A stretch of DNA of 64,000 nt from Paracidovorax citrulli (GTDB lineage: Bacteria; Pseudomonadota; Gammaproteobacteria; Burkholderiales; Burkholderiaceae_C). The translations under genes were made by a program, and so were the position numbers. Of this stretch, positions 1 through 64,000 are shown piece by piece. The notes beneath the pieces were generated by a model. It did not search any database. It had not been told where the DNA came from and was given only the letters and a program-made list of their open reading frames with translations. Where the stretch lies: assembly GCF_900100305.1 (NCBI RefSeq), contig NZ_FNEY01000026.1:1-64000 (forward strand), given 5' to 3'. Within the stretch, counting starts at the first letter, position 1. The number at the start of each line of letters is the position of its first letter.

Positions 1-59
1 GAGCGCGACGGCATCTCCAATGCCGCGGCGACCGCATCGAATACGCAGCCTCGGGCTGC

Positions 60-668
60 TTGATCGACGCGACAACTACCTTGACATGCTCCGGCACGAA
101 ACGAGCCAGCGACCGTGCCTATGCCGCAGAACCTGCGCTTGCAGGGGCAGTCCTGGACCGGAAGACCGGGCTGCACTACAACACCTTTCGGTACTATGAC
201 GCGGATCTGGGAGCGTTCACTACGCCGGATCCTATCGGGTTGGCGGGAGGAGTAAATCTCCATGAGTACGCGCCAAATCCGTTGTCTTGGATTGACCCGT
301 TGGGATGGTGTAAAGGGCTGAGCGGCGGCAACTGGAAGTTCAATCCAGTCAAAGACGTCGACATGAGAGGTGGAGCGTCGTATCGCAGCGCTCTTGATGA
401 AGCATTCCGAAGAACCGGTGTTCCAAAAGAACAGTTTACGGTAACGAAATGGGGTAAAACAATCGACGGCAAAAGCATTCCGGTTGAATACGCCGGACCA
501 GGAGGCGCCAATGTTAATATGGATATCCCGTCTCTTGATAACGTTAAGTCAAATGGTGGTTTGGGAGAGGGGCCTCATCAACCCCATATTGGTTACCAAA
601 CTCCTGGGAAAGGGTCGAGTAGAACTCGAGGGCATATTTTTGTGGATAACGTTCCTGCAACGAGGTAA
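60..668 (+). CDS. RHS-repeat protein C-terminal fragment with polymorphic-toxin tip (frame broken upstream)
   Basis: This is the end of an RHS (rearrangement hotspot) protein carrying a variable toxin domain. About residues 33-85 hold the RHS core signature: LDRKTGLHYNTFRYYD, then PDPIGLAGG, then YAPNPLSWIDPLGW, which marks the core/toxin junction. The last ~115 residues are the tip and end in PHIGYQTPGKG and RGHIFVDNVP. That tail resembles predicted nuclease-type polymorphic toxins (possibly the type 47 family, from memory and unverified). The apparent TTG start is only where the frame opens. The expected upstream core motif QNLRLQGQ lies in another frame (from base 121), so one base seems missing near 149-152. 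Further upstream all frames look degenerate. GC falls towards the 3' end, typical of exchanged tips. The stop lies 2 nt before the next gene, the presumed immunity partner. Identity as an RHS tip is firm; the toxin activity is inferred. Confidence 0.8.
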   Translation: MIDATTTLTCSGTKRASDRAYAAEPALAGAVLDRKTGLHYNTFRYYDADLGAFTTPDPIGLAGGVNLHEYAPNPLSWIDPLGWCKGLSGGNWKFNPVKDVDMRGGASYRSALDEAFRRTGVPKEQFTVTKWGKTIDGKSIPVEYAGPGGANVNMDIPSLDNVKSNGGLGEGPHQPHIGYQTPGKGSSRTRGHIFVDNVPATR

Positions 669-670
669 AG

Positions 671-1087
671 ATGCAAAAAACTAAGATTTCAGAATTGCTG
701 GACGCTTGCTCTGTTTTGAATTTGCCAGCAAAAGAAATAAGTGCGGAAAATTTTGAGGATAAGAAGAATGAAATATTCAAAAAATTCCGCCCGGAACAAA
801 CGGTAAACCATTATTCTATAGGCGGCGATTCGATAGTGCTACCTACGGAGGATTATGAGTTTACATTGTTTGAGAATTTCCCGGACATTGGTTTTTTGTT
901 GTTTTTTGGCAATGATTCCAAAGAGGGGTGCCTTTCAATCGAGGGGCTTTCCAAGTTGTCGAAAATAATGGAGAATTGCTATGGAATGGAATATTTTGTT
1001 TCCGAACAGGATGCAAGTTTTTTGATATCTGTTAACTGGTATGTTATCAATTTGCAGGGGGCGGCCAAGGAATGGATGCCCAGGTAG
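671..1087 (+). CDS. Putative immunity protein for the RHS toxin tip
   Basis: This is a 138-residue soluble protein with no signal peptide or membrane segment. I do not recognise its family. It begins 2 nt after the RHS toxin stop, the usual place for a cognate immunity gene. Its composition is unlike the rest of the window: AT-rich codons, many Lys, Asn, Phe and Ile (for example NFEDKKNEIFKKF near residue 28), and an acidic mid-region (TEDYEF). Both position and base composition suggest acquisition together with the toxin tip. The presumed role is to bind the toxin in the cytoplasm and protect the cell. That function comes from position only; no immunity-family motif was identified. Confidence 0.7.
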   Translation: MQKTKISELLDACSVLNLPAKEISAENFEDKKNEIFKKFRPEQTVNHYSIGGDSIVLPTEDYEFTLFENFPDIGFLLFFGNDSKEGCLSIEGLSKLSKIMENCYGMEYFVSEQDASFLISVNWYVINLQGAAKEWMPR

Positions 1088-1250
1088 TTTAAAAAGATCT
1101 GCAAAACCTCGCCCCTGCGCCCCGTGGCCGGATGAATCAGGTGCCGCAATGTGCGAGACCAGGCTGGTTCCCGCGCAATGCCCATCCGGCACGCAGATTT
1201 GGCCCGTGCAGCGGCCCTTGGGCGTATTCCAGGCGCATGTCTGCAGCACC

Positions 1251-1400
1251 ACAACTGCCGCGTGCCATTCACACATTGTCCAGCGCAAATATCACCTGCA
1301 GCCGCGCAGTGTTCTTGGCCAAACCCCGGTAGCGCACCGTGGCGTAACCGAACTGCTGCTTGATCATCACCCGCGGCCAGGGCTGGGTGCGCCACAACCG
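1251..1400 (-). pseudogene. IS5-family transposase C-terminal remnant
   Basis: Read on the minus strand from about 1400, the frame gives RLWRTQPWPRVMIKQQFGYATV-type sequence, then RYRGLAKNTARLQVIFALDN. This matches the well-known C-terminal segment of IS5-group DDE transposases, around the last catalytic Glu helix (VIKRQFG, then RYRGLAKN, then LFALxNLWMARR). A TGA at 1271-1269 sits where these proteins usually have Trp, just before MAR, so the frame is broken. No intact upstream transposase and no terminal inverted repeats were found. It is a scar of a past insertion beside the RHS cassette. The remaining bases between 1088 and 1627 (about 540 in all) hold no gene I can support; the plus-strand frames there look like chance. 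Confidence 0.65.
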
Positions 1401-1627
1401 AGTCAAGTTGCTGCAGGACATGTGCTACGGCTGCGAATGCGACGGCTACCGGCGCCTACCTGCCGCTTGCGACTGTGGCGGTCCGCTGGCGCCGGAGCAT
1501 CCTGTCGCTGTGCTGGCATTGGCCGGCGAGGGGCCAAAAGCTGACCGGCTGCGGGCAGAGTACGTTCCATCGCGGTCACCCATGGGGACGCGAGCGATGC
1601 ACACCCTTCCGCGGCCGGGCCGTTGCT

Positions 1628-2314
1628 TCAGGCCGCAACACTCCCGGCACGCGCCACCCACCCCTTGAAGGTGAAAGCGCAATAGAACAGCTCGATGTCC
1701 GTGAATCCCGCTTCGCGGAGCTGGTCGGCGTCCTGCTGCGGGGATAACACCGGCAGCCTTTGCCTGATCGCCGCGATGCTCCCTTCCGCCTGCGCCGTGG
1801 GCACGCCGGATGCCGCAGCGAATGCCGCATTGCGTGCGAGCCAGCGGTGCCCTGCAGGAATTTCGCTGTCAAAGCTGTGGTGCGCGACGACCAGGGGCGC
1901 TCCGGGCCTGAGCCGCGCGCGCAGCTGCTGCAGGGTCCGCAGGCGCTCGTTCGCCGGCAGGAAATGGAGCGTCAGCAGGCAGGTCGCGCCGTCGAAAGGG
2001 CCTGCCGGCGCACCGTCGATATAGCCTTCATGCAGGTGCACGCGCGGCGCGAGCGGGCCGAGCGTCGTGCGGGCGAGGCCGAGCATCTCGGCGGAGGGAT
2101 CGACCCCGTCGAAGCGCCACGCCGGCTGCATCTCGGCGAAGGCCTTCAGTTCCAGCCCGCCACCGGCGCCGAGCACCAGGATGCGGGCGTCGGCAAGGGC
2201 TTGTTCTGCCAGCAGAACGCCGGCCATCCGGTGCAGGTCGTGCAGGCCGGGCACGATCCGCACGGTCCTCGCGGCGTAGCCCGATACGGCCGCAGGATCG
2301 GAGAACGGGGTCAT
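1628..2314 (-). CDS. Class I SAM-dependent methyltransferase
   Basis: A 228-residue methyltransferase with a Rossmann fold. Motif I is ILVLGAGGGLELKAF (near residue 45), followed by the acidic loop FDGVDPSAEML and the motif IV region FDGATCLLTLHFLP. The chosen ATG at 2314 overlaps the stop of the upstream oxidoreductase gene (ATGA), so the two are translationally coupled; the frame remains open further upstream only as a shadow. It is the last gene of an Rrf2 regulator / flavin oxidoreductase / methyltransferase operon. The substrate is unknown. Pairing with a CxxC flavoenzyme would allow a thiol- or toxicant-modifying role, which is speculation. Residues near the C-terminus (LREAGFTDIELFYCAF) are typical of small-molecule methyltransferases. 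Confidence 0.82.
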   Translation of the reverse strand: MTPFSDPAAVSGYAARTVRIVPGLHDLHRMAGVLLAEQALADARILVLGAGGGLELKAFAEMQPAWRFDGVDPSAEMLGLARTTLGPLAPRVHLHEGYIDGAPAGPFDGATCLLTLHFLPANERLRTLQQLRARLRPGAPLVVAHHSFDSEIPAGHRWLARNAAFAAASGVPTAQAEGSIAAIRQRLPVLSPQQDADQLREAGFTDIELFYCAFTFKGWVARAGSVAA

Positions 2315-3234
2315 CGCATGCGGTCTTCCACTGGCTGCGGTGCGAGGGTTTCGGGCCACACCAGCGAACGATGGACCTGTGCGCCCGCCATGGCGCCGTG
2401 GCCCACGGCCAGGGACAGCGAGTGGGGGATTCTCGCCACGTCGCCGCAGGCGAACACCCCGGCCACCGAGGTCTTGTTCTCGGCATCGGTGCGGACCTGG
2501 GTGCCCATCGGGGTGTCTTCCAGCACGCAGCCCATGGCTTCGGCGAGCGGACTGGAGGGGGACGTGCGCGTTGCCGTGAACAGGCCCGCGAAGCGCAGTT
2601 GCCGTCCGTCGGCCATTACCACGTCGGCATGCCCTTCGATCCTGTCGATGGGGGCTTCCTCGATGGCCACCCCCCGTTGCGCGAGGGTGGAGCGGGACGT
2701 GTCGGTCAGGTCCAGCGCGCGGTTGACGAGCAGGGTCACATCGCCCCAGTCGGTGAGCAATTCGGCCTGGTGGACGGACAGCGGACTGGCGCCGACGATG
2801 CCGATGCGGCCCTGGCCGAGTTCGTAGCCGTGGCAGTACGGGCAATGGAAGACGGCCGTGCCCCAGCGTTCGGCAAGGCCTGCGACGGCGGGAAGCCGGT
2901 CGGCCACGCCCGTGGCCAGCAGGATGCGGCGGGCACGGTGCGAACCGCCGTCGGACGTGGTGACCGTGAACGCATCCGCGGACCCCGTGACGGCCGTGGC
3001 ACGCCCTTCCAGCCAGCTCAGAGACGGATAGGCGGCGAGCTGCCGGCGCGCATTCGCCGCGATGTCCTCCGGAGGCACGCCGTCCTGGCCCAGGAAGCCG
3101 TGCGAATGGCTGGCGAAGCGGTTGCGGCGCTGGCCCGCGTCGATCACCAGCACGGATCGGCGGGCCCGCACCAGCTGCAGGGCGGCAGCAATGCCCGCGT
3201 AGCTTCCGCCGACGATGATGGTGTCATATCGCAT
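2311..3234 (-). CDS. Thioredoxin-reductase-like NAD(P)/FAD-dependent oxidoreductase
   Basis: A 307-residue two-dinucleotide-fold flavoprotein. The N-terminal FAD motif is IIVGGSYAGIAAALQL (residues 5-20). The redox-active pair is CPYCHGYE near residue 135. A second NAD(P)-binding segment follows (IGIVGASPLSVHQAELL), and the C-terminal FAD motif is GVFACGDVA. The CxxC-HGYE form differs from the CATC of housekeeping thioredoxin reductase. It is found in a wider family that includes dithiol oxidases of natural-product clusters (GliT/HlmI type) and many uncharacterised bacterial enzymes. It starts 2 nt after the Rrf2-family gene and overlaps the methyltransferase by 4 nt, so the three form one transcript. 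Its physiological substrate is unknown; a redox or thiol stress role is inferred. Confidence 0.85.
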   Translation of the reverse strand: MRYDTIIVGGSYAGIAAALQLVRARRSVLVIDAGQRRNRFASHSHGFLGQDGVPPEDIAANARRQLAAYPSLSWLEGRATAVTGSADAFTVTTSDGGSHRARRILLATGVADRLPAVAGLAERWGTAVFHCPYCHGYELGQGRIGIVGASPLSVHQAELLTDWGDVTLLVNRALDLTDTSRSTLAQRGVAIEEAPIDRIEGHADVVMADGRQLRFAGLFTATRTSPSSPLAEAMGCVLEDTPMGTQVRTDAENKTSVAGVFACGDVARIPHSLSLAVGHGAMAGAQVHRSLVWPETLAPQPVEDRMR

Positions 3235-3236
3235 GG

Positions 3237-3692
3237 TCAACTCCTGGTGCGCCGTGCTGCCGCATGCCGGCGCGCGAAGTCGGCGGCCAGGTCGGCGGCC
3301 AGGTCGGCGAGGGTGATTTCCGAAAACCGCTTCAGCAGCAGCGCCTCGGCTTCCGCGAACGTGCCTGCCAGCGCCGCATTCACCGCTTGCTCCACCAGGC
3401 ATTCCGGCGATTCGTTGCGGTTGCCGATGGCGAACATGGCGGGCTCGCCCAGCGCTTCGTGCAGCTGGCGCAGGGTGACGGTGCCCAGGTCCGCATGGAT
3501 GCGCCAGCCGCCCGCGTGGCCTTTGTCCGACGTGACGATGCCCGCTTCCCGCAGGTACCCCATGGTGCGCCGGACGACGACGGGGTGGGTGCCCAGGCAT
3601 TGGGCGAGGGCGTCGGAGGTCATGCGGCCCTCGTGCCCGGCCATGTGCAGCAGCGCATGCAGGACGGAGGACAGGCGGCTGTCGCGTTTCAT
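3237..3692 (-). CDS. Rrf2-family transcriptional regulator
   Basis: A 151-residue winged-helix regulator of the Rrf2 type: N-terminal SRLSSVLHALLHMAGHEG, recognition helix around THPVVVRRTMGYLREAGIV, and wing KGHAGGWRI. The three-cysteine Fe-S cluster of IscR/NsrR is absent; only isolated Cys residues are seen (near 33 and 100). It therefore belongs with the cluster-less YwnA-like branch that senses small molecules or oxidants. It is the first gene of the operon and presumably represses itself and the two enzyme genes. The ATG overlaps a likely operator and no Shine-Dalgarno sequence is visible in front of it, so the message may be leaderless. Confidence 0.85.
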   Translation of the reverse strand: MKRDSRLSSVLHALLHMAGHEGRMTSDALAQCLGTHPVVVRRTMGYLREAGIVTSDKGHAGGWRIHADLGTVTLRQLHEALGEPAMFAIGNRNESPECLVEQAVNAALAGTFAEAEALLLKRFSEITLADLAADLAADFARRHAAARRTRS

Positions 3693-3711
3693 GTAACTAA
3701 TGATGTTGCAT
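3691..3711 (-). promoter_or_regulatory. Inverted repeat at the start of the Rrf2 operon, probable operator
   Basis: The arms ATGTAAC (3691-3697) and GTTGCAT (3705-3711) form a 7-bp inverted repeat with one mismatch around a 7-base AT-rich spacer. It includes the start codon of the Rrf2-family gene. Dyads of this kind next to Rrf2 genes usually serve autoregulation. The binding protein is inferred from position. Confidence 0.5.
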
Positions 3712-3766
3712 TGCGGGCGACGTGTCAAGGCGGGGCGCCGATCCGGCGCTCCTTCCGGCCTTTCTT

Positions 3767-4783
3767 CTAAGCCGGCCGGGTCAGAAGCATCAGGATATCC
3801 GCGTACCAGGCGCAATTGAGTCCGAGCGACTCGTCCCTGGCCAGGTCGCGGGTGAGCATGTCCATGCGCGTGGAATGCACTCCGAGCAACTGCCAGTTCG
3901 CCAGGGAGGCTCCGTCTGCCCGTCCTCCGCCCCTGCGCCGCAGGACAGGCGCGCCGCTGCTGCCACTGTGCGTCCTGGCGTCGGTCAGAAAGCAGCCCTG
4001 TTGCTGGAAGCGCACGCCATAGGCCGAGGCGATCGATGCGCCGCGGGCCACGGCGAGGTGGTGAACGGTGTCGTGGAACCCCAGAGGAAATCCGACGATC
4101 GCCAGGTTGTCTCCCATGGCCACTTGCTCGCCTGCGGCGTCGAGGTGCGTTGGCTCGAATGCATGCAGCACCACGTTGTCCGGCAGGCGGCCGGTGTGGA
4201 TTTCTATGGCGGCAATGTCCACCGGCCCGCCCGTGTCGGTAGCCTGTCGCCACAACGCAATACCGTGACCGTAGAGCGGTATCGAGAAGGTGGCATAGGA
4301 GGTCAGATTGCTGGCGTCGGTATGGAATCCGATTTCGATGCGGTCCGGGAAGTGGCCGCTGGCCTCGTCGGAAAAGACATGCCGGTTCGTCACCAGGAAC
4401 AGCAGGCCGTCGCGGCGGAAGAAGAAGCCGCTGGCGCCCGTCAGCAACCGGGTTCCGGCGTATGTGCGGACGTAGGTCGTGGCCAGAAGAATGGCTTCGA
4501 CGGCCTGGCGCGGCGGAATGCTGGCCGCGGTCGTCGCGGCCGACGCAAGCATGGCATGCGTTCTGGCAATGTCCCGTTCGAAGGCGGCCAGCACGTGGTC
4601 CGAAACAGGGGTGTTCAGAATGACGGTCCGTGCAGCTTCGGCACGCGCTTCGAACGACCGCGCCAACATGCCGAGGGCGGTGGATGGCAATGCATCCACG
4701 ACCGACGGAAGCAACGCGTCCAATGCGATCAGGCTCCCCTTGAGTTCGCAGATGCGCTCGGTGGCCTCCTGCAGATTTTTCAT
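3767..4783 (-). CDS. Trypsin-like serine peptidase (S1/chymotrypsin fold)
   Basis: A 338-residue protein with an alpha-helical N-terminal half (~residues 1-105, no signal peptide) and a C-terminal trypsin-like domain. The catalytic triad can be read: His in LVTNRHVFS (near residue 135), Asp in PVDIAAIEI (near 190), and Ser in THSGSSGAPVLRR (near 275). The lack of a signal sequence suggests a cytoplasmic enzyme, or a trypsin-like fold within a stress or defence context, but no partner gene is adjacent. It lies alone between the Rrf2 operon and the cold-shock gene. Substrate is unknown. Confidence 0.78.
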   Translation of the reverse strand: MKNLQEATERICELKGSLIALDALLPSVVDALPSTALGMLARSFEARAEAARTVILNTPVSDHVLAAFERDIARTHAMLASAATTAASIPPRQAVEAILLATTYVRTYAGTRLLTGASGFFFRRDGLLFLVTNRHVFSDEASGHFPDRIEIGFHTDASNLTSYATFSIPLYGHGIALWRQATDTGGPVDIAAIEIHTGRLPDNVVLHAFEPTHLDAAGEQVAMGDNLAIVGFPLGFHDTVHHLAVARGASIASAYGVRFQQQGCFLTDARTHSGSSGAPVLRRRGGGRADGASLANWQLLGVHSTRMDMLTRDLARDESLGLNCAWYADILMLLTRPA

Positions 4784-4800
4784 GGCAACGACGCCTTCCG

Positions 4801-4832
4801 GAAAAGAAAAAGCGCGGACGAGCCGCGCTTTT
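4801..4832 (-). terminator. Rho-independent terminator of the cold-shock gene
   Basis: AAAAGCGCGG (4808-4817) and CCGCGCTTTT (4823-4832) form a perfect 10-bp stem with a 5-base loop. On the minus strand it is followed by a T-rich tract (4801-4811). It lies about 50 nt after the csp stop codon. Confidence 0.85.
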
Positions 4833-4884
4833 GAGTGGGATGGCCTGAGAGCAGGTTGGCTGGGCCTGGACGGCCCTTGGCCCC

Positions 4885-5097
4885 TCAGCTCACGACACGG
4901 ATGTTGGAGGCCTGCGGACCCTTGGCACCCTGGGTGACTTCGAACTGCACGTGCTGGTTCTCGGCCAGCGTCTTGAAGCCGCCGCCCTGGATTTCACGGA
5001 AGTGGGCAAAGAGATCCTTGCCGCCGTCGTCGGGGGCGATGAAGCCGAAGCCCTTGCCTTCGTTGAACCATTTCACGATGCCGGTTTGTGTGGTCAT
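4885..5097 (-). CDS. Cold-shock-domain protein, CspA family
   Basis: A 70-residue single cold-shock-domain protein. It contains the RNP1 motif [10 protein letters not shown] (near residue 15) and the RNP2-like DLFAHFREI (near 29), on the usual five-stranded OB fold that binds single-stranded RNA or DNA. The length is standard for the family. The phrase [16 protein letters not shown] is typical of the beta-proteobacterial form. It is monocistronic, with its own terminator. The ~230-nt stretch upstream (5098-5334) contains no gene and may hold the long 5' leader common in this family, though no specific element was identified there. Role: RNA chaperone or growth-phase/cold response. Confidence 0.95.
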
Positions 5098-5334
5098 GTC
5101 GATTTCCTTTCAAGGTTGCCGGAAGCCAAAAACGCATCCGGCGAAGAGACGCCAAGAAAATCACCAAGGGAGGTTCGACACAGCCGCCGGAAAAACCGGG
5201 AGAAGCGGAAAAAAACCGATGCAATGAAGGCCTTGCACATATCAACGAGGCCCATGGTACGCGCATTGTCGTCCGTGTGCCGGTTTCCCCGATTTATATT
5301 TTGCCGGGCCGCCCAGGCGGTTCCCCCATCGCGC

Positions 5335-5943
5335 TCAGCCGTGATCGCCAGTGCCTCCCGTGCGCGCAAAGAGATGCAGCGCGGCGTACTGCAGCAGCAT
5401 GATGGTCTTGCCGTCGCGTATCGTGCCCGCATCGATCATCGCCAGCGCTTCGGCGATGCCGACTTCCAGCACGGCGATGTCCTCGCCTTCGGCCGCGATG
5501 CCACCGCCTGATGACTGCCGGTCCCCGGGCTGGTACTCGCCCACGAAGAAGTACAGGCGCTCCGTCACCGATCCGGGGCTCATGAAGGCATCGAATACCT
5601 GCCGCACCTCGCGTACGCGGAAACCCGTTTCCTCTTCCACTTCGGCGCGGATGCGGTCCTCGGGGGCGGCGTCGTCGAGCAGGCCGGCCGGCGTTTCGAT
5701 CAGCAGGTCGTCGTGCCCGTTCACGAACGCGGGATAGCGGAACTGCCGGGTGAGGATGACGGTGCGGCGCCGCGGGTCGTAGAGAAGGATCGTCGCCCCG
5801 TTGCCCCGGTCGTAGGTTTCGCGCGCCTGGCGCTGCCAGCTGCCGTCGCTGCGCTGGAAGGAAAACGTGGTCTTCTTCAGGACGTACCAGTCGTCCGAAA
5901 GGGTCGTGACGTCTTCGATGCGGATACGGTGGGCAATGCTCAA
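5335..5943 (-). CDS. nudK: GDP-mannose pyrophosphatase NudK-like Nudix hydrolase
   Basis: A 202-residue Nudix hydrolase closely resembling E. coli NudK, with shared phrases such as YDRGNGATILLYD, RQFRYPAFVNG and DGKTIMLLQY. The Nudix box runs from GLLDDAAPEDRIRAEVEEETGF (given here as key parts: Gly at its start, REVEEE-type acidic core, then TGF), giving the Mg2+-binding glutamates. NudK enzymes hydrolyse GDP-mannose and related sugar nucleotides to the sugar phosphate and nucleoside monophosphate. The start was set at TTG 5943 because it has an AGGAG Shine-Dalgarno sequence 7 nt upstream and matches the family N-terminus; the frame continues upstream without homology. It faces away from the IclR gene. 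The 313 bases up to that gene hold no ORF, only the direct repeat GGCCAT (around 6150-6170). Confidence 0.88.
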   Translation of the reverse strand: MSIAHRIRIEDVTTLSDDWYVLKKTTFSFQRSDGSWQRQARETYDRGNGATILLYDPRRRTVILTRQFRYPAFVNGHDDLLIETPAGLLDDAAPEDRIRAEVEEETGFRVREVRQVFDAFMSPGSVTERLYFFVGEYQPGDRQSSGGGIAAEGEDIAVLEVGIAEALAMIDAGTIRDGKTIMLLQYAALHLFARTGGTGDHG

Positions 5944-6256
5944 TGGGGTCTCCTGGCGCGCCTGTCGAGGCCGATCCCGGCAGTCTATCCATTGGCCGGC
6001 GGACGCCTGCCGGGAACGTGACGGGCTGTACGCCACTCCTGCCCGGGCGGCACGCCGCCAGGGTCGTTGTCGTCATGCCCGCAGTCTGTGTCGCGGTGCG
6101 CGGTCCGATAAGGATGATGGTGTACCTATATCGGCCATGTCTATTGGCCATTGCGCCGGACCCGGGGCCGTCCTGCGCGGGGGGCGGTGGCCGGAGCCGC
6201 CCGCCGGTTCGCTACCATCGGGCATGGTCATCGCATTCGAGGGAGGCACAGGTTTC

Positions 6257-7111
6257 ATGGAGCAGACAAGCGGACGCAAGGCACAGCGGGCGGGAGCCCG
6301 TGCAACGAAACGGGAGGCCGGCATCGCGGCGGAGGCGGCGTCTGCCGCGGCCGACGCGGGGCGCTCCCCGGAATCGAGCCTGTCGCGCCTGCTCGCCACG
6401 CTGGGGCTGTTCTCCACGGCCAGGCCCTCCTTGATGGCCGACGAGATTGCCGCCGAGCTGGGCGTGCCCCAGAGCACGGCCTACCGGTACATCCAGGAAC
6501 TCACGAAGGTGGGTCTGCTGGTGCGGCTGGACCGCAGCATCACGCTGGGCCCCCGCATCATCGAACTGGACCGCTGCATCCGGGAATCCGATCCGGTGAT
6601 CCGCGCCGCGGTGCCGCCGATGCGCGAACTGGCGGAGCAGACGGGGCTGGACGTTTTCCTGTCCAAGCTCTACGGCCATTCCATCATCACGGTGCACACG
6701 GAATCCCATGATCCCCAGCCGCGGCTGCGCTATGGGCGGGGCCGCCCGGTCCCCGTGCTGCAGGGCGCCAGCTCCAAGGCCCTGGTGGCGTTCCTGCCGG
6801 CCGCGCGGCTGCGGCGGCTGCACCAGGAACTGGCCGGCGAATCCGGCGACGTGCCCTCCTGGGAGGTTTTCTACGAGATGGCGCAGCGCATCCGCCGCGA
6901 CGGCTACTGCCGCACGTCGGGCGAGCTGAACGAGGGCCGGACAGGGGTGTCGGCGCCGATCTTCGGGCGCGGGCGGCTGGTGGTGGCGAGCGTCACGGCG
7001 CTGGGCAGCGACGCGCGGATGGCGCTGTTCAAGGAAGAAGCCATCGCCGAACTGGTGCAGCGCACGGCCCACATGGTCAGCGTGCGCCTGTCGGCCGACG
7101 GACACCTGTAG
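6257..7111 (+). CDS. IclR-family transcriptional regulator
   Basis: A 284-residue IclR regulator. About 40 Ala-rich residues precede the winged helix-turn-helix (SRLLATLGLFSTARPSL to YRYIQELTKVGLL, residues ~45-95). The C-terminal effector-binding GAF-like domain follows (ELAEQTGLDVFLSKL, GYCRTSGELNEGRTGVSAPIF). ATG 6257 is preferred for its GGGAGG ribosome-binding site 10 nt upstream; ATG 6224 is an in-frame alternative. Such regulators usually control catabolic genes for aromatic or organic acids. Here the gene points towards damaged Bug-receptor genes on the opposite strand, so its original target may be lost or elsewhere. Confidence 0.88.
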   Translation: MEQTSGRKAQRAGARATKREAGIAAEAASAAADAGRSPESSLSRLLATLGLFSTARPSLMADEIAAELGVPQSTAYRYIQELTKVGLLVRLDRSITLGPRIIELDRCIRESDPVIRAAVPPMRELAEQTGLDVFLSKLYGHSIITVHTESHDPQPRLRYGRGRPVPVLQGASSKALVAFLPAARLRRLHQELAGESGDVPSWEVFYEMAQRIRRDGYCRTSGELNEGRTGVSAPIFGRGRLVVASVTALGSDARMALFKEEAIAELVQRTAHMVSVRLSADGHL

Positions 7112-7126
7112 GGGCGGGCCCTTCCG

Positions 7127-7519
7127 TCACAGGGCGATGTTCGCGCGCCGGACGATCGGGGCGGCGCGCGACAGCGAATGCCGCCAGATCTCCACCGCCT
7201 GCTCCGGCGTGCTCGTCACCGGCTCCAGTCCCAGTGCCACCATGCGGGACTGCACCTCCTCCTGGGCGACGATGTCGCGCAGGGCTTTCGCGAGCGCCGC
7301 GATGGCCGGCGCGGGCGTGCCCGCGGGGGCGATCGCGATCAGCCGGGCGATGGTGTCCGTGCCGCCGCCCGCGGCGAAGGGCACGACGAGGCTGACCGGC
7401 CTGTTGGGCCATGGCGCCGCCCGCGCGGGGATTGCGTGCGCGGCGGCCAGGGCGGCCAGGGTGCCGAGGGTTCTGCGGCGGGACAGGCGAGAGGTCGGGG
7501 TGGCATGGGTGTTCCGGCG
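7127..7519 (-). pseudogene. Bug/TctC-family solute receptor, internally deleted remnant
   Basis: The minus-strand frame begins with a signal-peptide-like region (RRRTLGTLAALAAAHAIPARA) and the first strand of a Bug receptor (PNRPVSLVVPFAAGGGTD). It then jumps directly to the C-terminal part (IAPAGTPAPAIAALAKALRD, ending in IVRRANIAL). Intact relatives are about 320 residues; this has ~125, so roughly 190 central residues forming the ligand pocket are gone while the frame is kept. There is no in-frame ATG at a sensible place (the nearest, at 7507, is out of frame). It is best read as a deletion derivative, unlikely to bind ligand. Confidence 0.7.
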
Positions 7520-7529
7520 GAAGAGGGAA

Positions 7530-8515
7530 TCATTCGGGACGGATCTGCCGTTCCCTGACGACGCGGGCATAGGTGGCGCGGCCTTCGGCGATCCGCGCGG
7601 CCATTTCGCCGGGCGTGCTGTAGGCCGGGGTGAAGCCCAGCGGACCGAACGCCCGGGCCACGGTGGCCGAGGCCAGGGCGGCGCGCATGGCCGCGTTGAG
7701 GCGGGCCACGATGTCCGGTGGTGTTCCGGCCGGTGCCAGCAGGCCGAAGAAGCCCTGGATCGTGAGTTCGGGCAGGCCGGCCTCGGCGGCGGTGGGGGTG
7801 TCGGGCAGCGCCGGATCGCGCTGGTGGCCGGTGGTGAAGAGCGGCACGAGCTGTCCGGCGCGCAGGGCGCCCAGCAGGGGCCGGTCGCCTCGTCCATGAG
7901 CTGGGCGTCGCCACGGATCACCGCGTCCTTGGCCATGACGGCGCCCTTGTAGGGAACGTGCGTCAGCTGGACGCCGCTCACGGCCATGAAGATTTCGCCC
8001 AGCAGGTGGTTGCTGGAGCCCATGCCCGCCGAGGCGAAATTCAGCTGCCTGGGGCGGCTGCGGGCCAGCGCGATGAATTCCTGCAAGGACCGGACACCGA
8101 GCGCCGGACCCGTGGCGAAGACGAAGGGCTGGGTGGCGCCCAGGCTGACCGGCACGAGCGTGGCCACATGCTCCTGGTGGGGGTAGAGCGCCGGCGCGGC
8201 CGTGAGGCTGCTGCCGCTGCCCCACAGCAGGGTGTAGCCGTCCGGCCGGGCCTGGGCCGCGGCCTTGGTGCCGATGCGCCCGCCTGCGCCGGATCGGTTC
8301 TCGACGATCACCGGTTGCCCGAGCTGCGCGCCCAGCTCCTGGGCCACGGCCCGGGCCGATACGTCCGTGGACCCTCCGGGCTCGAAGGACACGATGAGGG
8401 TGACGGGGCGCGCCGGGTAGCCCTGCGCCGTGGCGGGCGACGGGCCGCCCAGGGCCGCGGCCGCGGCGAGCAGCAGGCCGGCAGAGCGCGCGGCGGGAAA
8501 CAGTCGGCGGATCAT
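7530..8515 (-). pseudogene. Bug/TctC-family tripartite tricarboxylate receptor, frameshifted
   Basis: This starts at ATG 8515 with a signal peptide (ARSAGLLLAAAAALGG) and the family motifs VTLIVSFEPGGSTD, QPVIVENRSGAGGRIG and ARPDGYTLLWG. The frame is lost after GDAQLMDEATG: the continuation LLGALRAGQLVPLF through GFFGLLAPAGTPPDIVARLN to the stop at 7530 is one frame over. The break coincides with a run of four G at 7877-7880 (four C on the coding strand); five would restore the protein. Restored, it would be a normal periplasmic receptor of ~328 residues for an organic acid. A real mutation and a sequencing error cannot be told apart here. Confidence 0.8.
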
Positions 8516-8538
8516 GGTGGGGTCCCTCGGGTGGTGGA

Positions 8539-9510
8539 TCAGTCCAGCGACAGGTCGGCCTGGCGGGCCACGCGCCGCCATTTCTCCAGTTCCGCCTGCA
8601 GCTTGCGGGTGAATTGCGCGCCGTCGGCGGCGGTCGCGGCCACGCCGCGCGCGTCCAGCCGGGCCTGCATGTCGGGCGCGCGGATCACCTTGTCCAGTGC
8701 CGGTGCCAGTGTCCTGACGACGTCGGCAGGGGTGCCCGCGGGGGCGAACACGCCCATCCACCCCTCGGCGGCCACCGCGCCATAACCCAGCTCCTGGAGC
8801 GTGGGCAGGTCGGGCAGGGACGCCAGCCGCCGGGGCGAAGGCGTGGCCAGCGCGCGGAGCTTGCCGGCCTTCAGCTGGGGCAGCACCACTGCGGCGGTAT
8901 CGAAGGTGAAATCCACATCGCCCGCCAGCAGCGAACCCATGGCCTGCTGGCTGCCCTGGAACGGAACGTGGGTGGCCTGGGCGCCGGCCGCATGGAGGAA
9001 CAGCTCCGCGACCAGGTGGTTGGTGGAGCCCATGCCGAAGGAGGCGTAATTGAGTTTGCCGGGCCGCGCCTTCGCCGCAGCCACGAGATCGGGCAGAGTC
9101 CGGATCGCCGACGCCGCCGGCACGGCGAGCACGAATCCCACGCTGCCCACCTCGGCGATCGGCTCGAAATCCCGCAGCAGGTCGTAGGGCGCGGTCTTGC
9201 GGGTGACGGGGTTGATCAGCAGTTCGGCGCCGGTGCCGAAGAGCAGGGTGTAGCCGTCAGGCCTGGCGCGGGCCACCGACTGCGCTCCGATCACGCCGCC
9301 GGCGCCCGCCCGGTTCTCGACGACCACGGCCTGGCCCAGTTCCACCGCCAGTTTCTCCGCGATGAGCCGCGCCGCTCCGTCGGTGCCCCCGCCCGGCGGG
9401 AAGGCCACCACCATCCGGATCGTGGTGTCTGGGTAGCCGCCGGCCAGGGCGGGAGCCGGGGCCGCGGCGGCCAGGCAGGCGAGAAGCAGCAGGTGGCGGA
9501 GCGTGCGCAT
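8539..9510 (-). CDS. Bug/TctC-family tripartite tricarboxylate transporter substrate-binding protein
   Basis: An intact 323-residue periplasmic receptor of the Bug family. It has a signal peptide (HLLLLACLAAAAPAPALA, cleavage after ~24), then MVVAFPPGGGTDGAARLI, AVVVENRAGAGGVIGAQ and ARPDGYTLLFGTG, the conserved GMGSTNHLVAELF helix, and FAPAGTPADVVRTL near the C-terminus. These proteins capture carboxylates or similar acids; many are orphans without adjacent TctA/TctB membrane genes, as here. It lies in a minus-strand series with a glutathione S-transferase upstream and two damaged paralogues downstream, pointing to past tandem expansion. Ligand unknown. Confidence 0.9.
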   Translation of the reverse strand: MRTLRHLLLLACLAAAAPAPALAGGYPDTTIRMVVAFPPGGGTDGAARLIAEKLAVELGQAVVVENRAGAGGVIGAQSVARARPDGYTLLFGTGAELLINPVTRKTAPYDLLRDFEPIAEVGSVGFVLAVPAASAIRTLPDLVAAAKARPGKLNYASFGMGSTNHLVAELFLHAAGAQATHVPFQGSQQAMGSLLAGDVDFTFDTAAVVLPQLKAGKLRALATPSPRRLASLPDLPTLQELGYGAVAAEGWMGVFAPAGTPADVVRTLAPALDKVIRAPDMQARLDARGVAATAADGAQFTRKLQAELEKWRRVARQADLSLD

Positions 9511-9559
9511 GGTGTCGGTCCTGTCGATCAAGGGAGCCGGATGGACGCGGGGCGGTGGG

Positions 9560-10195
9560 TCAGCGTGCGGCCGCCGCCCGTTCCCGCTCGCCCTGGGCCG
9601 CGGCTGCGGCCTCGGCCGCCAGGACGGCGGGCCGGCCCCCGCAGCGGGCCAGGTAGGCCTCGAGGTGGGGCCAGCCGCCGGTGTCGATGGCATGGGCCCG
9701 CGTCCACATCGCGATCGTGTAGCAATGCGCGTCGGCCAGCGTGAAGGTACTGCCGGTGAGGTAGTCACGGCCGTCGAGCTGGCTGTCCAGCCACCCCAGC
9801 CTGGCCTGCAGGTAGCCGCGCGCGATGGCCTTGTACTCCGGCGGCGTGACGGTCTTGAACAGCGGCATGAAGCCGCCCTTGTGCAGGTCCGCGGCGACGA
9901 AGCTCATCCACTCCAGCACCCGGTAGCGCGCCAGCCCGGCTGCGGGCAGCAGCGTATTGCCGGGGCATTGGTCCGCCAGGTACTGCGTGATGACGCAGCC
10001 CTCGCTCAAGTGCTGGCCGTCGGGCAGCTGCAGCGTGGGCACCGTGCCCTTGGAATTGATGCGCAGGTAGTCGGTGCCATCCTGCAGCCGCTTGGTCTTC
10101 ATGTTCACCCATTCCAGATCGAGCGGCAGGCGGAGCTCGCGCGCGACGATGTCCACTGCGAGCGAACATCCTCGCACTTCGTGATAAAGCTTCAT
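9560..10195 (-). CDS. Glutathione S-transferase
   Basis: A 211-residue cytosolic GST. The N-terminal thioredoxin-like domain begins MKLYHEVRGCSLAVDIVARE, with the cis-Pro/glutathione-binding segment KGTVPTLQLPDGQ and LSEGCVITQYLAD. The helical C-terminal domain has the conserved LDGRDYLTGSTFTLADAHC capping motif. The start at ATG 10195 follows the universal family N-terminus; the frame runs 21 codons further upstream without similarity. It resembles beta-class bacterial GSTs, with Cys10 as the likely catalytic thiol. It precedes the Bug receptor by 49 nt. Role: conjugation or reductive detoxification using glutathione. Confidence 0.9.
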   Translation of the reverse strand: MKLYHEVRGCSLAVDIVARELRLPLDLEWVNMKTKRLQDGTDYLRINSKGTVPTLQLPDGQHLSEGCVITQYLADQCPGNTLLPAAGLARYRVLEWMSFVAADLHKGGFMPLFKTVTPPEYKAIARGYLQARLGWLDSQLDGRDYLTGSTFTLADAHCYTIAMWTRAHAIDTGGWPHLEAYLARCGGRPAVLAAEAAAAAQGERERAAAAR

Positions 10196-10411
10196 GGCGG
10201 ACGGCCTCTTTGATGGGTGGAAAATTGTCGAATTACTGCTATGCGATAAATATGCCAATCAATGGGGCTGAGGAATACTGGTGTAAACACCGAAGAAGCC
10301 GCTGGTCTGCGCGATGGAGGTGCGTGCAGGCGCGCTGAGCGTGCCGCTGGCTGTACGCCAGCGCGGCTGCTCGCATCGTGATGGTGATATTTCTGTATTG
10401 CGGGAAAAGGG

Positions 10412-10777
10412 GTGAAAGCGCCGGCCGACCCCGTGGCGCGGATCAACGCCATGGGGCTGCGCCACCTCACGCAGGCGCTGCTGCCCCGCATGCCCGAGGA
10501 CGGCGGCGTGGTGAACGTGGCCTCGATCCCGGGCGCCGAGCGGCCGCGGCGGCTGGAGCCGCACCGCGCGCTCGCGGCCACGCAGGACTTCGCGGCGGGC
10601 AGGCCTGGCTGGCGAAGCACCCCGGGCCCCCAGGAGACCTGTTACCGGTACTTCAAAGAGGCGCCCTCCAGCGACGAAGTGGCGGCCGCTATCGGCTCCC
10701 TGTGCAGCGACGCGGCGCGCTGGTTGAGCGGAGTGAACCTGCCCGTGGACGGCGGACTGGCATCGACCTGCGTCTGA
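10412..10777 (+). pseudogene. Short-chain dehydrogenase/reductase remnant
   Basis: The frame matches the middle and end of an SDR: RINAMGLRHLTQALLPRMPEDG and VVNVASIPGAE (the strand before the catalytic Ser), then the C-terminal ETCYRYFKEAPSSDEVAAAIG and LSGVNLPVDGGLAS. The N-terminal Rossmann half with TGxxxGxG and the NNAG motif is missing, and the catalytic YxxxK segment is absent between residues ~40 and ~70 (replaced by Arg/Ala/Pro-rich sequence). It is therefore a double-deleted fragment. The 216 bases between it and the GST start carry no recognisable gene. Confidence 0.7.
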
Positions 10778-10806
10778 CGCACGCTCTGCATGGGTGCCAT
10801 GATTTT

Positions 10807-10833
10807 TGTTAATGCAACACGATTGCGTTAACA
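10807..10833 (+). promoter_or_regulatory. 27-bp palindrome upstream of the TonB-receptor operon, probable metalloregulator operator
   Basis: The arms TGTTAATGCAA and TTGCGTTAACA (10 of 11 positions complementary) flank CACGA. The site lies 52 nt before the receptor start, in the only AT-rich stretch nearby. It does not look like a Fur box. The outer TGTTA/TAACA ends recall Zur-type sites, but the spacing differs, so the binding protein is uncertain. Confidence 0.5.
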
Positions 10834-10884
10834 TCGGCAACAGCGGCACCGTCGAGCGTGCCCGCGTGTCGCCGACAATATTCC

Positions 10885-13098
10885 ATGCCTTTCTCTTCCG
10901 TCTCCGGGCCCCGCGCGTGGGCTGTCCTGCTGGGTGCCGTGCCCGTGGCTGCCATGGCGCAGTCGCCCGCTTCCGATTCGTCGCCCACCCAACTGCCGCC
11001 GGTGGAGGTGCGCGAGCGCGCCGAAACGCCGCGCCTCGCGCAGCCTGCCGCCGCGGCCTCGCGCCTGGGGCTGACCGTGCGCGAGACGCCGGCCTCCATC
11101 GACGTGGTGCCGCGCGAGATGCTGGCCGAGCGCGGGTCGCGCACGGTGTCGGAGGCCGCGCAGGCGGCCGTGGGCGTGCTGGCGGGGGATTTTCCTGCGG
11201 AGCCGGCTGCGTTCTCCATGCGCGGCTTCGCCAACAGCCAGATCAACACCCTCTACAACGGCATCAAGATAGGCCCGCCGAACATGACCTCGCGCGTCAT
11301 GGGCACGGCGAATCTCGAACGCGTGGAGTTCCTCAAGGGACCCGCGTCGCTGATGTCGGGCGAGGGCGCGGCCGGCGGCGCGGTGAACTTCGTCACGCGC
11401 GCGCCGCACCGCGGCCCGGTGGAAACCGAGGTGACCGCCGCGGCCGGATCCTTCGGCGAGCGGCGCCTGTCCGTCGGCACCGGCGGCACCACGGCCCGGA
11501 AGGACGTGGACTTCCGCCTCGACGCGAGCGGTTCGGACAATGACGGCTTCGTGCGGGACACGGGCCAGCGCCTGTGGCACCTGTCGGGCGGCCTGGACTG
11601 GTACCTGCGGCCGGGGCTCAAGCTGTTCGTCGCCGCTGAAGTGCAGCGCGACCGCGGCCATCCGTACTGGGGCACGCCGCTGGTCTCCGCGGCGGCGCCG
11701 GGCATCCAGGCGCAGCCGGGCGTGGTGTCCGGCACCTATGTGTCGGGCTTCAACGGCAGCGTGCTCGCACCGGTGGCCATCGACCGCCGCACGCTGCGCA
11801 CGAACTACAACGTGCTGGACAACCGCAACGAAGCGCGCGAGACCTGGCTGCGCACGGGCGTGGACTGGCGCATCGACGCCGCGTGGACGCTGCGCAGCCA
11901 GCTCTACCGCTACACCGCCACGCGCTCGTGGCTGAACAACGAGGTGCTCGCGTTCAACACCGGCACCGGCCTGGTGGACCGCGAGCGTTTCTTCGTGGCG
12001 CAGGACCAGACGACCACAGGCAACAAGACCGAACTGCAGTGGGACGGTCGTCTGGCAGGCCGGGAAAACCGCTTCGTCGCCGCGCTGGAACTGAGCGACA
12101 CGGACCTGGACCGCCCCGGCGCCGCCAACTTCCCCGGCGACAGCGTGTCGCTGATTTCACCCGACCGCGGCTTCTACGGCCCGCTGGTGCAGCAGCGGCA
12201 GACCACGCGGTTGCGCAATGCGGCGGTCGCGCTGGAGGACCGGCTGCGCATCACGCCCGCCGTGGCCCTCATTGGAGGCCTGCGGCACGAATCCATCGAA
12301 CTCGACCGCACCTCCACCGACGCGGCGGGCGCGGCGCGCCGCGGCTTTCCCTACGGCAAGACCTGGCACCCGACCACCGGCCGGCTGGGCCTGACGTGGG
12401 AGCCCGCGGCGGGCACCATGCTCTACGCCCAGGCCGCGACGGGTGCCGACGTGGCCGCCAACAACATCTTCCTGCTCGGCCCCGGCCAGCCGCTGGAGCT
12501 CACCCGGGCGCGCAATGCCGAGGTGGGCGTCAAGCAGGGCTTCTGGCAGGACCGCGGCGAATGGACGCTGGCCCTCTACGATGCCGAGCGCCGCAACGTC
12601 TATGCGGGGCAGGGTGGCCAGTCGCTGGCGCGCGCCGGCGCGCTGCGATCGCGTGGCGCGGAGCTGTCCCTGGCGCTGCGCCCCGCGGCCGCCTGGAGCG
12701 TCTGGACGCAACTGGCCTTCAACCGTGCGCGCTACGATGATTTCGTGCTGGCCAACGGTACATCCTTCTCCGGCCACACCCCGCCCAACACCCCGAAGGT
12801 GATGGCCAGCGTCGGCGCGGCCTACCGCTTCACCGCGGGCCTGCCGATGCAGATCTCCGCTTCGCTGCGGCACGTGGGCGAGCGCTTCCACAGCGACGCC
12901 AACACGGTCCGCCTGTCGGCCTACCGCGTGATCGATGCGGCCTGGAGCGTGGACGTGGCCCCGGGCACCCAGCTCACCCTGCGGGGCCGCAACCTGGCCA
13001 ACAAGGTCTATGCCGCCTGGGCGGATCCGTTCTACCCGGACCAGATCCTGCTCGGCGCGCCGCGCAGTTTCGAGCTGGCCCTGCGCTGGACGCTCTGA
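10885..13098 (+). CDS. TonB-dependent outer-membrane receptor (siderophore/metallophore type)
   Basis: A ~737-residue TonB-dependent receptor. A signal peptide (RAWAVLLGAVPVAAMAQ) precedes a TonB-box-like segment (QLPPVEVRER). The plug domain contains PASIDVVPREMLAERG, FSMRGFANSQINTLYNG and RVEFLKGPASLMSGEGAAGG. A 22-strand barrel then ends in the aromatic-tailed FELALRWTL. No N-terminal STN signalling domain is present. ATG 10885 was chosen for its compact signal peptide; GTG 10858 is an in-frame alternative and neither has a clear ribosome-binding site. It heads an operon with ABC importer genes at spacings of +8, -4 and -4. The order receptor-ATPase-binding protein-permease recalls the zinc-regulated PA2911-PA2914 cluster of Pseudomonas aeruginosa (from memory), so the substrate may be a metal complex rather than ferric siderophore. 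Confidence 0.92.
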   Translation: MPFSSVSGPRAWAVLLGAVPVAAMAQSPASDSSPTQLPPVEVRERAETPRLAQPAAAASRLGLTVRETPASIDVVPREMLAERGSRTVSEAAQAAVGVLAGDFPAEPAAFSMRGFANSQINTLYNGIKIGPPNMTSRVMGTANLERVEFLKGPASLMSGEGAAGGAVNFVTRAPHRGPVETEVTAAAGSFGERRLSVGTGGTTARKDVDFRLDASGSDNDGFVRDTGQRLWHLSGGLDWYLRPGLKLFVAAEVQRDRGHPYWGTPLVSAAAPGIQAQPGVVSGTYVSGFNGSVLAPVAIDRRTLRTNYNVLDNRNEARETWLRTGVDWRIDAAWTLRSQLYRYTATRSWLNNEVLAFNTGTGLVDRERFFVAQDQTTTGNKTELQWDGRLAGRENRFVAALELSDTDLDRPGAANFPGDSVSLISPDRGFYGPLVQQRQTTRLRNAAVALEDRLRITPAVALIGGLRHESIELDRTSTDAAGAARRGFPYGKTWHPTTGRLGLTWEPAAGTMLYAQAATGADVAANNIFLLGPGQPLELTRARNAEVGVKQGFWQDRGEWTLALYDAERRNVYAGQGGQSLARAGALRSRGAELSLALRPAAAWSVWTQLAFNRARYDDFVLANGTSFSGHTPPNTPKVMASVGAAYRFTAGLPMQISASLRHVGERFHSDANTVRLSAYRVIDAAWSVDVAPGTQLTLRGRNLANKVYAAWADPFYPDQILLGAPRSFELALRWTL

Positions 13099-13106
13099 CG
13101 CGGGCT

Positions 13107-13886
13107 GTGGACATGGTCGTGGCATTGCAGGCCGAAGGCCTCGGATGGAAGTCGCCACGCGGCGACTGGCTGCTGCAGGACGTGGGGCTGGAAGCCGGGC
13201 GCGGCGAGTGCGTGGCGCTGGTCGGACCCAACGGCGCGGGCAAGAGCACGCTCATGAAGCTGCTCGCGGGCCGCATGGCGCCCTCTGCAGGGGCGGTGCG
13301 CTGGGGCGGCCGGGACATGGCCTGCTGGCCGGCGGGCGAACGGGCGCGCAGCGTGGCGGTGCTGGGCCAGGACGACGTGGCGCAGGGCAGGCTCCGGGCC
13401 CGGGACTACGTGGCGCTCGGCCGGCTGCCGCACGAGGGCCGCATGGCGGCCGCCGACCATGCCCGCGCCGTGGACGGTGCGATGCGCACCTGCGGCGTGC
13501 AGGCCCTGGCGGAGCGCCCGCTGGGCAGCCTGTCGGGCGGGGAGCGCCAGCGCATGCACCTGGCCCGCGCGCTGGCCCAGGCCCCGGAGCTCCTGCTGCT
13601 CGACGAACCCACCAACCACCTCGACCTGGCGGCGCGCGCGGACGTGCTGTCGCTGGTCCGCGGCCTCGGCATCACCGTGGTGGCCGTGCTGCATGAACTG
13701 GCGCTGGTGCCGGCGTTCGCCGACCGGACCTGGGTGCTGCAGGCCGGCCGCCTCGTCGCCGAGGGGCCGCCCGCCCGGGCGCTGGGCGCGGAATGCGTGG
13801 CGCGGGTGTTCGGCATGGAGCTGGTGCACACGCGGCACCCCCGGCATGGCGGCACGCTGTGGTCATTCGAACGCGAGGCCGCATGA
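13107..13886 (+). CDS. ABC transporter ATP-binding protein, FecE/BtuD-like
   Basis: A 259-residue ABC ATPase. Walker A is LVGPNGAGKSTLMKLL (near residue 40), the signature LSGGERQRMHLARAL (near 145), Walker B LLLLDEPTNHLDL, and the H-loop His lies in AVLHELAL. This is the energising subunit for an iron-chelate/cobalamin-type importer. The GTG start at 13107 lies 8 nt after the receptor stop; ATG 13113 is an alternative. It overlaps the binding-protein gene by 4 nt. The usual D-loop and Q-loop regions are present and nothing is truncated. Confidence 0.92.
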   Translation: MDMVVALQAEGLGWKSPRGDWLLQDVGLEAGRGECVALVGPNGAGKSTLMKLLAGRMAPSAGAVRWGGRDMACWPAGERARSVAVLGQDDVAQGRLRARDYVALGRLPHEGRMAAADHARAVDGAMRTCGVQALAERPLGSLSGGERQRMHLARALAQAPELLLLDEPTNHLDLAARADVLSLVRGLGITVVAVLHELALVPAFADRTWVLQAGRLVAEGPPARALGAECVARVFGMELVHTRHPRHGGTLWSFEREAA

Positions 13887-14869
13887 GCTGGCGGCAAAGG
13901 ATCGCCGGTCTGGCGCTCTCCATGGCGCTGGCGCAGGTGGCCGTGGCGGCGGATGCTCCCCCGCCGGATGCCGGCTCCGCGTTCCCCGTGACGGTGTCCA
14001 ACTGCGGGGAGCCGCTGCGCATCGAAAGGCCTCCGCGCCGGCTGGTCGTGCACGACCTCAACATGACCGAAATGGCGCTCGCCCTGGGCCTGCGTCCGGC
14101 GCTGGTCGGCGTGACGGGCATCACCGGCTGGTACAAGCAGCCCGGCGAGGCGCTGCTGCGCACGCTGGACGGGGTGCCCGAACTGGCGCCCAGGTACCCC
14201 ACGATGGAAACGCTGGTGGCGGCGCGGCCGGACCTGTTTTTCGCGGGCTGGTACTACGGCATGCAGCCCGGCGGCGACGTGACCCCCGCCACGCTCGCGC
14301 TGCGCGGCATCCAGGCGCTGGTGCTCACCGAAAGCTGCGCGCAGAACCGGGCCGACAAGCCGCGCGCGACCATGGACCTGCTCTATGGCGACGTGCTGCG
14401 CCTGGGGCAGGTGTTCGGCCGCACCGCGCAGGCGCAGCGCCTCGTGGACGGCTGGCGCGCGCGCGTGGCCGCGGCCAACCGTCCCGCGCTGGAGCGCCGG
14501 CCCGGTGTCTTCGTCTATGACTCCGGCGAAGACAAGCCCTTCACCGCCGGCCGGGCGGCCATGCCCACCGCGCTCATCGACGCCGCGGGCGGGCGCAACG
14601 TGCTGGACGACCTGCCCATGAGCTGGGGCACCGCCGCCTGGGAGGCCGTGGCGCAGCGCAATCCGCGGTTCGTGATCCTGCTGGACTACCAGAACGGGCA
14701 GGGGCCGGACCATCTGGAACGTGTGCTGCGGGAGCATCCCGCCATGCGCCTCACGGATGCCGTGCGGGAAGGGCGCTTCATCGTGTTGCGCTATGCCGAA
14801 CTCACGCCCGGGCCTGCCAACATCGGGGCGATCGAGAAGATCGCGCGGGCGCTGCGGGGCGCGCGGTGA
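13883..14869 (+). CDS. Periplasmic substrate-binding protein of the same metal-complex ABC importer
   Basis: A 328-residue helical-backbone (class III, BtuF/FepB-like) binding protein. A signal peptide (IAGLALSMALAQVAVAA) is followed by VTVSNCGEPLRIERPPRR and VVHDLNMTEMALALGLRPALVG, the typical first strand and helix, and by YPTMETLVAARPDLFFAGWYYG. It resembles the branch with an N-terminal NCG motif, often found with orphan metallophore or cofactor importers, rather than FecB. Two cysteines (near 37 and 153) could form a disulfide. It overlaps the ATPase gene (ATGA) and the permease gene (GTGA), showing tight coupling. The ligand cannot be told from sequence. Confidence 0.88.
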   Translation: MSWRQRIAGLALSMALAQVAVAADAPPPDAGSAFPVTVSNCGEPLRIERPPRRLVVHDLNMTEMALALGLRPALVGVTGITGWYKQPGEALLRTLDGVPELAPRYPTMETLVAARPDLFFAGWYYGMQPGGDVTPATLALRGIQALVLTESCAQNRADKPRATMDLLYGDVLRLGQVFGRTAQAQRLVDGWRARVAAANRPALERRPGVFVYDSGEDKPFTAGRAAMPTALIDAAGGRNVLDDLPMSWGTAAWEAVAQRNPRFVILLDYQNGQGPDHLERVLREHPAMRLTDAVREGRFIVLRYAELTPGPANIGAIEKIARALRGAR

Positions 14870-15897
14870 ACGCGCCGGGAACCGCGCATCCAGCGCGCTG
14901 GCGGCGCTGGATGCCCGGCCTGCTGGGGCTGGCGCTCGCGGCGCTGGCCCTGCTGTCGCTCAAGTCTGGCGGGGTGGAGGTCGGCTGGCAGGACGTGTTT
15001 TCCGCCCTGGGCGCCAGCGAGGCTGAGGGCACGGGCGCCATGGCGCAGACCATCGTGCGGGATCTGCGCCTGCCGCGCGTGCTGCTGTCCATGGCCGTGG
15101 GCGCGGCGCTCGCCCTCGTGGGCAGCCTGCTGCAGACGACGACGCGCAACGACCTGGCCGACCCGTTCCTCTTCGGGCTGTCGTCCGGGGCATCCGCGGG
15201 CGCCGTCGCCGTCATCACCCTGGCCGGGAGCGCGCTGGGCATGTGGACGCTGCCGCTGGCCACCTTCGCGGGGGCCCTGGTCGCCGCCGGGGCCGTGCTG
15301 CTGATCGCGCAGGGCGGCCAGGGACAGGGGCCCGCGCGGATCGTGCTGGCCGGGGTGTCGGTATCGTTTCTCTTCGGGGCGCTGACCCACGCGCTGATTT
15401 TCGCGGGAGACCAGCGCGCAGCCCATTCCGTCGTGTTCTGGTCTCTGGGTGGGCTGGGCCTCGCCCGCTGGGACAACCTCTGGCTGGCCGGAGCGGGACT
15501 GCTGGCACCGGCGCTGTTCATCGCACGGCGCCACCGGGCGCTCGATGCGCTGCTGGCGGGCGATGACACCGCCCACAGCCTGGGCGTGGAACCGCAGCGG
15601 CTGCGCCGCCAGGCCTTCGTGGTGGCGGCCTTCGCCACCGCCTGCTGCGTGGCGCTCACGGGCCTCATCGGATTCGTCGGACTCATGGTGCCCCATCTGG
15701 CGCGCCGCATGGCCGGGCCGCTGCACCGCGCATCCTCCATGGCGGCCGCGGCCCTCGGCGCCGCGCTGCTGCTGGCCAGCGACCTTGCTGCGCGATCGCT
15801 GCTGGGCGCGCAGGAACTGCCCGTGGGCATCGTGACCTCGGGGCTGGGGGCGTGTTTCGTGATCGTGCTGCTGCGGCGCGGCAGCGGCACCATGTGA
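14866..15897 (+). CDS. ABC transporter permease, FecCD family
   Basis: A 343-residue inner-membrane permease with about 9-10 hydrophobic segments. Landmarks are RLPRVLLSMAVGAALALVGS (family start motif), NDLADPFLFGLSSGASAGAV (conserved coupling and pore region), GDDTAHSLGVEPQRLR (EAA-like loop) and GFVGLMVPHLARRM. It presumably forms a homodimer with two copies of the ATPase. The GTG start lies within the stop region of the binding-protein gene. It is the last gene of the operon; the stand-alone iron-linked RNA element follows on the opposite strand. Confidence 0.92.
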   Translation: MNAPGTAHPARWRRWMPGLLGLALAALALLSLKSGGVEVGWQDVFSALGASEAEGTGAMAQTIVRDLRLPRVLLSMAVGAALALVGSLLQTTTRNDLADPFLFGLSSGASAGAVAVITLAGSALGMWTLPLATFAGALVAAGAVLLIAQGGQGQGPARIVLAGVSVSFLFGALTHALIFAGDQRAAHSVVFWSLGGLGLARWDNLWLAGAGLLAPALFIARRHRALDALLAGDDTAHSLGVEPQRLRRQAFVVAAFATACCVALTGLIGFVGLMVPHLARRMAGPLHRASSMAAAALGAALLLASDLAARSLLGAQELPVGIVTSGLGACFVIVLLRRGSGTM

Positions 15898-15915
15898 GCC
15901 TGGACAGGGCATCGC

Positions 15916-16053
15916 AAAAAAAGCCTGGCTACGCGGGCAAACCGTTGGCTGGCAAAAACGACCCTTGGGACCTGGTGCAGGTCCGGAGTCGCCCCACGAT
16001 GAAACCTGTCTGGGTGGCTGCCACGCCGTAAGTGGCGAGTGGCGGCAGCGATT
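15916..16053 (-). ncRNA. Candidate Fur-regulated small RNA
   Basis: A minus-strand promoter overlapped by a Fur box (see next entry) would start transcription near 16053. The stretch ends in seven T at 15922-15916. Its 3' two-thirds (16007-15916) is a near copy of the 3' UTR of hemP (25379-25287). Conserved parts are GTTTCATCGTGGGGCGACTC, a hairpin (GGACCTG, loop CAC, CAGGTCC), GCCAGCCAACGGTT, and CGCGTAGCCAGGC before the T-run. The hairpin stem survives although its bases differ between copies. A one-base length difference breaks any shared reading frame, so conservation is at RNA level. An imperfect stem-loop before the T-run could terminate. No ORF with a ribosome-binding site lies inside. 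Confidence 0.6.
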
Positions 16054-16059
16054 GACGGC

Positions 16060-16089
16060 AGTGTAGCATTAAATGAGAATGCTTATCAA
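16060..16089 (-). promoter_or_regulatory. Sigma70-type promoter with Fur box, driving the candidate small RNA
   Basis: On the minus strand there is TTGATA (16089-16084), 18 bases, then TACACT (16065-16060). Between and across them, 16074-16088 reads TGAGAATGCTTATCA, which differs from the Fur consensus TGATAATNATTATCA at two of 14 defined positions. The same box could also control the DUF2325 gene, which starts 64 nt away on the plus strand. Confidence 0.65.
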
Positions 16090-16151
16090 TACATTCTTTA
16101 GCCGGATGGTCATTGCATGATCTCCGGCCATGCCTTCTGGAGGAGCGTTGC

Positions 16152-16874
16152 ATGGAAGGTTTTCCGGAACCGGTGCTGGATGAGCATCGAGCGCTGTTGG
16201 CGGAGTACGGGCGGGCGCAGCAGCGCTGCAGCCGGGACCTGGCGGAGCAGGCGCGGCGTATCGAGGCGCTGCAGGCCGAGGTGGTGAAGCTGCGGGCGCG
16301 CGCGCTCGTGGCGGAAACCGCGCTGGCGTATGCACGGGAAGATCGGCGCAGCCAGGAAGAGGCACTGCCCGGCCTGCGCCGTCGGCGGGCCCTGGCCCGG
16401 CAGGTGGAGGGGCTCACGCAGCGGCTGCAGAACCTGATGCGGGAAGTGCTGCATTGGCAGTGGCGCGCGGCCGCGCGGGCCGGCGCGGCGCATGCCGCCG
16501 GAGCGGGGAAGGGGGCGGCCGGCCGGCCGGAGCCTGCCATGCCGGCTCCGCACGCCGTGGTGTGCATCGCGCGCGGACCGGGCGGGGCGCTGGTGGCACA
16601 GCCTTTCGGCCCGGGGGAATCTCCCCCTTCGGGCGATGCCGGGCAGCCCGGCGCGGCTTCCAGCCTGCCCGGCGACGCGGCGGCCTTCGAGGCCAGCCTG
16701 CGGGCCGCGGATTTCGTGATCTGTCAGACCGGCTGCGTGGGCCACGACGACTATTGGCGCGTGCAGGACCACTGCCGCCGCACCGGAAAGCCCTGCGTGC
16801 TGGTGGACCAGCCGCAGGTGGTGCATGTCGTGCGGGGACTGTCGCGGCCGGCTCCGGCCGTGGCCGAAGGCTGA
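16152..16874 (+). CDS. DUF2325 domain-containing protein
   Basis: A 240-residue protein. An N-terminal coiled coil (~residues 10-110, rich in Arg, Glu, Ala and Leu) is followed by an Ala/Gly/Pro linker. The C-terminal DUF2325 domain has the signature DFVICQTGCVGHDDYWRVQD and GKPCVLVDQP, in which two cysteines and a His-Asp-Asp patch could bind metal. ATG 16152 was chosen over the upstream open frame because GGAGG lies 8 nt before it. The biochemical role of the family is not established. The divergent Fur-box promoter suggests iron-responsive expression. Confidence 0.82.
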   Translation: MEGFPEPVLDEHRALLAEYGRAQQRCSRDLAEQARRIEALQAEVVKLRARALVAETALAYAREDRRSQEEALPGLRRRRALARQVEGLTQRLQNLMREVLHWQWRAAARAGAAHAAGAGKGAAGRPEPAMPAPHAVVCIARGPGGALVAQPFGPGESPPSGDAGQPGAASSLPGDAAAFEASLRAADFVICQTGCVGHDDYWRVQDHCRRTGKPCVLVDQPQVVHVVRGLSRPAPAVAEG

Positions 16875-16898
16875 GACCGCCCGGGGCCGGCTGCCGGC

Positions 16899-19800
16899 TC
16901 ACTCCATGGTCATGAGGCTGGCATTGCCGCCGGCCGCCGCGGTGTTGATGCTGACCGCGCGCTCCAGGACCAGGCGTTCGAGCGGCACCGCGGCATCGCC
17001 GGGCGCATGGCCCGCGACGCCGACGATCGGCCCCGGCCGCGCGGCCATCGCCTGGCACACCTCGCGCAGCGATGCCTCGGTGCCATGGTGCAGCACGGCA
17101 TCCACGGCCACCGCGGGCGCACGCCAGTCCGCCACGAGCACGATGCGCTCCTGCACCGTCGCCGGCAGAGTAGCGCGCAGCGTGGCCGCGGCCGAAGGCC
17201 AGACGGCGTGCCCGTCCACGGCCAGCACGGCGGCCAGCTGCAGCAGCCGGTCCGCATCGGCATCGGCCAGACAAAGAATGCGTTCGCGCGGTGCCACGCC
17301 GTATTGGTTGCGCTCTCCCGTGGGGCCGGGCAGCGTGCGGAGGCTGCCGGCCGGCGTGTCCTGCGCGAACTGGCGGCAGGCCGCTTCCAGCGCGCCCTGG
17401 CCGGCGCTGCGTGCCCAGTCCGCCAGGGCCTGCAGCGGGGCCGGGGCGGCGGGCGCATGGCCTTCACCGGTGTCCGGGGCGGCCATCGCGGCGATGGCTG
17501 CCCGCGCAGCGCCGCCGGGTGCCTGTGCCACCAGTCGCAGCAGGTACAGCGGACCGCCGGCCTTCGGCCCCGTGCCCGACAGGCCCTCGCCGCCGAAGGG
17601 CTGCACGCCGACGACCGCGCCCACCATGTTGCGGTTCACGTAGAGATTGCCCGCGCGGGCACGGCGCAGCACGCGTTCCACCGTTTCGTCGATGCGCGTG
17701 TGCAGGCCCTGGGTGAGGCCGTAGCCGGTGCCCGCGATGCGGTCCAGCAGCGTGTCCAGCCCGCTGCGCGGATAGCGCACCACGTGCAGGACCGGGCCGA
17801 AGACCTCGCGCTCCAGCTCCGACAGGTCCTTCAATTCGATCAGCGTGGGCGGCACGTAGGTGCCCTCGGCCCCGGCATGCGGCGGCACGGGCACCTGGTG
17901 CACCGCGCGGCCACGCTCGCGCAGGGCCGCCACGTGGCGCAGGATGCCGTCGCGCGCTTCGGCGTCGATCACGGGGCCCACGTCCGTGGCGAGCTGGTCG
18001 GGCCGCCCGATGCGCAGTTCCGCCATGGCGCCGCGCAGCATCTCCAGCACGCGGTCCGCCACGTCCTCCTGCAGGCACAGCACCCGCAGCGCCGAGCAGC
18101 GCTGTCCCGCGCTGTCGAAGGCCGAGGCGACGGCATCCGCCACCACCTGCTCCGCCAGGGCGGATGAATCCACGATCATCGCGTTCTGGCCGCCCGTCTC
18201 GGCGATCAGCGGCACCGGCCGGCCGGTAGCGTCCAGGCGGCCCGCCACGCTGCGCTGCAGGATGCGGGCCACATCGGTGGAGCCGGTGAACAGCACGCCC
18301 ATCACGCGCCCGTCGCCCACCAGCCGGGCACCCACGGTCTCGCCCTGGCCGGGCAGCAACTGCACGGCCGCGCGCGGCACGCCGGCGCCGTGCAGGATGC
18401 GCACCGCCTCGGCCGCCACCAGCGGCGTCTGCTCGGCGGGCTTGGCCAGCACCACGTTGCCGGCGGCGAGCGCGGCCGCCACCTGCCCCATGAAGATGGC
18501 GAGCGGGAAGTTCCAGGGGCTGATGCATACCACGGGGCCGAGCGGCGCCCATGCGTCTTTGCCTGTTTCCGTGCCGAACAGCGTCTCCACCTGGGCCGCA
18601 TAGAAACGCAGGAAGTCCACCGCCTCGCGCACCTCCGCCACGGCGTTCGCGCAGGTCTTGCCCGCTTCGCGCACCAGCAGCGACAGCAGGGCGGGTGTGC
18701 GCTGCTCCAGCGCGTCGGCGGCGCGGCGCAGCGCGGCGGCCCGCTCCGCAGGGGGCGTCGCGGCCCAGGCGGAGGCCGCCGCCTGCGCCCACCCCAGCGC
18801 CTGGTCCACGTCGCCTGCGCTCGCCTCCTGCACCGTGCCCACCACGTCCGCATGCCAGGCGGGGTTGCGTACCGGCAGGCGAGGTCCTGCCTGCACCGGC
18901 CCGGCGAGCAGCGGTACCGCCTCCCAGTCCTGGTGCGCGTGGCGCTGCAGGGCATCGGACAGCTGCGCGAGGACCGCTTCGCTCGCGAGGTCCAGCCCTG
19001 CGGAATTGCGGCGCGCAGGGCCATAGAGCGCGGGCGGCAGCGGAATGCGCGGGTTCACCTCACCCGGCATCGGCTCCGCGTCCACCGCCGCCACCGGGTC
19101 GGCCACCAGGGTCTCCAGCGGCAGGGTGGCGTCGGCCACGCGGTTCACGAACGAGGTGTTGGCGCCGTTTTCCAGCAGCCGGCGCACCAGGTAGGCCAGC
19201 AGCGTCTCGTGCGTGCCGACGGGCGCATAGACCCGGCAGGGCCGGTCCAGCCCCGCAGCGCCCACGACCTGCTCGTACAGCGGCTCGCCCATGCCGTGCA
19301 GGCACTGGAATTCGTACTGGCCCGGCGTGTAGCGCTCCGGGCCGGCCAGCTCGTGGATGGCGGCCAGCGTGTGCGCGTTGTGCGTGGCGAACTGCGGATA
19401 GACGGCGTCCGGCGCCGCGAGCAGGCGGCGCGCGCAGGCGATGTAGGACACGTCGGTGTGCACCTTGCGCGTATAGACCGGGTAGTCCTCCAGCCCGTCC
19501 ACCTGGGCCCGCTTGATCTCGCTGTCCCAGTACGCGCCCTTGACCAGCCGCACCATCAGGCGGTGGCCGGTGCGGCGCGCGAGATCGATCACGTGGTCGA
19601 TCACGAACGGGCAGCGCTTCTGGTAGGCCTGGATCACGAAACCGATCCCGTTCCAGCCGGCAAGCGATGGCGCTGCGCACAGCGCTTCGAGCAGGTCCAG
19701 CGAAATCTCCAGCCGGTCGGCTTCCTCGGCGTCGATGTTCAGCCCGATGTCGTAGCCGCGCGCCAGTTCCGCCAGCCCCAGCACGCGGGGGAGGAGTTCC

Positions 19801-20648
19801 TGCATCACCCGGCCGTGCTGGGCCCGGCTGTAGCGCGGATGCAGGGCCGACAGCTTGATGGAAATGCCGGGGCCCTCGTACACGCCGCGGCCCGCGGACG
19901 CCTTGCCGATGGCATGGATCGCGTCCACGTACGACTGCAGGTAGCGCTCGGCATCGGCCGCGGTGAGCGCGGCTTCGCCCAGCATGTCGTAGGAATAGCG
20001 GAAGCCCTGGGCCTCGCGCGGGCGGGCATTGGCCAGCGCCTGGGCGATGGTCTCGCCGGTCACGAACTGCTCGCCCATCATGCGCATGGCCACATCCACG
20101 CCCTTGCGCACCAGCGGTTCGCCGCCGCGCGCCGTGATGCGGCGCAGCGCCGCGCCCAGGCCTTGTTCGCTGTGCGTGGCCACCAGCCTGCCGGTCAGCA
20201 GCAGGCCCCAGGTGGCCGCATTCACGAACAGCGAAGGGCTCTTGCCCAGGTGCGACTCCCAGTCGCCGCCACCGATCTTGTCTCGGATCAGCGCGTCGCG
20301 CGTGGCGCTGTCGGGAATGCGCAGCAGGGCTTCGGCCAGGCACATCAGCGCCACGCCCTCCTGCGAGGAGAGCGCGAACTCCTGCAGCAGGCCCTGCACC
20401 CAGCCGGCCCGGCCGCCCGCGCCCTTGCGCTCGCGCAGGCCTCCGGCCAGCCGCAGTGCCAGGGCATGCACGCGCCGGGCCGCGGCACCGTCGATGCGCG
20501 CTTCTTCCAGCAAGGGCGCGACGGCCTCCGGCTCGGGAATGCGGCAGGCCGCGGTGATCGCGTCGCGCAGCGGCGCGGCCGCAGTCGCGGGCCGCGGCGC
20601 GAAGGCCGAGAAAGGCCGGGTATGCAGGGAGGGGTGCGGGGCGTTCAT
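16899..20648 (-). CDS. putA: Bifunctional proline dehydrogenase / L-glutamate-gamma-semialdehyde dehydrogenase PutA
   Basis: A 1249-residue enzyme that oxidises proline to glutamate. The FAD-dependent proline dehydrogenase barrel spans ~residues 100-500, with RLVKGAYWDSEIKRAQ and RVYAPVGTHETLLAYLVRRLLENG. The NAD-dependent aldehyde dehydrogenase domain spans ~570-1010 (ISPWNFPLAIF, GSTDVAR, and the catalytic Cys in DSAGQRCSALRVL). A C-terminal domain of ~200 residues ends in ASLMTME. Unlike E. coli PutA it lacks the N-terminal ribbon-helix-helix, so it should not repress its own gene. The divergent Lrp-family gene 125 nt away is the likely regulator. ATG 20648 gives the best N-terminus. Confidence 0.96.
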   Translation of the reverse strand: MNAPHPSLHTRPFSAFAPRPATAAAPLRDAITAACRIPEPEAVAPLLEEARIDGAAARRVHALALRLAGGLRERKGAGGRAGWVQGLLQEFALSSQEGVALMCLAEALLRIPDSATRDALIRDKIGGGDWESHLGKSPSLFVNAATWGLLLTGRLVATHSEQGLGAALRRITARGGEPLVRKGVDVAMRMMGEQFVTGETIAQALANARPREAQGFRYSYDMLGEAALTAADAERYLQSYVDAIHAIGKASAGRGVYEGPGISIKLSALHPRYSRAQHGRVMQELLPRVLGLAELARGYDIGLNIDAEEADRLEISLDLLEALCAAPSLAGWNGIGFVIQAYQKRCPFVIDHVIDLARRTGHRLMVRLVKGAYWDSEIKRAQVDGLEDYPVYTRKVHTDVSYIACARRLLAAPDAVYPQFATHNAHTLAAIHELAGPERYTPGQYEFQCLHGMGEPLYEQVVGAAGLDRPCRVYAPVGTHETLLAYLVRRLLENGANTSFVNRVADATLPLETLVADPVAAVDAEPMPGEVNPRIPLPPALYGPARRNSAGLDLASEAVLAQLSDALQRHAHQDWEAVPLLAGPVQAGPRLPVRNPAWHADVVGTVQEASAGDVDQALGWAQAAASAWAATPPAERAAALRRAADALEQRTPALLSLLVREAGKTCANAVAEVREAVDFLRFYAAQVETLFGTETGKDAWAPLGPVVCISPWNFPLAIFMGQVAAALAAGNVVLAKPAEQTPLVAAEAVRILHGAGVPRAAVQLLPGQGETVGARLVGDGRVMGVLFTGSTDVARILQRSVAGRLDATGRPVPLIAETGGQNAMIVDSSALAEQVVADAVASAFDSAGQRCSALRVLCLQEDVADRVLEMLRGAMAELRIGRPDQLATDVGPVIDAEARDGILRHVAALRERGRAVHQVPVPPHAGAEGTYVPPTLIELKDLSELEREVFGPVLHVVRYPRSGLDTLLDRIAGTGYGLTQGLHTRIDETVERVLRRARAGNLYVNRNMVGAVVGVQPFGGEGLSGTGPKAGGPLYLLRLVAQAPGGAARAAIAAMAAPDTGEGHAPAAPAPLQALADWARSAGQGALEAACRQFAQDTPAGSLRTLPGPTGERNQYGVAPRERILCLADADADRLLQLAAVLAVDGHAVWPSAAATLRATLPATVQERIVLVADWRAPAVAVDAVLHHGTEASLREVCQAMAARPGPIVGVAGHAPGDAAVPLERLVLERAVSINTAAAGGNASLMTME

Positions 20649-20773
20649 GGCAGAGCGGTCCGGGGGCGGGACGAAGGTGGAGTGAATGCCTGCGATCATC
20701 TCGCCGAGTCGGTTGAATTAATGCGCAAAAATACCGATCATGAATGAATGTTTCACTATGGATCGGAGGTAAC

Positions 20774-21256
20774 GTGGATGAAATCGATAGGGTGGACCGC
20801 AGAATCCTGGCAATCCTGCAGGACGACGGCCGCATCTCCAACATCAAGCTCGCCGAACGAGTCGCCCTGTCGCCCACCGCCGTGCTCGCGCGGGTGCAGC
20901 GGCTCACGCGCGAGGGCTACATCCTGGGCTACGAGGCGCGGCTCAATCCGCAGAAACTCGGCGCCGGCATGCTCGTGTTCGTCGAGGTGCTGCTGGACCG
21001 CACCACGCCCAACGTGTTCGACCAGTTCAAGGCCGCGGTGCAGGTCCACCCGGCCATCATGGAGTGCCACATGGTGGCGGGCGGTTTCGATTACCTGCTC
21101 AAGACCCGGCAGGCCGACATGAACGCCTACCGGCAGTTCGCCGGAGAGGTGCTGTGGCAACTGCCCGGCGTGCGCGAAACGCGCACCTATGCGGTGATGG
21201 AAGAGGTCAAGCACTCCTTCCATCTCGCGCTGGACGAACGCGCCGCGCGCTCCTGA
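20774..21256 (+). CDS. Lrp/AsnC-family regulator, probable activator of putA
   Basis: A 160-residue Lrp-type protein. The helix-turn-helix spans residues ~5-60 (VDRRILAILQDDGRISNIKLAERVALSPTA in part, then RVQRLTREGYILGYEA), and the C-terminal RAM ligand-binding domain runs from LGAGMLVFVEVLL to TYAVMEEVKHS. GTG 20774 was chosen for the GGAGGT sequence at 20765-20770; ATG 20744 upstream is in frame but has no ribosome-binding site. Its divergent position to putA matches the PutR/BkdR arrangement of other proteobacteria, in which proline turns on putA. The shared 125-bp region probably holds its binding sites; no clear dyad was assigned. Confidence 0.88.
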   Translation: MDEIDRVDRRILAILQDDGRISNIKLAERVALSPTAVLARVQRLTREGYILGYEARLNPQKLGAGMLVFVEVLLDRTTPNVFDQFKAAVQVHPAIMECHMVAGGFDYLLKTRQADMNAYRQFAGEVLWQLPGVRETRTYAVMEEVKHSFHLALDERAARS

Positions 21257-21355
21257 GTCCCTGGCCGGCCCGCGCATGCCGCAAAGTCCGCAATAATCGG
21301 CGTCGCGCCGACCGGTTCCGGCCCGTCCCGCCACCCCTACCCAGGAGCTCTGCCG

Positions 21356-21685
21356 ATGTCCGCCTGCCGTTCCGCCCTGTTCGCCGCCGCCGCGCTGTCC
21401 GCGGGACTGTGGAGTGCCCCGGCCTCCGCCGCGTGCTACGTGGTCTATTCCTCCAGCCAGCAGGTGATCTACCGGTCGCAGACGCCCCCGGTGGACCTCG
21501 CGCAGCAGATCCACCAGACCCTGCCGCGCGTCGCGCCGGGTTCCACCCTGGTCTTCTCGCTGGACAGCAGCGATTGCCAGATCGAATTCAACCGCCTTCC
21601 CGCCAGTGCCTCGGTGCCCGGCTCCCGCGTGGGCCTGCCGCCTTCCGATCCCGTGCCGCGGCTGGTACGCCCTGCGCGCAGCTGA
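21356..21685 (+). CDS. Small secreted protein of unknown function
   Basis: A 109-residue exported protein with a signal peptide (SALFAAAALSAGLWSAPASA, cleavage near 26). The mature part begins ACYVVYSSSQQVIYRSQTPP and has a second Cys in DSSDCQIEF, so one disulfide is possible; the C-terminus is Pro/Arg-rich. An AGGAG ribosome-binding site precedes the ATG. The YVVY...VIYRSQTPPVDL pattern recurs in short beta-proteobacterial secreted proteins. No function is known. It stands between the Lrp-type regulator and rlmD, 34 nt before the latter. Confidence 0.75.
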   Translation: MSACRSALFAAAALSAGLWSAPASAACYVVYSSSQQVIYRSQTPPVDLAQQIHQTLPRVAPGSTLVFSLDSSDCQIEFNRLPASASVPGSRVGLPPSDPVPRLVRPARS

Positions 21686-21719
21686 CCGGCCACTGCGGCC
21701 GGCCTGAGACAATCGGGGG

Positions 21720-23195
21720 ATGAGCGACCCCACAGAACATCCCGAGATCCTCCAGGACCCATCTTCCTCCGCGCCCGTGCAGGGGCGTACCGACCTCCCG
21801 CCCGGCTGGCTGGAAGTCACCTCCATGGACATGGACGCCCAGGGCGTGGCCCGCAGGCCCGACGGCAAGGTCGTCTTCATCGATGGCGCACTGCCCTTCG
21901 AATGGGTGAGTGCCAGCACCCACCGCAAGAAGAACAACTGGGAGCAGGCGAGCCTCACCGCCATCCACCGCGAATCCCCGCAGCGCGTGCGCCCGGGGTG
22001 TCCCCATTTCGGGCTGCATGCCGGCGCCTGCGGCGGCTGCAAGATGCAGCATCTGCACGTCGGCGCCCAGGTGGCCGTCAAGCAGCGCGTGCTGGAAGAC
22101 AACCTCTGGCACCTGGGCAAGGTGAAGGCGGAAACCGTGCTGCGGCCCATCGAAGGGCCTGCCTGGGGCTATCGCTACCGCGCGCGCCTGGCCGTGCGGC
22201 ACGTCGAGAAAAAGGGCAAGGTGCTGGTGGGTTTCCACGAGCGCAAGAGCCGCTACATCGCCGACATGGAAGTCTGCCCGGTGCTGCCGCCCCATGTGAG
22301 CGCCATGCTGCTGCCCTTGCGCGCACTGATCGCGTCCATGGACGCACGCGACACCTGCCCGCAGATCGAACTGGCCTGCGGCGATGACGTCACCGCGCTG
22401 GTGCTGCGCCACCTGGAGCCGCTGTCCGAAGCCGACCTGGGCCGGCTGCGCTCCTTCGCCGCCGCGCATGGCGTGCAGTGGTGGCTGCAGCCCAAGGGTC
22501 CGGACACCGTGCACCTGCTGGACGAGGGCGGCCCGCAACTGAACTACGCTTTGCCGGATTTCGGCATCACCATGCCCTTCAAGCCCACCGACTTCACGCA
22601 GGTCAACCCGCACATCAACCGCGTGCTGGTCACGCGTGCGCTGCGCCTGCTGGATGCGGGCCGCACCGACCGGGTGATCGACTGGTTCTGCGGCCTGGGC
22701 AACTTCACGCTGCCCATCGCCACGCAGGCCCGCGAAGTCGTCGGCATCGAGGGCAGCGAGGCGCTGGTGGCCCGCTCGCGCGAGAACTACCGCAAGAACC
22801 AGGACGACCGGCCGCAGGGGCAGGCGCTGGCCCCCGCCACGTTCGTGGCGCGCAACCTGTTCGAGATGACGCCCGAAATGCTCATCGCCGACGGCGTGGC
22901 CGACAAATGGCTGGTCGATCCACCGCGCGAGGGCGCGTTCGCGCTCGCCAAGGCCCTGGCCGACATCCACCAGGCGCGCATCGGCGCGGAAGATGCCCCG
23001 GCGCTGCCCGCGTCGGCCGAAGGCTGGACGCCGCCGCAGCGCATCGTCTACGTGAGCTGCAATCCGGCCACGCTGGCGCGCGACGCGGGCCTGCTGGTGC
23101 ACCAGGCGGGCTACCGCTGCGTGGCGGCCGGCGTGGTGAACATGTTCCCCCACACGGCGCATGTCGAGAGCATGGCGGTGTTCGAACGCGTGTGA
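21720..23195 (+). CDS. rlmD: 23S rRNA (uracil-5-)-methyltransferase RlmD
   Basis: A 491-residue RNA methyltransferase that makes m5U1939 in 23S rRNA. The N-terminal TRAM domain (~15-75) is followed by the Fe-S cluster cysteines in [14 protein letters not shown] and, later, MEVCPVL. The SAM motif is [14 protein letters not shown] (near 320). The catalytic Cys is in [13 protein letters not shown] (near 445), and the C-terminus is [16 protein letters not shown]. It is slightly longer than E. coli RlmD (433) owing to an N-terminal acidic extension and an insert near residue 425. The start at 21720 is the first ATG of the frame. Confidence 0.93.
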
Positions 23196-23302
23196 GATCG
23201 GAAATGCGTTCCCGGAACCGGGTGCTGCTGCTTGAGTGGCCCAACGGCAGGCCTTGAAGGGTTGGCCGGGCCGGCCGGCGGGCCTGCAGTGCGAATGCGG
23301 CT

Positions 23303-23716
23303 TCAGCTCCGGCTGCGGCCCGACCCGCCTTCGCGGGTTTCCTCCGCGCGGCCTTCCTCTGCGCGACGGGCCGGGGTGGTCGGGGGCTTCTCCAGGTTGC
23401 CCAGCACCGAGGGCGCGCCCTCCAGCTTGTTCTCGCGCATGTACTGGTCCATTTCCTTCCAGCCCGCGAACACCTGGGCCTTCGAGGCCTTGGGGTTGAG
23501 GGTGAAGCAGTCCTCCAGTCCCCGCAGCGCGTGGCGGCAGGCGCCGCCGATCGCCTTGGCCTCGGCTTCCTTCTGCACTGTGCGTGGATCGGGCCCCAGC
23601 CCGGGAATGTCGCAGGCCGACAGCAGCAGCGGTGCCGCTGCGCACGCCACGAGCCAGGAAAGCCGGCGGCCGGGCGGGCGGCGGGCGGAGGAGGGGGCTG
23701 TGTGGCGGTGTGGCAT
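23303..23716 (-). CDS. Putative lipoprotein
   Basis: A 137-residue exported lipoprotein. A basic N-terminus and hydrophobic stretch (WLVACAAAPLLLSAC) give the lipobox LLSAC near residue 35. The mature part has RTVQKEAEAKAIGGACRHALRG, a second Cys in LEDCFTLNPKASK and a polar, low-complexity C-terminus rich in Arg, Glu and Gly. Two mature cysteines (near 61 and 70) could pair. I do not recognise a family beyond the general pattern. It is a single gene, convergent with rlmD. Confidence 0.75.
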   Translation of the reverse strand: MPHRHTAPSSARRPPGRRLSWLVACAAAPLLLSACDIPGLGPDPRTVQKEAEAKAIGGACRHALRGLEDCFTLNPKASKAQVFAGWKEMDQYMRENKLEGAPSVLGNLEKPPTTPARRAEEGRAEETREGGSGRSRS

Positions 23717-23779
23717 GTTCCAGTCATTATCGGCCGCTGCGCCCGATCATTGAGGCCTGCGTGCGCCCATCCTGAGGAA

Positions 23780-23809
23780 AAGCAAAAAGGCCTCCGCGGG
23801 GGAGGCCTT
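23780..23809 (-). terminator. Rho-independent terminator after the BI-1-like gene
   Basis: AAGGCCTCC (23787-23795) and GGAGGCCTT (23801-23809) form a perfect 9-bp stem with a 5-base loop. On the minus strand five T follow (23788-23784). It lies 45 nt past the stop codon of the Bax-inhibitor-like gene. Confidence 0.85.
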
Positions 23810-23853
23810 CCTGCTGCTGGAGGGCCCGGGGCCCTCCGGTGCGTGCCGGGGCG

Positions 23854-24546
23854 TCAGTCGCGCTCGCCGCCCATGATGCCGAGCAGGGCCAGCAGGCTCT
23901 GGAACACGTTGAAGACGTCCAGGTACAGCGCCAGCGTGGCGCTGATGTAGTTGGTCTCGCCGCCGTCGATGATCTGCTTCAGGTCGTACAGCATGTAGGC
24001 GCTGAAGATGCCGATGGCCGCCACCGAGATGGCCATCATGCCGGCCGAGGATCCCACGAACACGTTGATGACCGAGCCCACCAGCAGGACCATGGCGCCC
24101 ACGAAGAGCCACTTGCCCATGCCGGAGAGGTCGCGCTTGATCACGGTGGCGAGGCTGGCCATGACCAGGAACACGCCCGCCGTGCCGGCGAAGGCCGTCA
24201 TGACGAGGTCGGTGCCGTTCTTGAAGCCCAGCACCATGCCGATCAGGCGCGAGAGCATGAGGCCCATGAAGAACGTGAAGCCCAGCAGCACCGGCACGCC
24301 GGCCGCCGAGTTCTTGGTCTTCTCGATGGCGAACATGAAGCCGAAGGCGCCGCCCAGGAAGACGATCAGGCCCACGCCGCCCCGCAGGGACTGCGTGATG
24401 CCGGTGGCCACGCCCAGCCAGGCGCCCAGCACCGTGGGCACCATGCTCAGTGCGAGCAGCCAGTAGGTATTGCGCAGCACACGCTGCCGCTGCTCCTGCG
24501 ATACGCCGTAGCCCGCAGAGCCCAGAACGGTGACTTGATCATTCAT
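23854..24546 (-). CDS. Bax inhibitor-1 / YccA family membrane protein
   Basis: A 230-residue inner-membrane protein with seven hydrophobic segments and a short cytoplasmic N-terminus (VLGSAGYGVSQEQRQRVLRNTYW). The family landmark near the end is YDLKQIIDGGETNYISATLALYLDVFN, whose acidic residues belong to the pH-sensing, calcium-leak-type site of BI-1 proteins. The E. coli homologue YccA modulates FtsH proteolysis. The start at ATG 24546 has a good ribosome-binding site (GGGAGCAAGAGAAG region). It is monocistronic with its own terminator. Confidence 0.92.
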   Translation of the reverse strand: MNDQVTVLGSAGYGVSQEQRQRVLRNTYWLLALSMVPTVLGAWLGVATGITQSLRGGVGLIVFLGGAFGFMFAIEKTKNSAAGVPVLLGFTFFMGLMLSRLIGMVLGFKNGTDLVMTAFAGTAGVFLVMASLATVIKRDLSGMGKWLFVGAMVLLVGSVINVFVGSSAGMMAISVAAIGIFSAYMLYDLKQIIDGGETNYISATLALYLDVFNVFQSLLALLGIMGGERD

Positions 24547-24784
24547 CTTCTCTTGCTCCCTTTGCCTGTTGAGGCCTGCGAAGTGCAGACCGGCAAATTC
24601 TAGGTGGTGGCTTCCAGCCCGCTTTCAAATAACCTTTGCCACTCCCGACCTTTTGGGATGCAGTGTTTTGCCATGGACAGCCCGGTGGAGGGCGACGCGG
24701 GAGATATCCTCCGCAGGTTCCGTACCGGCCGGACGCGGTCGCGGCCTGCCGATCCTCCATCCGTTTTCCATTCCACCGGATCCC

Positions 24785-25192
24785 ATGAAGACCAAACCCG
24801 AACTCGAATTCGCCGACGTCAAGAAAATCGCTGCCGCCGCGGAGGCGGAAGCCGTGCGCAACGGCTGGGCGGTGACCATCGCCATCGTGGACGACGGCGG
24901 CCATCTCCTCTCGCTGCAGCGCCTGGACGGTGCCGCACCGCTGTCGTCGCACATCGCCCCGGGCAAGGCCCGCACGGCCGCCCTGGGCCGCCGCGAGAGC
25001 AAGGTGTACGAAGACATCATCAACGGCGGCCGCACCGCCTTCCTGACGGCACCCTTCATCGACGGGATGCTCGAAGGCGGCGTGCCGATCCTGAAGGACG
25101 GCCAGTGCCTGGGCGCCGTGGGCGTGAGCGGCGTGAAATCCAGCGAGGACGCGCAGATCGCCCGCGCCGGCATCGCGGCCATCGGCCTCTGA
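24785..25192 (+). CDS. GlcG/HbpS-family heme-binding-like protein
   Basis: A 135-residue protein of the GlcG/HbpS (DUF336) family: KKIAAAAEAEAVRNGWAVTIAIVDDGGHLLSLQRLDGA, GKARTAALGRRES and GGVPILKDGQCLGAVGVSGV are the conserved blocks. Members form octamers; some bind heme or occur next to glycolate oxidase genes, and for most the role is unknown. The ATG at 24785 follows the family N-terminus; the frame is open upstream. The 238 bases between it and the BI-1-like gene hold divergent promoters only. It converges on the iron-regulated hemP gene, which may or may not be meaningful. Confidence 0.85.
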   Translation: MKTKPELEFADVKKIAAAAEAEAVRNGWAVTIAIVDDGGHLLSLQRLDGAAPLSSHIAPGKARTAALGRRESKVYEDIINGGRTAFLTAPFIDGMLEGGVPILKDGQCLGAVGVSGVKSSEDAQIARAGIAAIGL

Positions 25193-25241
25193 TCCGGCCC
25201 GCGCCGGCGCCCGCACTCCCGCGGTGCAGACCACAAGCAAA

Positions 25242-25267
25242 AAACCGGCCTCGAAAGGCCGGTTTTT
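25242..25267 (+). terminator. Rho-independent terminator after the GlcG-like gene
   Basis: AAACCGGCC (25242-25250) and GGCCGGTTT (25257-25265) form a perfect 9-bp stem with a 6-base loop, followed by T. It ends 20 nt before the oppositely directed T-run of the hemP 3' element. Confidence 0.85.
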
Positions 25268-25286
25268 CTTTGGGAGGCGCTGTGGG

Positions 25287-25379
25287 AAAAAAAGCCTGGC
25301 TACGCGGGCGAACCGTTGGCTGGCGAATACGACCCGGCGGACCGGCAGGCGGTCCGGGAGTCGCCCCACGATGAAACCT
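25287..25379 (-). repeat. Conserved iron-linked RNA element, hemP 3'-UTR copy
   Basis: On the minus strand this begins inside the hemP stop codon and ends in seven T (25293-25287). It matches the element at 15916-16007: GTTTCATCGTGGGGCGACTC is identical; a hairpin follows (GGACCG, loop CCTGC, CGGTCC) whose loop and closing pair differ from the other copy; then GGGTCGT, GCCAGCCAACGGTT and CGCGTAGCCAGGC are shared. It probably acts as the 3' end and terminator of hemP mRNA and may be released as a regulatory RNA. Confidence 0.65.
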
Positions 25380-25599
25380 ATTTGGTGAGGATCAGCTTGC
25401 CGAGCTTCGTGGCCTGCAGGCGGTAGATGGAGCCGTTGTGGAAGATCGCCACGGTCTTCTGCCCCTTGAGCAGTTCGCTGCTGTCCACCGCGGGCGCCGC
25501 GGACGAGGTGCGGCCATGGGTGTCCGCCTGCCGGTCGGCGACGCCCGGGGCGCCGAAAAAGGCTGCGGAGGGGGACAGGGCGGTCAGGCTGGCATGCAT
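25378..25599 (-). CDS. hemP: Hemin uptake protein HemP
   Basis: A 73-residue HemP-family protein. The C-terminal conserved block is VDSSELLKGQKTVAIFHNGS, then IYRLQATKLGKLILTK, the recognised HemP domain; the first ~35 residues are variable. HemP genes usually sit with heme uptake genes, and in Burkholderia the protein acts as a regulator of heme-receptor expression. It is monocistronic with its own Fur-box promoter and lies just downstream of the exbB-exbD genes. The start at ATG 25599 has a GAGGA sequence upstream. Confidence 0.92.
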   Translation of the reverse strand: MHASLTALSPSAAFFGAPGVADRQADTHGRTSSAAPAVDSSELLKGQKTVAIFHNGSIYRLQATKLGKLILTK

Positions 25600-25633
25600 G
25601 GTTTCGGATCCTCGGTGCGTTGGCAATGAATTA

Positions 25634-25661
25634 ATGATAACCATTCTCAATTGAGCGTCAA
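25634..25661 (-). promoter_or_regulatory. Fur-box promoter of hemP
   Basis: On the minus strand TTGACG (25661-25656), 16 bases, then TATCAT (25639-25634). The Fur-like site TGAGAATGGTTATCA (25649-25635) differs from the consensus at the same two positions as the box at 16074-16088. Transcription would begin ~30 nt before the hemP start. Confidence 0.75.
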
Positions 25662-25696
25662 GGCCGGCCCCGGCTTTATTGCAAGTATTTGTTGCC

Positions 25697-26104
25697 TCAC
25701 TGCGGATCGGTGACGAAGCCGATCTTGCGAACGCCGGCGCGCTGCGCGGCCGCCATGGCCTGGGCCACGCGTTCATAGCGCACTTCCTTGTCGCCGCGGA
25801 TGTGCAGATCGGGCTGCGGGTCCTTGGCAGCCTCGGCCTTCAGGCGGGGCTCCAGCTCCTCGTCGCCGATGTCGGTCTCGTTCCAGTGGTACTTGCCGTC
25901 GGCCGTGACGCTGAGGCGGATGGTCTCGGGCTTGACGTTCTCGCGCTCGGCGGAGGCGCGCGGCAGGTCCACCGGCACGGCATGCTTCATGACGGGCACG
26001 GTGATGATGAAGATGATGAGCAGCACCAGCATGACGTCCACCAGGGGCGTCATGTTGATCTCGTTCATCACCTCGTCGGCGTCGTCCTGGGTTCCGAATG
26101 CCAT
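25697..26104 (-). CDS. exbD: Biopolymer transport protein ExbD
   Basis: A 135-residue ExbD. A single N-terminal membrane helix follows MTPLVDVMLVLLIIFIIT, containing the functional membrane Asp (residue ~22); the periplasmic domain carries VDLPRASAE and ADGKYHWNETDI. With ExbB it forms the proton-driven motor that energises TonB. It starts 6 nt after the exbB stop. The length is normal. Confidence 0.95.
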   Translation of the reverse strand: MAFGTQDDADEVMNEINMTPLVDVMLVLLIIFIITVPVMKHAVPVDLPRASAERENVKPETIRLSVTADGKYHWNETDIGDEELEPRLKAEAAKDPQPDLHIRGDKEVRYERVAQAMAAAQRAGVRKIGFVTDPQ

Positions 26105-26110
26105 GGCGCG

Positions 26111-26827
26111 TCAGCCTTTCTTGATGGGCAGGACCTTGCCCTGGTCGGCAGGGGCGCTGACGCGGGCGCCGGTCACGAAGTAGGCGTGCAGGTCATGCGC
26201 GAAGCTGTTGAGGCCGTTCAGGATGGACTTGTTGCCCCGCACCAGCGCGTTGTAGCCCAGCACCGCGGGGATGGCCACCGCCAGGCCCAGCGCGGTCATG
26301 ATGAGCGCCTCGCCGATGGGGCCGGCCACCTTGTCGATGGTGGACTGGCCGGATGCGCCGATCGCCACGAGGGCGTGGTAGATGCCCCAGACGGTGCCGA
26401 AGAGGCCGATGAACGGCGCGGTGGATCCGACCGAAGCCAGGACCGCCAGGCCCGACTGCAGGCGGGCGGTGAATTCGTCGATGCAGTTGCGCAGGCTGCG
26501 CGTGATCCAGTCGCTCACGTCGAGGCTGTCGTGCAGGTGCGCCTTGGTGTTGCGGTGGTGCGCGGTGGCTTCGCGACCTTCGAGCGCGAGATGCCGGAAC
26601 GGATTCGACGGATCGTTGCCCAGCTTTTCCATGCCGGCGGCGAAGTCTTCGCTGTGCCAGAAGTCGCGCGCCCCGCGGGCATGTTTCTTGAACTTGATGA
26701 TGTCCAGCGCCTTGATGAGGATGACGATCCACGAGGCGAGCGACATGCCGAGCAGCAGCACGGCGACGGCCCGGGTGACGAAATCACCCTGGATCCATAC
26801 GTTGGCAATGCCGAAATGCGATTCCAT
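26111..26827 (-). CDS. exbB: Biopolymer transport protein ExbB
   Basis: A 238-residue MotA/TolQ/ExbB proton-channel protein with three membrane helices: AVAVLLLGMSLASWIVILI near the N-terminus, and IGLFGTVWGIYHALVAIG and IGEALIMTALGLAVAIPAVLGYN near 150-210. The conserved GTVWG and pore Thr residues are present. ATG 26827 matches the family N-terminus (MESHFGIANVW); the frame extends further upstream. It lies 35 nt after tonB and 6 nt before exbD. Confidence 0.95.
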   Translation of the reverse strand: MESHFGIANVWIQGDFVTRAVAVLLLGMSLASWIVILIKALDIIKFKKHARGARDFWHSEDFAAGMEKLGNDPSNPFRHLALEGREATAHHRNTKAHLHDSLDVSDWITRSLRNCIDEFTARLQSGLAVLASVGSTAPFIGLFGTVWGIYHALVAIGASGQSTIDKVAGPIGEALIMTALGLAVAIPAVLGYNALVRGNKSILNGLNSFAHDLHAYFVTGARVSAPADQGKVLPIKKG

Positions 26828-26862
26828 GAGAACTCCTGAAGCTGAAAAAGGTTGCGAGACGT

Positions 26863-27561
26863 TTAATCGAGGACGAAATTGACCGGAACGAGGTTCCACA
26901 TGGCTTCCGGCACGCCGTTGCGCTTGCCGGGCACGAATTTCCAGCGCATCACGGCATCGACCGCCTGGCGGTCCAGCCGGTCGAAGCCGCTGGACTTGTT
27001 GACTTCCACTTTCTGAGGCAGGCCGTCCGTGCCGATCAGCACCCGCAGCACGACCTTGCCCTGCTCGCCGAGCCGGCGGCTGATCGCCGGATAGGTGGGC
27101 TTGGGGTTGTTCAGATAGGCCGCGTCGCTGGACGGCAACTCGATCTTGGGAGGCGCCGGCGGCGCGGGCGGTGCCGGCGGTGGCGCGGGCGGTGCCTGCG
27201 GGGCAGCGATCGGAGGTGCGGGAGGCTGCGGCTCGGTGATGCCGACCGGCGCGTTCGGCGCGGGCGCGGGATCCGGGATGGCCACGGGCATGGGCGCGGG
27301 GCGGGGAGCCGGCGTGCGGGGCGCGGGCTTGGGAGGCGGCGGCGCCGGCTTCGGGGGCGGTGGCGCGGGCGGTGGCGGAGGTGCCGGCGGAGTGATGAAC
27401 TCGCTGAGCACTTCCGCGGGAACGATGATCTCGGCGGCCTGGCGCACCAGGCCGGATTGCAGGGCCCAGAGGCCCGCGACGTGCAGCAATACGACCGAAC
27501 CTGCGATCACCGCATTGCGGCTCACGCCCCCGGGGGAGCCATAGCGATCAAACTGGGACAT
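26863..27561 (-). CDS. tonB: Energy transducer TonB
   Basis: A 232-residue TonB. Its N-terminal membrane anchor is NAVIAGSVVLLHVAGLWALQ. A long periplasmic proline-rich spacer (~residues 55-145) consists of PPPPA/PKP repeats, and the C-terminal domain runs from YPAISRRLGEQGKVVLRVLIG to FDRLDRQAVDAVMRWKFVPG. It spans the periplasm and passes ExbBD energy to outer-membrane receptors such as the one at 10885. The spacer is encoded by a GC-rich low-complexity tract (27150-27400) prone to length change. It follows the bfd and small-membrane-protein genes. Confidence 0.95.
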   Translation of the reverse strand: MSQFDRYGSPGGVSRNAVIAGSVVLLHVAGLWALQSGLVRQAAEIIVPAEVLSEFITPPAPPPPPAPPPPKPAPPPPKPAPRTPAPRPAPMPVAIPDPAPAPNAPVGITEPQPPAPPIAAPQAPPAPPPAPPAPPAPPKIELPSSDAAYLNNPKPTYPAISRRLGEQGKVVLRVLIGTDGLPQKVEVNKSSGFDRLDRQAVDAVMRWKFVPGKRNGVPEAMWNLVPVNFVLD

Positions 27562-27646
27562 AGGAAAGGGGTGTCTGCCTGCGCAGTGGAAGGAGGCCCG
27601 GCGCGGTTGGGCATCGCCGGGCAGTGCAGGAGGAAAGAGGAATTGC

Positions 27647-27721
27647 TTACTTATGGAAGATCCACCACATGGATCCTACGACGAGGATCAGGCTGCCAGC
27701 GAGGATGCAGAGGAGTTCCAT
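27647..27721 (-). CDS. Very small single-pass membrane protein
   Basis: This encodes 24 residues: MELL, then the hydrophobic core CILAGSLILVVGSMWWIF, ending HK. The ATG at 27721 lies within the end of bfd but in another frame and has a good Shine-Dalgarno sequence (GGAGAG with 6-nt spacing). It is one membrane helix with a Trp pair near the interface and a basic C-terminus. It sits between bfd and tonB in the same iron-controlled transcript. The function is unknown. The combination of a ribosome-binding site and a helix suggests a real gene, but coding status is an inference. Confidence 0.55.
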   Translation of the reverse strand: MELLCILAGSLILVVGSMWWIFHK

Positions 27722-27963
27722 GCTTTGCTCTCCAGGATGGGTTGGGCGAGCTGGATGGTCTGCGGCGCGATCTCTTCCTTGTGCAGGGCGGCCACCGAAT
27801 GCTTGGTGCCACAGCGGGCGACGACGTCGCGCGCGCAGGATTCGCAGCGGCCGCACTGGGTGGCCACGCCGAGTTCGAACTGGATTTCGTCGAAGCTCAA
27901 CCCCGCATGCGCGTGGCGTGCGATTTCCCGGTCAGAAACCCGGCGGCATACACAAACGATCAT
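27688..27963 (-). CDS. bfd: Bacterioferritin-associated ferredoxin (BFD-like [2Fe-2S] protein)
   Basis: A 91-residue protein. The [2Fe-2S] ligand set is read as CVCRR near residue 4 and CGRCESCARD near 37-46, with the BFD helix pattern VSDREIARHAHAGLSFDEI. Bfd reduces and releases iron stored in bacterioferritin under iron starvation. The C-terminal extension (~residues 62-91) is longer than in the 64-residue E. coli protein. It heads a minus-strand series with the small membrane protein gene (overlapping), tonB, exbB and exbD, behind a strong promoter with an iron-box-like palindrome. Confidence 0.92.
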   Translation of the reverse strand: MIVCVCRRVSDREIARHAHAGLSFDEIQFELGVATQCGRCESCARDVVARCGTKHSVAALHKEEIAPQTIQLAQPILESKAWNSSASSLAA

Positions 27964-27998
27964 GGGGCTGCAGTCTTGGCTGGTGTGGATGACGATGC

Positions 27999-28028
27999 AT
28001 TATAAATGCGAATTCATCGCATTTGCAA
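27999..28028 (-). promoter_or_regulatory. Promoter of bfd-tonB operon with Fur-like palindrome
   Basis: On the minus strand there is TTGCAA (28028-28023), 18 bases, then a perfect TATAAT (28004-27999). The spacer is filled by a dyad with arms AAATGCGA and TCGCATTT (28004-28024). It resembles AATGCGAAT-type Fur boxes seen in beta-proteobacteria, with two central differences. Regulation by Fur is therefore likely but not certain. Confidence 0.65.
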
Positions 28029-28100
28029 TCATTGGAGTCTGGCATCGCAAGAATGTTCCCGCCTCCGTGGGCGTGGTGCTGGCATGGCCTCCGTGCGGGC

Positions 28101-28130
28101 GTAAAAAAAGCCCGGCAGGTGCCGGGCTTT
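28101..28130 (-). terminator. Rho-independent terminator of the phasin gene
   Basis: AAAGCCCGGCA (28107-28117) and TGCCGGGCTTT (28120-28130) pair perfectly around a minimal loop. Several T follow on the minus strand (28109-28103). It lies about 60 nt past the phasin stop codon. Confidence 0.85.
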
Positions 28131-28191
28131 GAAATGGATCCAGGAACGTGGCGTTCGGAGGATCCAAGGAGACAACGGGTAGGCCCGCGGC

Positions 28192-28770
28192 TCAGCGCTT
28201 GCGCATGGCGGCCGAGGTGGCTGCTGCGGCGGCGTTGGTGGCCGTGGCAGCATTGGCGGTGGCCGTGTTGGTCACCGCGTTGAAGTTGGCTTCGGCCGCG
28301 TCGCTGGCCTGCTTGACGGCCTTCTGGACGGTTTCGAAGGCGTTGTTGGCGGCGGACACGGCGCTCTTGAACACGGCCACGCCGGTTTCGGTGCCGGCGG
28401 GGGCATTGCGGGCAGCGGTGTCCACCAGGTTGCTGAAGTTGCGCTGCATCTCGGCGGCCTGGGCTTCGAAGGCGCGGCCGAACTCGGCGGTGGTGCCGGA
28501 GGCGATTTCGTACAGGTGGCGGTTGTAGGCGGCGGTCTTCTCGGCCAGGGGCTGGAAGAAGGCGGCTTGCAGCGAGAGGAGTTCCTGGGCGTCCTTGACC
28601 GACAGCAGGGCCTGCGTGTGGGTGGCGGCTTCGCTCAGGGTGGCGCGCGAAGCGGTCACGTTCAGTTCGACCAGCTTCTCGACGCCTTCGAAGGCCTTGT
28701 TCGTGAGGCCGAACAGCGTGTCCAGGTGGGCCTTCTGGGAAGCGATGAGTTGCTCGGGGGTCAGCGACAT
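28192..28770 (-). CDS. phaP: Phasin family protein (PHA granule-associated)
   Basis: A 192-residue phasin: [35 protein letters not shown] is the typical amphipathic start (residues 3-37), followed by long heptad-like helices ([25 protein letters not shown]) and an Ala/Thr-rich tail. Phasins coat polyhydroxyalkanoate granules and limit their coalescence. It is monocistronic, with its own terminator. The upstream region carries two dyads resembling the sites of PhaR, the regulator that leaves DNA when it binds new granules. Confidence 0.92.
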
Positions 28771-28842
28771 GGGTATCTCCTCTGAAAACAGTCCGGGGGG
28801 CGGACATAAGCGAAGTGGATGGAACCGCGCTACGCCATGTTC

Positions 28843-28859
28843 ATGTTGCAGTGCAGCAT
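28843..28859. promoter_or_regulatory. PhaR-like operator, site 1
   Basis: CATGTTGCAGTGCAGCAT is a dyad with core TTGC-AGT-GCAG, one base off the CTGC-N3-GCAG pattern reported for PhaR binding at phasin promoters. It lies ~75 nt upstream of the phasin start. Confidence 0.5.
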
Positions 28860-28900
28860 GGGACGAATTCTAGAGACTTTGCCTCGTGGTGCAAGCCTTT

Positions 28901-28917
28901 TTGCTGCACTGCAGCAT
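28901..28917. promoter_or_regulatory. PhaR-like operator, site 2
   Basis: TTGCTGCACTGCAGCAT contains a perfect CTGC-ACT-GCAG (28904-28914). It repeats site 1 with a 58-base offset in inverted orientation. It could serve the phasin gene and possibly the divergent thioesterase gene. Confidence 0.55.
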
Positions 28918-28996
28918 GTTTAGAGTCGTTCCTCCAGAAATGCCGCCTGCGCCGCAGGAGCCGTCCTTCCAGGTGCGGCTGGCAGAATGGGCCGCC

Positions 28997-29482
28997 ATGA
29001 CCACCGCCACGCCTCGCGCCGCCCCGCCGGCGCCGCGGCGCGCGCCCGAGGCGCGCGACCGCTATCCCCTGTTCCGCAGCATCACCACCCGCTGGGCGGA
29101 CAACGACATCTACGGGCACGTCAACAACGTCGTCTATTACAGCTGGTTCGACACCGCCGTGAACGCCTACCTGATCGAGCAGGACGCACTCGACATCCAT
29201 GGCGGGGACACCATCGGTCTGGTGGTGGAAACGCAGTGCAATTACTTCGCGCCGCTGGCGTTCCCGCAGACCATCGAGGCGGGTATCCGCGTCGCGCACC
29301 TGGGTTCGAGCAGCGTGCGCTACGAGGTCGGGCTGTTCGCCCGGGGCGAGCCGCTCTCGGCCGCCGCGGGCCACTTCGTGCATGTGTATGTGGGCCGGGA
29401 GGACCGCCGGCCGCGGACGCTGCCGGAGCCGCTGCGCCGGGCGCTGGAGCCGCTCGGCCCGGCCAACGCCGCGGCCCGCTGA
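28997..29482 (+). CDS. Acyl-CoA thioesterase, 4HBT hotdog family
   Basis: A ~161-residue single-hotdog thioesterase. The catalytic region is TTRWADNDIYGHVNNVVYYSW (in parts: Asp of WADND, then GHVNN), giving the 4-hydroxybenzoyl-CoA-thioesterase-type active site. The dimer strand follows at RYEVGLFARGEPLSAAAGHFVHVYV. ATG 28997 was chosen; the frame is open to 28886 and other ATGs near 28917-28940 are possible. Substrate chain length is unknown. It is divergent from the phasin gene and may share its regulatory region. Confidence 0.85.
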   Translation: MTTATPRAAPPAPRRAPEARDRYPLFRSITTRWADNDIYGHVNNVVYYSWFDTAVNAYLIEQDALDIHGGDTIGLVVETQCNYFAPLAFPQTIEAGIRVAHLGSSSVRYEVGLFARGEPLSAAAGHFVHVYVGREDRRPRTLPEPLRRALEPLGPANAAAR

Positions 29483-29545
29483 GGCGGGCCATCCGGCGGC
29501 TGCCGCATCCGGCGCCGACGACAGCCGGCACCGGATGCCGGTGCG

Positions 29546-31555
29546 TCAGGGCTTGAAGGTGTCGCCCAGGACCACGCCTTCGCGCCGCGGATCGGCGCCG
29601 CCCTGCAGCACGCTGGCGCCGTTGCGGTTCACCCGCAGGATCGTGGCCGTGCCGCTGGACTGGGCGGAGGTCGAGACCGTATGGCCCAGCGCGCGCAGGC
29701 CGGTGATCAGGGGATCATCGTTGCCGTTGTTCGCCGTGTTGACGTTCGGATGCTCGCCGCCGACCGAGGTGGTGGCGCTGTTGCTGGCGCCGAAGTCCAC
29801 GAGCGACGTGGCCTGCTGCGCATCCAGGCCCCAGTCGAGCGCGCCGACCACGGTCTTCACCACGTACTGGATGATGGTGCCGCCGCCGGGCGAGCCGGTG
29901 CCCATCACGAACTCGCCGATGCCGCCGTCGGCAGCCTTGCGGAACACCAGGGTCGGGGCCATGGAGCTGCGGGGGCGCTTGCCGGGCTCCACGCGGTTGG
30001 CGACCGGCGCGCCCGAGGCATCCGTGGGCGTGGAGGCGAAGTCGGTGAGCTGGTTGTTCAGCAGGAAGCCCCGGGTCATGTGGAAGGAGCCCATGCTGGC
30101 TTCCACCGTCGTGGTCATGACCACGGCGTTGCCCTCCTTGTCCACGATGGTGAAGTGCGTGGTGCCGCGTTCCTCGAGCGGCACGACCCCGGCGGCGGCG
30201 GTGCCGAAATCGCCCGCCGTGGCGGTGCCCATGCTGCGGGTGGTGCTGATCAGGCCGGCGCGCGCGCGCAGGTACGACTTGTCGAGCATGCGCGCGGGGG
30301 AGCCGCCGGGCAGGGGGACGAAGTCGGTATCGGCCACGTACTTGTCGCGGTCGGCGTAGGCCAGGCGCTCCGCCTCGCTCACGAGATGCACTCCCATCAC
30401 CGTGGGCTTGCCTCCCTCGATGTCGATGGCCGTGGGCTTGTGTCGCGAAAGATCGAAGTTCTCCAGGATGCCGAGCGCGGAGGCCACGGCGATGCCGCCG
30501 GAGGAGGGGGGCGACATGCCGCACACCCAGTAGTCGCGGTAGGTGGTGCAGACCGGATCGCGGCGCTTGGCGCGGTAGTCCGCCAGGTCGCTCAGCTGCG
30601 TCAGGCCCGGCGTGATGGCGACGGCCGGCGAGCCGCCGCTGGTGGCCTGGATCTTCGCGACGATGCCCTGGGCGATCGGGCCCGTGTAGAAGGCATCGGC
30701 GCCGTTGCGGGCGATGGCGGACAGCGTGTCGGCGTAGGCGGTGTTCTTCAGCACCGTGCCCAGGGCCTTGGGTGTTCCATCGGCATTGAAGAAGTAGGCC
30801 ACGGCTTCCGCGTCGCGGGCCAGGCCGGAGGCGGAGCCGGAAATCGCCGCGGCCATGCGGCCGCCGATGGGGAAGCCGTCGCGCGCCAGTTGCTCGGCCG
30901 GCTGGAACAGGTCGCCCCAGGCCAGACGCCCGTGGTCGCGGTGGGCCAGCTCGAGCATGCGGACCGCGCCCGGCGTGCCGATGGAGCGCCCGCTGGCGCG
31001 CGCGCCGCCCGGCTGCGGCGCGGTGCGGTCGGTGTCGCTGACCCAGCGCAGGTAGTTGGCGGTCGCGGCCGCCGGGGCGGTCTCTCGGCCGTCGTAGGCC
31101 TGGACCTTCTTCTGGACGGCGTCGTAATGCAGCATGAAGGCGCCGCCTCCGAGACCGGAGGATTGCGGCTCCACGAGCCCGAGCACCATCTGCACGGCGA
31201 CGGCCGCGTCCACGGCCGAACCGCCTTTCTTCAGCACCTCGCAGCCGGCACGCGATGCGTACGGATTGGCCGTGGTCACCATGTACTGTTTCGCATGGAC
31301 CGCGGTCTTGCCGACGCGGTAGCCCGAAGCCGGCTCGGGCGCGGCCGGGTCGCCCGGCAGGCCGGAGCCGACCGTGACCAGTCCGTTGTCGCTCGTCACG
31401 GCGCAGGCGTTGTCCTGGCCTGGCACGAGGGCCGTTCCGCCGCTGCCGCTGCCGCCGCAGCCCGAGAGGGCCAGCAGCGCGGCAGCCAGCGCTGCGGGAA
31501 GGCCCCATGCGGGGGGCAGGGAAGATGGTGAGTGAGGCTTGCCGAGGCTATGCAT
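29546..31555 (-). CDS. ggt: Gamma-glutamyltransferase, lipoprotein type
   Basis: A 669-residue GGT of the Ntn-hydrolase family. The N-terminus has a lipobox ([14 protein letters not shown], near residue 32), so the enzyme is probably anchored to a membrane facing the periplasm. The large subunit contains [18 protein letters not shown] and [12 protein letters not shown]. Autocleavage should occur before the nucleophile Thr in [15 protein letters not shown] (near residue 455), and the small subunit has [18 protein letters not shown] and [15 protein letters not shown]. It cleaves glutathione and gamma-glutamyl compounds. It may be linked metabolically to the 5-oxoprolinase at 44213. The frame runs antisense across the next gene, but that part is not coding. 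Confidence 0.93.
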
Positions 31556-31847
31556 CCGGAATCGCTTTCTTGTTGGTGGAGGATGGTTGAGGGGTGCGCG
31601 GTCTCCGGGAGGCTCCCTTCCCGGGGCGCCCCGCAAGCATAGGTGGTTCGCCGGGGCCGCGGGAGAGACCGGGGGTGTCCGGCCCGCATCGTGGAACTGC
31701 ACAGCCCGCGCCGGCGGGCAGGGCGCGGCCGCGGTGCCTGGGCGCGCGCACGCGATGGCGCGCTTGGTGACACAATGCACGGCGCGCCTGCAGCTTTCCC
31801 TTCCGCGCCCCGGCCCCGCCGCCGGGCCGCGCGCCGATGCCTCTTCC

Positions 31848-33056
31848 ATGATCATCACCAGCCTGCTCGATACCGACCTGTACAAGTTCACCATGATGCA
31901 GGTGGTGCTGCACCAGTTTCCCGGAGCGCAGGTGGAATACCGCTTCCGGTGCCGCAACCCCGGCGTGCAGCTCGCGCCGTATGCGGCCGAGATCCGCGAC
32001 GAGATCCGCTCGCTCTGCAGCCTGCAGTTCCAGGACGCGGAGCTGATGTACCTGCGCTCGCTGCGCTTCGTGAAGAGCGATTTCGTGGACTTCCTGGGGC
32101 TGTTCCGCCTCAACGAGAAATACATCACCGTCACGCCGCTGGCCTCGGGGGAGATCGACATCCGGATCGCCGGGCCGTGGCTGCACACCATCCTGTTCGA
32201 GATCCCGGTGCTGGCGATCGTGAACGAGGTGTACTTCCGCAATACGCAGAAGGTGCCGGATTTCCCCGAGGGCCGCCGCCGGCTGGACACCAAGATCGCC
32301 CAGTTGCAGGCGGACGGTCTGGGGGAGCTGAAGATCGCCGACTACGGCACCCGGCGGCGCTTCAGCCGCGCCTGGCACGAAGAGGTGCTGCGCGTGCTGC
32401 TGGCCCGCCTGGGCACGGGCGACCGCCGCACCGACGGCCGCGCGGGGCCCGGGCAGTTCGCGGGCACGAGCAACGTGCTCTATGCGATGAAGCTCGGGGT
32501 CACGCCGCTCGGCACCATGGCGCACGAATACCTGCAGGCCTGCCAGGCGCTGGGCCCGCGGTTGCGCGACAGCCAGATCTACGGCTTCGAGATGTGGGCG
32601 CGCGAATACCGCGGCGACCTGGGCATCGCGCTGTCCGACGTTTATGGCATGAGCGCCTTCCTGCGCGATTTCGACCTGTATTTCTGCAAGCTGTTCGACG
32701 GCGCGCGGCATGACAGCGGCGATCCGTTCGCCTGGGGCGAGCGGCTGCTGGAGCACTACCGCCGCAACCGCGTCGATCCGCTCACCAAGACGCTGATCTT
32801 CAGCGACGCGCTCACGGTGCCGCGCACGATCGAGCTGTTCCGGCAGTTCCACGGGCGCTGCCAGCTCGCTTTCGGGATCGGCACCAACCTGACCAACGAC
32901 CTGGGCTGCGAGCCGCTGCAGATCGTCATCAAGATGACGCGCTGCAACGGCCAGCCCGTGGCCAAGCTGTCCGACACGCCCGGCAAGGGCATGTGCGACG
33001 ACGAGAAATACCTCGCCTACCTGCGGCAGGTGTTCGAGATACCCGCCCCGGCCTGA
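31848..33056 (+). CDS. pncB: Nicotinate phosphoribosyltransferase
   Basis: A 402-residue PncB, which converts nicotinate and PRPP to nicotinate mononucleotide in NAD salvage. It begins [17 protein letters not shown] and shows the family blocks [19 protein letters not shown] (with the phosphorylated His in [11 protein letters not shown]), [34 protein letters not shown] and [13 protein letters not shown] 31848 was chosen at the family N-terminus; the frame extends ~100 codons upstream over the ggt promoter. Length is normal. It may be followed by the 2-hydroxyacid dehydrogenase as a loose pair (93-nt gap). Confidence 0.94.
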
Positions 33057-33149
33057 TCCGCCGCGCTTCGGCGCACCGCGCGTCCGTCCGTCCGTCAGTC
33101 CGCTCCACGCGGTTCGGCCCCGTCCTTCTTTCACCAGGAATCCACGTCC

Positions 33150-34130
33150 ATGACCCGACCCCGCATCCTCGTTGCCCGTGCCATCTTCCCCGACGTGGTG
33201 AACCGCCTCGCCGGGCACTTCGAGGTGGAGGCCAACCCGGAGGACGTGATCTGGAGCCCGGCCGAACTGGCCGAGCGCCTCGCCGACAAGGACGGCGCCC
33301 TCACCACCGGCAGCCAGCGCATCGACGCGGCGCTGGTCGCGGCATGCCCGCGCCTGCGCATCGTCGCCAACATGGCCGTGGGCTACAACAACTTCGACGT
33401 GGACGCGCTCACTGCCGCAGGGGTGCAGGCCACGAATACGCCCGACGTGTTGACGGAGACCACGGCGGATTTCGGCTTCGCGCTGCTCATGGCCACGGCC
33501 CGGCGCGTGACCGAGAGCGAGATCTACCTGCGCGAAGGCCGCTGGAGCAAGTGGAGCTACGACATGTTCGCGGGCTCGGACGTGCACGGCTCCACGCTGG
33601 GCATCCTGGGCATGGGGCGCATCGGACAGGGCATCGCGCGCCGCGGCGCGCACGGCTTCGGCATGAACGTGATCTACCACAACCGCTCGCGCCTCCCGCC
33701 GGAGCTCGAGGCCGGGTGCAAGGCCCGGTATGTGTCCAAGGAGGAGCTGCTGCGCGAGGCGGACCACCTCGTGCTCGTGCTGCCGTACACGCCCGAATCG
33801 CACCACGCCATCGGCGCGGCCGAGCTCGCGCAGATGAAGCCCACGGCCAACCTCATCAACATCGCGCGCGGCGGCATCGTGGATGACGCCGCGCTGGCGC
33901 AGGCGCTGCGCGAGCGGCGCATCGCCGCCGCAGGCCTGGACGTGTTCGAGGGCGAGCCGAAGGTGCATCCGGACCTGCTGACGGTGCCCAACGTGGTGCT
34001 CACGCCGCACATCGCGAGCGCGACGGTGCCCACCCGGCGTGCGATGGCCAACCTCGCGGCGGACAACCTGATCGCGTTCTTCGATGGGCGCGGCGCGCTC
34101 ACGCCCGTGAACACGCCCCGGCCCCGTTGA
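33150..34130 (+). CDS. D-2-hydroxyacid dehydrogenase (glyoxylate/hydroxypyruvate reductase type)
   Basis: A 326-residue NAD(P)-dependent dehydrogenase. The dinucleotide motif is LGILGMGRIGQGIARRG (near 150). Catalytic residues are Arg in NIARGGIVDD (near 236), Glu in FEGEPKVHP (near 265) and His in TPHIASAT (near 287). It resembles GhrB/TkrA reductases that act on glyoxylate, hydroxypyruvate or 2-ketogluconate. The short CGTC tandem tract at 33080-33100 lies in the leader. The exact substrate is uncertain. Confidence 0.9.
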   Translation: MTRPRILVARAIFPDVVNRLAGHFEVEANPEDVIWSPAELAERLADKDGALTTGSQRIDAALVAACPRLRIVANMAVGYNNFDVDALTAAGVQATNTPDVLTETTADFGFALLMATARRVTESEIYLREGRWSKWSYDMFAGSDVHGSTLGILGMGRIGQGIARRGAHGFGMNVIYHNRSRLPPELEAGCKARYVSKEELLREADHLVLVLPYTPESHHAIGAAELAQMKPTANLINIARGGIVDDAALAQALRERRIAAAGLDVFEGEPKVHPDLLTVPNVVLTPHIASATVPTRRAMANLAADNLIAFFDGRGALTPVNTPRPR

Positions 34131-34193
34131 GGGCCGCTCCATCGCCCGCCGGTCCCCGGGGCCGGCAGTTGACAACGAAACGTCTGGATTGGC

Positions 34194-35618
34194 ATGTCGA
34201 TTGAATGGCTGGCGGTGTTCGCGTTGCTCGCGCTCATCACCGTGCTCCTGGGGGTGCTGCTGCTGCGCAGCCCCCGACCCGAGCTTCCACCCGAATGGGC
34301 CATGCGGCTGCAGCGCCTGGAGCAGGTGGCCCAGGCCACCCAACTGGCCGTGGCGAAGAACGACGGCGCGCTGGAAGGCATGGCCCAGCAGTTGCGCGGT
34401 TTCACGCAGGCCACGCACGCGCACCTGGAGGGCCAGCGGGAGGTGCTGGACGAACGGCTCGCGCAGGCGGTGCACGATGCCCGTTCGGGCCGCGCGGAAC
34501 TGCGTGAAGGCTTCGACGCCTTCGAGGCCAGGCTGGGGCAGCGGATGGCCCAGGCGCAGGCCGATGCCGCCGTGGCCCGCCGCGAACTGGCGGATGCCCT
34601 GGGCGCCTTCCGCGCCGAGCTGACGCAGACCTCGGAATCGCTGCGCGCCGCGCTGCACGAGCGCCTCGCGGCCATCCAGTCGGACAACGCGGCCCGTCTG
34701 GAGGAGATGCGCCGCACCGTGGACGAGAAACTGCACGCCACGCTGGAGCAGCGGCTGGGCGAGTCGTTCAGGATGGTGAGCGACCGGCTCGAGCAGGTGC
34801 ACCGCGGCCTGGGCGAGATGCAGACGCTGGCCGCCAGCGTGGGCGACCTCAAGCGCGTGATGACCAACGTGAAGACGCGCGGCACCTGGGGCGAACTGCA
34901 GCTGGGCGCCATCATCGAGAACGTGCTGGCGCCGGAGCAGTACGCACGCAACGTGAAGACGGTGCCGGGCAGCGACGAACTGGTGGAGTTCGCCATCCGC
35001 CTGCCGGGGCGGGGCCAGGAGGAGCCGGTCTGGCTGCCCATCGACGCGAAGTTCCCGGTGGAGTCCTACCAGCGCCTGCTGGACGCGCACGACGCGGCGG
35101 ACAAGGCGGCCGTCCTCGCGGCGGGCAACGCGCTGGAGGCCGCGGTTCGCTTCGAGGCGCGCAAGATCGCCGCCAAGTATGTGTCGCCGCCGCACACGAC
35201 CGATTTCGCGGTGCTGTACCTGCCCACCGAAGGGCTGTTCGCCGAGGTGGTCCGCCGTCCGGGCCTCGTGGAGGCGCTGCAGGGCGAATGCCGGGTGATG
35301 GTGGCAGGGCCCGCGAACCTCGCGGCGATGCTCAGCAGCCTGCAGATGGGTTTCAAGACGCTGGCGATCGAGAAGCGGTCTTCCGAGGTGTGGGGGCTGC
35401 TGGGCGCGGTGAAGACGGAATTCGCCAAGTTCGGCGATGTGGTGGAGGCCACGCGCAAGTCGATCGATGCCGCGGCCAAGCGGTTCGACGAGGTGGGGGT
35501 GCGCACGCGCGCCATCCAGCGGCGGCTGCGGGACGTGCAGGAGCTGCCCGCCGCGCAGGAGGACTCGGCCGCGTCGCTGGGTGCGCCCGTGGATTCCGGG
35601 ACGCAGGGGCAGGTCTGA
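34194..35618 (+). CDS. rmuC: DNA recombination protein RmuC
   Basis: A 474-residue RmuC. An N-terminal membrane helix (WLAVFALLALITVLLGVLLL) is followed by a long coiled coil (~residues 35-215). The restriction-endonuclease-like core comes next: GTWGELQLGAIIENVLAPEQY, WLPIDAKFPVESYQ (with catalytic-type Asp and Lys) and FAVLYLPTEGLFAEV. RmuC limits inversions at short repeats; related proteins act in anti-transposon or genome maintenance. The stop lies 1 nt before the MFS gene, so the two are co-transcribed. Confidence 0.93.
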   Translation: MSIEWLAVFALLALITVLLGVLLLRSPRPELPPEWAMRLQRLEQVAQATQLAVAKNDGALEGMAQQLRGFTQATHAHLEGQREVLDERLAQAVHDARSGRAELREGFDAFEARLGQRMAQAQADAAVARRELADALGAFRAELTQTSESLRAALHERLAAIQSDNAARLEEMRRTVDEKLHATLEQRLGESFRMVSDRLEQVHRGLGEMQTLAASVGDLKRVMTNVKTRGTWGELQLGAIIENVLAPEQYARNVKTVPGSDELVEFAIRLPGRGQEEPVWLPIDAKFPVESYQRLLDAHDAADKAAVLAAGNALEAAVRFEARKIAAKYVSPPHTTDFAVLYLPTEGLFAEVVRRPGLVEALQGECRVMVAGPANLAAMLSSLQMGFKTLAIEKRSSEVWGLLGAVKTEFAKFGDVVEATRKSIDAAAKRFDEVGVRTRAIQRRLRDVQELPAAQEDSAASLGAPVDSGTQGQV

Positions 35619-35619
35619 G

Positions 35620-36864
35620 ATGGACGGGGCGCTCGCACGGCTGATCGCCGGCCAGGTATGCATCCACGCCAGCATGACGGGCATGCGCCTCGCGGCCCCG
35701 CTGCTGGCGCTGCGCGAGGGCTACAGCGCCGCGGCCGTGGGCACCCTGCTGGCGCTGTTCGCGCTCACCCAGGTATTCCTGTCGCTGCCCGCGGGCCGGT
35801 ATGCCGACCGCCACGGCCTGAAGCGGCCGGTCGGCTGGGCGGTGGGCGTGGCCTGCGCGGGCGCGGCCGGAGCGCTCGTCTGGCCGGCTTTCCCCATGCT
35901 CTGCCTGGCCGCGCTGCTGACCGGCGGGGCATCGGGCGCGGCCATGATCGCGCTGCAGCGCCACGTGGGCCGCGCGGCGCACGATTCCGAGCAACTGCGG
36001 CGGGTGTTCAGCTGGCTGGCCATCGGCCCGGCGGTGTCGAACTTCGTGGGGCCGTTTTTCACAGGCCTGCTGATCGACCATGCGGGGCCCGTGCCCGGCA
36101 GCACCGAAGGCTACCGCGCGGCCTTCGCACTCACGGCGATGCTGCCGGTGGCGACGTGGTTCTGGGTGCGCGCCACGGTGGAGCTGCCCCCGATCGTGGC
36201 GCCCGAAGGCGGCACGCGCCCCCGCGCCTGGGAACTGCTGGGCCATGCCGGGTTCCGCCGGCTGCTGTTCGTCAACTGGCTGCTGTCCTCCTGCTGGGAC
36301 GTGCACACCTTCGTGGTGCCGCTGCTGGGGCACGAGCGGGGTCTGTCCGCTTCGGTCATCGGCTCCATCCTCGGTGCCTTCGCCATCGCGGCCGCGGCCA
36401 TCCGCGTGCTCATGCCGATCGTGGCCGCGCGCCTGAAGGAGGCCGCCGTGGTGACGTGGGCCATGGTGGCGACCGCCTTGCTCTTCGCCGTCTATCCGCT
36501 GCTGCCCAGCGCGTGGGCGCTCGGCCTGTGCTCGGTGCTGCTGGGGTTCGCGCTGGGTTCGGTGCAGCCCATGATCATGAGCATGCTGCACCAGATCACG
36601 CCCCACCATCGCCACGGCGAGGCGCTGGGCCTGCGCCTCATGGCGATCAATGCGTCCAGCGTGGCGATGCCCGTGCTGTTCGGCTCGGCCGGCGCGCTGA
36701 TCGGCGTGGCCGGACTGTTCTGGGTGGTGGGGGTGTCGTGGGGCTGGGTTCGAGGGTGGCGCGCCGGCTGGGGGCCGTTGATCAGTGATCCCTGCGCATC
36801 CCGGCCGAATTGGGGCGCGAAGAAAGCACACCGTTGTCGATCAGGTGCAGCAGCCCGCGTATGA
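35620..36864 (+). CDS. Major facilitator superfamily transporter
   Basis: A 414-residue MFS permease with 12 hydrophobic segments. The signature loop between helices 2 and 3 is AGRYADRHGLKRPVGW. The central cytoplasmic loop carries PEGGTRPRAWELLGHAG, and LLPSAWALGLCSVLLGFALGSVQP lies in the second half. It is probably a drug or metabolite exporter. The last ~27 codons (SDPCASRPNW onward) run antisense into the end of the candidate effector gene and look unlike a transporter tail, so the original 3' end may have been replaced. It starts 1 nt after rmuC. Confidence 0.85.
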   Translation: MDGALARLIAGQVCIHASMTGMRLAAPLLALREGYSAAAVGTLLALFALTQVFLSLPAGRYADRHGLKRPVGWAVGVACAGAAGALVWPAFPMLCLAALLTGGASGAAMIALQRHVGRAAHDSEQLRRVFSWLAIGPAVSNFVGPFFTGLLIDHAGPVPGSTEGYRAAFALTAMLPVATWFWVRATVELPPIVAPEGGTRPRAWELLGHAGFRRLLFVNWLLSSCWDVHTFVVPLLGHERGLSASVIGSILGAFAIAAAAIRVLMPIVAARLKEAAVVTWAMVATALLFAVYPLLPSAWALGLCSVLLGFALGSVQPMIMSMLHQITPHHRHGEALGLRLMAINASSVAMPVLFGSAGALIGVAGLFWVVGVSWGWVRGWRAGWGPLISDPCASRPNWGAKKAHRCRSGAAARV

Positions 36865-37618
36865 GTTGACCAAGGTCCCCGTGTGCAGCGTTAAGAGCGG
36901 CGACGACCTCTCGGCGCGCACTTCCCGCGCGCAAATCCATGAGATGGTCGGTCAACTGTGGCAGGCGGTTGCCCACCAAGGCCGCGAGGCTCCCGGCAGG
37001 CGGGGGCTCATTGCCAAACGTCATGGCCTCGTTCATGGTCTCGTTGAACAGTTCAGCGCTGATGATCGTGTTCCTGCCGGAGGCCGCGGCCTCCCGTTCT
37101 GCCTCCTGTCTCAGCGCCTCAATAGCATTCGCGGCATCCCGGATGATGTCGCCCGTCAGGATCAGCATGGTGCGCGCGAGCAGCAGGGTGACGCCGGCGC
37201 TTGCCACCCGGACTCCGGTCACGGCCGATGCTGGATCATTGCGGCTTACGCTGGCGACGGAGTAGGCGGCGCCTCCGGCCGCCATGGTGAGGCCGGTGGT
37301 CAGGATGGGGTGGTTCGCGGCTCCGCGTGCCGCTGCCATCCCCGCCCGGGCGCCTGCGCGTGCCAGTTGGGCGCCTTCGCCTGCCGCGGACTGCGCCGTG
37401 CGCTGTAGCGTCTGCAGTGCGGTTCGCAGGCGACCCTGTTGTTCTTCATGGCCGGTGCGCGCCCGACTGGACGATTCGGGGCGTTCTGGAGGTCCGCCTT
37501 CGGCGGCGGTGTGCCGTGAGCTGGTGCGCTGGCGCGCAGTGGTGCTCGATCCTGCGTAGCTGGAGGACGCACCCTGACTGGCGCTGGAAGATGCTGTGTT
37601 CGAGTTGATGCGGGGCAT
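36782..37618 (-). CDS. Candidate type III secretion effector (HrpX/PIP-box-associated)
   Basis: A 278-residue protein I cannot assign to a family. The first ~55 residues are strongly Ser/Thr/Ala-rich and poor in acidic residues (MPRINSNTASSSASQGASSS, then YAGSSTTARQRTSS), as in type III secretion signals. Residues ~60-115 are polar and helical. Two hydrophobic stretches (HPILTTGLTMAAGGAAYSVA; SAGVTLLLARTMLILTGDII) could be membrane segments, and the C-terminal ~100 residues are helical. ATG 37618 has AGGAG 5 nt upstream. A perfect PIP box lies 62 nt upstream of the start. GC is slightly lower than its neighbours. It sits between an MFS gene it overlaps tail to tail and the LOG gene. Secretion is inferred, not shown. 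Confidence 0.7.
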   Translation of the reverse strand: MPRINSNTASSSASQGASSSYAGSSTTARQRTSSRHTAAEGGPPERPESSSRARTGHEEQQGRLRTALQTLQRTAQSAAGEGAQLARAGARAGMAAARGAANHPILTTGLTMAAGGAAYSVASVSRNDPASAVTGVRVASAGVTLLLARTMLILTGDIIRDAANAIEALRQEAEREAAASGRNTIISAELFNETMNEAMTFGNEPPPAGSLAALVGNRLPQLTDHLMDLRAGSARREVVAALNAAHGDLGQLIRGLLHLIDNGVLSSRPNSAGMRRDH

Positions 37619-37679
37619 TGGGGCTCCTGTCTTGTATGCCCCCATTCTTCGCCTGTCGGGCGCTGTGCCCAGGACGCGC

Positions 37680-37704
37680 GCGAAATGCATGTCCAACGTG
37701 CGAA
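37680..37704 (-). promoter_or_regulatory. PIP box (HrpX-type binding site)
   Basis: On the minus strand TTCGC (37704-37700), exactly 15 bases, then TTCGC (37684-37680). This is the plant-inducible-promoter box TTCGC-N15-TTCGC bound by HrpX/HrpB-type AraC activators of type III secretion genes. An AT-richer hexamer, AAGAAT, lies ~31 bases downstream, where the -10 element is expected. Confidence 0.75.
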
Positions 37705-37752
37705 GCTGCCCGCGAACGCCCCAGGCGCCGGACGTCGTGCCCGGGCGTCCAC

Positions 37753-38616
37753 TCACAATTTGTAGAACGCCTTGATGAACCCCCAGGCCTCTTCCGGATC
37801 GTCCGTGTGGCGGAAGAGGTTCAGATCGTCCGCCGAGATCGTGCCCTGTTCCACCAGCGCGTCGAAGTTGACGAGCTTTTTCCAGAATTCGGTGCCGAAG
37901 AGCACGATGGGTACGGGCCTGGCCTTGCCGGTCTGCACCAGCGTGAGTACCTCGAACAACTCGTCGAGCGTGCCGAAGCCGCCAGGGAACGCCACCAGCG
38001 CCTTCGCGCGCATCATGAAGTGCATCTTGCGCAGCGCGAAGTAGTGGAACTTGAAGGACAGCGACGGCGAGATGTAGCGGTTGCCGCTCTGCTCGTGCGG
38101 CAGGGCGATGTTGAGGCCCACGTTGAGCGCTCCGGCTTCGTGCGCGCCGCGGTTGGCGGCCTCCATGATGCCCGGGCCGCCGCCGGTGCAGATGTAGATG
38201 CGGTCAGAGGGTGGAAGCTGCTGGCTGTAGTTCGCCACGACGCCGGCGAAGCGGCGCGCGAGGTCGTAGTAGCGGGCATTGCGCACGGCCAGTTGCGCAC
38301 GCGCGATGCGGGATGCGTCCCCGCTGGCCTCGGCATCGGCCAGTTGCTGCGCGGCGTCTTCGGGCGCCAGGAAGCGCGCGCTGCCGTACACCACCACGGT
38401 GTTCTCGATACCCTGGGCGGTCTGGCCGAGGTCGGGCTTGAGCATCTCGAGCTGGAAGCGGATGCCGCGCGTTTCGCGGCGCAGCATGAATTCGGGGTCC
38501 GCGAAGGCGAGCCGGTAGGCATCCGCATGCAGGGGATTGCCGTTCACGGCATGGTTGTGCAGCTCGGCCCAGGCGTTGGCCAGCCGGCTTTCGTTGAGTT
38601 CGGTGTTGGATTCCAT
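37753..38616 (-). CDS. LOG family protein (nucleotide 5'-monophosphate phosphoribohydrolase-like)
   Basis: A 287-residue protein with the LOG/TIGR00730-type Rossmann fold. The N-terminal ~70 residues are helical. Then VVVYGSARF, CTGGGPGIMEAANRGAHEAG and the hallmark VAFPGGFGTLDELFEVLTLVQTGK (PGGxGTxxE) follow. Family members cleave nucleotide monophosphates, including cytokinin ribotides to free cytokinin, or act in nucleotide salvage (PpnN-like). Cytokinin activation would suit a plant-associated bacterium but cannot be read from sequence. ATG 38616 was chosen; two further in-frame ATGs lie upstream. Confidence 0.88.
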   Translation of the reverse strand: MESNTELNESRLANAWAELHNHAVNGNPLHADAYRLAFADPEFMLRRETRGIRFQLEMLKPDLGQTAQGIENTVVVYGSARFLAPEDAAQQLADAEASGDASRIARAQLAVRNARYYDLARRFAGVVANYSQQLPPSDRIYICTGGGPGIMEAANRGAHEAGALNVGLNIALPHEQSGNRYISPSLSFKFHYFALRKMHFMMRAKALVAFPGGFGTLDELFEVLTLVQTGKARPVPIVLFGTEFWKKLVNFDALVEQGTISADDLNLFRHTDDPEEAWGFIKAFYKL

Positions 38617-38686
38617 GGAAGCGATGGTGCGGAGGGAAGATGGCACGGCCGTGGCCATGCGGGAACAGTGGCAAGTGTGCGACAAA

Positions 38687-39067
38687 TCAGCGGGCCAGCC
38701 ACCACAGCGCCGAGCGCATGCCGGCCCAGGTGAGGGCCAGCGAGCCGCCCAGGTGCAGCGCGATGGTGCCGAACGCCAGCCCGAAGCGCTGTTGCATGAG
38801 CATGGTCACCACTTCGCCGGAGAAGCTCGAGAAGGTGGTGAGCGTTCCCAGGAAGCCGGTGATCACCAGCAGGCGCCACGCGGGATCGATGTCGGGGCGG
38901 CTGGTGAACACCGCCAGCGCGATGCCGATGCAGTAGCCCCCGATGAGGTTCACGGCCAGAGTGCCCCAGGGAATGAGCCCGCCCGGATTGAGCCAGAGTG
39001 CGAACCCCCAGCGCATCAGGGCGCCGACGCAGGCAGCCAGGCAGATGACGGCGATATTGAGCAGCAT
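38687..39067 (-). CDS. crcB: Fluoride efflux channel CrcB/Fluc
   Basis: A 126-residue four-helix membrane protein. Key motifs are GALMRWGFAL (near 15-24), WGTLAVNLIGGYCIGI (with the conserved Asn) and TGFLGTLTTFSSFSGE (the Phe-box and central Na+ site break). CrcB forms a dual-topology dimer that exports fluoride. No fluoride riboswitch fits: only ~40 nt separate it from the upstream dctM gene. It precedes the LOG gene by 70 nt. Confidence 0.93.
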   Translation of the reverse strand: MLLNIAVICLAACVGALMRWGFALWLNPGGLIPWGTLAVNLIGGYCIGIALAVFTSRPDIDPAWRLLVITGFLGTLTTFSSFSGEVVTMLMQQRFGLAFGTIALHLGGSLALTWAGMRSALWWLAR

Positions 39068-39106
39068 GCCCCGGAGTATGTCAGCACGCGCGGGCGCGCC
39101 CGGGGT

Positions 39107-40420
39107 TCACCCTCCGTCCTTGCCCATCACCAGGTCCGGCAGCACGGTGACGATCTGCGGGAAGAGGGTGATGAGCGCGATGCAAACCACCAGGCATACG
39201 AAGAACGGGATGGCAGCGCGGGCGATGGTATTGCTGTCCTTGCCCGTCATGTTCTGCAGCACGAAGAGGTTGAACCCTACCGGCGGCGTGACCTCGGCGA
39301 TCTCCACCAGCAGCACGATGAAGATGCCGAACCACACCAGGTCGAAGCCGGCTTTCTGGATCATCGGCAGTACCACCGCGCTGGTGAGCACGATCATGCT
39401 GATGCCGTCGAGCGCGGTGCCCAGCACCAGATAGACCAGTGTCAGCACCGCGATCAGCGCGTAGGGCGGCAGGTGCATGGATTCGACCCATTCGGCCAGC
39501 TCGCGCGGTATGCCGGTGAAGGCCATGGTCTTGGTGAGGAAGGCCGCGCCCGCGAGGATGAACATGATCATGCAGCTGGTGCGTGTCGCGCCCATCAGTC
39601 CTTCGGAAAAATTCCGCCAGGTCAGCGACCGGCTCCAGAGGGCCAGCCCCAGGGATCCCGCCACGCCGAAGGCCGCGCATTCGGTGGCCGTGGCGTAGCC
39701 CGCGACCAGCACCCAGACGATGAACACGATCAGCGCCGTGACGGGAATGAGATTGCCCGACCGCCTTATCTTCTGGCGCAGCGTGGTGGGCGGGTCGGCC
39801 GCCGGCACCCGGTCGGGATGCCGCAGGCTCCACCAGCCGATATAGCCCGAGAAGAGCAGCATGAGCAGCAGCCCCGGCAGGAAGCCCGCCAGGAAGATCC
39901 GGATGATGGAGGCATCGGCGGCCACCGCGTACACCACCATGGTGATGGAGGGCGGGATGAGGATGCCCAGCGTGCCGGCCGTGGCCAGCGAGCCGAGCGC
40001 CAGGCGCTCGTCGTAGCCGCGCCGCAGCAGTTCCGGCAGGGCGACCTTGCTGATGGTGGCGCAGGTGGCGGCCGAGGAGCCCGACACCGAGCCGAAGATG
40101 CCGCAGCCCAGGATGGTGGTGTGCATCAGCCGGCCCGGCACCCGGTTGAGCCAGGGCCGCAGCCCTTCGAACATCTCCTCGCTCAGCCGCGTGCGGAACA
40201 GGATCTCTCCCATCCAGATGAAAAGTGGCAGCGCGGCCAGTTCCCAGCTCGCGTTGCTCTCCCAGAAGGCGGAGAACAGGTTCTTGCCGGGCTGCGTGCT
40301 GGTGAAGAAGGCCTGCCCGACCCAGCCGCAGATGGCCAGCGTCATCGCGATCCAGACGCCGCCCGCGAGCAGCACGATCATCAGCAGCAACAGGATGCCG
40401 CCCACCATCAGGATGTCCAT
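39107..40420 (-). CDS. dctM: TRAP transporter large permease, DctM
   Basis: A 437-residue DctM subunit with about 12 membrane segments. It begins DILMVGGILLLLMIVLLAGG and contains FIWMGEILFRTRLSEEMFEGL, GSVSGSSAATCATISKVALPELLRRGY (the family's conserved scoop region) and LGILIPPSITMVVYAV. With DctQ it forms the Na+-driven membrane part of a tripartite importer for organic acids. It follows dctQ by 85 nt on the same strand. Confidence 0.94.
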   Translation of the reverse strand: MDILMVGGILLLLMIVLLAGGVWIAMTLAICGWVGQAFFTSTQPGKNLFSAFWESNASWELAALPLFIWMGEILFRTRLSEEMFEGLRPWLNRVPGRLMHTTILGCGIFGSVSGSSAATCATISKVALPELLRRGYDERLALGSLATAGTLGILIPPSITMVVYAVAADASIIRIFLAGFLPGLLLMLLFSGYIGWWSLRHPDRVPAADPPTTLRQKIRRSGNLIPVTALIVFIVWVLVAGYATATECAAFGVAGSLGLALWSRSLTWRNFSEGLMGATRTSCMIMFILAGAAFLTKTMAFTGIPRELAEWVESMHLPPYALIAVLTLVYLVLGTALDGISMIVLTSAVVLPMIQKAGFDLVWFGIFIVLLVEIAEVTPPVGFNLFVLQNMTGKDSNTIARAAIPFFVCLVVCIALITLFPQIVTVLPDLVMGKDGG

Positions 40421-40505
40421 GGCACTGGTCTTTCTGCCGCGCAGGGCGCAGCTTGGATTCTCGGAAACGGCGGCGGGAGAGGGGAGGAAGCGCCTGCGGT
40501 GCGCC

Positions 40506-41039
40506 TCAGATGTCGGCGGAGAAGTCCCCACGTGCATGGCGCTCCTCGACCGCGCGCACGAAGCTCGGCGTCCCGCCGCGCAGCACGATGAGGAATTCGT
40601 CCAGGACCGCCACCAGCAGCAGCACCGAGCCGATCGCGAAGCTCAGCTGGGGGATCCACATCGGCAGCGGCAGCAGGCCCTGGGCCACGTCATTGAACTC
40701 CCAGCTCTCATGGGTGAACAGGCAGGCGGACCAGGCGAGATAGGCCGTCGCCACCGTGCCGATGGCGAGCGCCGCCAGTTCGAAAGCGCGCCGCGGGCGC
40801 GGCGGGAGCCTTTCGAGCAGCAGGGTGACGCGCACGAAATCGCCGTGCTTGAAGGCATGGGCCATGGCGAAGAAGGCGGCCGCCGCGCAGAGCCAGGCGA
40901 CCACGTCGTTCAGCGCGCCGGTGCGCACCCCGGCCTCGCGCAGGACGCTCTGGGCGATCATCAGCGCGCAGATCAGCGCGACGCAGGCGGCGCCCAGGGC
41001 GCCTGCCGCGAGGTACAGGCGGTCGAGGAAGCGACGCAC
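40506..41039 (-). CDS. dctQ: TRAP transporter small permease, DctQ
   Basis: A 177-residue DctQ subunit with four membrane helices (LYLAAGALGAACVALICALMI; DVVAWLCAAAAFFAMAHAFKHGDFVRVTLL, where FKxGDFVRV is the family landmark; LAIGTVATAYLAWSACLFT; LSFAIGSVLLLVAVLDEF). It lies between dctP (7-nt gap) and dctM in one operon. The small C-terminal cytoplasmic tail is polar. Confidence 0.92.
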   Translation of the reverse strand: MRRFLDRLYLAAGALGAACVALICALMIAQSVLREAGVRTGALNDVVAWLCAAAAFFAMAHAFKHGDFVRVTLLLERLPPRPRRAFELAALAIGTVATAYLAWSACLFTHESWEFNDVAQGLLPLPMWIPQLSFAIGSVLLLVAVLDEFLIVLRGGTPSFVRAVEERHARGDFSADI

Positions 41040-41046
41040 GGCCGCC

Positions 41047-42048
41047 TCACTTGGCCGCGGCGACCGGTGCGGACTTGCGGTAGGCCGCGATGATGGCCTC
41101 GCCGTCCGGTCCCGCCTTGCGCAGCCAGTCGGCCAGCATCACGTCGCCCACCTGGCGCAGGTCGGCGGTGAGCTTGGCCGGCGGCGGCAGGATCTTCATG
41201 CCCTTGTCGGTCAGGGCCTTCTTGTACCACTCGTTCCTGTCCGCACTCAGCTTCCAGCCGCGCGTCTCGGCCTCCGCGGCGGCCTTGAGCAACCCGTCCT
41301 GCGCGGGTTTGTCGAGCGCGTCGAAGGCCTTGCGCGACACGATGACGGCATTCTTCGGCAGCCAGGCCTGCGTGTCGTAGAAATACTTGATGCTCTCGTA
41401 GAGCTTGCTGTCGTAGCCGGTGGAGCCGGACGTCATCATCGACTCCACCGCGCCGGTCGCCATCGCCTGCGAGAGTTCCGCGGCCTGGATGGTCACCGGC
41501 TGCGCGCCGATGAGCTCCGCGATCCTGGCGGTGGCGGGGCTGTAGGCGCGCCACTTGATGCCGCGCAGGTCCGCCACCGAGCCGATTTCCTTCTTGGTGT
41601 AGATGCCCTGCGGTGGCCACGCCACCGCATAGAGCAGGCGCAGTCCCTGGGCGCCGAGCAGGCGCTCCAGAACGGGCTTCTGGGCTTCGTACAGCCGCCG
41701 GGAATCGGTGTACGAGGTGGCGAGGAAGGGGATGCCGTCCACGCCGAAGACGGCGTTCTCGTTCTCGAAGTTGGGCAGCAGGATCTCTCCCGCCGGCGCC
41801 TGGCCGCCCTGCACCGCGCGCTTGATCTCGTTGGCCTTGAAGAGCGATGCGTTCGCGTGCACCGTGATGCGCAGCTTGCCGCCGGTCGCGGCTTCCGCAT
41901 CCTTGGCGAACTGCATCAGGTTCTCGGTGTGGAAGTTGGTGGCGGGGTACGCGGCCGCGAGGTCCCAGCGGACCTGCGCGGCGGACGGCGCTGCGGAAAG
42001 GACGCCGGCCAGGGCGAGGGCGAGGAGGGGAACGGCTCTGCGCTGCAT
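41047..42048 (-). CDS. dctP: TRAP transporter solute receptor, DctP type
   Basis: A 333-residue periplasmic receptor with a signal peptide ([20 protein letters not shown]). Family blocks are [67 protein letters not shown] (with the substrate-carboxylate-binding Arg) and [20 protein letters not shown]. Substrates of this clade are carboxylates; the exact one is unknown. It is the first gene of dctP-dctQ-dctM. ATG 42048 gives a standard signal peptide. Confidence 0.92.
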
Positions 42049-42247
42049 AGGTGCTCCGGAAGGAAAGGTCATCCAGGAAGGGCTGTGCGGCCCGGTACCG
42101 CGAACGCCGACACGGGCCGCCAGGGGCGCATCGAATGTAAGCGGGGCGCAGGGGATGGGCACCCCGGGTGCGACCCCGATGCCCCAACCTCCGCGCTGGT
42201 GCTATGCATGTCCCGTGCCAGGCGCGCTGCCGGGCCGGCGGGGGGCC

Positions 42248-44056
42248 TCAGCGGCCGGCCATGATGTCCTGCCACGCCCGCTCGGCCGCGAGCACCGCCG
42301 CGCATTGCGCGCCGTGCGCGAAGCGGAATGCTTCGCCATGGACGGTTTCGTCGGGAAACTCCGTGATGAGCGTCACGGGTGTGCCGTGAGGCGTTTCCGA
42401 TACGGTGACGGCCGTGCCGTGGATCTGCTCGAACGTCAGCGGGCCCGCGTGGCGTTCATAGAGGGCCATCTGGCGCGCATTGAATTCCGGCAGGCCCGGT
42501 ACATTCCGCAGCTCGGCCGCCACGCGCTCCAGCAGCTCGCGGGCGCGGCCGTCCCAGCCGGGGTGGTGCCGCAGGATCAGGAAAAATCCCTTGGGAATGG
42601 TCCACAGATCGAAACCGAGGGGGATGTACCCCGTGAGCGGACGCGTCCATTCGTGGGCGGGATAGCCGTGCAGATTGAGGTGCAGCTGCGCGCCGGAAAC
42701 GGCCAGGGCCTGCTCGACGGCTTCCCGCTCGTACAGCGGTGCGCCTTCCCGGTATTCCAGGTCGTCCCCCAGCGCGGTATAGCGTGCGGCGTGCTGCATG
42801 TGGCACGGATGGTGGGCGCCCAGTTCGCGGTGCAGCGCATAGCCGTCGGGGTTCTTCAGCGGCAGCAGCGCGAAGTGCGCGCCCGGCTGCGCGGCCAGGG
42901 CATGGCCGGCGCGCAGGGCCCCTACCACGCCGGAGGTTTCGTTGGCATGCTGGCCACCGCTCACCAGGACGGGGAAGCGGCTGCCGTGCAGGTAGCGCCA
43001 TCCGATGGAGCGTCCCTGCCGGGAGCGTGCCACGAAGGCATCGCCGCCCAGCAGATCCAGTTCGAGCGCGATGCGCGCGGCGGATGGCGCCTTGCCGAGT
43101 GCCTCCAGGGGCTGGTCTGCATCCGTGTCCGCCCAGGCCGCGGCGTCCTGCGCGCCGGTATCGAAAGCACGCAGCTCTACCCGGACGCGTGGTGCGGTGC
43201 CCGGGGCGGCCCGGCGGACGTCGGGCACGATCTGGCCCGGCTGCAGCCGACGATCGCCGGGAGGGCGGCCCGAGTGCTTCTGGAAGAACTCGAGCAACCC
43301 GAAGTACAGGTCCTCGTGCATGGCCTCATAGGTGCTGACGCACTCGTGGCCGACATCCAGCCGGCATTCGTAGCCGGGCAGGTCCACGCGCAGGTCCAGT
43401 CGTTCGAAATAGGGCTCCTGCCGTGGCCAGGGGTGCGACCGGACGGCATCCACCGCGCACCAGAACAGGCATTCGAATTCGGTGTCCTGCGCTGCGTCCA
43501 GCAGGTCGCCGGCGCCGTCGGCGGTTCCCGCGCGCAGCCACCCGGAAGGACACAGTTGGGGGGTCCCGGTCACATCCGGCCGGACCCGGTTCGGCGCGAA
43601 CACGCGATGCGACTGCCGCGCTCCGCCGGGAAAGACCAGATCGATCTCGTAATGCCGCTCGCTGCTCCCGGCCTCGAAGATGAATTCGCAATCCGGCACC
43701 AGCGCCGCGAGTGGATAGGCTTCCAGCAGAAAGCGCCGCGGGCTGGCGGCGGGATGAACGGGATAGCGCACCAGAGCGGTGACCGGGCGCTCCCCCGTGG
43801 AGCAGGCGGGCCATTCCTCGATGCACCAGTGGACGAGTGGCTTGTAGGCGCTGCGCAGGCGCGCACGGACCCCTGCCGCGGCCAGTTGCCGCTCGGCCGC
43901 GCGGCGCTCCGGGGCGCCCTCGAACAGCCAGCCTTCGATGAACCGCCCCCGCCATTCGGGCGTGGCGAAGCGCGCGAGCCAGTCGTCGAGCGTGCGGGGT
44001 TCGATGGCATCGAGCAGGGTGGATGGCACGAGAGGGCGGTCGGGCGATGTGGTCAT
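42248..44056 (-). CDS. M14-family zinc carboxypeptidase-like protein
   Basis: A 602-residue protein. The C-terminal ~300 residues form an M14 carboxypeptidase-like domain: the zinc ligands His and Glu are in [16 protein letters not shown] (near 355), and the third ligand His is probably in [12 protein letters not shown] (near 460). [14 protein letters not shown] may supply the catalytic Glu. The N-terminal ~300 residues are beta-rich ([33 protein letters not shown]). No signal peptide is seen. Homologues often sit near transporter genes. It diverges from the 5-oxoprolinase gene and may act on peptides or amides handled with it. Function is inferred. Confidence 0.82.
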
Positions 44057-44212
44057 GGCGTGGTCGTCGGCAGGCGGCGGGCGCAGCCGGGCACGATCCC
44101 CGCAAAAACTCCAGGGGCGCGCGCGGCCGGCCACCCCTACATTATGGAAACCGGGCGGACAGCCGCGCCTGCGTGGCGGGCGCCGACCGCAATTTCTGGA
44201 CGAGGAAACAAC

Positions 44213-47875
<3,663 letters not shown>

Positions 47876-47929
47876 CGGGTCCGGACGCCGCGGCGGGCGG
47901 GACCCTCGAGGGGCGCAGCCCCCCGGCCG

Positions 47930-48301
47930 TCAGGAGTCGCGCTGCGAGGTTTCGTCCGTCCGGCGGCTGAGGCTGGGCGGCACGTCGCGGCCCGCCCGCC
48001 GGGCACGGAACAGGGCGGCACGCATGAGGAAGATGTTGGTCACCGGCACCGTCACCGCGACGAACAGCGCGATGAGCAGCGGATGCAGCGCCAGCCCGTG
48101 TCCCGCGACCGAGAAATAGAGCAGCGTGCCGTGCATGATGCACCAGCAACCCATGGTGGCGATGATCGACGGGGCATGCACACGCTCGAAATATGTCTTG
48201 AGCCGTAGCAGGCCCAGCGAGCCCAGCATCGCGATGGCCGCGCCCGCCACGACCAGCACGGCCACGGCGATCTCGGCCCACAGCGGCAGGGCGGCCGTCA
48301 T
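47930..48301 (-). CDS. mnhG: Na+/H+ antiporter subunit G (MnhG/MrpG)
   Basis: A 123-residue subunit with three membrane helices (IAVAVLVVAGAAIAMLGSLGLLRL; IIATMGCWCIMHGTLLYFSV; LIALFVAVTVPVTNIFLMRAA). The LGLLRLKTYFERVHAPS motif is characteristic. It is the last gene of mnhAB-C-D-E-F-G and overlaps mnhF by 4 nt. The C-terminus is polar and Arg-rich. Confidence 0.92.
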   Translation of the reverse strand: MTAALPLWAEIAVAVLVVAGAAIAMLGSLGLLRLKTYFERVHAPSIIATMGCWCIMHGTLLYFSVAGHGLALHPLLIALFVAVTVPVTNIFLMRAALFRARRAGRDVPPSLSRRTDETSQRDS

Positions 48302-48588
48302 TCGATCACCTCGCCGCGCAGCAGGAATTTCGCCATCGCGGTGGAACTCGCGAACCCCAGCAGGGCGATGAGCAGCGCCGCCTCGAAGTAGTTGGTGCTG
48401 CCGTGGTAGATGCCCAGCACCAGCATGACCAGCATGCCGCTCTGGTACATGCAGTCCAGCGCCAGTACGCGGTCCTGGGCGGAAGGGCCCTTGAGGATGC
48501 GCACCAGCGCGAACACGATGCCCAGCGCGAGCATGGCCAGCGCGATGGGCAGGGCCCAGGAAAGCACGGGGCTGGTGGTCGTCGTCAT
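48298..48588 (-). CDS. mnhF: Na+/H+ antiporter subunit F (MnhF/MrpF)
   Basis: A 96-residue subunit with three helices. LVRILKGPSAQDRVLALDCMYQSG (GPSxxDRVLALD is the family signature) follows helix 1; EAALLIALLGFASSTAMAKFLLRGEVIE closes the protein. ATG 48588 overlaps the end of mnhE by 4 nt. Confidence 0.92.
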   Translation of the reverse strand: MTTTTSPVLSWALPIALAMLALGIVFALVRILKGPSAQDRVLALDCMYQSGMLVMLVLGIYHGSTNYFEAALLIALLGFASSTAMAKFLLRGEVIE

Positions 48589-49079
48589 GATTCGAAGATC
48601 TCCATCAGGGGGCGTTCGTAGCGCTGCTTGATGTGGCCGATCACGGCCTCGTGGCTGTCGAGCTCCAGCACGTGCAGCATCAGCACGGAGCGGTCCAGCG
48701 ACAGCTCGGCCCATGACGTGCCGGGCGTGATGCAGACGATCACCGCCAGCACCGCCAGGCCGTTGGCGTCGCGCAGGTCCAGCGGGATCTGCACGAAGCC
48801 CGGGGGATGCCGGCGCTGCGATTTGAACGCCAGGAAGCGCACCACGTTCAGGTTGGAAAGCGAGGTGTCCACCATCACCGACAGCGCGAGGCGCAAGATC
48901 GCGCCGGGACGGCGCACGCGCACCGGCAGCGGCCGAAGGCCGCGCGTGAGCAGCGGTATCGCCAGGCCCACGATGGCCGCGAGGATGAGATGGCCTGCGC
49001 TCATCGAGTGGTTGAGCAGCAGCCACATGCCGGCCAGGGCGACGGACAGCAGCGGCGCGGGAAACAGGCGCTTCATCAT
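48585..49079 (-). CDS. mnhE: Na+/H+ antiporter subunit E (MnhE/MrpE)
   Basis: A 164-residue subunit. Two N-terminal hydrophobic helices (LLSVALAGMWLLLNHS; HLILAAIVGLAIPLL) precede a cytoplasmic domain with ICITPGTSWAELSLDRSVLMLHVLE (TPGT is the conserved block). It overlaps mnhD and mnhF by 4 nt at each side. Confidence 0.92.
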   Translation of the reverse strand: MMKRLFPAPLLSVALAGMWLLLNHSMSAGHLILAAIVGLAIPLLTRGLRPLPVRVRRPGAILRLALSVMVDTSLSNLNVVRFLAFKSQRRHPPGFVQIPLDLRDANGLAVLAVIVCITPGTSWAELSLDRSVLMLHVLELDSHEAVIGHIKQRYERPLMEIFES

Positions 49080-50881
49080 GGCATCACCTTCGTTCCGGCC
49101 GGAGGCCGCGCAGCGACGTCGGCCGCCGGGACGCCCGCCAACGGAGCCGGAGGCGGCAACCTGCGTGCGATGGCGACCGTGCCTTCGGGCGTGACGGGGC
49201 CGGGCTTCGGCCGGGCCGACATCACGGCATCGATATAGCCGCCCGGCGCGTGCAGCGCGTTCGCCGTCGCCTGCGTGAAATCCATCATCCGGCCAGCCTG
49301 CAGCGTCAGGCCCACGCAGCAGGCCAGCAGCAACGCGATGGGAATGCCCTCCAGCACGCGCAATTGCGGAGCGGGGCGGTCGTGCGTGGTCCAGAAATGC
49401 CGCATGCCCGTGCGGGTGAGCGCGAGCAGGGCCATGAGCCCGGTGGCGATGAGCATCGCGAACAGCACCCAGCCCACCGCCGATGCCCGGACGCCGGCCG
49501 ACGGGCCCAATCCGAGAGGGTTGAGCAGCGCCGTGAGCATCGCGAACTTGCCCACGAAGCCCGACAGCGGGGGCAGGCCCGCGATCACGAGCGTGCACAG
49601 CAGGAAAGCCAAGCCGAGGAGGGCCGCTGCCGCCGGGATGACGCGGCCCACCAGCACCATCTCCTGCTCGTCCAGGTTCATTTGCTGCGCCGGGATCAAC
49701 TCGGGTGTGAGAAAGGGCGCATCATCGTCCCGTTCGTGCGGCGCGAGGGTGGAGCCGTCGTTGCGCCAGCGGTCGATCAGGTCGGTGAGCAGGAAGAGGG
49801 CGCTGATGGCCAGCGTGGAGCTGGGCAGGTAGAACAGCAGGCCCGCCGTCAGCAGGTTCTGCCCGAAGCCCGCGGCCGCCAGCAGCGTGCCCGACGACAG
49901 GATGGCCGCATAGCCGGCCAGCACGCCGATGCGCTGGGAGCCCAGCATGCCGATCGCACCGAACGCCATGGTCACGAGCCCGCCGCCTATGAGCCACAGG
50001 CTGCCGAACAGCGCCGATGGCCCGGCCTCGGCGCCGAACATCAGCGTCCACAGGCGCAGGATGGTATAGACGCCCACTTTCGTCATCAGCGCGAACAGCG
50101 CCCCGGCAGGAGCGCTGGCCGCGCTGTAGGCCGGCGCCAGCCAGAAATTCAGCGGCCACACCGCCGCCTTGATGAGGAAGGCCGTGGCCAGGATGCCCGC
50201 GGCCGCGTGCAGCAGGCCCCGGTCGGCATCGGCCACGTGGGGAATGGTCTGCGCCAGATCCGCCATGTTCAGCGTGCCCGTGATGCCGTAGAGCATCGAC
50301 ACGCCGATCAGGAACAGCGAAGATGCCGCCAGATTGATGGCGATGTAATGCAGGCCCGCCTGCACGCGCGGGCGCCCCGAACCGTGCAGCAGCAGCCCGT
50401 ACGACGCGGCCAGCATGATCTCGAAGAACACGAACAGGTTGAACAGGTCCGCCGTCAGGAAGGCCCCGGCCAGGCCCATGAGCTGGAACTGGAACAGAGG
50501 GTGGAAATGCACGCCGGCACGGTGCCAGCGCGCCGCCGCGAAGACGATGGAGCACAGCGCGACGAAGCTCGTGAGCACGAGCATGAGCGCCGACAGCCGG
50601 TCCAGCGCGAGCACGATGCCGAAAGGCGCGGGCCAGTTGCCAGGCAGGTACACGCCCATCGTGGCCGGCTTGCCGCCCAGGTGCGTCCAGAACAGCAGCG
50701 CGAGCGATATGCACAGGCTGGCCAACGTGGACAGCAGGTTCATCCCCAGCTTCAGCCGCTGGCGCTCCTCGCGCAGCAGCAGCATGAGCGCCGCGGTCAG
50801 CAGCGGCAGCATGATGGGGGCGAGCATCAGGTGCGGCATGAGCGCCGACATCCCTTGCGAGAACTGGGCGGCCGCACTCAT
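49076..50881 (-). CDS. mnhD: Na+/H+ antiporter subunit D (MnhD/MrpD)
   Basis: A 601-residue NuoN/NuoM-like proton-translocating subunit with about 14 membrane helices. FNLFVFFEIMLAASYGLLLHG contains the conserved helix-5-type Glu, and KAAVWPLNFWLAPAYSAASAP includes the key Lys. VIAGLPPLSGFVGKFAML is the C-half landmark. A long polar loop (~residues 385-420) and a Pro-rich tail are extra relative to the shorter family members. It follows mnhC by 52 nt. Confidence 0.94.
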   Translation of the reverse strand: MSAAAQFSQGMSALMPHLMLAPIMLPLLTAALMLLLREERQRLKLGMNLLSTLASLCISLALLFWTHLGGKPATMGVYLPGNWPAPFGIVLALDRLSALMLVLTSFVALCSIVFAAARWHRAGVHFHPLFQFQLMGLAGAFLTADLFNLFVFFEIMLAASYGLLLHGSGRPRVQAGLHYIAINLAASSLFLIGVSMLYGITGTLNMADLAQTIPHVADADRGLLHAAAGILATAFLIKAAVWPLNFWLAPAYSAASAPAGALFALMTKVGVYTILRLWTLMFGAEAGPSALFGSLWLIGGGLVTMAFGAIGMLGSQRIGVLAGYAAILSSGTLLAAAGFGQNLLTAGLLFYLPSSTLAISALFLLTDLIDRWRNDGSTLAPHERDDDAPFLTPELIPAQQMNLDEQEMVLVGRVIPAAAALLGLAFLLCTLVIAGLPPLSGFVGKFAMLTALLNPLGLGPSAGVRASAVGWVLFAMLIATGLMALLALTRTGMRHFWTTHDRPAPQLRVLEGIPIALLLACCVGLTLQAGRMMDFTQATANALHAPGGYIDAVMSARPKPGPVTPEGTVAIARRLPPPAPLAGVPAADVAARPPAGTKVMP

Positions 50882-50933
50882 CGGCGGCTCCCGGCCGTGC
50901 GGCGGCTGTGGCGATGCAAGGCGCGTGCGGCGG

Positions 50934-51299
50934 TCATGGCATCTCCTGCACGTCGCGCGAATGCGATCCGTCCACATGGTCGGTGCCCGACATGCCGCGC
51001 GAGGCGAGCAGCACCACCAGGAACAGCGCCGTCATGGCGAAGCCGATCACGATGGCCGTCAGCACCAGCGCCTGCGGCATCGGGTCCGCATAGTGCTGCA
51101 GATCCTTCGCCACGCCCTCCACCAGCACGGGCTCCTTGCCCACGGCGAGGCCCAGGCGGCCCATGCTGAAGATGAACAGGTTCACCGCGTACGACAGCAG
51201 CGCCAGTCCCATGATGACCTGGTAGGTACGGGGGCGCAGCACCAGCCACACACCCGATCCCGCGAGCACGCCGATCGCGACGGCCAGAACGATTTCCAT
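50934..51299 (-). CDS. mnhC: Na+/H+ antiporter subunit C (MnhC/MrpC)
   Basis: A 121-residue NuoK-like subunit with three helices (VLAVAIGVLAGSGVWLVL; YQVIMGLALLSYAVNLFIFSMG; PQALVLTAIVIGFAMTALFLVVLL). The membrane acidic residue pattern of the NuoK fold is reduced, as usual in MrpC. Its start overlaps the stop of the fused A/B subunit gene by 1 nt. Confidence 0.92.
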   Translation of the reverse strand: MEIVLAVAIGVLAGSGVWLVLRPRTYQVIMGLALLSYAVNLFIFSMGRLGLAVGKEPVLVEGVAKDLQHYADPMPQALVLTAIVIGFAMTALFLVVLLASRGMSGTDHVDGSHSRDVQEMP

Positions 51300-54200
51300 C
51301 AAGGGGTTCCTCCGGGTGCCGTGGCGGCGGCTCCGCCGCGGGCGCCGTCCAGCGCCACCGGCAGCTTGCTCTCGGCAGCCTGGGCCGCCTGCGCGGACTG
51401 CGCCGATTCCTCTGCCTCGCGCTCCTCCGCGAGGCGCGCATGGTAGCGGTGCCCGCGTACCGACTGGTGGGCGATGGCCGTGAGCATCAGCAGCGTGGCG
51501 CCCACGACCAGCGAGAACACGCCGATGTCGAAGAACAATGCACTGGCCAGATGGATCTCGCCCACCACCGGCAGGTGCAGGTGGGCCGTGTGGCTGGTGA
51601 GGAACGGGTAGCCGAAGAACAGGGCGCCCGCGCCGGTGCCTATCGCGAACAGCAGCCCGGTGGCGATCCAGCGGCGCGGATAGAGCGCGAGGTGCGCTTC
51701 CACCCACTGCGTGCCCGAGATGATGTATTGCAGCAGCAGCCCCACCGACAGCACCAGGCCGGCCACGAAACCGCCTCCGGGCTGGTTGTGGCCGCGCATG
51801 AACATGTAGAACGACACCAGCAGCGTGAAGGGCAGGAGCAGCCGCACCAGCACGGCGGGCACCATCAGGTAGCCGACGGCGGTATCGGTCGCGTTGCGCG
51901 GGTTGAGCAGGTCGGTCTGCAGATCGGCCGGCATGTTGCGCTGCTGCTCGGGCAGATCCATGGTCTCGCGCGCGGGCCGGAAACGCCGCAGCAGCGCATA
52001 CACTGTCAGCGCGACGATGCCCAGCACCACGATCTCGCCGAACGTGTCGAAGCCGCGGAAGTCCACCAGCATCACGTTCACCACGTTGGTGCCGCCACCT
52101 TCGGACTGTGCGCGCTCCAGGTAGAACGTGGACGTGCTCTCGGGAAAAGGCCGGCTCATCATCACATAGGCCAGCCACCCGAGTCCGCCGCCGGCGGCCA
52201 GGGAGATCAGCAGGTCGCGGGCGCGCCGCAGCCGGGGCAGCCCCACCGCCGGTGCCAGCTCGCGCAGGCGCTCGTCGCGCCGGGGCAGCCAGCGCAGGCC
52301 CAGCAGCACGAGCACGGTGGTCACGATCTCCACCACGATCTGCGTCAGCGCGAGGTCCGGCGCCGAGAACCACAGGAAGGTGATGCAGGTGCAAAGCCCT
52401 GCGCCGCCCAGGAGGGTGAGCGCGGCCAGGCGGTGGTACTTGGCCTGCCAGGCCGCGGCCACGGCGCAGACCGAGCCCACCACCCAGATCGCCACGAAAG
52501 CCGGCGACAGCGGCAGCGTGCCGCGGTCGCCCAGCTGCAGGCCGCGGGACCACAGCGGCAGCGCCCCTGCCACGAGCGCCGCGCAGACCAGCCACAGCAT
52601 CTGCCATTGCAGCCTCGGCGTACCCAGCATGCGGCGGCCGCGGTAGCCGGCCAGCGTCAGCAGCGTGAGCAGGGCCTCGAAAATGCGTCGCCCGCTCACG
52701 CGGTAGATGAGCGGCGCCGCGTCGATCCGGCCGGCCTCGCGCTGGCGGCGCAGGAGCAGGTAGAGCGCCGCGCCCCCCGCCAGCGCGATCAGGCTCATCA
52801 CGAAAGGCGTGTTGAAACCGTGCCAGATCGCGAGGCTGTACTCGGGCAAATGCCCTCCGACCACCGGCAGGGCCGCAGTGTCCAGGTAACGGCCGACCGA
52901 CCAGGCCGGCAGCGTGCCCACCACCAGGCAGGCCAGCACCAGCAGTTCCACCGGCACGCGCATCCAGTGCGGCGGTTCGTGGGGCTCCCGGGGCAGGTCT
53001 TCCGCCTTCGGCCCCCAGAACACATCCACCGTGAAGCGCAGCGAATACGCCACGCTGAAGACTCCGGCCAGCGTCGCGGCCACCGGCAAAGCCGTCGCGA
53101 TGAACGGAGAGGCCTCCAGGAACACCGTCTCCGCGAAGAACATCTCCTTGGAGAGAAAGCCGTTGAGCAGCGGCACGCCCGCCATCGCCGCGCTGGCGAC
53201 CATCGCCAGCGTGGAAGTCACCGGCATCATGCGCCGCAGGCCCGACAGACGCCGGATGTCCCGCGTGCCGCTCTCGTGGTCCACGATGCCGGCCGCCATG
53301 AAGAGCGAGGCCTTGAAGGTGGCGTGGTTCATGATGTGGAACACCGCCGCCACCGCCGCCAGCGGGCTGTTCAGGCCCAGCAGCAGGGTGATGAGCCCCA
53401 GGTGGGAGATGGTGGAGTAGGCCAGCAGCCCCTTGAGGTCATGCTGGAACATGGCCGCGTACCCGCCCACGAGCAACGTGCATATGCCGGCGCCGCCCAC
53501 GATCCAGAACCACGGTTCCGTGCCGCCCATCACGGGCCACATGCGCGCCAGCAGGAATACGCCGGCCTTCACCATGGTGGCCGAATGCAAATAGGCCGAT
53601 ACCGGCGTGGGCGCCGCCATGGCATTGGGCAGCCAGAAATGGAAGGGGAACTGCGCGCTCTTGGTGAGCGCACCCAGCAGCACCAGCACCAGGGCGGTCA
53701 GGTAGAGGGGATGGCCGCGCACCAGGTCGCCTGCCGCCAGCACCTGGTCCAGGTCGTAGCTGCCGACGATGTGGCCCAGCACCAGCACGCCCGCCAGCAG
53801 GCACAGGCCGCCCGTGCCCGTGACGGTGAGCGCCATGCGGGCCCCGCTGCGCGCGTCCTTGCGGTGGTGCCAGTAGCCGATCAGCAGGAAGGAGAAAAGG
53901 CTGGTCAGCTCCCAGAAGAACACCAGCTGGATGAGGTTGCCCGAGAGCACCACGCCGCTCATGGCACCCATGAAGGCCAGGAAGAACGAGAAGAACCGCG
54001 GTACCGGGTCGGCGGCCGACATGTAGTAGCGCGCATACAGCACCACCAGCGAGCCGATGCCCAGCACCAGCATGCAGAACATCCACGCGAAACCGTCCAT
54101 CCGCAGCACGAGGTCCAGACCCAGCGAGGGCAGCCAGGCGATCTCCTGCCGCACCATGCCGCCTGCCGCCACCTCCGGGAAATACAGCGCCGCCTGCACC

Positions 54201-54319
54201 GCGCAGAACAACGCCACCGCTCCGGCGAGCGTCGATTCGGCATTGCGCGCGTTCGCAGGCAGCAGCGCTGCGAGCAGGCTGCCGGCGAATGGCAGGAGAA
54301 CGAGGAGGAGCAGGGACAT
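51299..54319 (-). CDS. mnhA: Fused Na+/H+ antiporter subunits A and B (MnhAB/MrpAB)
   Basis: A 1006-residue membrane protein. Residues ~1-760 are subunit A, including the NuoL-like part with ELTSLFSFLLIGYWHHR, FPFHFWLPNAMAAPTPVSAYLHSATMVKAG and KASLFMAAGIVDHESGTRDI. Residues ~780-960 are the MrpB-type domain (GYLMVPAVLVRLLLPFTLLVSFYMFMRGHNQPGGGFVAG). The fusion occurs in many proteobacteria. The complex exports Na+ (or K+) for protons and supports pH and salt tolerance. It is the first gene of the operon. The C-terminal ~45 residues are Ala/Gln-rich. Confidence 0.94.
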   Translation of the reverse strand: MSLLLLVLLPFAGSLLAALLPANARNAESTLAGAVALFCAVQAALYFPEVAAGGMVRQEIAWLPSLGLDLVLRMDGFAWMFCMLVLGIGSLVVLYARYYMSAADPVPRFFSFFLAFMGAMSGVVLSGNLIQLVFFWELTSLFSFLLIGYWHHRKDARSGARMALTVTGTGGLCLLAGVLVLGHIVGSYDLDQVLAAGDLVRGHPLYLTALVLVLLGALTKSAQFPFHFWLPNAMAAPTPVSAYLHSATMVKAGVFLLARMWPVMGGTEPWFWIVGGAGICTLLVGGYAAMFQHDLKGLLAYSTISHLGLITLLLGLNSPLAAVAAVFHIMNHATFKASLFMAAGIVDHESGTRDIRRLSGLRRMMPVTSTLAMVASAAMAGVPLLNGFLSKEMFFAETVFLEASPFIATALPVAATLAGVFSVAYSLRFTVDVFWGPKAEDLPREPHEPPHWMRVPVELLVLACLVVGTLPAWSVGRYLDTAALPVVGGHLPEYSLAIWHGFNTPFVMSLIALAGGAALYLLLRRQREAGRIDAAPLIYRVSGRRIFEALLTLLTLAGYRGRRMLGTPRLQWQMLWLVCAALVAGALPLWSRGLQLGDRGTLPLSPAFVAIWVVGSVCAVAAAWQAKYHRLAALTLLGGAGLCTCITFLWFSAPDLALTQIVVEIVTTVLVLLGLRWLPRRDERLRELAPAVGLPRLRRARDLLISLAAGGGLGWLAYVMMSRPFPESTSTFYLERAQSEGGGTNVVNVMLVDFRGFDTFGEIVVLGIVALTVYALLRRFRPARETMDLPEQQRNMPADLQTDLLNPRNATDTAVGYLMVPAVLVRLLLPFTLLVSFYMFMRGHNQPGGGFVAGLVLSVGLLLQYIISGTQWVEAHLALYPRRWIATGLLFAIGTGAGALFFGYPFLTSHTAHLHLPVVGEIHLASALFFDIGVFSLVVGATLLMLTAIAHQSVRGHRYHARLAEEREAEESAQSAQAAQAAESKLPVALDGARGGAAATAPGGTP

Positions 54320-54430
54320 GTGCGGACCATTCTACGGGGAAGGTCCGCGCAAACCGCTATGAAAACCCGAGCATGCTACGGTGTATCGGCGCACTCCGGG
54401 AGGGGGCCGGGCTGGACTGTGGACACGCTC

Positions 54431-55588
54431 TCACAGCTCTTCGACGCGCCGGGCGGGATAGCTGTCCCAGTTCTGGCAGCCGGGGCATTGCCAGAAATGC
54501 TGCCGGGCCTCGAATCCGCAGGCCGCGCAGCGATAGCGCGTGAGCGGCTTGGCGGCCTGGTCCAGCGCCCGCTGGACCTGCGGATGGAATTCCTCGTGTT
54601 CGAGTTTTTCCTGCGCCAGCCATTTGGCGGCGGCGACGAGCGAGGGCTCCTGCTCCAGGTGGCGTACATACCAGTCGCGCGGCGACCGGGCGGGATCGGC
54701 TGCGGCAGACTCCATGGCCACGATCGCGTCGAGCACGTCCAGCGAAGGCGCGCGGGCATAGTGCTCCTTCAGCAACTGCAGCACGTCGCTCTGGCGCCCG
54801 GTCGCACCCGCCAGTTCGATCAGCAGCGGCGCGGCCAGCGGCAGGGCGCCGGGGGACTGGCGGGCCAGTTCCTGGAGCGTGGCCATGGCCGCCTCGGCAT
54901 GGCCGCGGCGCTGCTGCAGCCGGGCAAGCTCGATGCGCGGGCGCGGCGCATCCGGCGCGGTCGCCCGGGCTTCCTCGAACTGCGCCATCGCCGCATCCAG
55001 GTCGCCCTGGGCAGCACGCGCCAGCGCCTGCTCGCACAGGTAATGGGCCTGCCGGGCGCTGAAATCGCCCTGGTGGGATCCATGCATCTTGCGCGCGATC
55101 GCGGTGGCCTGGAGCCAGTCCCGCGAGCGTTCGTAGATGGCCAGCAGCGCCATGCGCGCCTGGCTCTCGAAGGGCGTGCCTTCCAGCCGCTGCAGCGCAT
55201 CTTCAGCGCGGTCCAGCAGCCCGGCCTTGAGGAAATCCAGCGCCAGCGCGTGCTGCGCGCGCTCGCGGTCGGCCCGGCTCAGGTCGCCTCGGGACAGCAG
55301 GTGCTCGTGCACGCGCACCGCGCGGTTGTATTCGCCACGCCGGCGGAACAGGTTGCCGAGCGCGAAATGCAGTTCCGACGTGTCCGGATCGTTCTGCACC
55401 GCCTCGATGAATGCGTCGATCGCCTGGTCCTGCTGCTCGTTGAGCAGGTAGTTCAGGCCCTTGAAATAGGCCTTGGGTGCCCGCCGGTTTTCCTGGCGCA
55501 ACTGGCGCAGATCGAAGCGGGACGCCAGCCAGCCCAGCACGAACGCCAGCGGCAGCCCCAGCAGGAGCCAGCTCAGGTCAAATTCCAT
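54431..55588 (-). CDS. lapB: LPS assembly protein LapB (YciM)
   Basis: A 385-residue protein. Its N-terminal membrane helix (LSWLLLGLPLAFVLGWLA) precedes about nine TPR-like repeats (~residues 30-340) and a C-terminal rubredoxin-like metal-binding domain with CAACGF and CPGC (four Cys). LapB controls LpxC turnover by FtsH and so LPS synthesis. Its length is nearly that of E. coli LapB (389). It starts 11 nt inside lapA. Confidence 0.93.
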   Translation of the reverse strand: MEFDLSWLLLGLPLAFVLGWLASRFDLRQLRQENRRAPKAYFKGLNYLLNEQQDQAIDAFIEAVQNDPDTSELHFALGNLFRRRGEYNRAVRVHEHLLSRGDLSRADRERAQHALALDFLKAGLLDRAEDALQRLEGTPFESQARMALLAIYERSRDWLQATAIARKMHGSHQGDFSARQAHYLCEQALARAAQGDLDAAMAQFEEARATAPDAPRPRIELARLQQRRGHAEAAMATLQELARQSPGALPLAAPLLIELAGATGRQSDVLQLLKEHYARAPSLDVLDAIVAMESAAADPARSPRDWYVRHLEQEPSLVAAAKWLAQEKLEHEEFHPQVQRALDQAAKPLTRYRCAACGFEARQHFWQCPGCQNWDSYPARRVEEL

Positions 55589-55934
55589 GGATGGGCGGCT
55601 GCTGCTGCAGGTCGGTGACGGGGGCGGGGTTGCCCGCCGAGGCGGTGGACGCCGGCGCGGAGGCGGGCGCGGAGGCGGGCGCGGAGGCGGGCGAGGGCGG
55701 CAGCGCGGCCTCGGCACGGCGCGCGGCGCGCAGGTGCTTCCACCAGCGGGGCACCATGCCCAGCACGCCGACGGCGACACCGAGGGCGAAGGCGGACAGC
55801 ACCACCAGCACCAGCGGCGCGGTCCATCGGGTGCCGAAGAAGAAATGCACCGTCGCGTCCTGCTGGTTGTTCAGCGCGAAGGCGAAGAGGGTGAAAAAAA
55901 TGGCTGCCTTGAGCAGCCACAGGAAATACTTCAT
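55578..55934 (-). CDS. lapA: LPS assembly protein LapA (DUF1049)
   Basis: A 118-residue protein with two membrane helices (FLWLLKAAIFFTLFAFALNN; LVLVVLSAFALGVAVGVLG) and the family phrase ALNNQQDATVHFFFG. The C-terminal ~45 residues are an Ala/Pro/Ser tail containing PASA tandem units encoded by a 12-bp repeat at ~55655-55690. It is coupled to lapB by overlap and follows ihfB by 83 nt. Confidence 0.9.
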   Translation of the reverse strand: MKYFLWLLKAAIFFTLFAFALNNQQDATVHFFFGTRWTAPLVLVVLSAFALGVAVGVLGMVPRWWKHLRAARRAEAALPPSPASAPASAPASAPASTASAGNPAPVTDLQQQPPIHGI

Positions 55935-56017
55935 GCCATGCGTCTCCTCGATGGTGGGAGGATTCTACGGTCAGGCCCGCCCCCGCGCATGCGCCGGAGG
56001 CGGCGTGGCGGGCTCCG

Positions 56018-56347
56018 TCAGGCGGCGTCGGACGGGTCGGCCGCGATGCCGATGCCCATCTCGGCGGTGCGGCGGTCCACGGCTTCGCGCAGGGCCTTGC
56101 CCGGCTTGAAATGCGGAACGCGCTTCTCGGGGATGTGCACGGCCTCGCCGCTGCGGGGGTTGCGCCCCATGCGCGGCGGGCGGCGGTTGACCGAAAAGCT
56201 GCCGAACCCGCGCACCTCGATGCGGTGGCCGCGCACCAGCGCATCGCCCACGGCATCCAGGATGGTCTTGACGGCGGCTTCGGCATCGCGTTGCGTGAGC
56301 TGGCCGAAACGGGCGGCAAGTTCTTCGACGAGGTCTGATCGGGTCAT
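56018..56347 (-). CDS. ihfB: Integration host factor beta subunit
   Basis: A 109-residue DNA-bending protein. It begins [17 protein letters not shown] and has [23 protein letters not shown] (the beta arm with intercalating Pro in RNPRSGE) and [15 protein letters not shown]. It pairs with IhfA (not in this window). The C-terminus is ~12 residues longer than in E. coli. ATG 56347 fits the family; the frame opens further upstream. It follows rpsA after a terminator, the same order as in E. coli. Confidence 0.95.
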
Positions 56348-56449
56348 GGGGTCCGGTCTGTGGCGCCAGGAATCGGCGAAAAGGTGGTCCATGCCGGAGT
56401 CCGGCATTTGCGCGCGGCGCTGGGGCATGGGGCTGGAATGCGCACTTGG

Positions 56450-56485
56450 AAAAAAAGCGGCGGGCGCACGAGGCGCCCGCCGCTT
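56450..56485 (-). terminator. Rho-independent terminator after rpsA
   Basis: AAGCGGCGGGCGC (56455-56467) and GCGCCCGCCGCTT (56473-56485) form a perfect 13-bp stem. T follow on the minus strand (56456-56450). It partially or fully separates rpsA from ihfB. Confidence 0.88.
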
Positions 56486-56534
56486 GCGGCCGTGCAGGCA
56501 CGGCCTTTCTCTGCCTTGCGGGCTCGGGTTCCGA

Positions 56535-58220
56535 TTACTTGTCGGAGTTGTCCAGCTTGGCGCGCAGCAGAGCGCCCAGGCTGGTCGTACCCGCGCTTTC
56601 GCGGGCCGATTGCTGCGACAGGGACGCCATGGCGCCTTGCTCGTCGGCCATGTCCTTGGCCTTGATCGACAGCTGGATGTTGCGGGTCTTGCGATCCACG
56701 TTCACCACCACGGCCGTGACTTCGTCGCCTTCCTTGAGCACGTTGCGGGCATCTTCCACGCGGTCGCGGGAGATTTCCGAAGCGCGCAGGTAGCCCACGA
56801 TGTCTTCGCCCAGGTCGATCTCGGCGCCGCGGGCATCGACGGTCTTGACCTTGCCGGTCACCGTCTGGCCCTTGTCGTTCACCGTCACGAAGGTGGTGAA
56901 CGGGTCGCCGTCGAGCTGCTTGATGCCCAGGGAGATGCGCTCGCGGTCCACGTCCACGGCCAGCACGATCGCCTCGACTTCCTGGCCCTTCTTGTAGTTG
57001 CGCACGGCGGCTTCGCCGGGCTCGTTCCAGGACAGGTCGGACAGGTGCACCAGACCGTCGATGCCGGCAGCCAGGCCCACGAACACGCCGAAGTCGGTGA
57101 TCGACTTGATCGGGCCCTTGACGCGGTCGCCGCGCTTGGTGTTCTGCGCGAATTCCTGCCACGGGTTGGCCTTGCACTGCTTCATGCCCAGGCTGATGCG
57201 GCGCTTGTCTTCGTCGATCTCGAGGACCATGACTTCGACTTCGTCACCCAGCGACACGAGCTTGGACGGGGCGATGTTCTTGTTCGTCCAGTCCATTTCG
57301 GAAACGTGCACCAGGCCTTCGATGCCGGGCTCGAGTTCCACGAACGCACCGTAGTCGGCGATGTTCGTGACCTTGCCGAACAGGCGCGTGCCCGAGGGGT
57401 AGCGGCGCGACACGCCCAGCCACGGATCGTCGCCCATCTGCTTCAGGCCCAGGGAGACGCGGTTCTTCTCGGTGTCGAACTTGAGGATCTTGGCCGTGAT
57501 TTCCTGACCGGCCTGCACCACCTCGGAGGGGTGGCGGACACGGCGCCATGCCATGTCGGTGATGTGCAGCAGACCGTCGATGCCGCCCAGGTCCACGAAC
57601 GCACCGTATTCGGTGATGTTCTTGACCACGCCCTGCACGATGGAGCCTTCCTTCAGGGTTTCCATCAGCTTGGCGCGCTCTTCGCCCATGGAGGCTTCCA
57701 CCACGGCGCGGCGGCTCAGCACCACGTTGTTGCGCTTGCGGTCGAGCTTGATGACCTTGAATTCCATGGTCTTGTTCTCGTACGGCGTCAGATCCTTGAT
57801 CGGACGCGTATCGATCAGCGAACCGGGCAGGAAGGCGCGGATGCCGTTGACCAGGACGGTGAGGCCGCCCTTGACCTTGCCGCTGGTCGTGCCGGTGACG
57901 AATTCGCCGGATTCCAGGGCCTTTTCCAGCGCGAGCCACGAGGCCAGGCGCTTGGCGGTGTCGCGCGACAGGATGGTGTCGCCGTAACCGTTTTCGATCG
58001 AGCCGATGGCCACGGAGACGAAATCGCCCACCTGGACTTCGACCTCGCCCTTGTCGTTCTTGAATTCCTCGAGGGGCACGTAGGCTTCGGACTTGAGGCC
58101 TGCGTTCACCACGACGAAGTTGTGCTCGACGCGCACGACTTCGGCGGTGATGACTTCGCCCGGGCGCATTTCGGTGCGCTGCAGGGATTCTTCAAAAAGG
58201 GCGGCAAAAGATTCAGACAT
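56535..58220 (-). CDS. rpsA: 30S ribosomal protein S1
   Basis: A 561-residue S1 protein. It starts [22 protein letters not shown] and has six S1/OB repeats. Clear copies carry [66 protein letters not shown] and [33 protein letters not shown] (only parts needed for recognition: [15 protein letters not shown]). S1 helps unstructured mRNA bind to the small subunit. It lies 156 nt after cmk; that gap should hold its promoter and autoregulatory leader. Confidence 0.97.
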
Positions 58221-58376
58221 GTATTTCCTAGGTCCGCGGGCGCGTTTCCGCCGGCACCATTGCCGGCGTTTCTATCGTTGCCTGCGGAAGGTTGTGTGGC
58301 CGGTGGCCACGGTTGGGGTTGAACACATCGCAAGGCCGTGCGCTGCAGGTGCGGTAGGAGGCCTTGCGGGCCCGGT

Positions 58377-60416
58377 TCAGTCCTGCGCGGGGTGCGCGAA
58401 GGGCTGTCGCTGCTGCCACCAGGCAAGCACCTGCTCGACGGCTTCTTCGACCGACAGCAGGGAGTTGTCCAGCACCAGTGCATCCTGCGCAGGCTTCAGG
58501 GGCGCGACCGGCCGGGTGCTGTCCCGGACGTCGCGCGCCTCCAGATCTGCGCGAAGATCGTCGATATTAGCGGAAATTCCCTTTGAAATCAACTGTTTAT
58601 GGCGCCGCTCCGCCCGGCAGGCCGCGCTCGCCGTGAGATAGACCTTCAATGCGGCGCCCGGGAAGATCACCGTGCCCATGTCGCGGCCGTCCGCAACCAG
58701 TCCCGGCAGGCGCCGGAAGCCGTGCTGCAGCGCCACCAGGGCCTCGCGCACCGACGGCAGGGCCGAGACGCGGGAGGCGTTCATGCCGGCCTCCTCGGTG
58801 CGGATGGCATCCGTCACGTCGTCCTCGCCCAGCCAGATGCGGCCGGACTCGAACCGTACCGGCAGGGTGCGCGCCAGGGCCGCGATCCGGTCCTGGTGGG
58901 CCGCGTCGATGGACAGCCCGGCACGCAGCGCCGCCAGCGCGGTGATGCGGTACATCGCGCCCGAGTCCAGGAAGCGGTAGCCCAGCCGCTGCGCCACCGC
59001 TGCCGCCACCGTGCCCTTGCCCGATGCCGTCGGGCCGTCGATGCAGATCACGGGAACGTGCTCCACGGGTGTTCCAGCGACCGAGAAGAGGGCCTCGAAA
59101 TAGTCCGGGAAGGTCTTGGCCACGCACTTCGGATCCTCGATGCGCACCGGGAGCTTCGCCGGATTGAACGCCGCCAGCGAAAAGCACATCGCGATGCGGT
59201 GATCGTCGTAGGTGTGGATGCTCGCCGCGCGCCAATCAGCCGGCGAGGCGGGCGGGGTGACGCGCAGGAAGTCCGACCCTTCCTCGACGGTGGCGCCCAG
59301 GCGCCGGCATCCCTGCGCCATCGCGGCGATGCGGTCCGTTTCCTTGACGCGCCAGCTCGCGATGTTGCGCAGCGTGGTCGTGCCCTGCGCGTACAGCGCC
59401 ATCACCGCCAGCGTCATGGCGGCATCGGGAATGTGGTTGCAGTCGAGATCGACCGCCCTCAGCGGCCAGGCGCCGCGGCGCACCACCAGCCAGTTCGGGC
59501 CGCCGGTGACCTCCGCGCCCATGGCGCGGGCCGCCTCGGCGAAGCGGATGTCGCCCTGGATCGAGTCCAGGCCCACGCCGAGGATGCGCAGCGGCTCCTG
59601 GCCGGGCGCCGGGGCCGCCAGGGCACCCAGGGCGATGAAATAGCTGGCCGAGGAGGCGTCGGCCTCGACGTGGATGGTGCCCGGGGAGCGGTAGCGGCTG
59701 CCGGCCGGGATGGTGAAGCGCTGCCATTCGTCGTGCCGCACCCGGATGCCGAAGCGCTCCAGCAACTGCAGCGTGATGTGGATATAGGGGCGCGAAATCA
59801 GCTCGCCCACCACCTCGATCACCACGTCCTTCTCGCGTGCCACCAGCGGCAGGGCCATCAGCAGGGCGGTGAGGAACTGGCTGGATACGTCGCCGCGCAC
59901 GCGCACGGGCGCATCCAGCGCCAGCGGCGGGACGCCGCCCGCATGCGCGATGCGCAGCGGCGGGAAGCCAGGATTGCCCAGGTAGCTGATGTGGCAGCCG
60001 AGCTGCAGCAGGGCCTCCACCAGGTCGCCTATCGGGCGCTCGTGCATGCGCGGAACGCCGGAGAGCTCGAACTCGCCGCCCAGCAGGGCCAGCGCCGCCG
60101 TCAGCGGCCGCATGGCCGTGCCCGCGTTGCCCAGGAAGAGCTTCGACGGGGAACGCGCGGGGGACGTCCCCAGGCCGGTGATGCGCACCGTGCCCTGCGC
60201 GGCCGCGCCTTCATCGACGCCGCAGCCGATTTCCCGCAGCGCATCCAGCATCACGCGCGTGTCGTCGGAAGCCAGCAGGTCATGGACTTCCGTCGTCCCC
60301 TCGCTCAGTGCGGCCAGCAGCAGGACGCGGTTGGAAATGCTCTTGGAGCCCGGCAGCCGCACGGCTCCTCCGGCGGTATCCAGGGGAGGGAGGTCGAGAA
60401 ACGCGGTGCTGTACAT
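58377..60416 (-). CDS. aroA: Bifunctional EPSP synthase / cytidylate kinase (AroA-Cmk fusion)
   Basis: A 679-residue fusion. Residues 1-~440 are 3-phosphoshikimate 1-carboxyvinyltransferase, with [43 protein letters not shown] and [17 protein letters not shown]. Residues ~455-679 are CMP kinase, with P-loop [32 protein letters not shown] and [15 protein letters not shown]. The EPSP part serves aromatic amino acid synthesis; the kinase makes CDP from CMP. The linker is only ~15 residues. ATG 60416 matches the AroA N-terminus. It lies between tyrA and rpsA. In enteric bacteria aroA and cmk are adjacent but separate; the fusion is a lineage trait of Comamonadaceae. Confidence 0.95.
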
Positions 60417-60429
60417 CGGCTGCGGGAAT

Positions 60430-61326
60430 CTAGGAGGCGCGGCGGGCGCCCATGCGCCAATGGGCGCGGGTTTCGCTGGCGAGGGTGATGAGGTCTTCGA
60501 GCCCTTGTCCGTCGCCCTGCTGCATGGCCTGCTCCATCTGCTGGAGCGCCTGCGCGAAGTGCCGCGACTGTGCCAGCAGTTCATCGCGGTTGGCGAGCAG
60601 GATGTCACGCCATATCTTCGGGTCGCTGGCCGCGATCCGCGTGAAATCGCGGAAACCCGGGCCGGCGAGCGAGAGGAACACATCCCCCTCTGGTTGCGCG
60701 TTGATGCTGTTGATCAGCGCGAACGCGAGCAGGTGCGGCAGATGGCTCACGGCGGCGAAGGCCGCATCGTGCGATTCCGGCGACATGCTGCGCACCCGGC
60801 AGCCCAGGGCGCTCCAGACAGCCTCGGCCTTGCCCAGCTGGTCGGTGAGCGTGCGCTCGGTCGGCGTGAGGATCACCTGCCGTCCCGCGTAGAGGTCCGC
60901 CTGCGCATGTTCCACTCCGGAGGCCTCGCTGCCGGTGATGGGATGGGCCGGGACGAAGGACCCGAACTGGTCGCGCAGCGCGCCGCGCGCCGCCTGCACC
61001 ACGTCGGCCTTGGTCGAGCCCACGTCCATGATGAGCATCTTCGGAGTGACCAGGTGCTTGATCGCCTTGAGCGTGGATTCCGTCGCCGCCACCGGCACGG
61101 CCAGCAGCACGATGTCCGCGCCCGCGACCGCGAGCAGGGCGGACGGGGCCTCGACGTCGATCACGCCGAGCTGGCGCGCGCGGTCGGTGGTGGACGGCGA
61201 CTTGCTGTAGCCGACGACGCGCTTGACCAGTCCGGCCTTCTTCATCGCCAGCGCGAACGACCCGCCCATCAGTCCGCAGCCCAGGAGGCCCAGCTGCTCG
61301 AATACCGGAGTGACTGCTTCGCTCAC
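60430..61326 (-). CDS. tyrA: Prephenate dehydrogenase (TyrA)
   Basis: A 298-residue NAD-dependent enzyme making 4-hydroxyphenylpyruvate for tyrosine. The NAD motif is [21 protein letters not shown] (near 10). [27 protein letters not shown] (with catalytic His) and [11 protein letters not shown] are present. There is no chorismate mutase domain. The GTG start at 61326 overlaps the pheA stop (GTGA), so the two are coupled. A 13-nt gap separates it from aroA-cmk. Confidence 0.94.
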
Positions 61327-62423
61327 GGCGCCACCGGATAGGCGCCGAGCACCTTGTAGAACGCGCAGAGCGAACGCAGCTCCTCCAGGGCCTTGGCCAC
61401 GTGGGGCTGGCTGGGGTGGCCGTCGAGGTCGATGTAGAAATAGTATTCCCACTGGCCCGTGCGCGCGGGGCGCGACTCGAAGCGGGTCATGGAAACACCG
61501 TGCGTTTTGAGCGGCACCAGCAGGTCGTGCACCGCGCCCGGGCGGTTGGGCACCGACACCACGAGGCTGGTGCAGTCCTTGCCGGAAGCCGGCGGCATCT
61601 GCAGCGTGTGCGGCAGGCAGATGACGGCGAAGCGCGTGCGGTTGTAGGCATCGTCCTGGATGGCGTGCGACACCAGATGCAGGCCGAACTGCGCGCCGGC
61701 GCGCTCGCTCGCGATGCCCGCCCACGCAGGGTTCCCTGCCGCCAGCCGCGCGCCCTCGGCATTGCTGGAGACCGGACGGCGCTCCGCGTGCGGCAGGTGC
61801 TTGGACAACCAGGCCTGGCACTGGGCCAACGCCTGGGGATGGGCCAGTACCACCTCGATGCCGTCCAGGGAGTTGGACAGGCGCAGCAGGTTGTGGCGCA
61901 CCAGCAGGCTCACTTCACCCACCACGTGGCAGGGGGTGTGCAGGAACAGGTCGAGCGAGCGTGTCACCACGCCTTCCACCGAGTTCTCGACACCGACCAC
62001 GCCGTACTGTGCGCTGCCGGCCGCCGTGGCATGGAACACCTCGTCGAAGTTGGCGCAGTACATGAGGTCCGCGGCGCCGCCGAAGAACTCCACGGCCGCC
62101 TGCTCGCAGAATGTGCCGGCCGGGCCGAGCACCGCCACGCGCTGTGGCGACTCGAGGGCCAGGCATGCCGACATGATCTCGCGCCAGATCGCTGCGACGT
62201 GGGCGCCCTTGAGCGGTCCCGGATTGGCGTGCTGCACCTTGTCGATGACCTGGGCGACGCGGTCCGGGCGAAAGAACGGGGTGCCTTCGCGTTTCTTGAC
62301 CTCGCCGACGCGCTCGGCCACCAGCGCGCGCTGGTTCAGGAGGGTCAGCAACTGCTGGTCGATGTTGTCGATCTGCACCCGCAGGCTGGCGAGATCGGGG
62401 GACGCTTGAGGGGATTGGGACAT
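61323..62423 (-). CDS. pheA: Chorismate mutase / prephenate dehydratase (P-protein)
   Basis: A 366-residue bifunctional enzyme for phenylalanine. Residues ~1-95 are an AroQ-type chorismate mutase (LRVQIDNIDQQLLTLLNQRA; VGEVKKREGTPFF). Residues ~100-280 are prephenate dehydratase (VAVLGPAGTFCEQAAVEFF; VGVENSVEGVVTRSLDLF). Residues ~290-366 are the ACT domain (LVVSVPNRPGAVHDLLVPLK; MTRFESRPAR), which gives feedback inhibition by Phe. ATG 62423. It precedes tyrA with a 4-nt overlap and follows serC by 49 nt. Confidence 0.95.
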   Translation of the reverse strand: MSQSPQASPDLASLRVQIDNIDQQLLTLLNQRALVAERVGEVKKREGTPFFRPDRVAQVIDKVQHANPGPLKGAHVAAIWREIMSACLALESPQRVAVLGPAGTFCEQAAVEFFGGAADLMYCANFDEVFHATAAGSAQYGVVGVENSVEGVVTRSLDLFLHTPCHVVGEVSLLVRHNLLRLSNSLDGIEVVLAHPQALAQCQAWLSKHLPHAERRPVSSNAEGARLAAGNPAWAGIASERAGAQFGLHLVSHAIQDDAYNRTRFAVICLPHTLQMPPASGKDCTSLVVSVPNRPGAVHDLLVPLKTHGVSMTRFESRPARTGQWEYYFYIDLDGHPSQPHVAKALEELRSLCAFYKVLGAYPVAP

Positions 62424-62472
62424 GGATCGGTCGGGGCTGCGGGCAGCGGGCGATAGGGCGCGGCGCGCCGTC

Positions 62473-63582
62473 TCAGGCGCTGCGCTGTTCGAATTCTTGC
62501 ATGTAGGCCACGAGCGCCTCCACGCCTGCCAGCGGCATGGCGTTGTAGAGGCTCGCACGCATGCCGCCCACCGACTTGTGGCCCTTGAGCTGCAGCAGAC
62601 CCCGCTCCCTGGCGCCTGCCAGGAAGGCCTCGTTGCGCGTTTCGTCGCGCAGGAAGAAAGGGATGTTCATGCGCGACCGCGCGTTCGGCGACACCTTGTT
62701 CACGTAGAACTGCGACTGGTCGATGAAGTTGTAGAGCAGGCGGGCCTTGGCGATGTTGCGCTGCTCCATGGCCGCGATGCCGGAAAGATCGCCCTCGCGC
62801 TGGCGCTTGAGCCACTGGAAGGTCAGGCCCGCGATGTAGATGCCCCAGGTGGGAGGGGTGTTGAACATCGACTGGTTCTCCGCCACCACCTTGTAGTCGA
62901 AGGCGCTCGGGCAGGCCGGCAGCGCGTGGCCCAGCAGGTCCTCGCGCACCACCACCAGCGTGAGCCCGGCGGGGCCGAGGTTCTTCTGCGCGCCGCCGAA
63001 TGCCAGGCCCACGCGCGACCAGTCCACCGGGCGGGAGGCCACGTGCGACGAAAAGTCGATCACCAGCGGCGCATCGCTGCCCAGGGCGCGCAGGTCCGGC
63101 AGTTCGTGGAACTCGATGCCATGGATCGTCTCGTTGCTGCACAGGTGCAGGTAGCTCGCGCCGCGACTCAACTGCCAGCTCGCGGGGTCGGGCAGGGTGG
63201 TGAAACCGCTGTCCTCCGCCGATGCGGCCACGTGGACCTCGGAAGCGTACTTGCGCGCCTCCTTCAGGGATTTCTGGCTCCAGCTGCCGGTCACCACCAT
63301 GTCCACCGTAGCGGCGCGCGAGAGGTTCAGCGGCACGATCGCGTTCTCGGCCAGGCCACCACCCTGCATGAACAGGATCCTGAAATCCTGCGGAACGGCG
63401 AGCAGTTCGCGCAGGTCCGCCTCGGCCTGCTCGTAGATCGAGATGAACTCCTTGCCCCGGTGGCTCATCTCCATCACGCCCATGCCGCTGCCGTGCCAGT
63501 CCAGCATTTCGGAGGCGGCCTGCTGGAGGACTTCGGCGGGAATGGCGGCGGGGCCGGCGGAGAAGTTGTACGGGCGGTTCAT
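62473..63582 (-). CDS. serC: Phosphoserine aminotransferase
   Basis: A 369-residue PLP enzyme (class V aminotransferase) making 3-phosphoserine in serine synthesis; it can also act in pyridoxine synthesis. It begins [20 protein letters not shown]. The PLP Lys is in [19 protein letters not shown] (near residue 197), and the phosphate-binding HRGKEF is near 42. The C-terminus [20 protein letters not shown] is typical. It lies 90 nt after gyrA. Confidence 0.95.
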
Positions 63583-63672
63583 CGGTTCAAGCGGTCGGAG
63601 GCCGTGCCGTTTCTGGGGGGCGTGGGGGTAAACATCTCGGTGCGCCCGCGGTCGAGCCGGCGCACCGTACCG

Positions 63673-64000
63673 TCATTCGGTCGAGGGCCCGTCCGCGTCC
63701 TGCGCGTCGGAAGGGGGAGCGTCGTCGGTGGTGTCGGCGGCCGGCGGGTTCGCGTCGTTCTCTACGATGCGCTGCAGCCCGCTCAGTTTCGCGCCTTCGT
63801 CCAGCGCGATCAGCGTCACGCCCTGCGTGGCGCGGCCCAGCTCGCGGATCTCCGCCACGCGCGTGCGCACCAGCACGCCCTTGTCGGTGATCAGCATGAT
63901 CTCGTCTTCCGCATGGACCAGGGTGGCGGCGACGACCTTGCCGTTGCGCTCGCTCTGCTGGATGGCGATCATCCCCTTGGTCCCGCGGCCGTGGCGCGTG
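63673..64000 (-). CDS. gyrA: DNA gyrase subunit A, C-terminal part (runs off the window)
   Basis: The last ~108 codons of gyrA. The frame is open to the window end and begins with [20 protein letters not shown], a late blade of the GyrA beta-pinwheel DNA-wrapping domain. [29 protein letters not shown] follows (RATQGV type). The acidic tail ([17 protein letters not shown]) is usual for the end of GyrA. The catalytic Tyr domain lies outside the window. The gene heads the gyrA-serC-pheA-tyrA cluster. Confidence 0.95.

Follow-up and report, generated by a model that had tools for sequence, protein, structure and literature searches.

Two copies of a 92 nt element lie approximately 9.4 kb apart on the minus strand of the window, i.e., the whole stretch of 64,000 nucleotides of Paracidovorax citrulli DNA analyzed here. 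The first copy begins at the stop codon of hemP (25378..25599, minus strand; 73 amino acids plus stop codon TAG; PF10636 hemP, E = 4.2e-16) and occupies the 3′ UTR of this gene. The second copy stands alone. A covariance model matched the hemP-linked copy (25287..25377, minus strand) with 99.4 bits (E = 3.0e-24) and the stand-alone copy (15916..16005, minus strand) with 98.5 bits (E = 5.5e-24), both copies being among the sequences from which the model was built. The preliminary description had claimed that the two loci carry the same RNA element, and this is confirmed by the alignment, by the presence of a real hemP gene and by GTTTCATCGTGGGGCGACTC, which has two exact matches in the window (25358-25377 and 15986-16005, both minus strand; 0.01 expected with up to three mismatches). 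The blocks GCCAGCCAACGGTT and CGCGTAGCCAGGC are likewise common to both copies in the alignment, ahead of seven T, and the intervening hairpin differs in bases between the copies with its pairing kept, just as had been described.

Each copy further contains a conserved 5′ block, AUCGUGGGG (25364..25372 and 15992..16000, both minus strand), which we propose as a seed based on column conservation and on its complement in the leaders of sodB and sdhC. An AGCC-repeat hairpin follows toward the 3′ end (25294..25324 and 15923..15953, both minus strand), proposed as a terminator similar to an HmuP-responsive element (HPRE), and is succeeded by a U tract (25293-25287 and 15922-15916). Convergent with hemP lies a gene for an HbpS-like heme-degrading protein (24785..25192, plus strand; PF03928, E = 5.6e-33), for which the match was obtained on the longer ORF 24569-25192 and the start codon was chosen by eye. 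Between this gene and the hemP RNA, a stem-loop flanked by runs of A and T was seen by eye at about 25239-25269; a simple terminator scan did not flag it, and it could act as a bidirectional transcription stop. The stand-alone copy is convergent with a gene for a FecCD-family permease (14866..15897, plus strand; PF01032, E = 3.4e-87), and the region beside it (10858-15897) holds genes for a TonB-dependent receptor, a periplasmic binding protein and this permease.

A whole-genome blastn search (4.85 Mb, 71 contigs) returned these two copies and no third. The dozens of copies expected of a dispersed terminator-like repeat, which the preliminary description had named as the case against an iron-specific RNA, are absent, and such a repeat is ruled out by the presence of just two copies in the own genome. 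Using the hemP-linked copy as blastn query, 23 of 60 genomes (own genome included) gave a match: exactly two copies were present in all 17 genomes of the genus, one or two copies in 6 of 19 other genomes of the family, and none of the 24 genomes outside the family had a match. In 16 of the 17 genus genomes the copies are 9.4–10.2 kb apart on one contig, and in the remaining one (G011) they are on separate contigs. The covariance model, built from 30 copies, matched 77 of 299 sampled family genomes, a lower bound as strict filters drop weak matches; these genomes represent 38 of 141 genera and carry one to three copies each. An order-wide draw of 399 genomes yielded eight with matches, all of them in the own family. 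At least 120 stretches were found in an exact-pattern scan of named genomes, and record titles among the 80 matches listed include Paracidovorax, Acidovorax, Variovorax, Comamonas, Curvibacter, Hydrogenophaga, Diaphorobacter, Xylophilus, and others. Both window copies belong to a family of structured RNAs found in Comamonadaceae-type genomes. The element, otherwise seen in Comamonadaceae-type records, is also present on two contigs (L225, L245) with the title Pantoea sp. 18069, and this record is probably misnamed or mixed.

From 5′ to 3′, the element consists of a single-stranded part, a stem-loop whose tip varies, a linker rich in U, the hairpin flanked by AGCC, and the U tract. Among 30 copies, changes on both sides were found in 11 of 22 base pairs, and 92.6% of the cells were paired, compared with 24–46% when the partners were slid. 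An alignment of 103 copies was then evaluated, which was fitted to the structure model and did not include 22 of the 34 copies from the genus nor three weak ones from the family (L325-L327); here, 19 of 22 pairs showed changes on both sides, 93.1% of the cells were paired, and the covariation score was 0.400 vs. 0.148 in shuffles. The nine columns of AUCGUGGGG are among the most constant ones, with the consensus base in 97–103 of the 103 copies at each column. AGCCA flanks the last hairpin on the left in all 103 copies and on the right in 102–103. Folding of single sequences was unexceptional compared with shuffles (z-scores of −0.5 and −1.2 for the two window copies); the evidence for the structure is covariation across genomes, not the folding energy of a single copy. 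Covariation and the length changes between copies also speak against the element being a shared coding frame. The AGCC hairpin was flagged in neither window copy by a simple terminator scan because its stem is interrupted, and at the stand-alone locus 15972-15960 was flagged instead.

Sites resembling Fur boxes were scored against GATAATGATAATCATTATC, which we take to be the Fur consensus. Only two sites in the 64 kb reach at least 14/19, and one lies ahead of each copy: the site of hemP at 25630..25648 (minus strand; 15/19) and the site of the stand-alone gene at 16075..16093 (minus strand; 14/19), the latter being conserved in the genus. The assertion that both boxes share the same two deviations from the consensus was roughly right. 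Both deviate at consensus positions 1, 2, 12, and 17, and position 17 is C in both, but position 12 differs (C vs. G) and the stand-alone box has an additional deviation at position 5. Sigma-70-like hexamers were detected for hemP (TTGACG-16-TATCAT, 25661-25634, minus strand) and for the stand-alone gene (TTGATA-18-TACACT, 16060..16089, minus strand), where they overlap the Fur-like box and predict an RNA start near 16053. The promoter scan at the stand-alone copy gave two promoter-like sites in total, the other one on the plus strand, compared with an average of 0.1 in shuffles, and the block from the Fur-like box to TACACT is strongly conserved within the genus. Judged by sequence, both window copies have a Fur-like box at a putative promoter, as is typical of a Fur-repressed, iron-sparing sRNA such as RyhB.

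This arrangement was surveyed in the other genomes. In the 150 nt ahead of 24 stand-alone copies, the best Fur-like 19-mer scores 10–15 of 19; 19 copies reach at least 12/19 and five stay below, compared with 61 of 960 shuffled stretches at 12/19 or more. The same 150 nt ahead of 78 hemP-linked copies consist mostly of hemP coding DNA, and the best scores there are 8–11 of 19, with none at 12 or above. Within 450 nt, i.e., around the start of hemP, 70 of these 78 copies reach at least 12/19.

According to a motif test (≤320 nt upstream), 78 of the 103 copies are located −2 to +229 nt from a hemP stop codon. One more copy (L070) follows a hemP frame without the core motif, so that the comparison of hemP 3′ UTRs across the family, which had been suggested as a check, places the element behind hemP in 79 of the 103 aligned copies. 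In L070 (around 1400-1600), the full RNA element is retained after the stop codon of the core-less hemP frame, as though it were the RNA that is being preserved. The 24 stand-alone copies belong to 12 genera, six of them coming from the own genus and the other 18 from 11 further genera. Within the genus, the two forms differ in their linker, which is GUCGUUUUU in 17 of 17 stand-alone copies and GUCGUAUU in 14 of 17 hemP-linked copies. A tree of the copies, poorly resolved and built on too small a number of columns for the duplication to be dated, needs 13 changes between the forms, and at least six are already required by its starred branches. Therefore, the form has probably changed repeatedly between hemP-linked and stand-alone, by gain, loss or conversion. 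Genus g111 (L099, L102, L105) has two tandem copies behind hemP, 31–51 nt apart, which recall the prrF genes that also occur in tandem.

The proposal of a 3′-UTR-derived regulatory RNA is supported by these results, given a structured, iron-linked RNA which occurs in both forms in many genera, is not a dispersed repeat in the own genome and has an analog in BrrF. BrrF is an sRNA of the hemP 3′ UTR of Burkholderia, which is induced in low iron and apparently cleaved from the hemP mRNA. In the sections of its description considered here, sodB and sdhC drop in low iron in the wild type and not in a brrF deletion mutant, brrF is always found behind hemP without a Fur box directly upstream, and its occurrence is given as Burkholderia, Paraburkholderia, Pandoraea, and Cupriavidus (PMC7377471). 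Among 60 genomes fitting Burkholderiaceae, we detected one BrrF-like copy each in 29, and 27 of the 28 copies examined sit behind hemP. The BrrF-type layout is GUAUUGUGGGG, a hairpin, GGC..UAGCCAG, a variable stem, AGCCAGC..GCC, and a U tract (locus L396 was left out, as it has no GTGGGG within 40 nt), and this part order equals that of the element.

Several features are shared with BrrF: the position behind hemP in the case of the hemP-linked copies, the Fur box ahead of hemP, a G-rich block (GUGGGG in BrrF) right before the hairpin, UAGCCAG ... AGCCAGC on either side of a variable stem with a subsequent U run, a similar length (about 125–130 nt for BrrF), and sodB and sdhC as proposed targets, both being among those reported for BrrF in the sections considered (PMC7377471). 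A gene for a heme-binding protein lies downstream in some genomes according to the same sections (PMC7377471), and a convergent hbpS-like gene was seen by eye at BrrF-type locus L363. Unlike BrrF, the present RNA has the block AUCGUGGGG instead of UAUUGUGGGG, a 3′ half that is shorter, GCC/GGC rather than GGC/GCC as closing pairs, and copies away from hemP with a Fur-like box of their own; these stand-alone copies fall outside the hemP 3′-UTR location that defines BrrF. The Rfam model of BrrF (RF02692, BTH_s39) had no match in the window at gathering score nor to either copy at E-values up to 10, and as a positive control it matched three of four BrrF-type loci (L363, L388, and L389, not L401). 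The covariance model of the element in turn left BrrF-type locus L363 unmatched at E-values up to 10 and matched hemP loci of other families weakly, with a best E-value of 0.0037. Since the layout is the same and the models do not match across, the element probably works and sits like BrrF as a distant relative, and by score it is not a member of RF02692. No Rfam family at all matched the window at gathering score, and at E-values up to 10 there were just matches far below the gathering scores.

RyhB of enterobacteria, PrrF1/F2 of Pseudomonas and NrrF of Neisseria are sRNAs repressed by Fur and transcribed from promoters of their own. RyhB and PrrF are discussed in PMC7377471. The present RNA is similar to these sRNAs in the stand-alone form with its own putative Fur-box promoter, the predicted short U-ended RNA, the iron-enzyme targets proposed here, and the tandem copies in some cases. 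In contrast to them, it has a second form within an mRNA 3′ UTR, and none of their Rfam families was matched at gathering score.

The hexamer CCACGA is complementary to UCGUGG, a part of the 5′ block. It was found between −40 and +6 of the start codon in 9 of 10 Fe-type sodB genes and in 10 of 12 sdhC genes, compared with 0 of 6 Mn-type sod genes, in a survey which covered these two gene families (sod, sdhC), had starts of both picked by pattern and left uncounted two of 18 sod loci (L408, L417) that gave no start. In the controls, CCACGA occurs in 28 of 1722 family ORFs and in 10 of 793 longest non-overlapping ORFs. Burkholderiaceae-like genomes have the block UUGUGGGG, and their Fe-type sodB leaders, with the type determined by eye from the N-terminus, contain CCACGA in 0 of 18 cases; 7 of these 18 show CCCCACAA or CCCCATAA instead (partly by eye), and one own-family leader (L414) likewise has CCCCACAA. 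The sdhC leader shows block-wise conservation, so that CCACGA may have another cause there. Duplex energies are weak alone, placing sodB leaders in the best 2.5–30% and sdhC leaders in the best 6–36% of a control set that includes other-family loci and overlapping ORFs (CCACGA in 30 of 1821). A perfect 11-nt complement of the seed at gene starts is not conserved, and the exact 11-nt complement was rejected as a target finder, as its recurrent site was, by eye, the antisense of the C-terminal codons of a protein. The two superoxide dismutases of the own genome match Fe-SOD and Mn-SOD structures, respectively. Upstream of the Mn-type sod (L413, about 1133-1156), a Fur-box-like stretch, ATAATTATCATTTG, was noticed, which would be in keeping with Mn-SOD replacing Fe-SOD when iron is low.

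Taken together, we think it likely that the element acts as an iron-sparing sRNA of the BrrF type under Fur control, with two routes of synthesis, from its own promoter and from the 3′ end of the hemP mRNA. In the first case, transcription from the promoter overlapped by the Fur box would result in a predicted RNA of about 135–140 nt (near 16053 to 15916). In the second case, the hemP mRNA, itself repressed by Fur, would be cleaved near the hemP stop codon, and the 3′-end RNA is predicted to be released by this processing. When iron becomes scarce, Fur would release and both RNAs would appear. AUCGUGGGG could then pair with CCACGA just ahead of the start codon of iron-enzyme mRNAs (sodB, encoding Fe-SOD, and sdhC) and would thereby reduce the translation or stability of these mRNAs. 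The U-rich linker and the U-ended hairpin would suit an Hfq-type chaperone. In the open-licence literature searched, we found no report of this RNA or of a RyhB-type regulator in Comamonadaceae, and relative to the papers compared, the stand-alone form, the range across the family and the HPRE-like AGCC repeat are new. The RNA would be a candidate RyhB-type regulator for many Comamonadaceae-type genomes. Further, it offers an example of a probable sRNA found in several lineages in two guises, at the end of an mRNA and as a separate gene, which would make it possible to trace how sRNA genes emerge from 3′ UTRs.

A different function is conceivable in view of the AGCC repeat. HPREs are HmuP-responsive elements in the 5′ UTRs of heme-receptor mRNAs, and for the Chromobacterium HemP homolog ChuP, a post-transcriptional action was proposed, with HPREs containing AGCCAGCC repeats ahead of its targets; the HPRE quoted ahead of chuR, CCCGCAAGCCAGCCGACAGCCAGCCAGCG, has AGCCA in common with the element (passages considered from PMC9131926). 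The last hairpin of the element contains AGCCAGCC-type repeats tied to hemP-family regulators, as an HPRE does, with the HPRE consensus used here based on the two sequences quoted in the passages considered (PMC9131926). In contrast to an HPRE, the repeats occupy a 3′ UTR and a separate small RNA rather than a receptor leader, and a location in the 5′ UTR of a TonB receptor was not found for the window copies, which are followed by the U tract and convergent genes. Within 260 nt downstream of hemP, GCCAGC...AGCCAG occurs at 31 of 50 loci of the order including the own one (30 of 48 without the own family; a few hemP ends are mis-set), compared with 0 of 50 in a stretch upstream and a mean of 0.085 in shuffles (largest 1). 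It is possible, though not probable, that the element acts as a HemP-dependent control element and not as a target-pairing sRNA, in which case the 3′ UTR would autoregulate hemP and the stand-alone RNA would soak up or store HemP. The near-invariant AGCCA on both sides of the hairpin and the frequent repeat behind hemP in the order would agree with such a function. However, such a function does not explain why the 5′ block is constant and why the sodB and sdhC leaders contain its complement, two quoted sequences define the HPRE consensus, and AGCCA could equally be kept by a conserved terminator.

We regard it as improbable that the hemP-linked copy acts in cis only and just the stand-alone copy is a functional sRNA. 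Fur-like box and promoter hexamers are found directly ahead of the element in stand-alone copies only, and the difference between the linkers within the genus points in the same direction, but the same seed is kept in the hemP-linked copies of single-copy genomes, and BrrF is a working hemP-linked sRNA in the sections considered (PMC7377471). Highly improbable is a mere conserved hemP transcription terminator copied once, which would account for an element beginning at the hemP stop codon and ending in a hairpin with seven T, but not for the copies away from hemP, 19 of 24 with a Fur-like box nearby, nor for the most constant stretch being in the 5′ half, which is dispensable for termination, and against which also stand the unflagged AGCC hairpins, the further stem-loop at about 25239-25269 with T on both sides and the low copy number in the own genome.

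The Fur-controlled sRNA proposed above might also be linked to HemP itself. More speculatively, the HemP protein may bind the RNA via the AGCC repeats. A combined scenario, which to us appears doubtful, is a Fur-controlled sRNA with a HemP-responsive terminator, where HemP binds the 3′-UTR RNA and its free paralog, and where repeated release from hemP made the sRNA genes. If HemP does bind the RNA, heme status would set the strength of the iron-sparing response, and the HemP protein, which is little understood, would be connected with an iron-sparing sRNA in a way that can be tested. A plasmid search for HemP returned 12 records, none of them from Burkholderia. Loose HPRE patterns were dropped, being too frequent in coding DNA. 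In two genus genomes (L323 and L324, near 2976, minus strand), GCCAGCCAGA..TACTGAGCCAGCC is located directly ahead of a start codon of a gene that was taken by eye for iscS, with no clear hairpin at this site. Just behind hemP, short stems flanked by AGCCAGC-type repeats are frequent throughout the order (L145, L155, L366, L369, and others), and some of these loci precede, as judged by eye, a TonB receptor or an FtrA-like gene.
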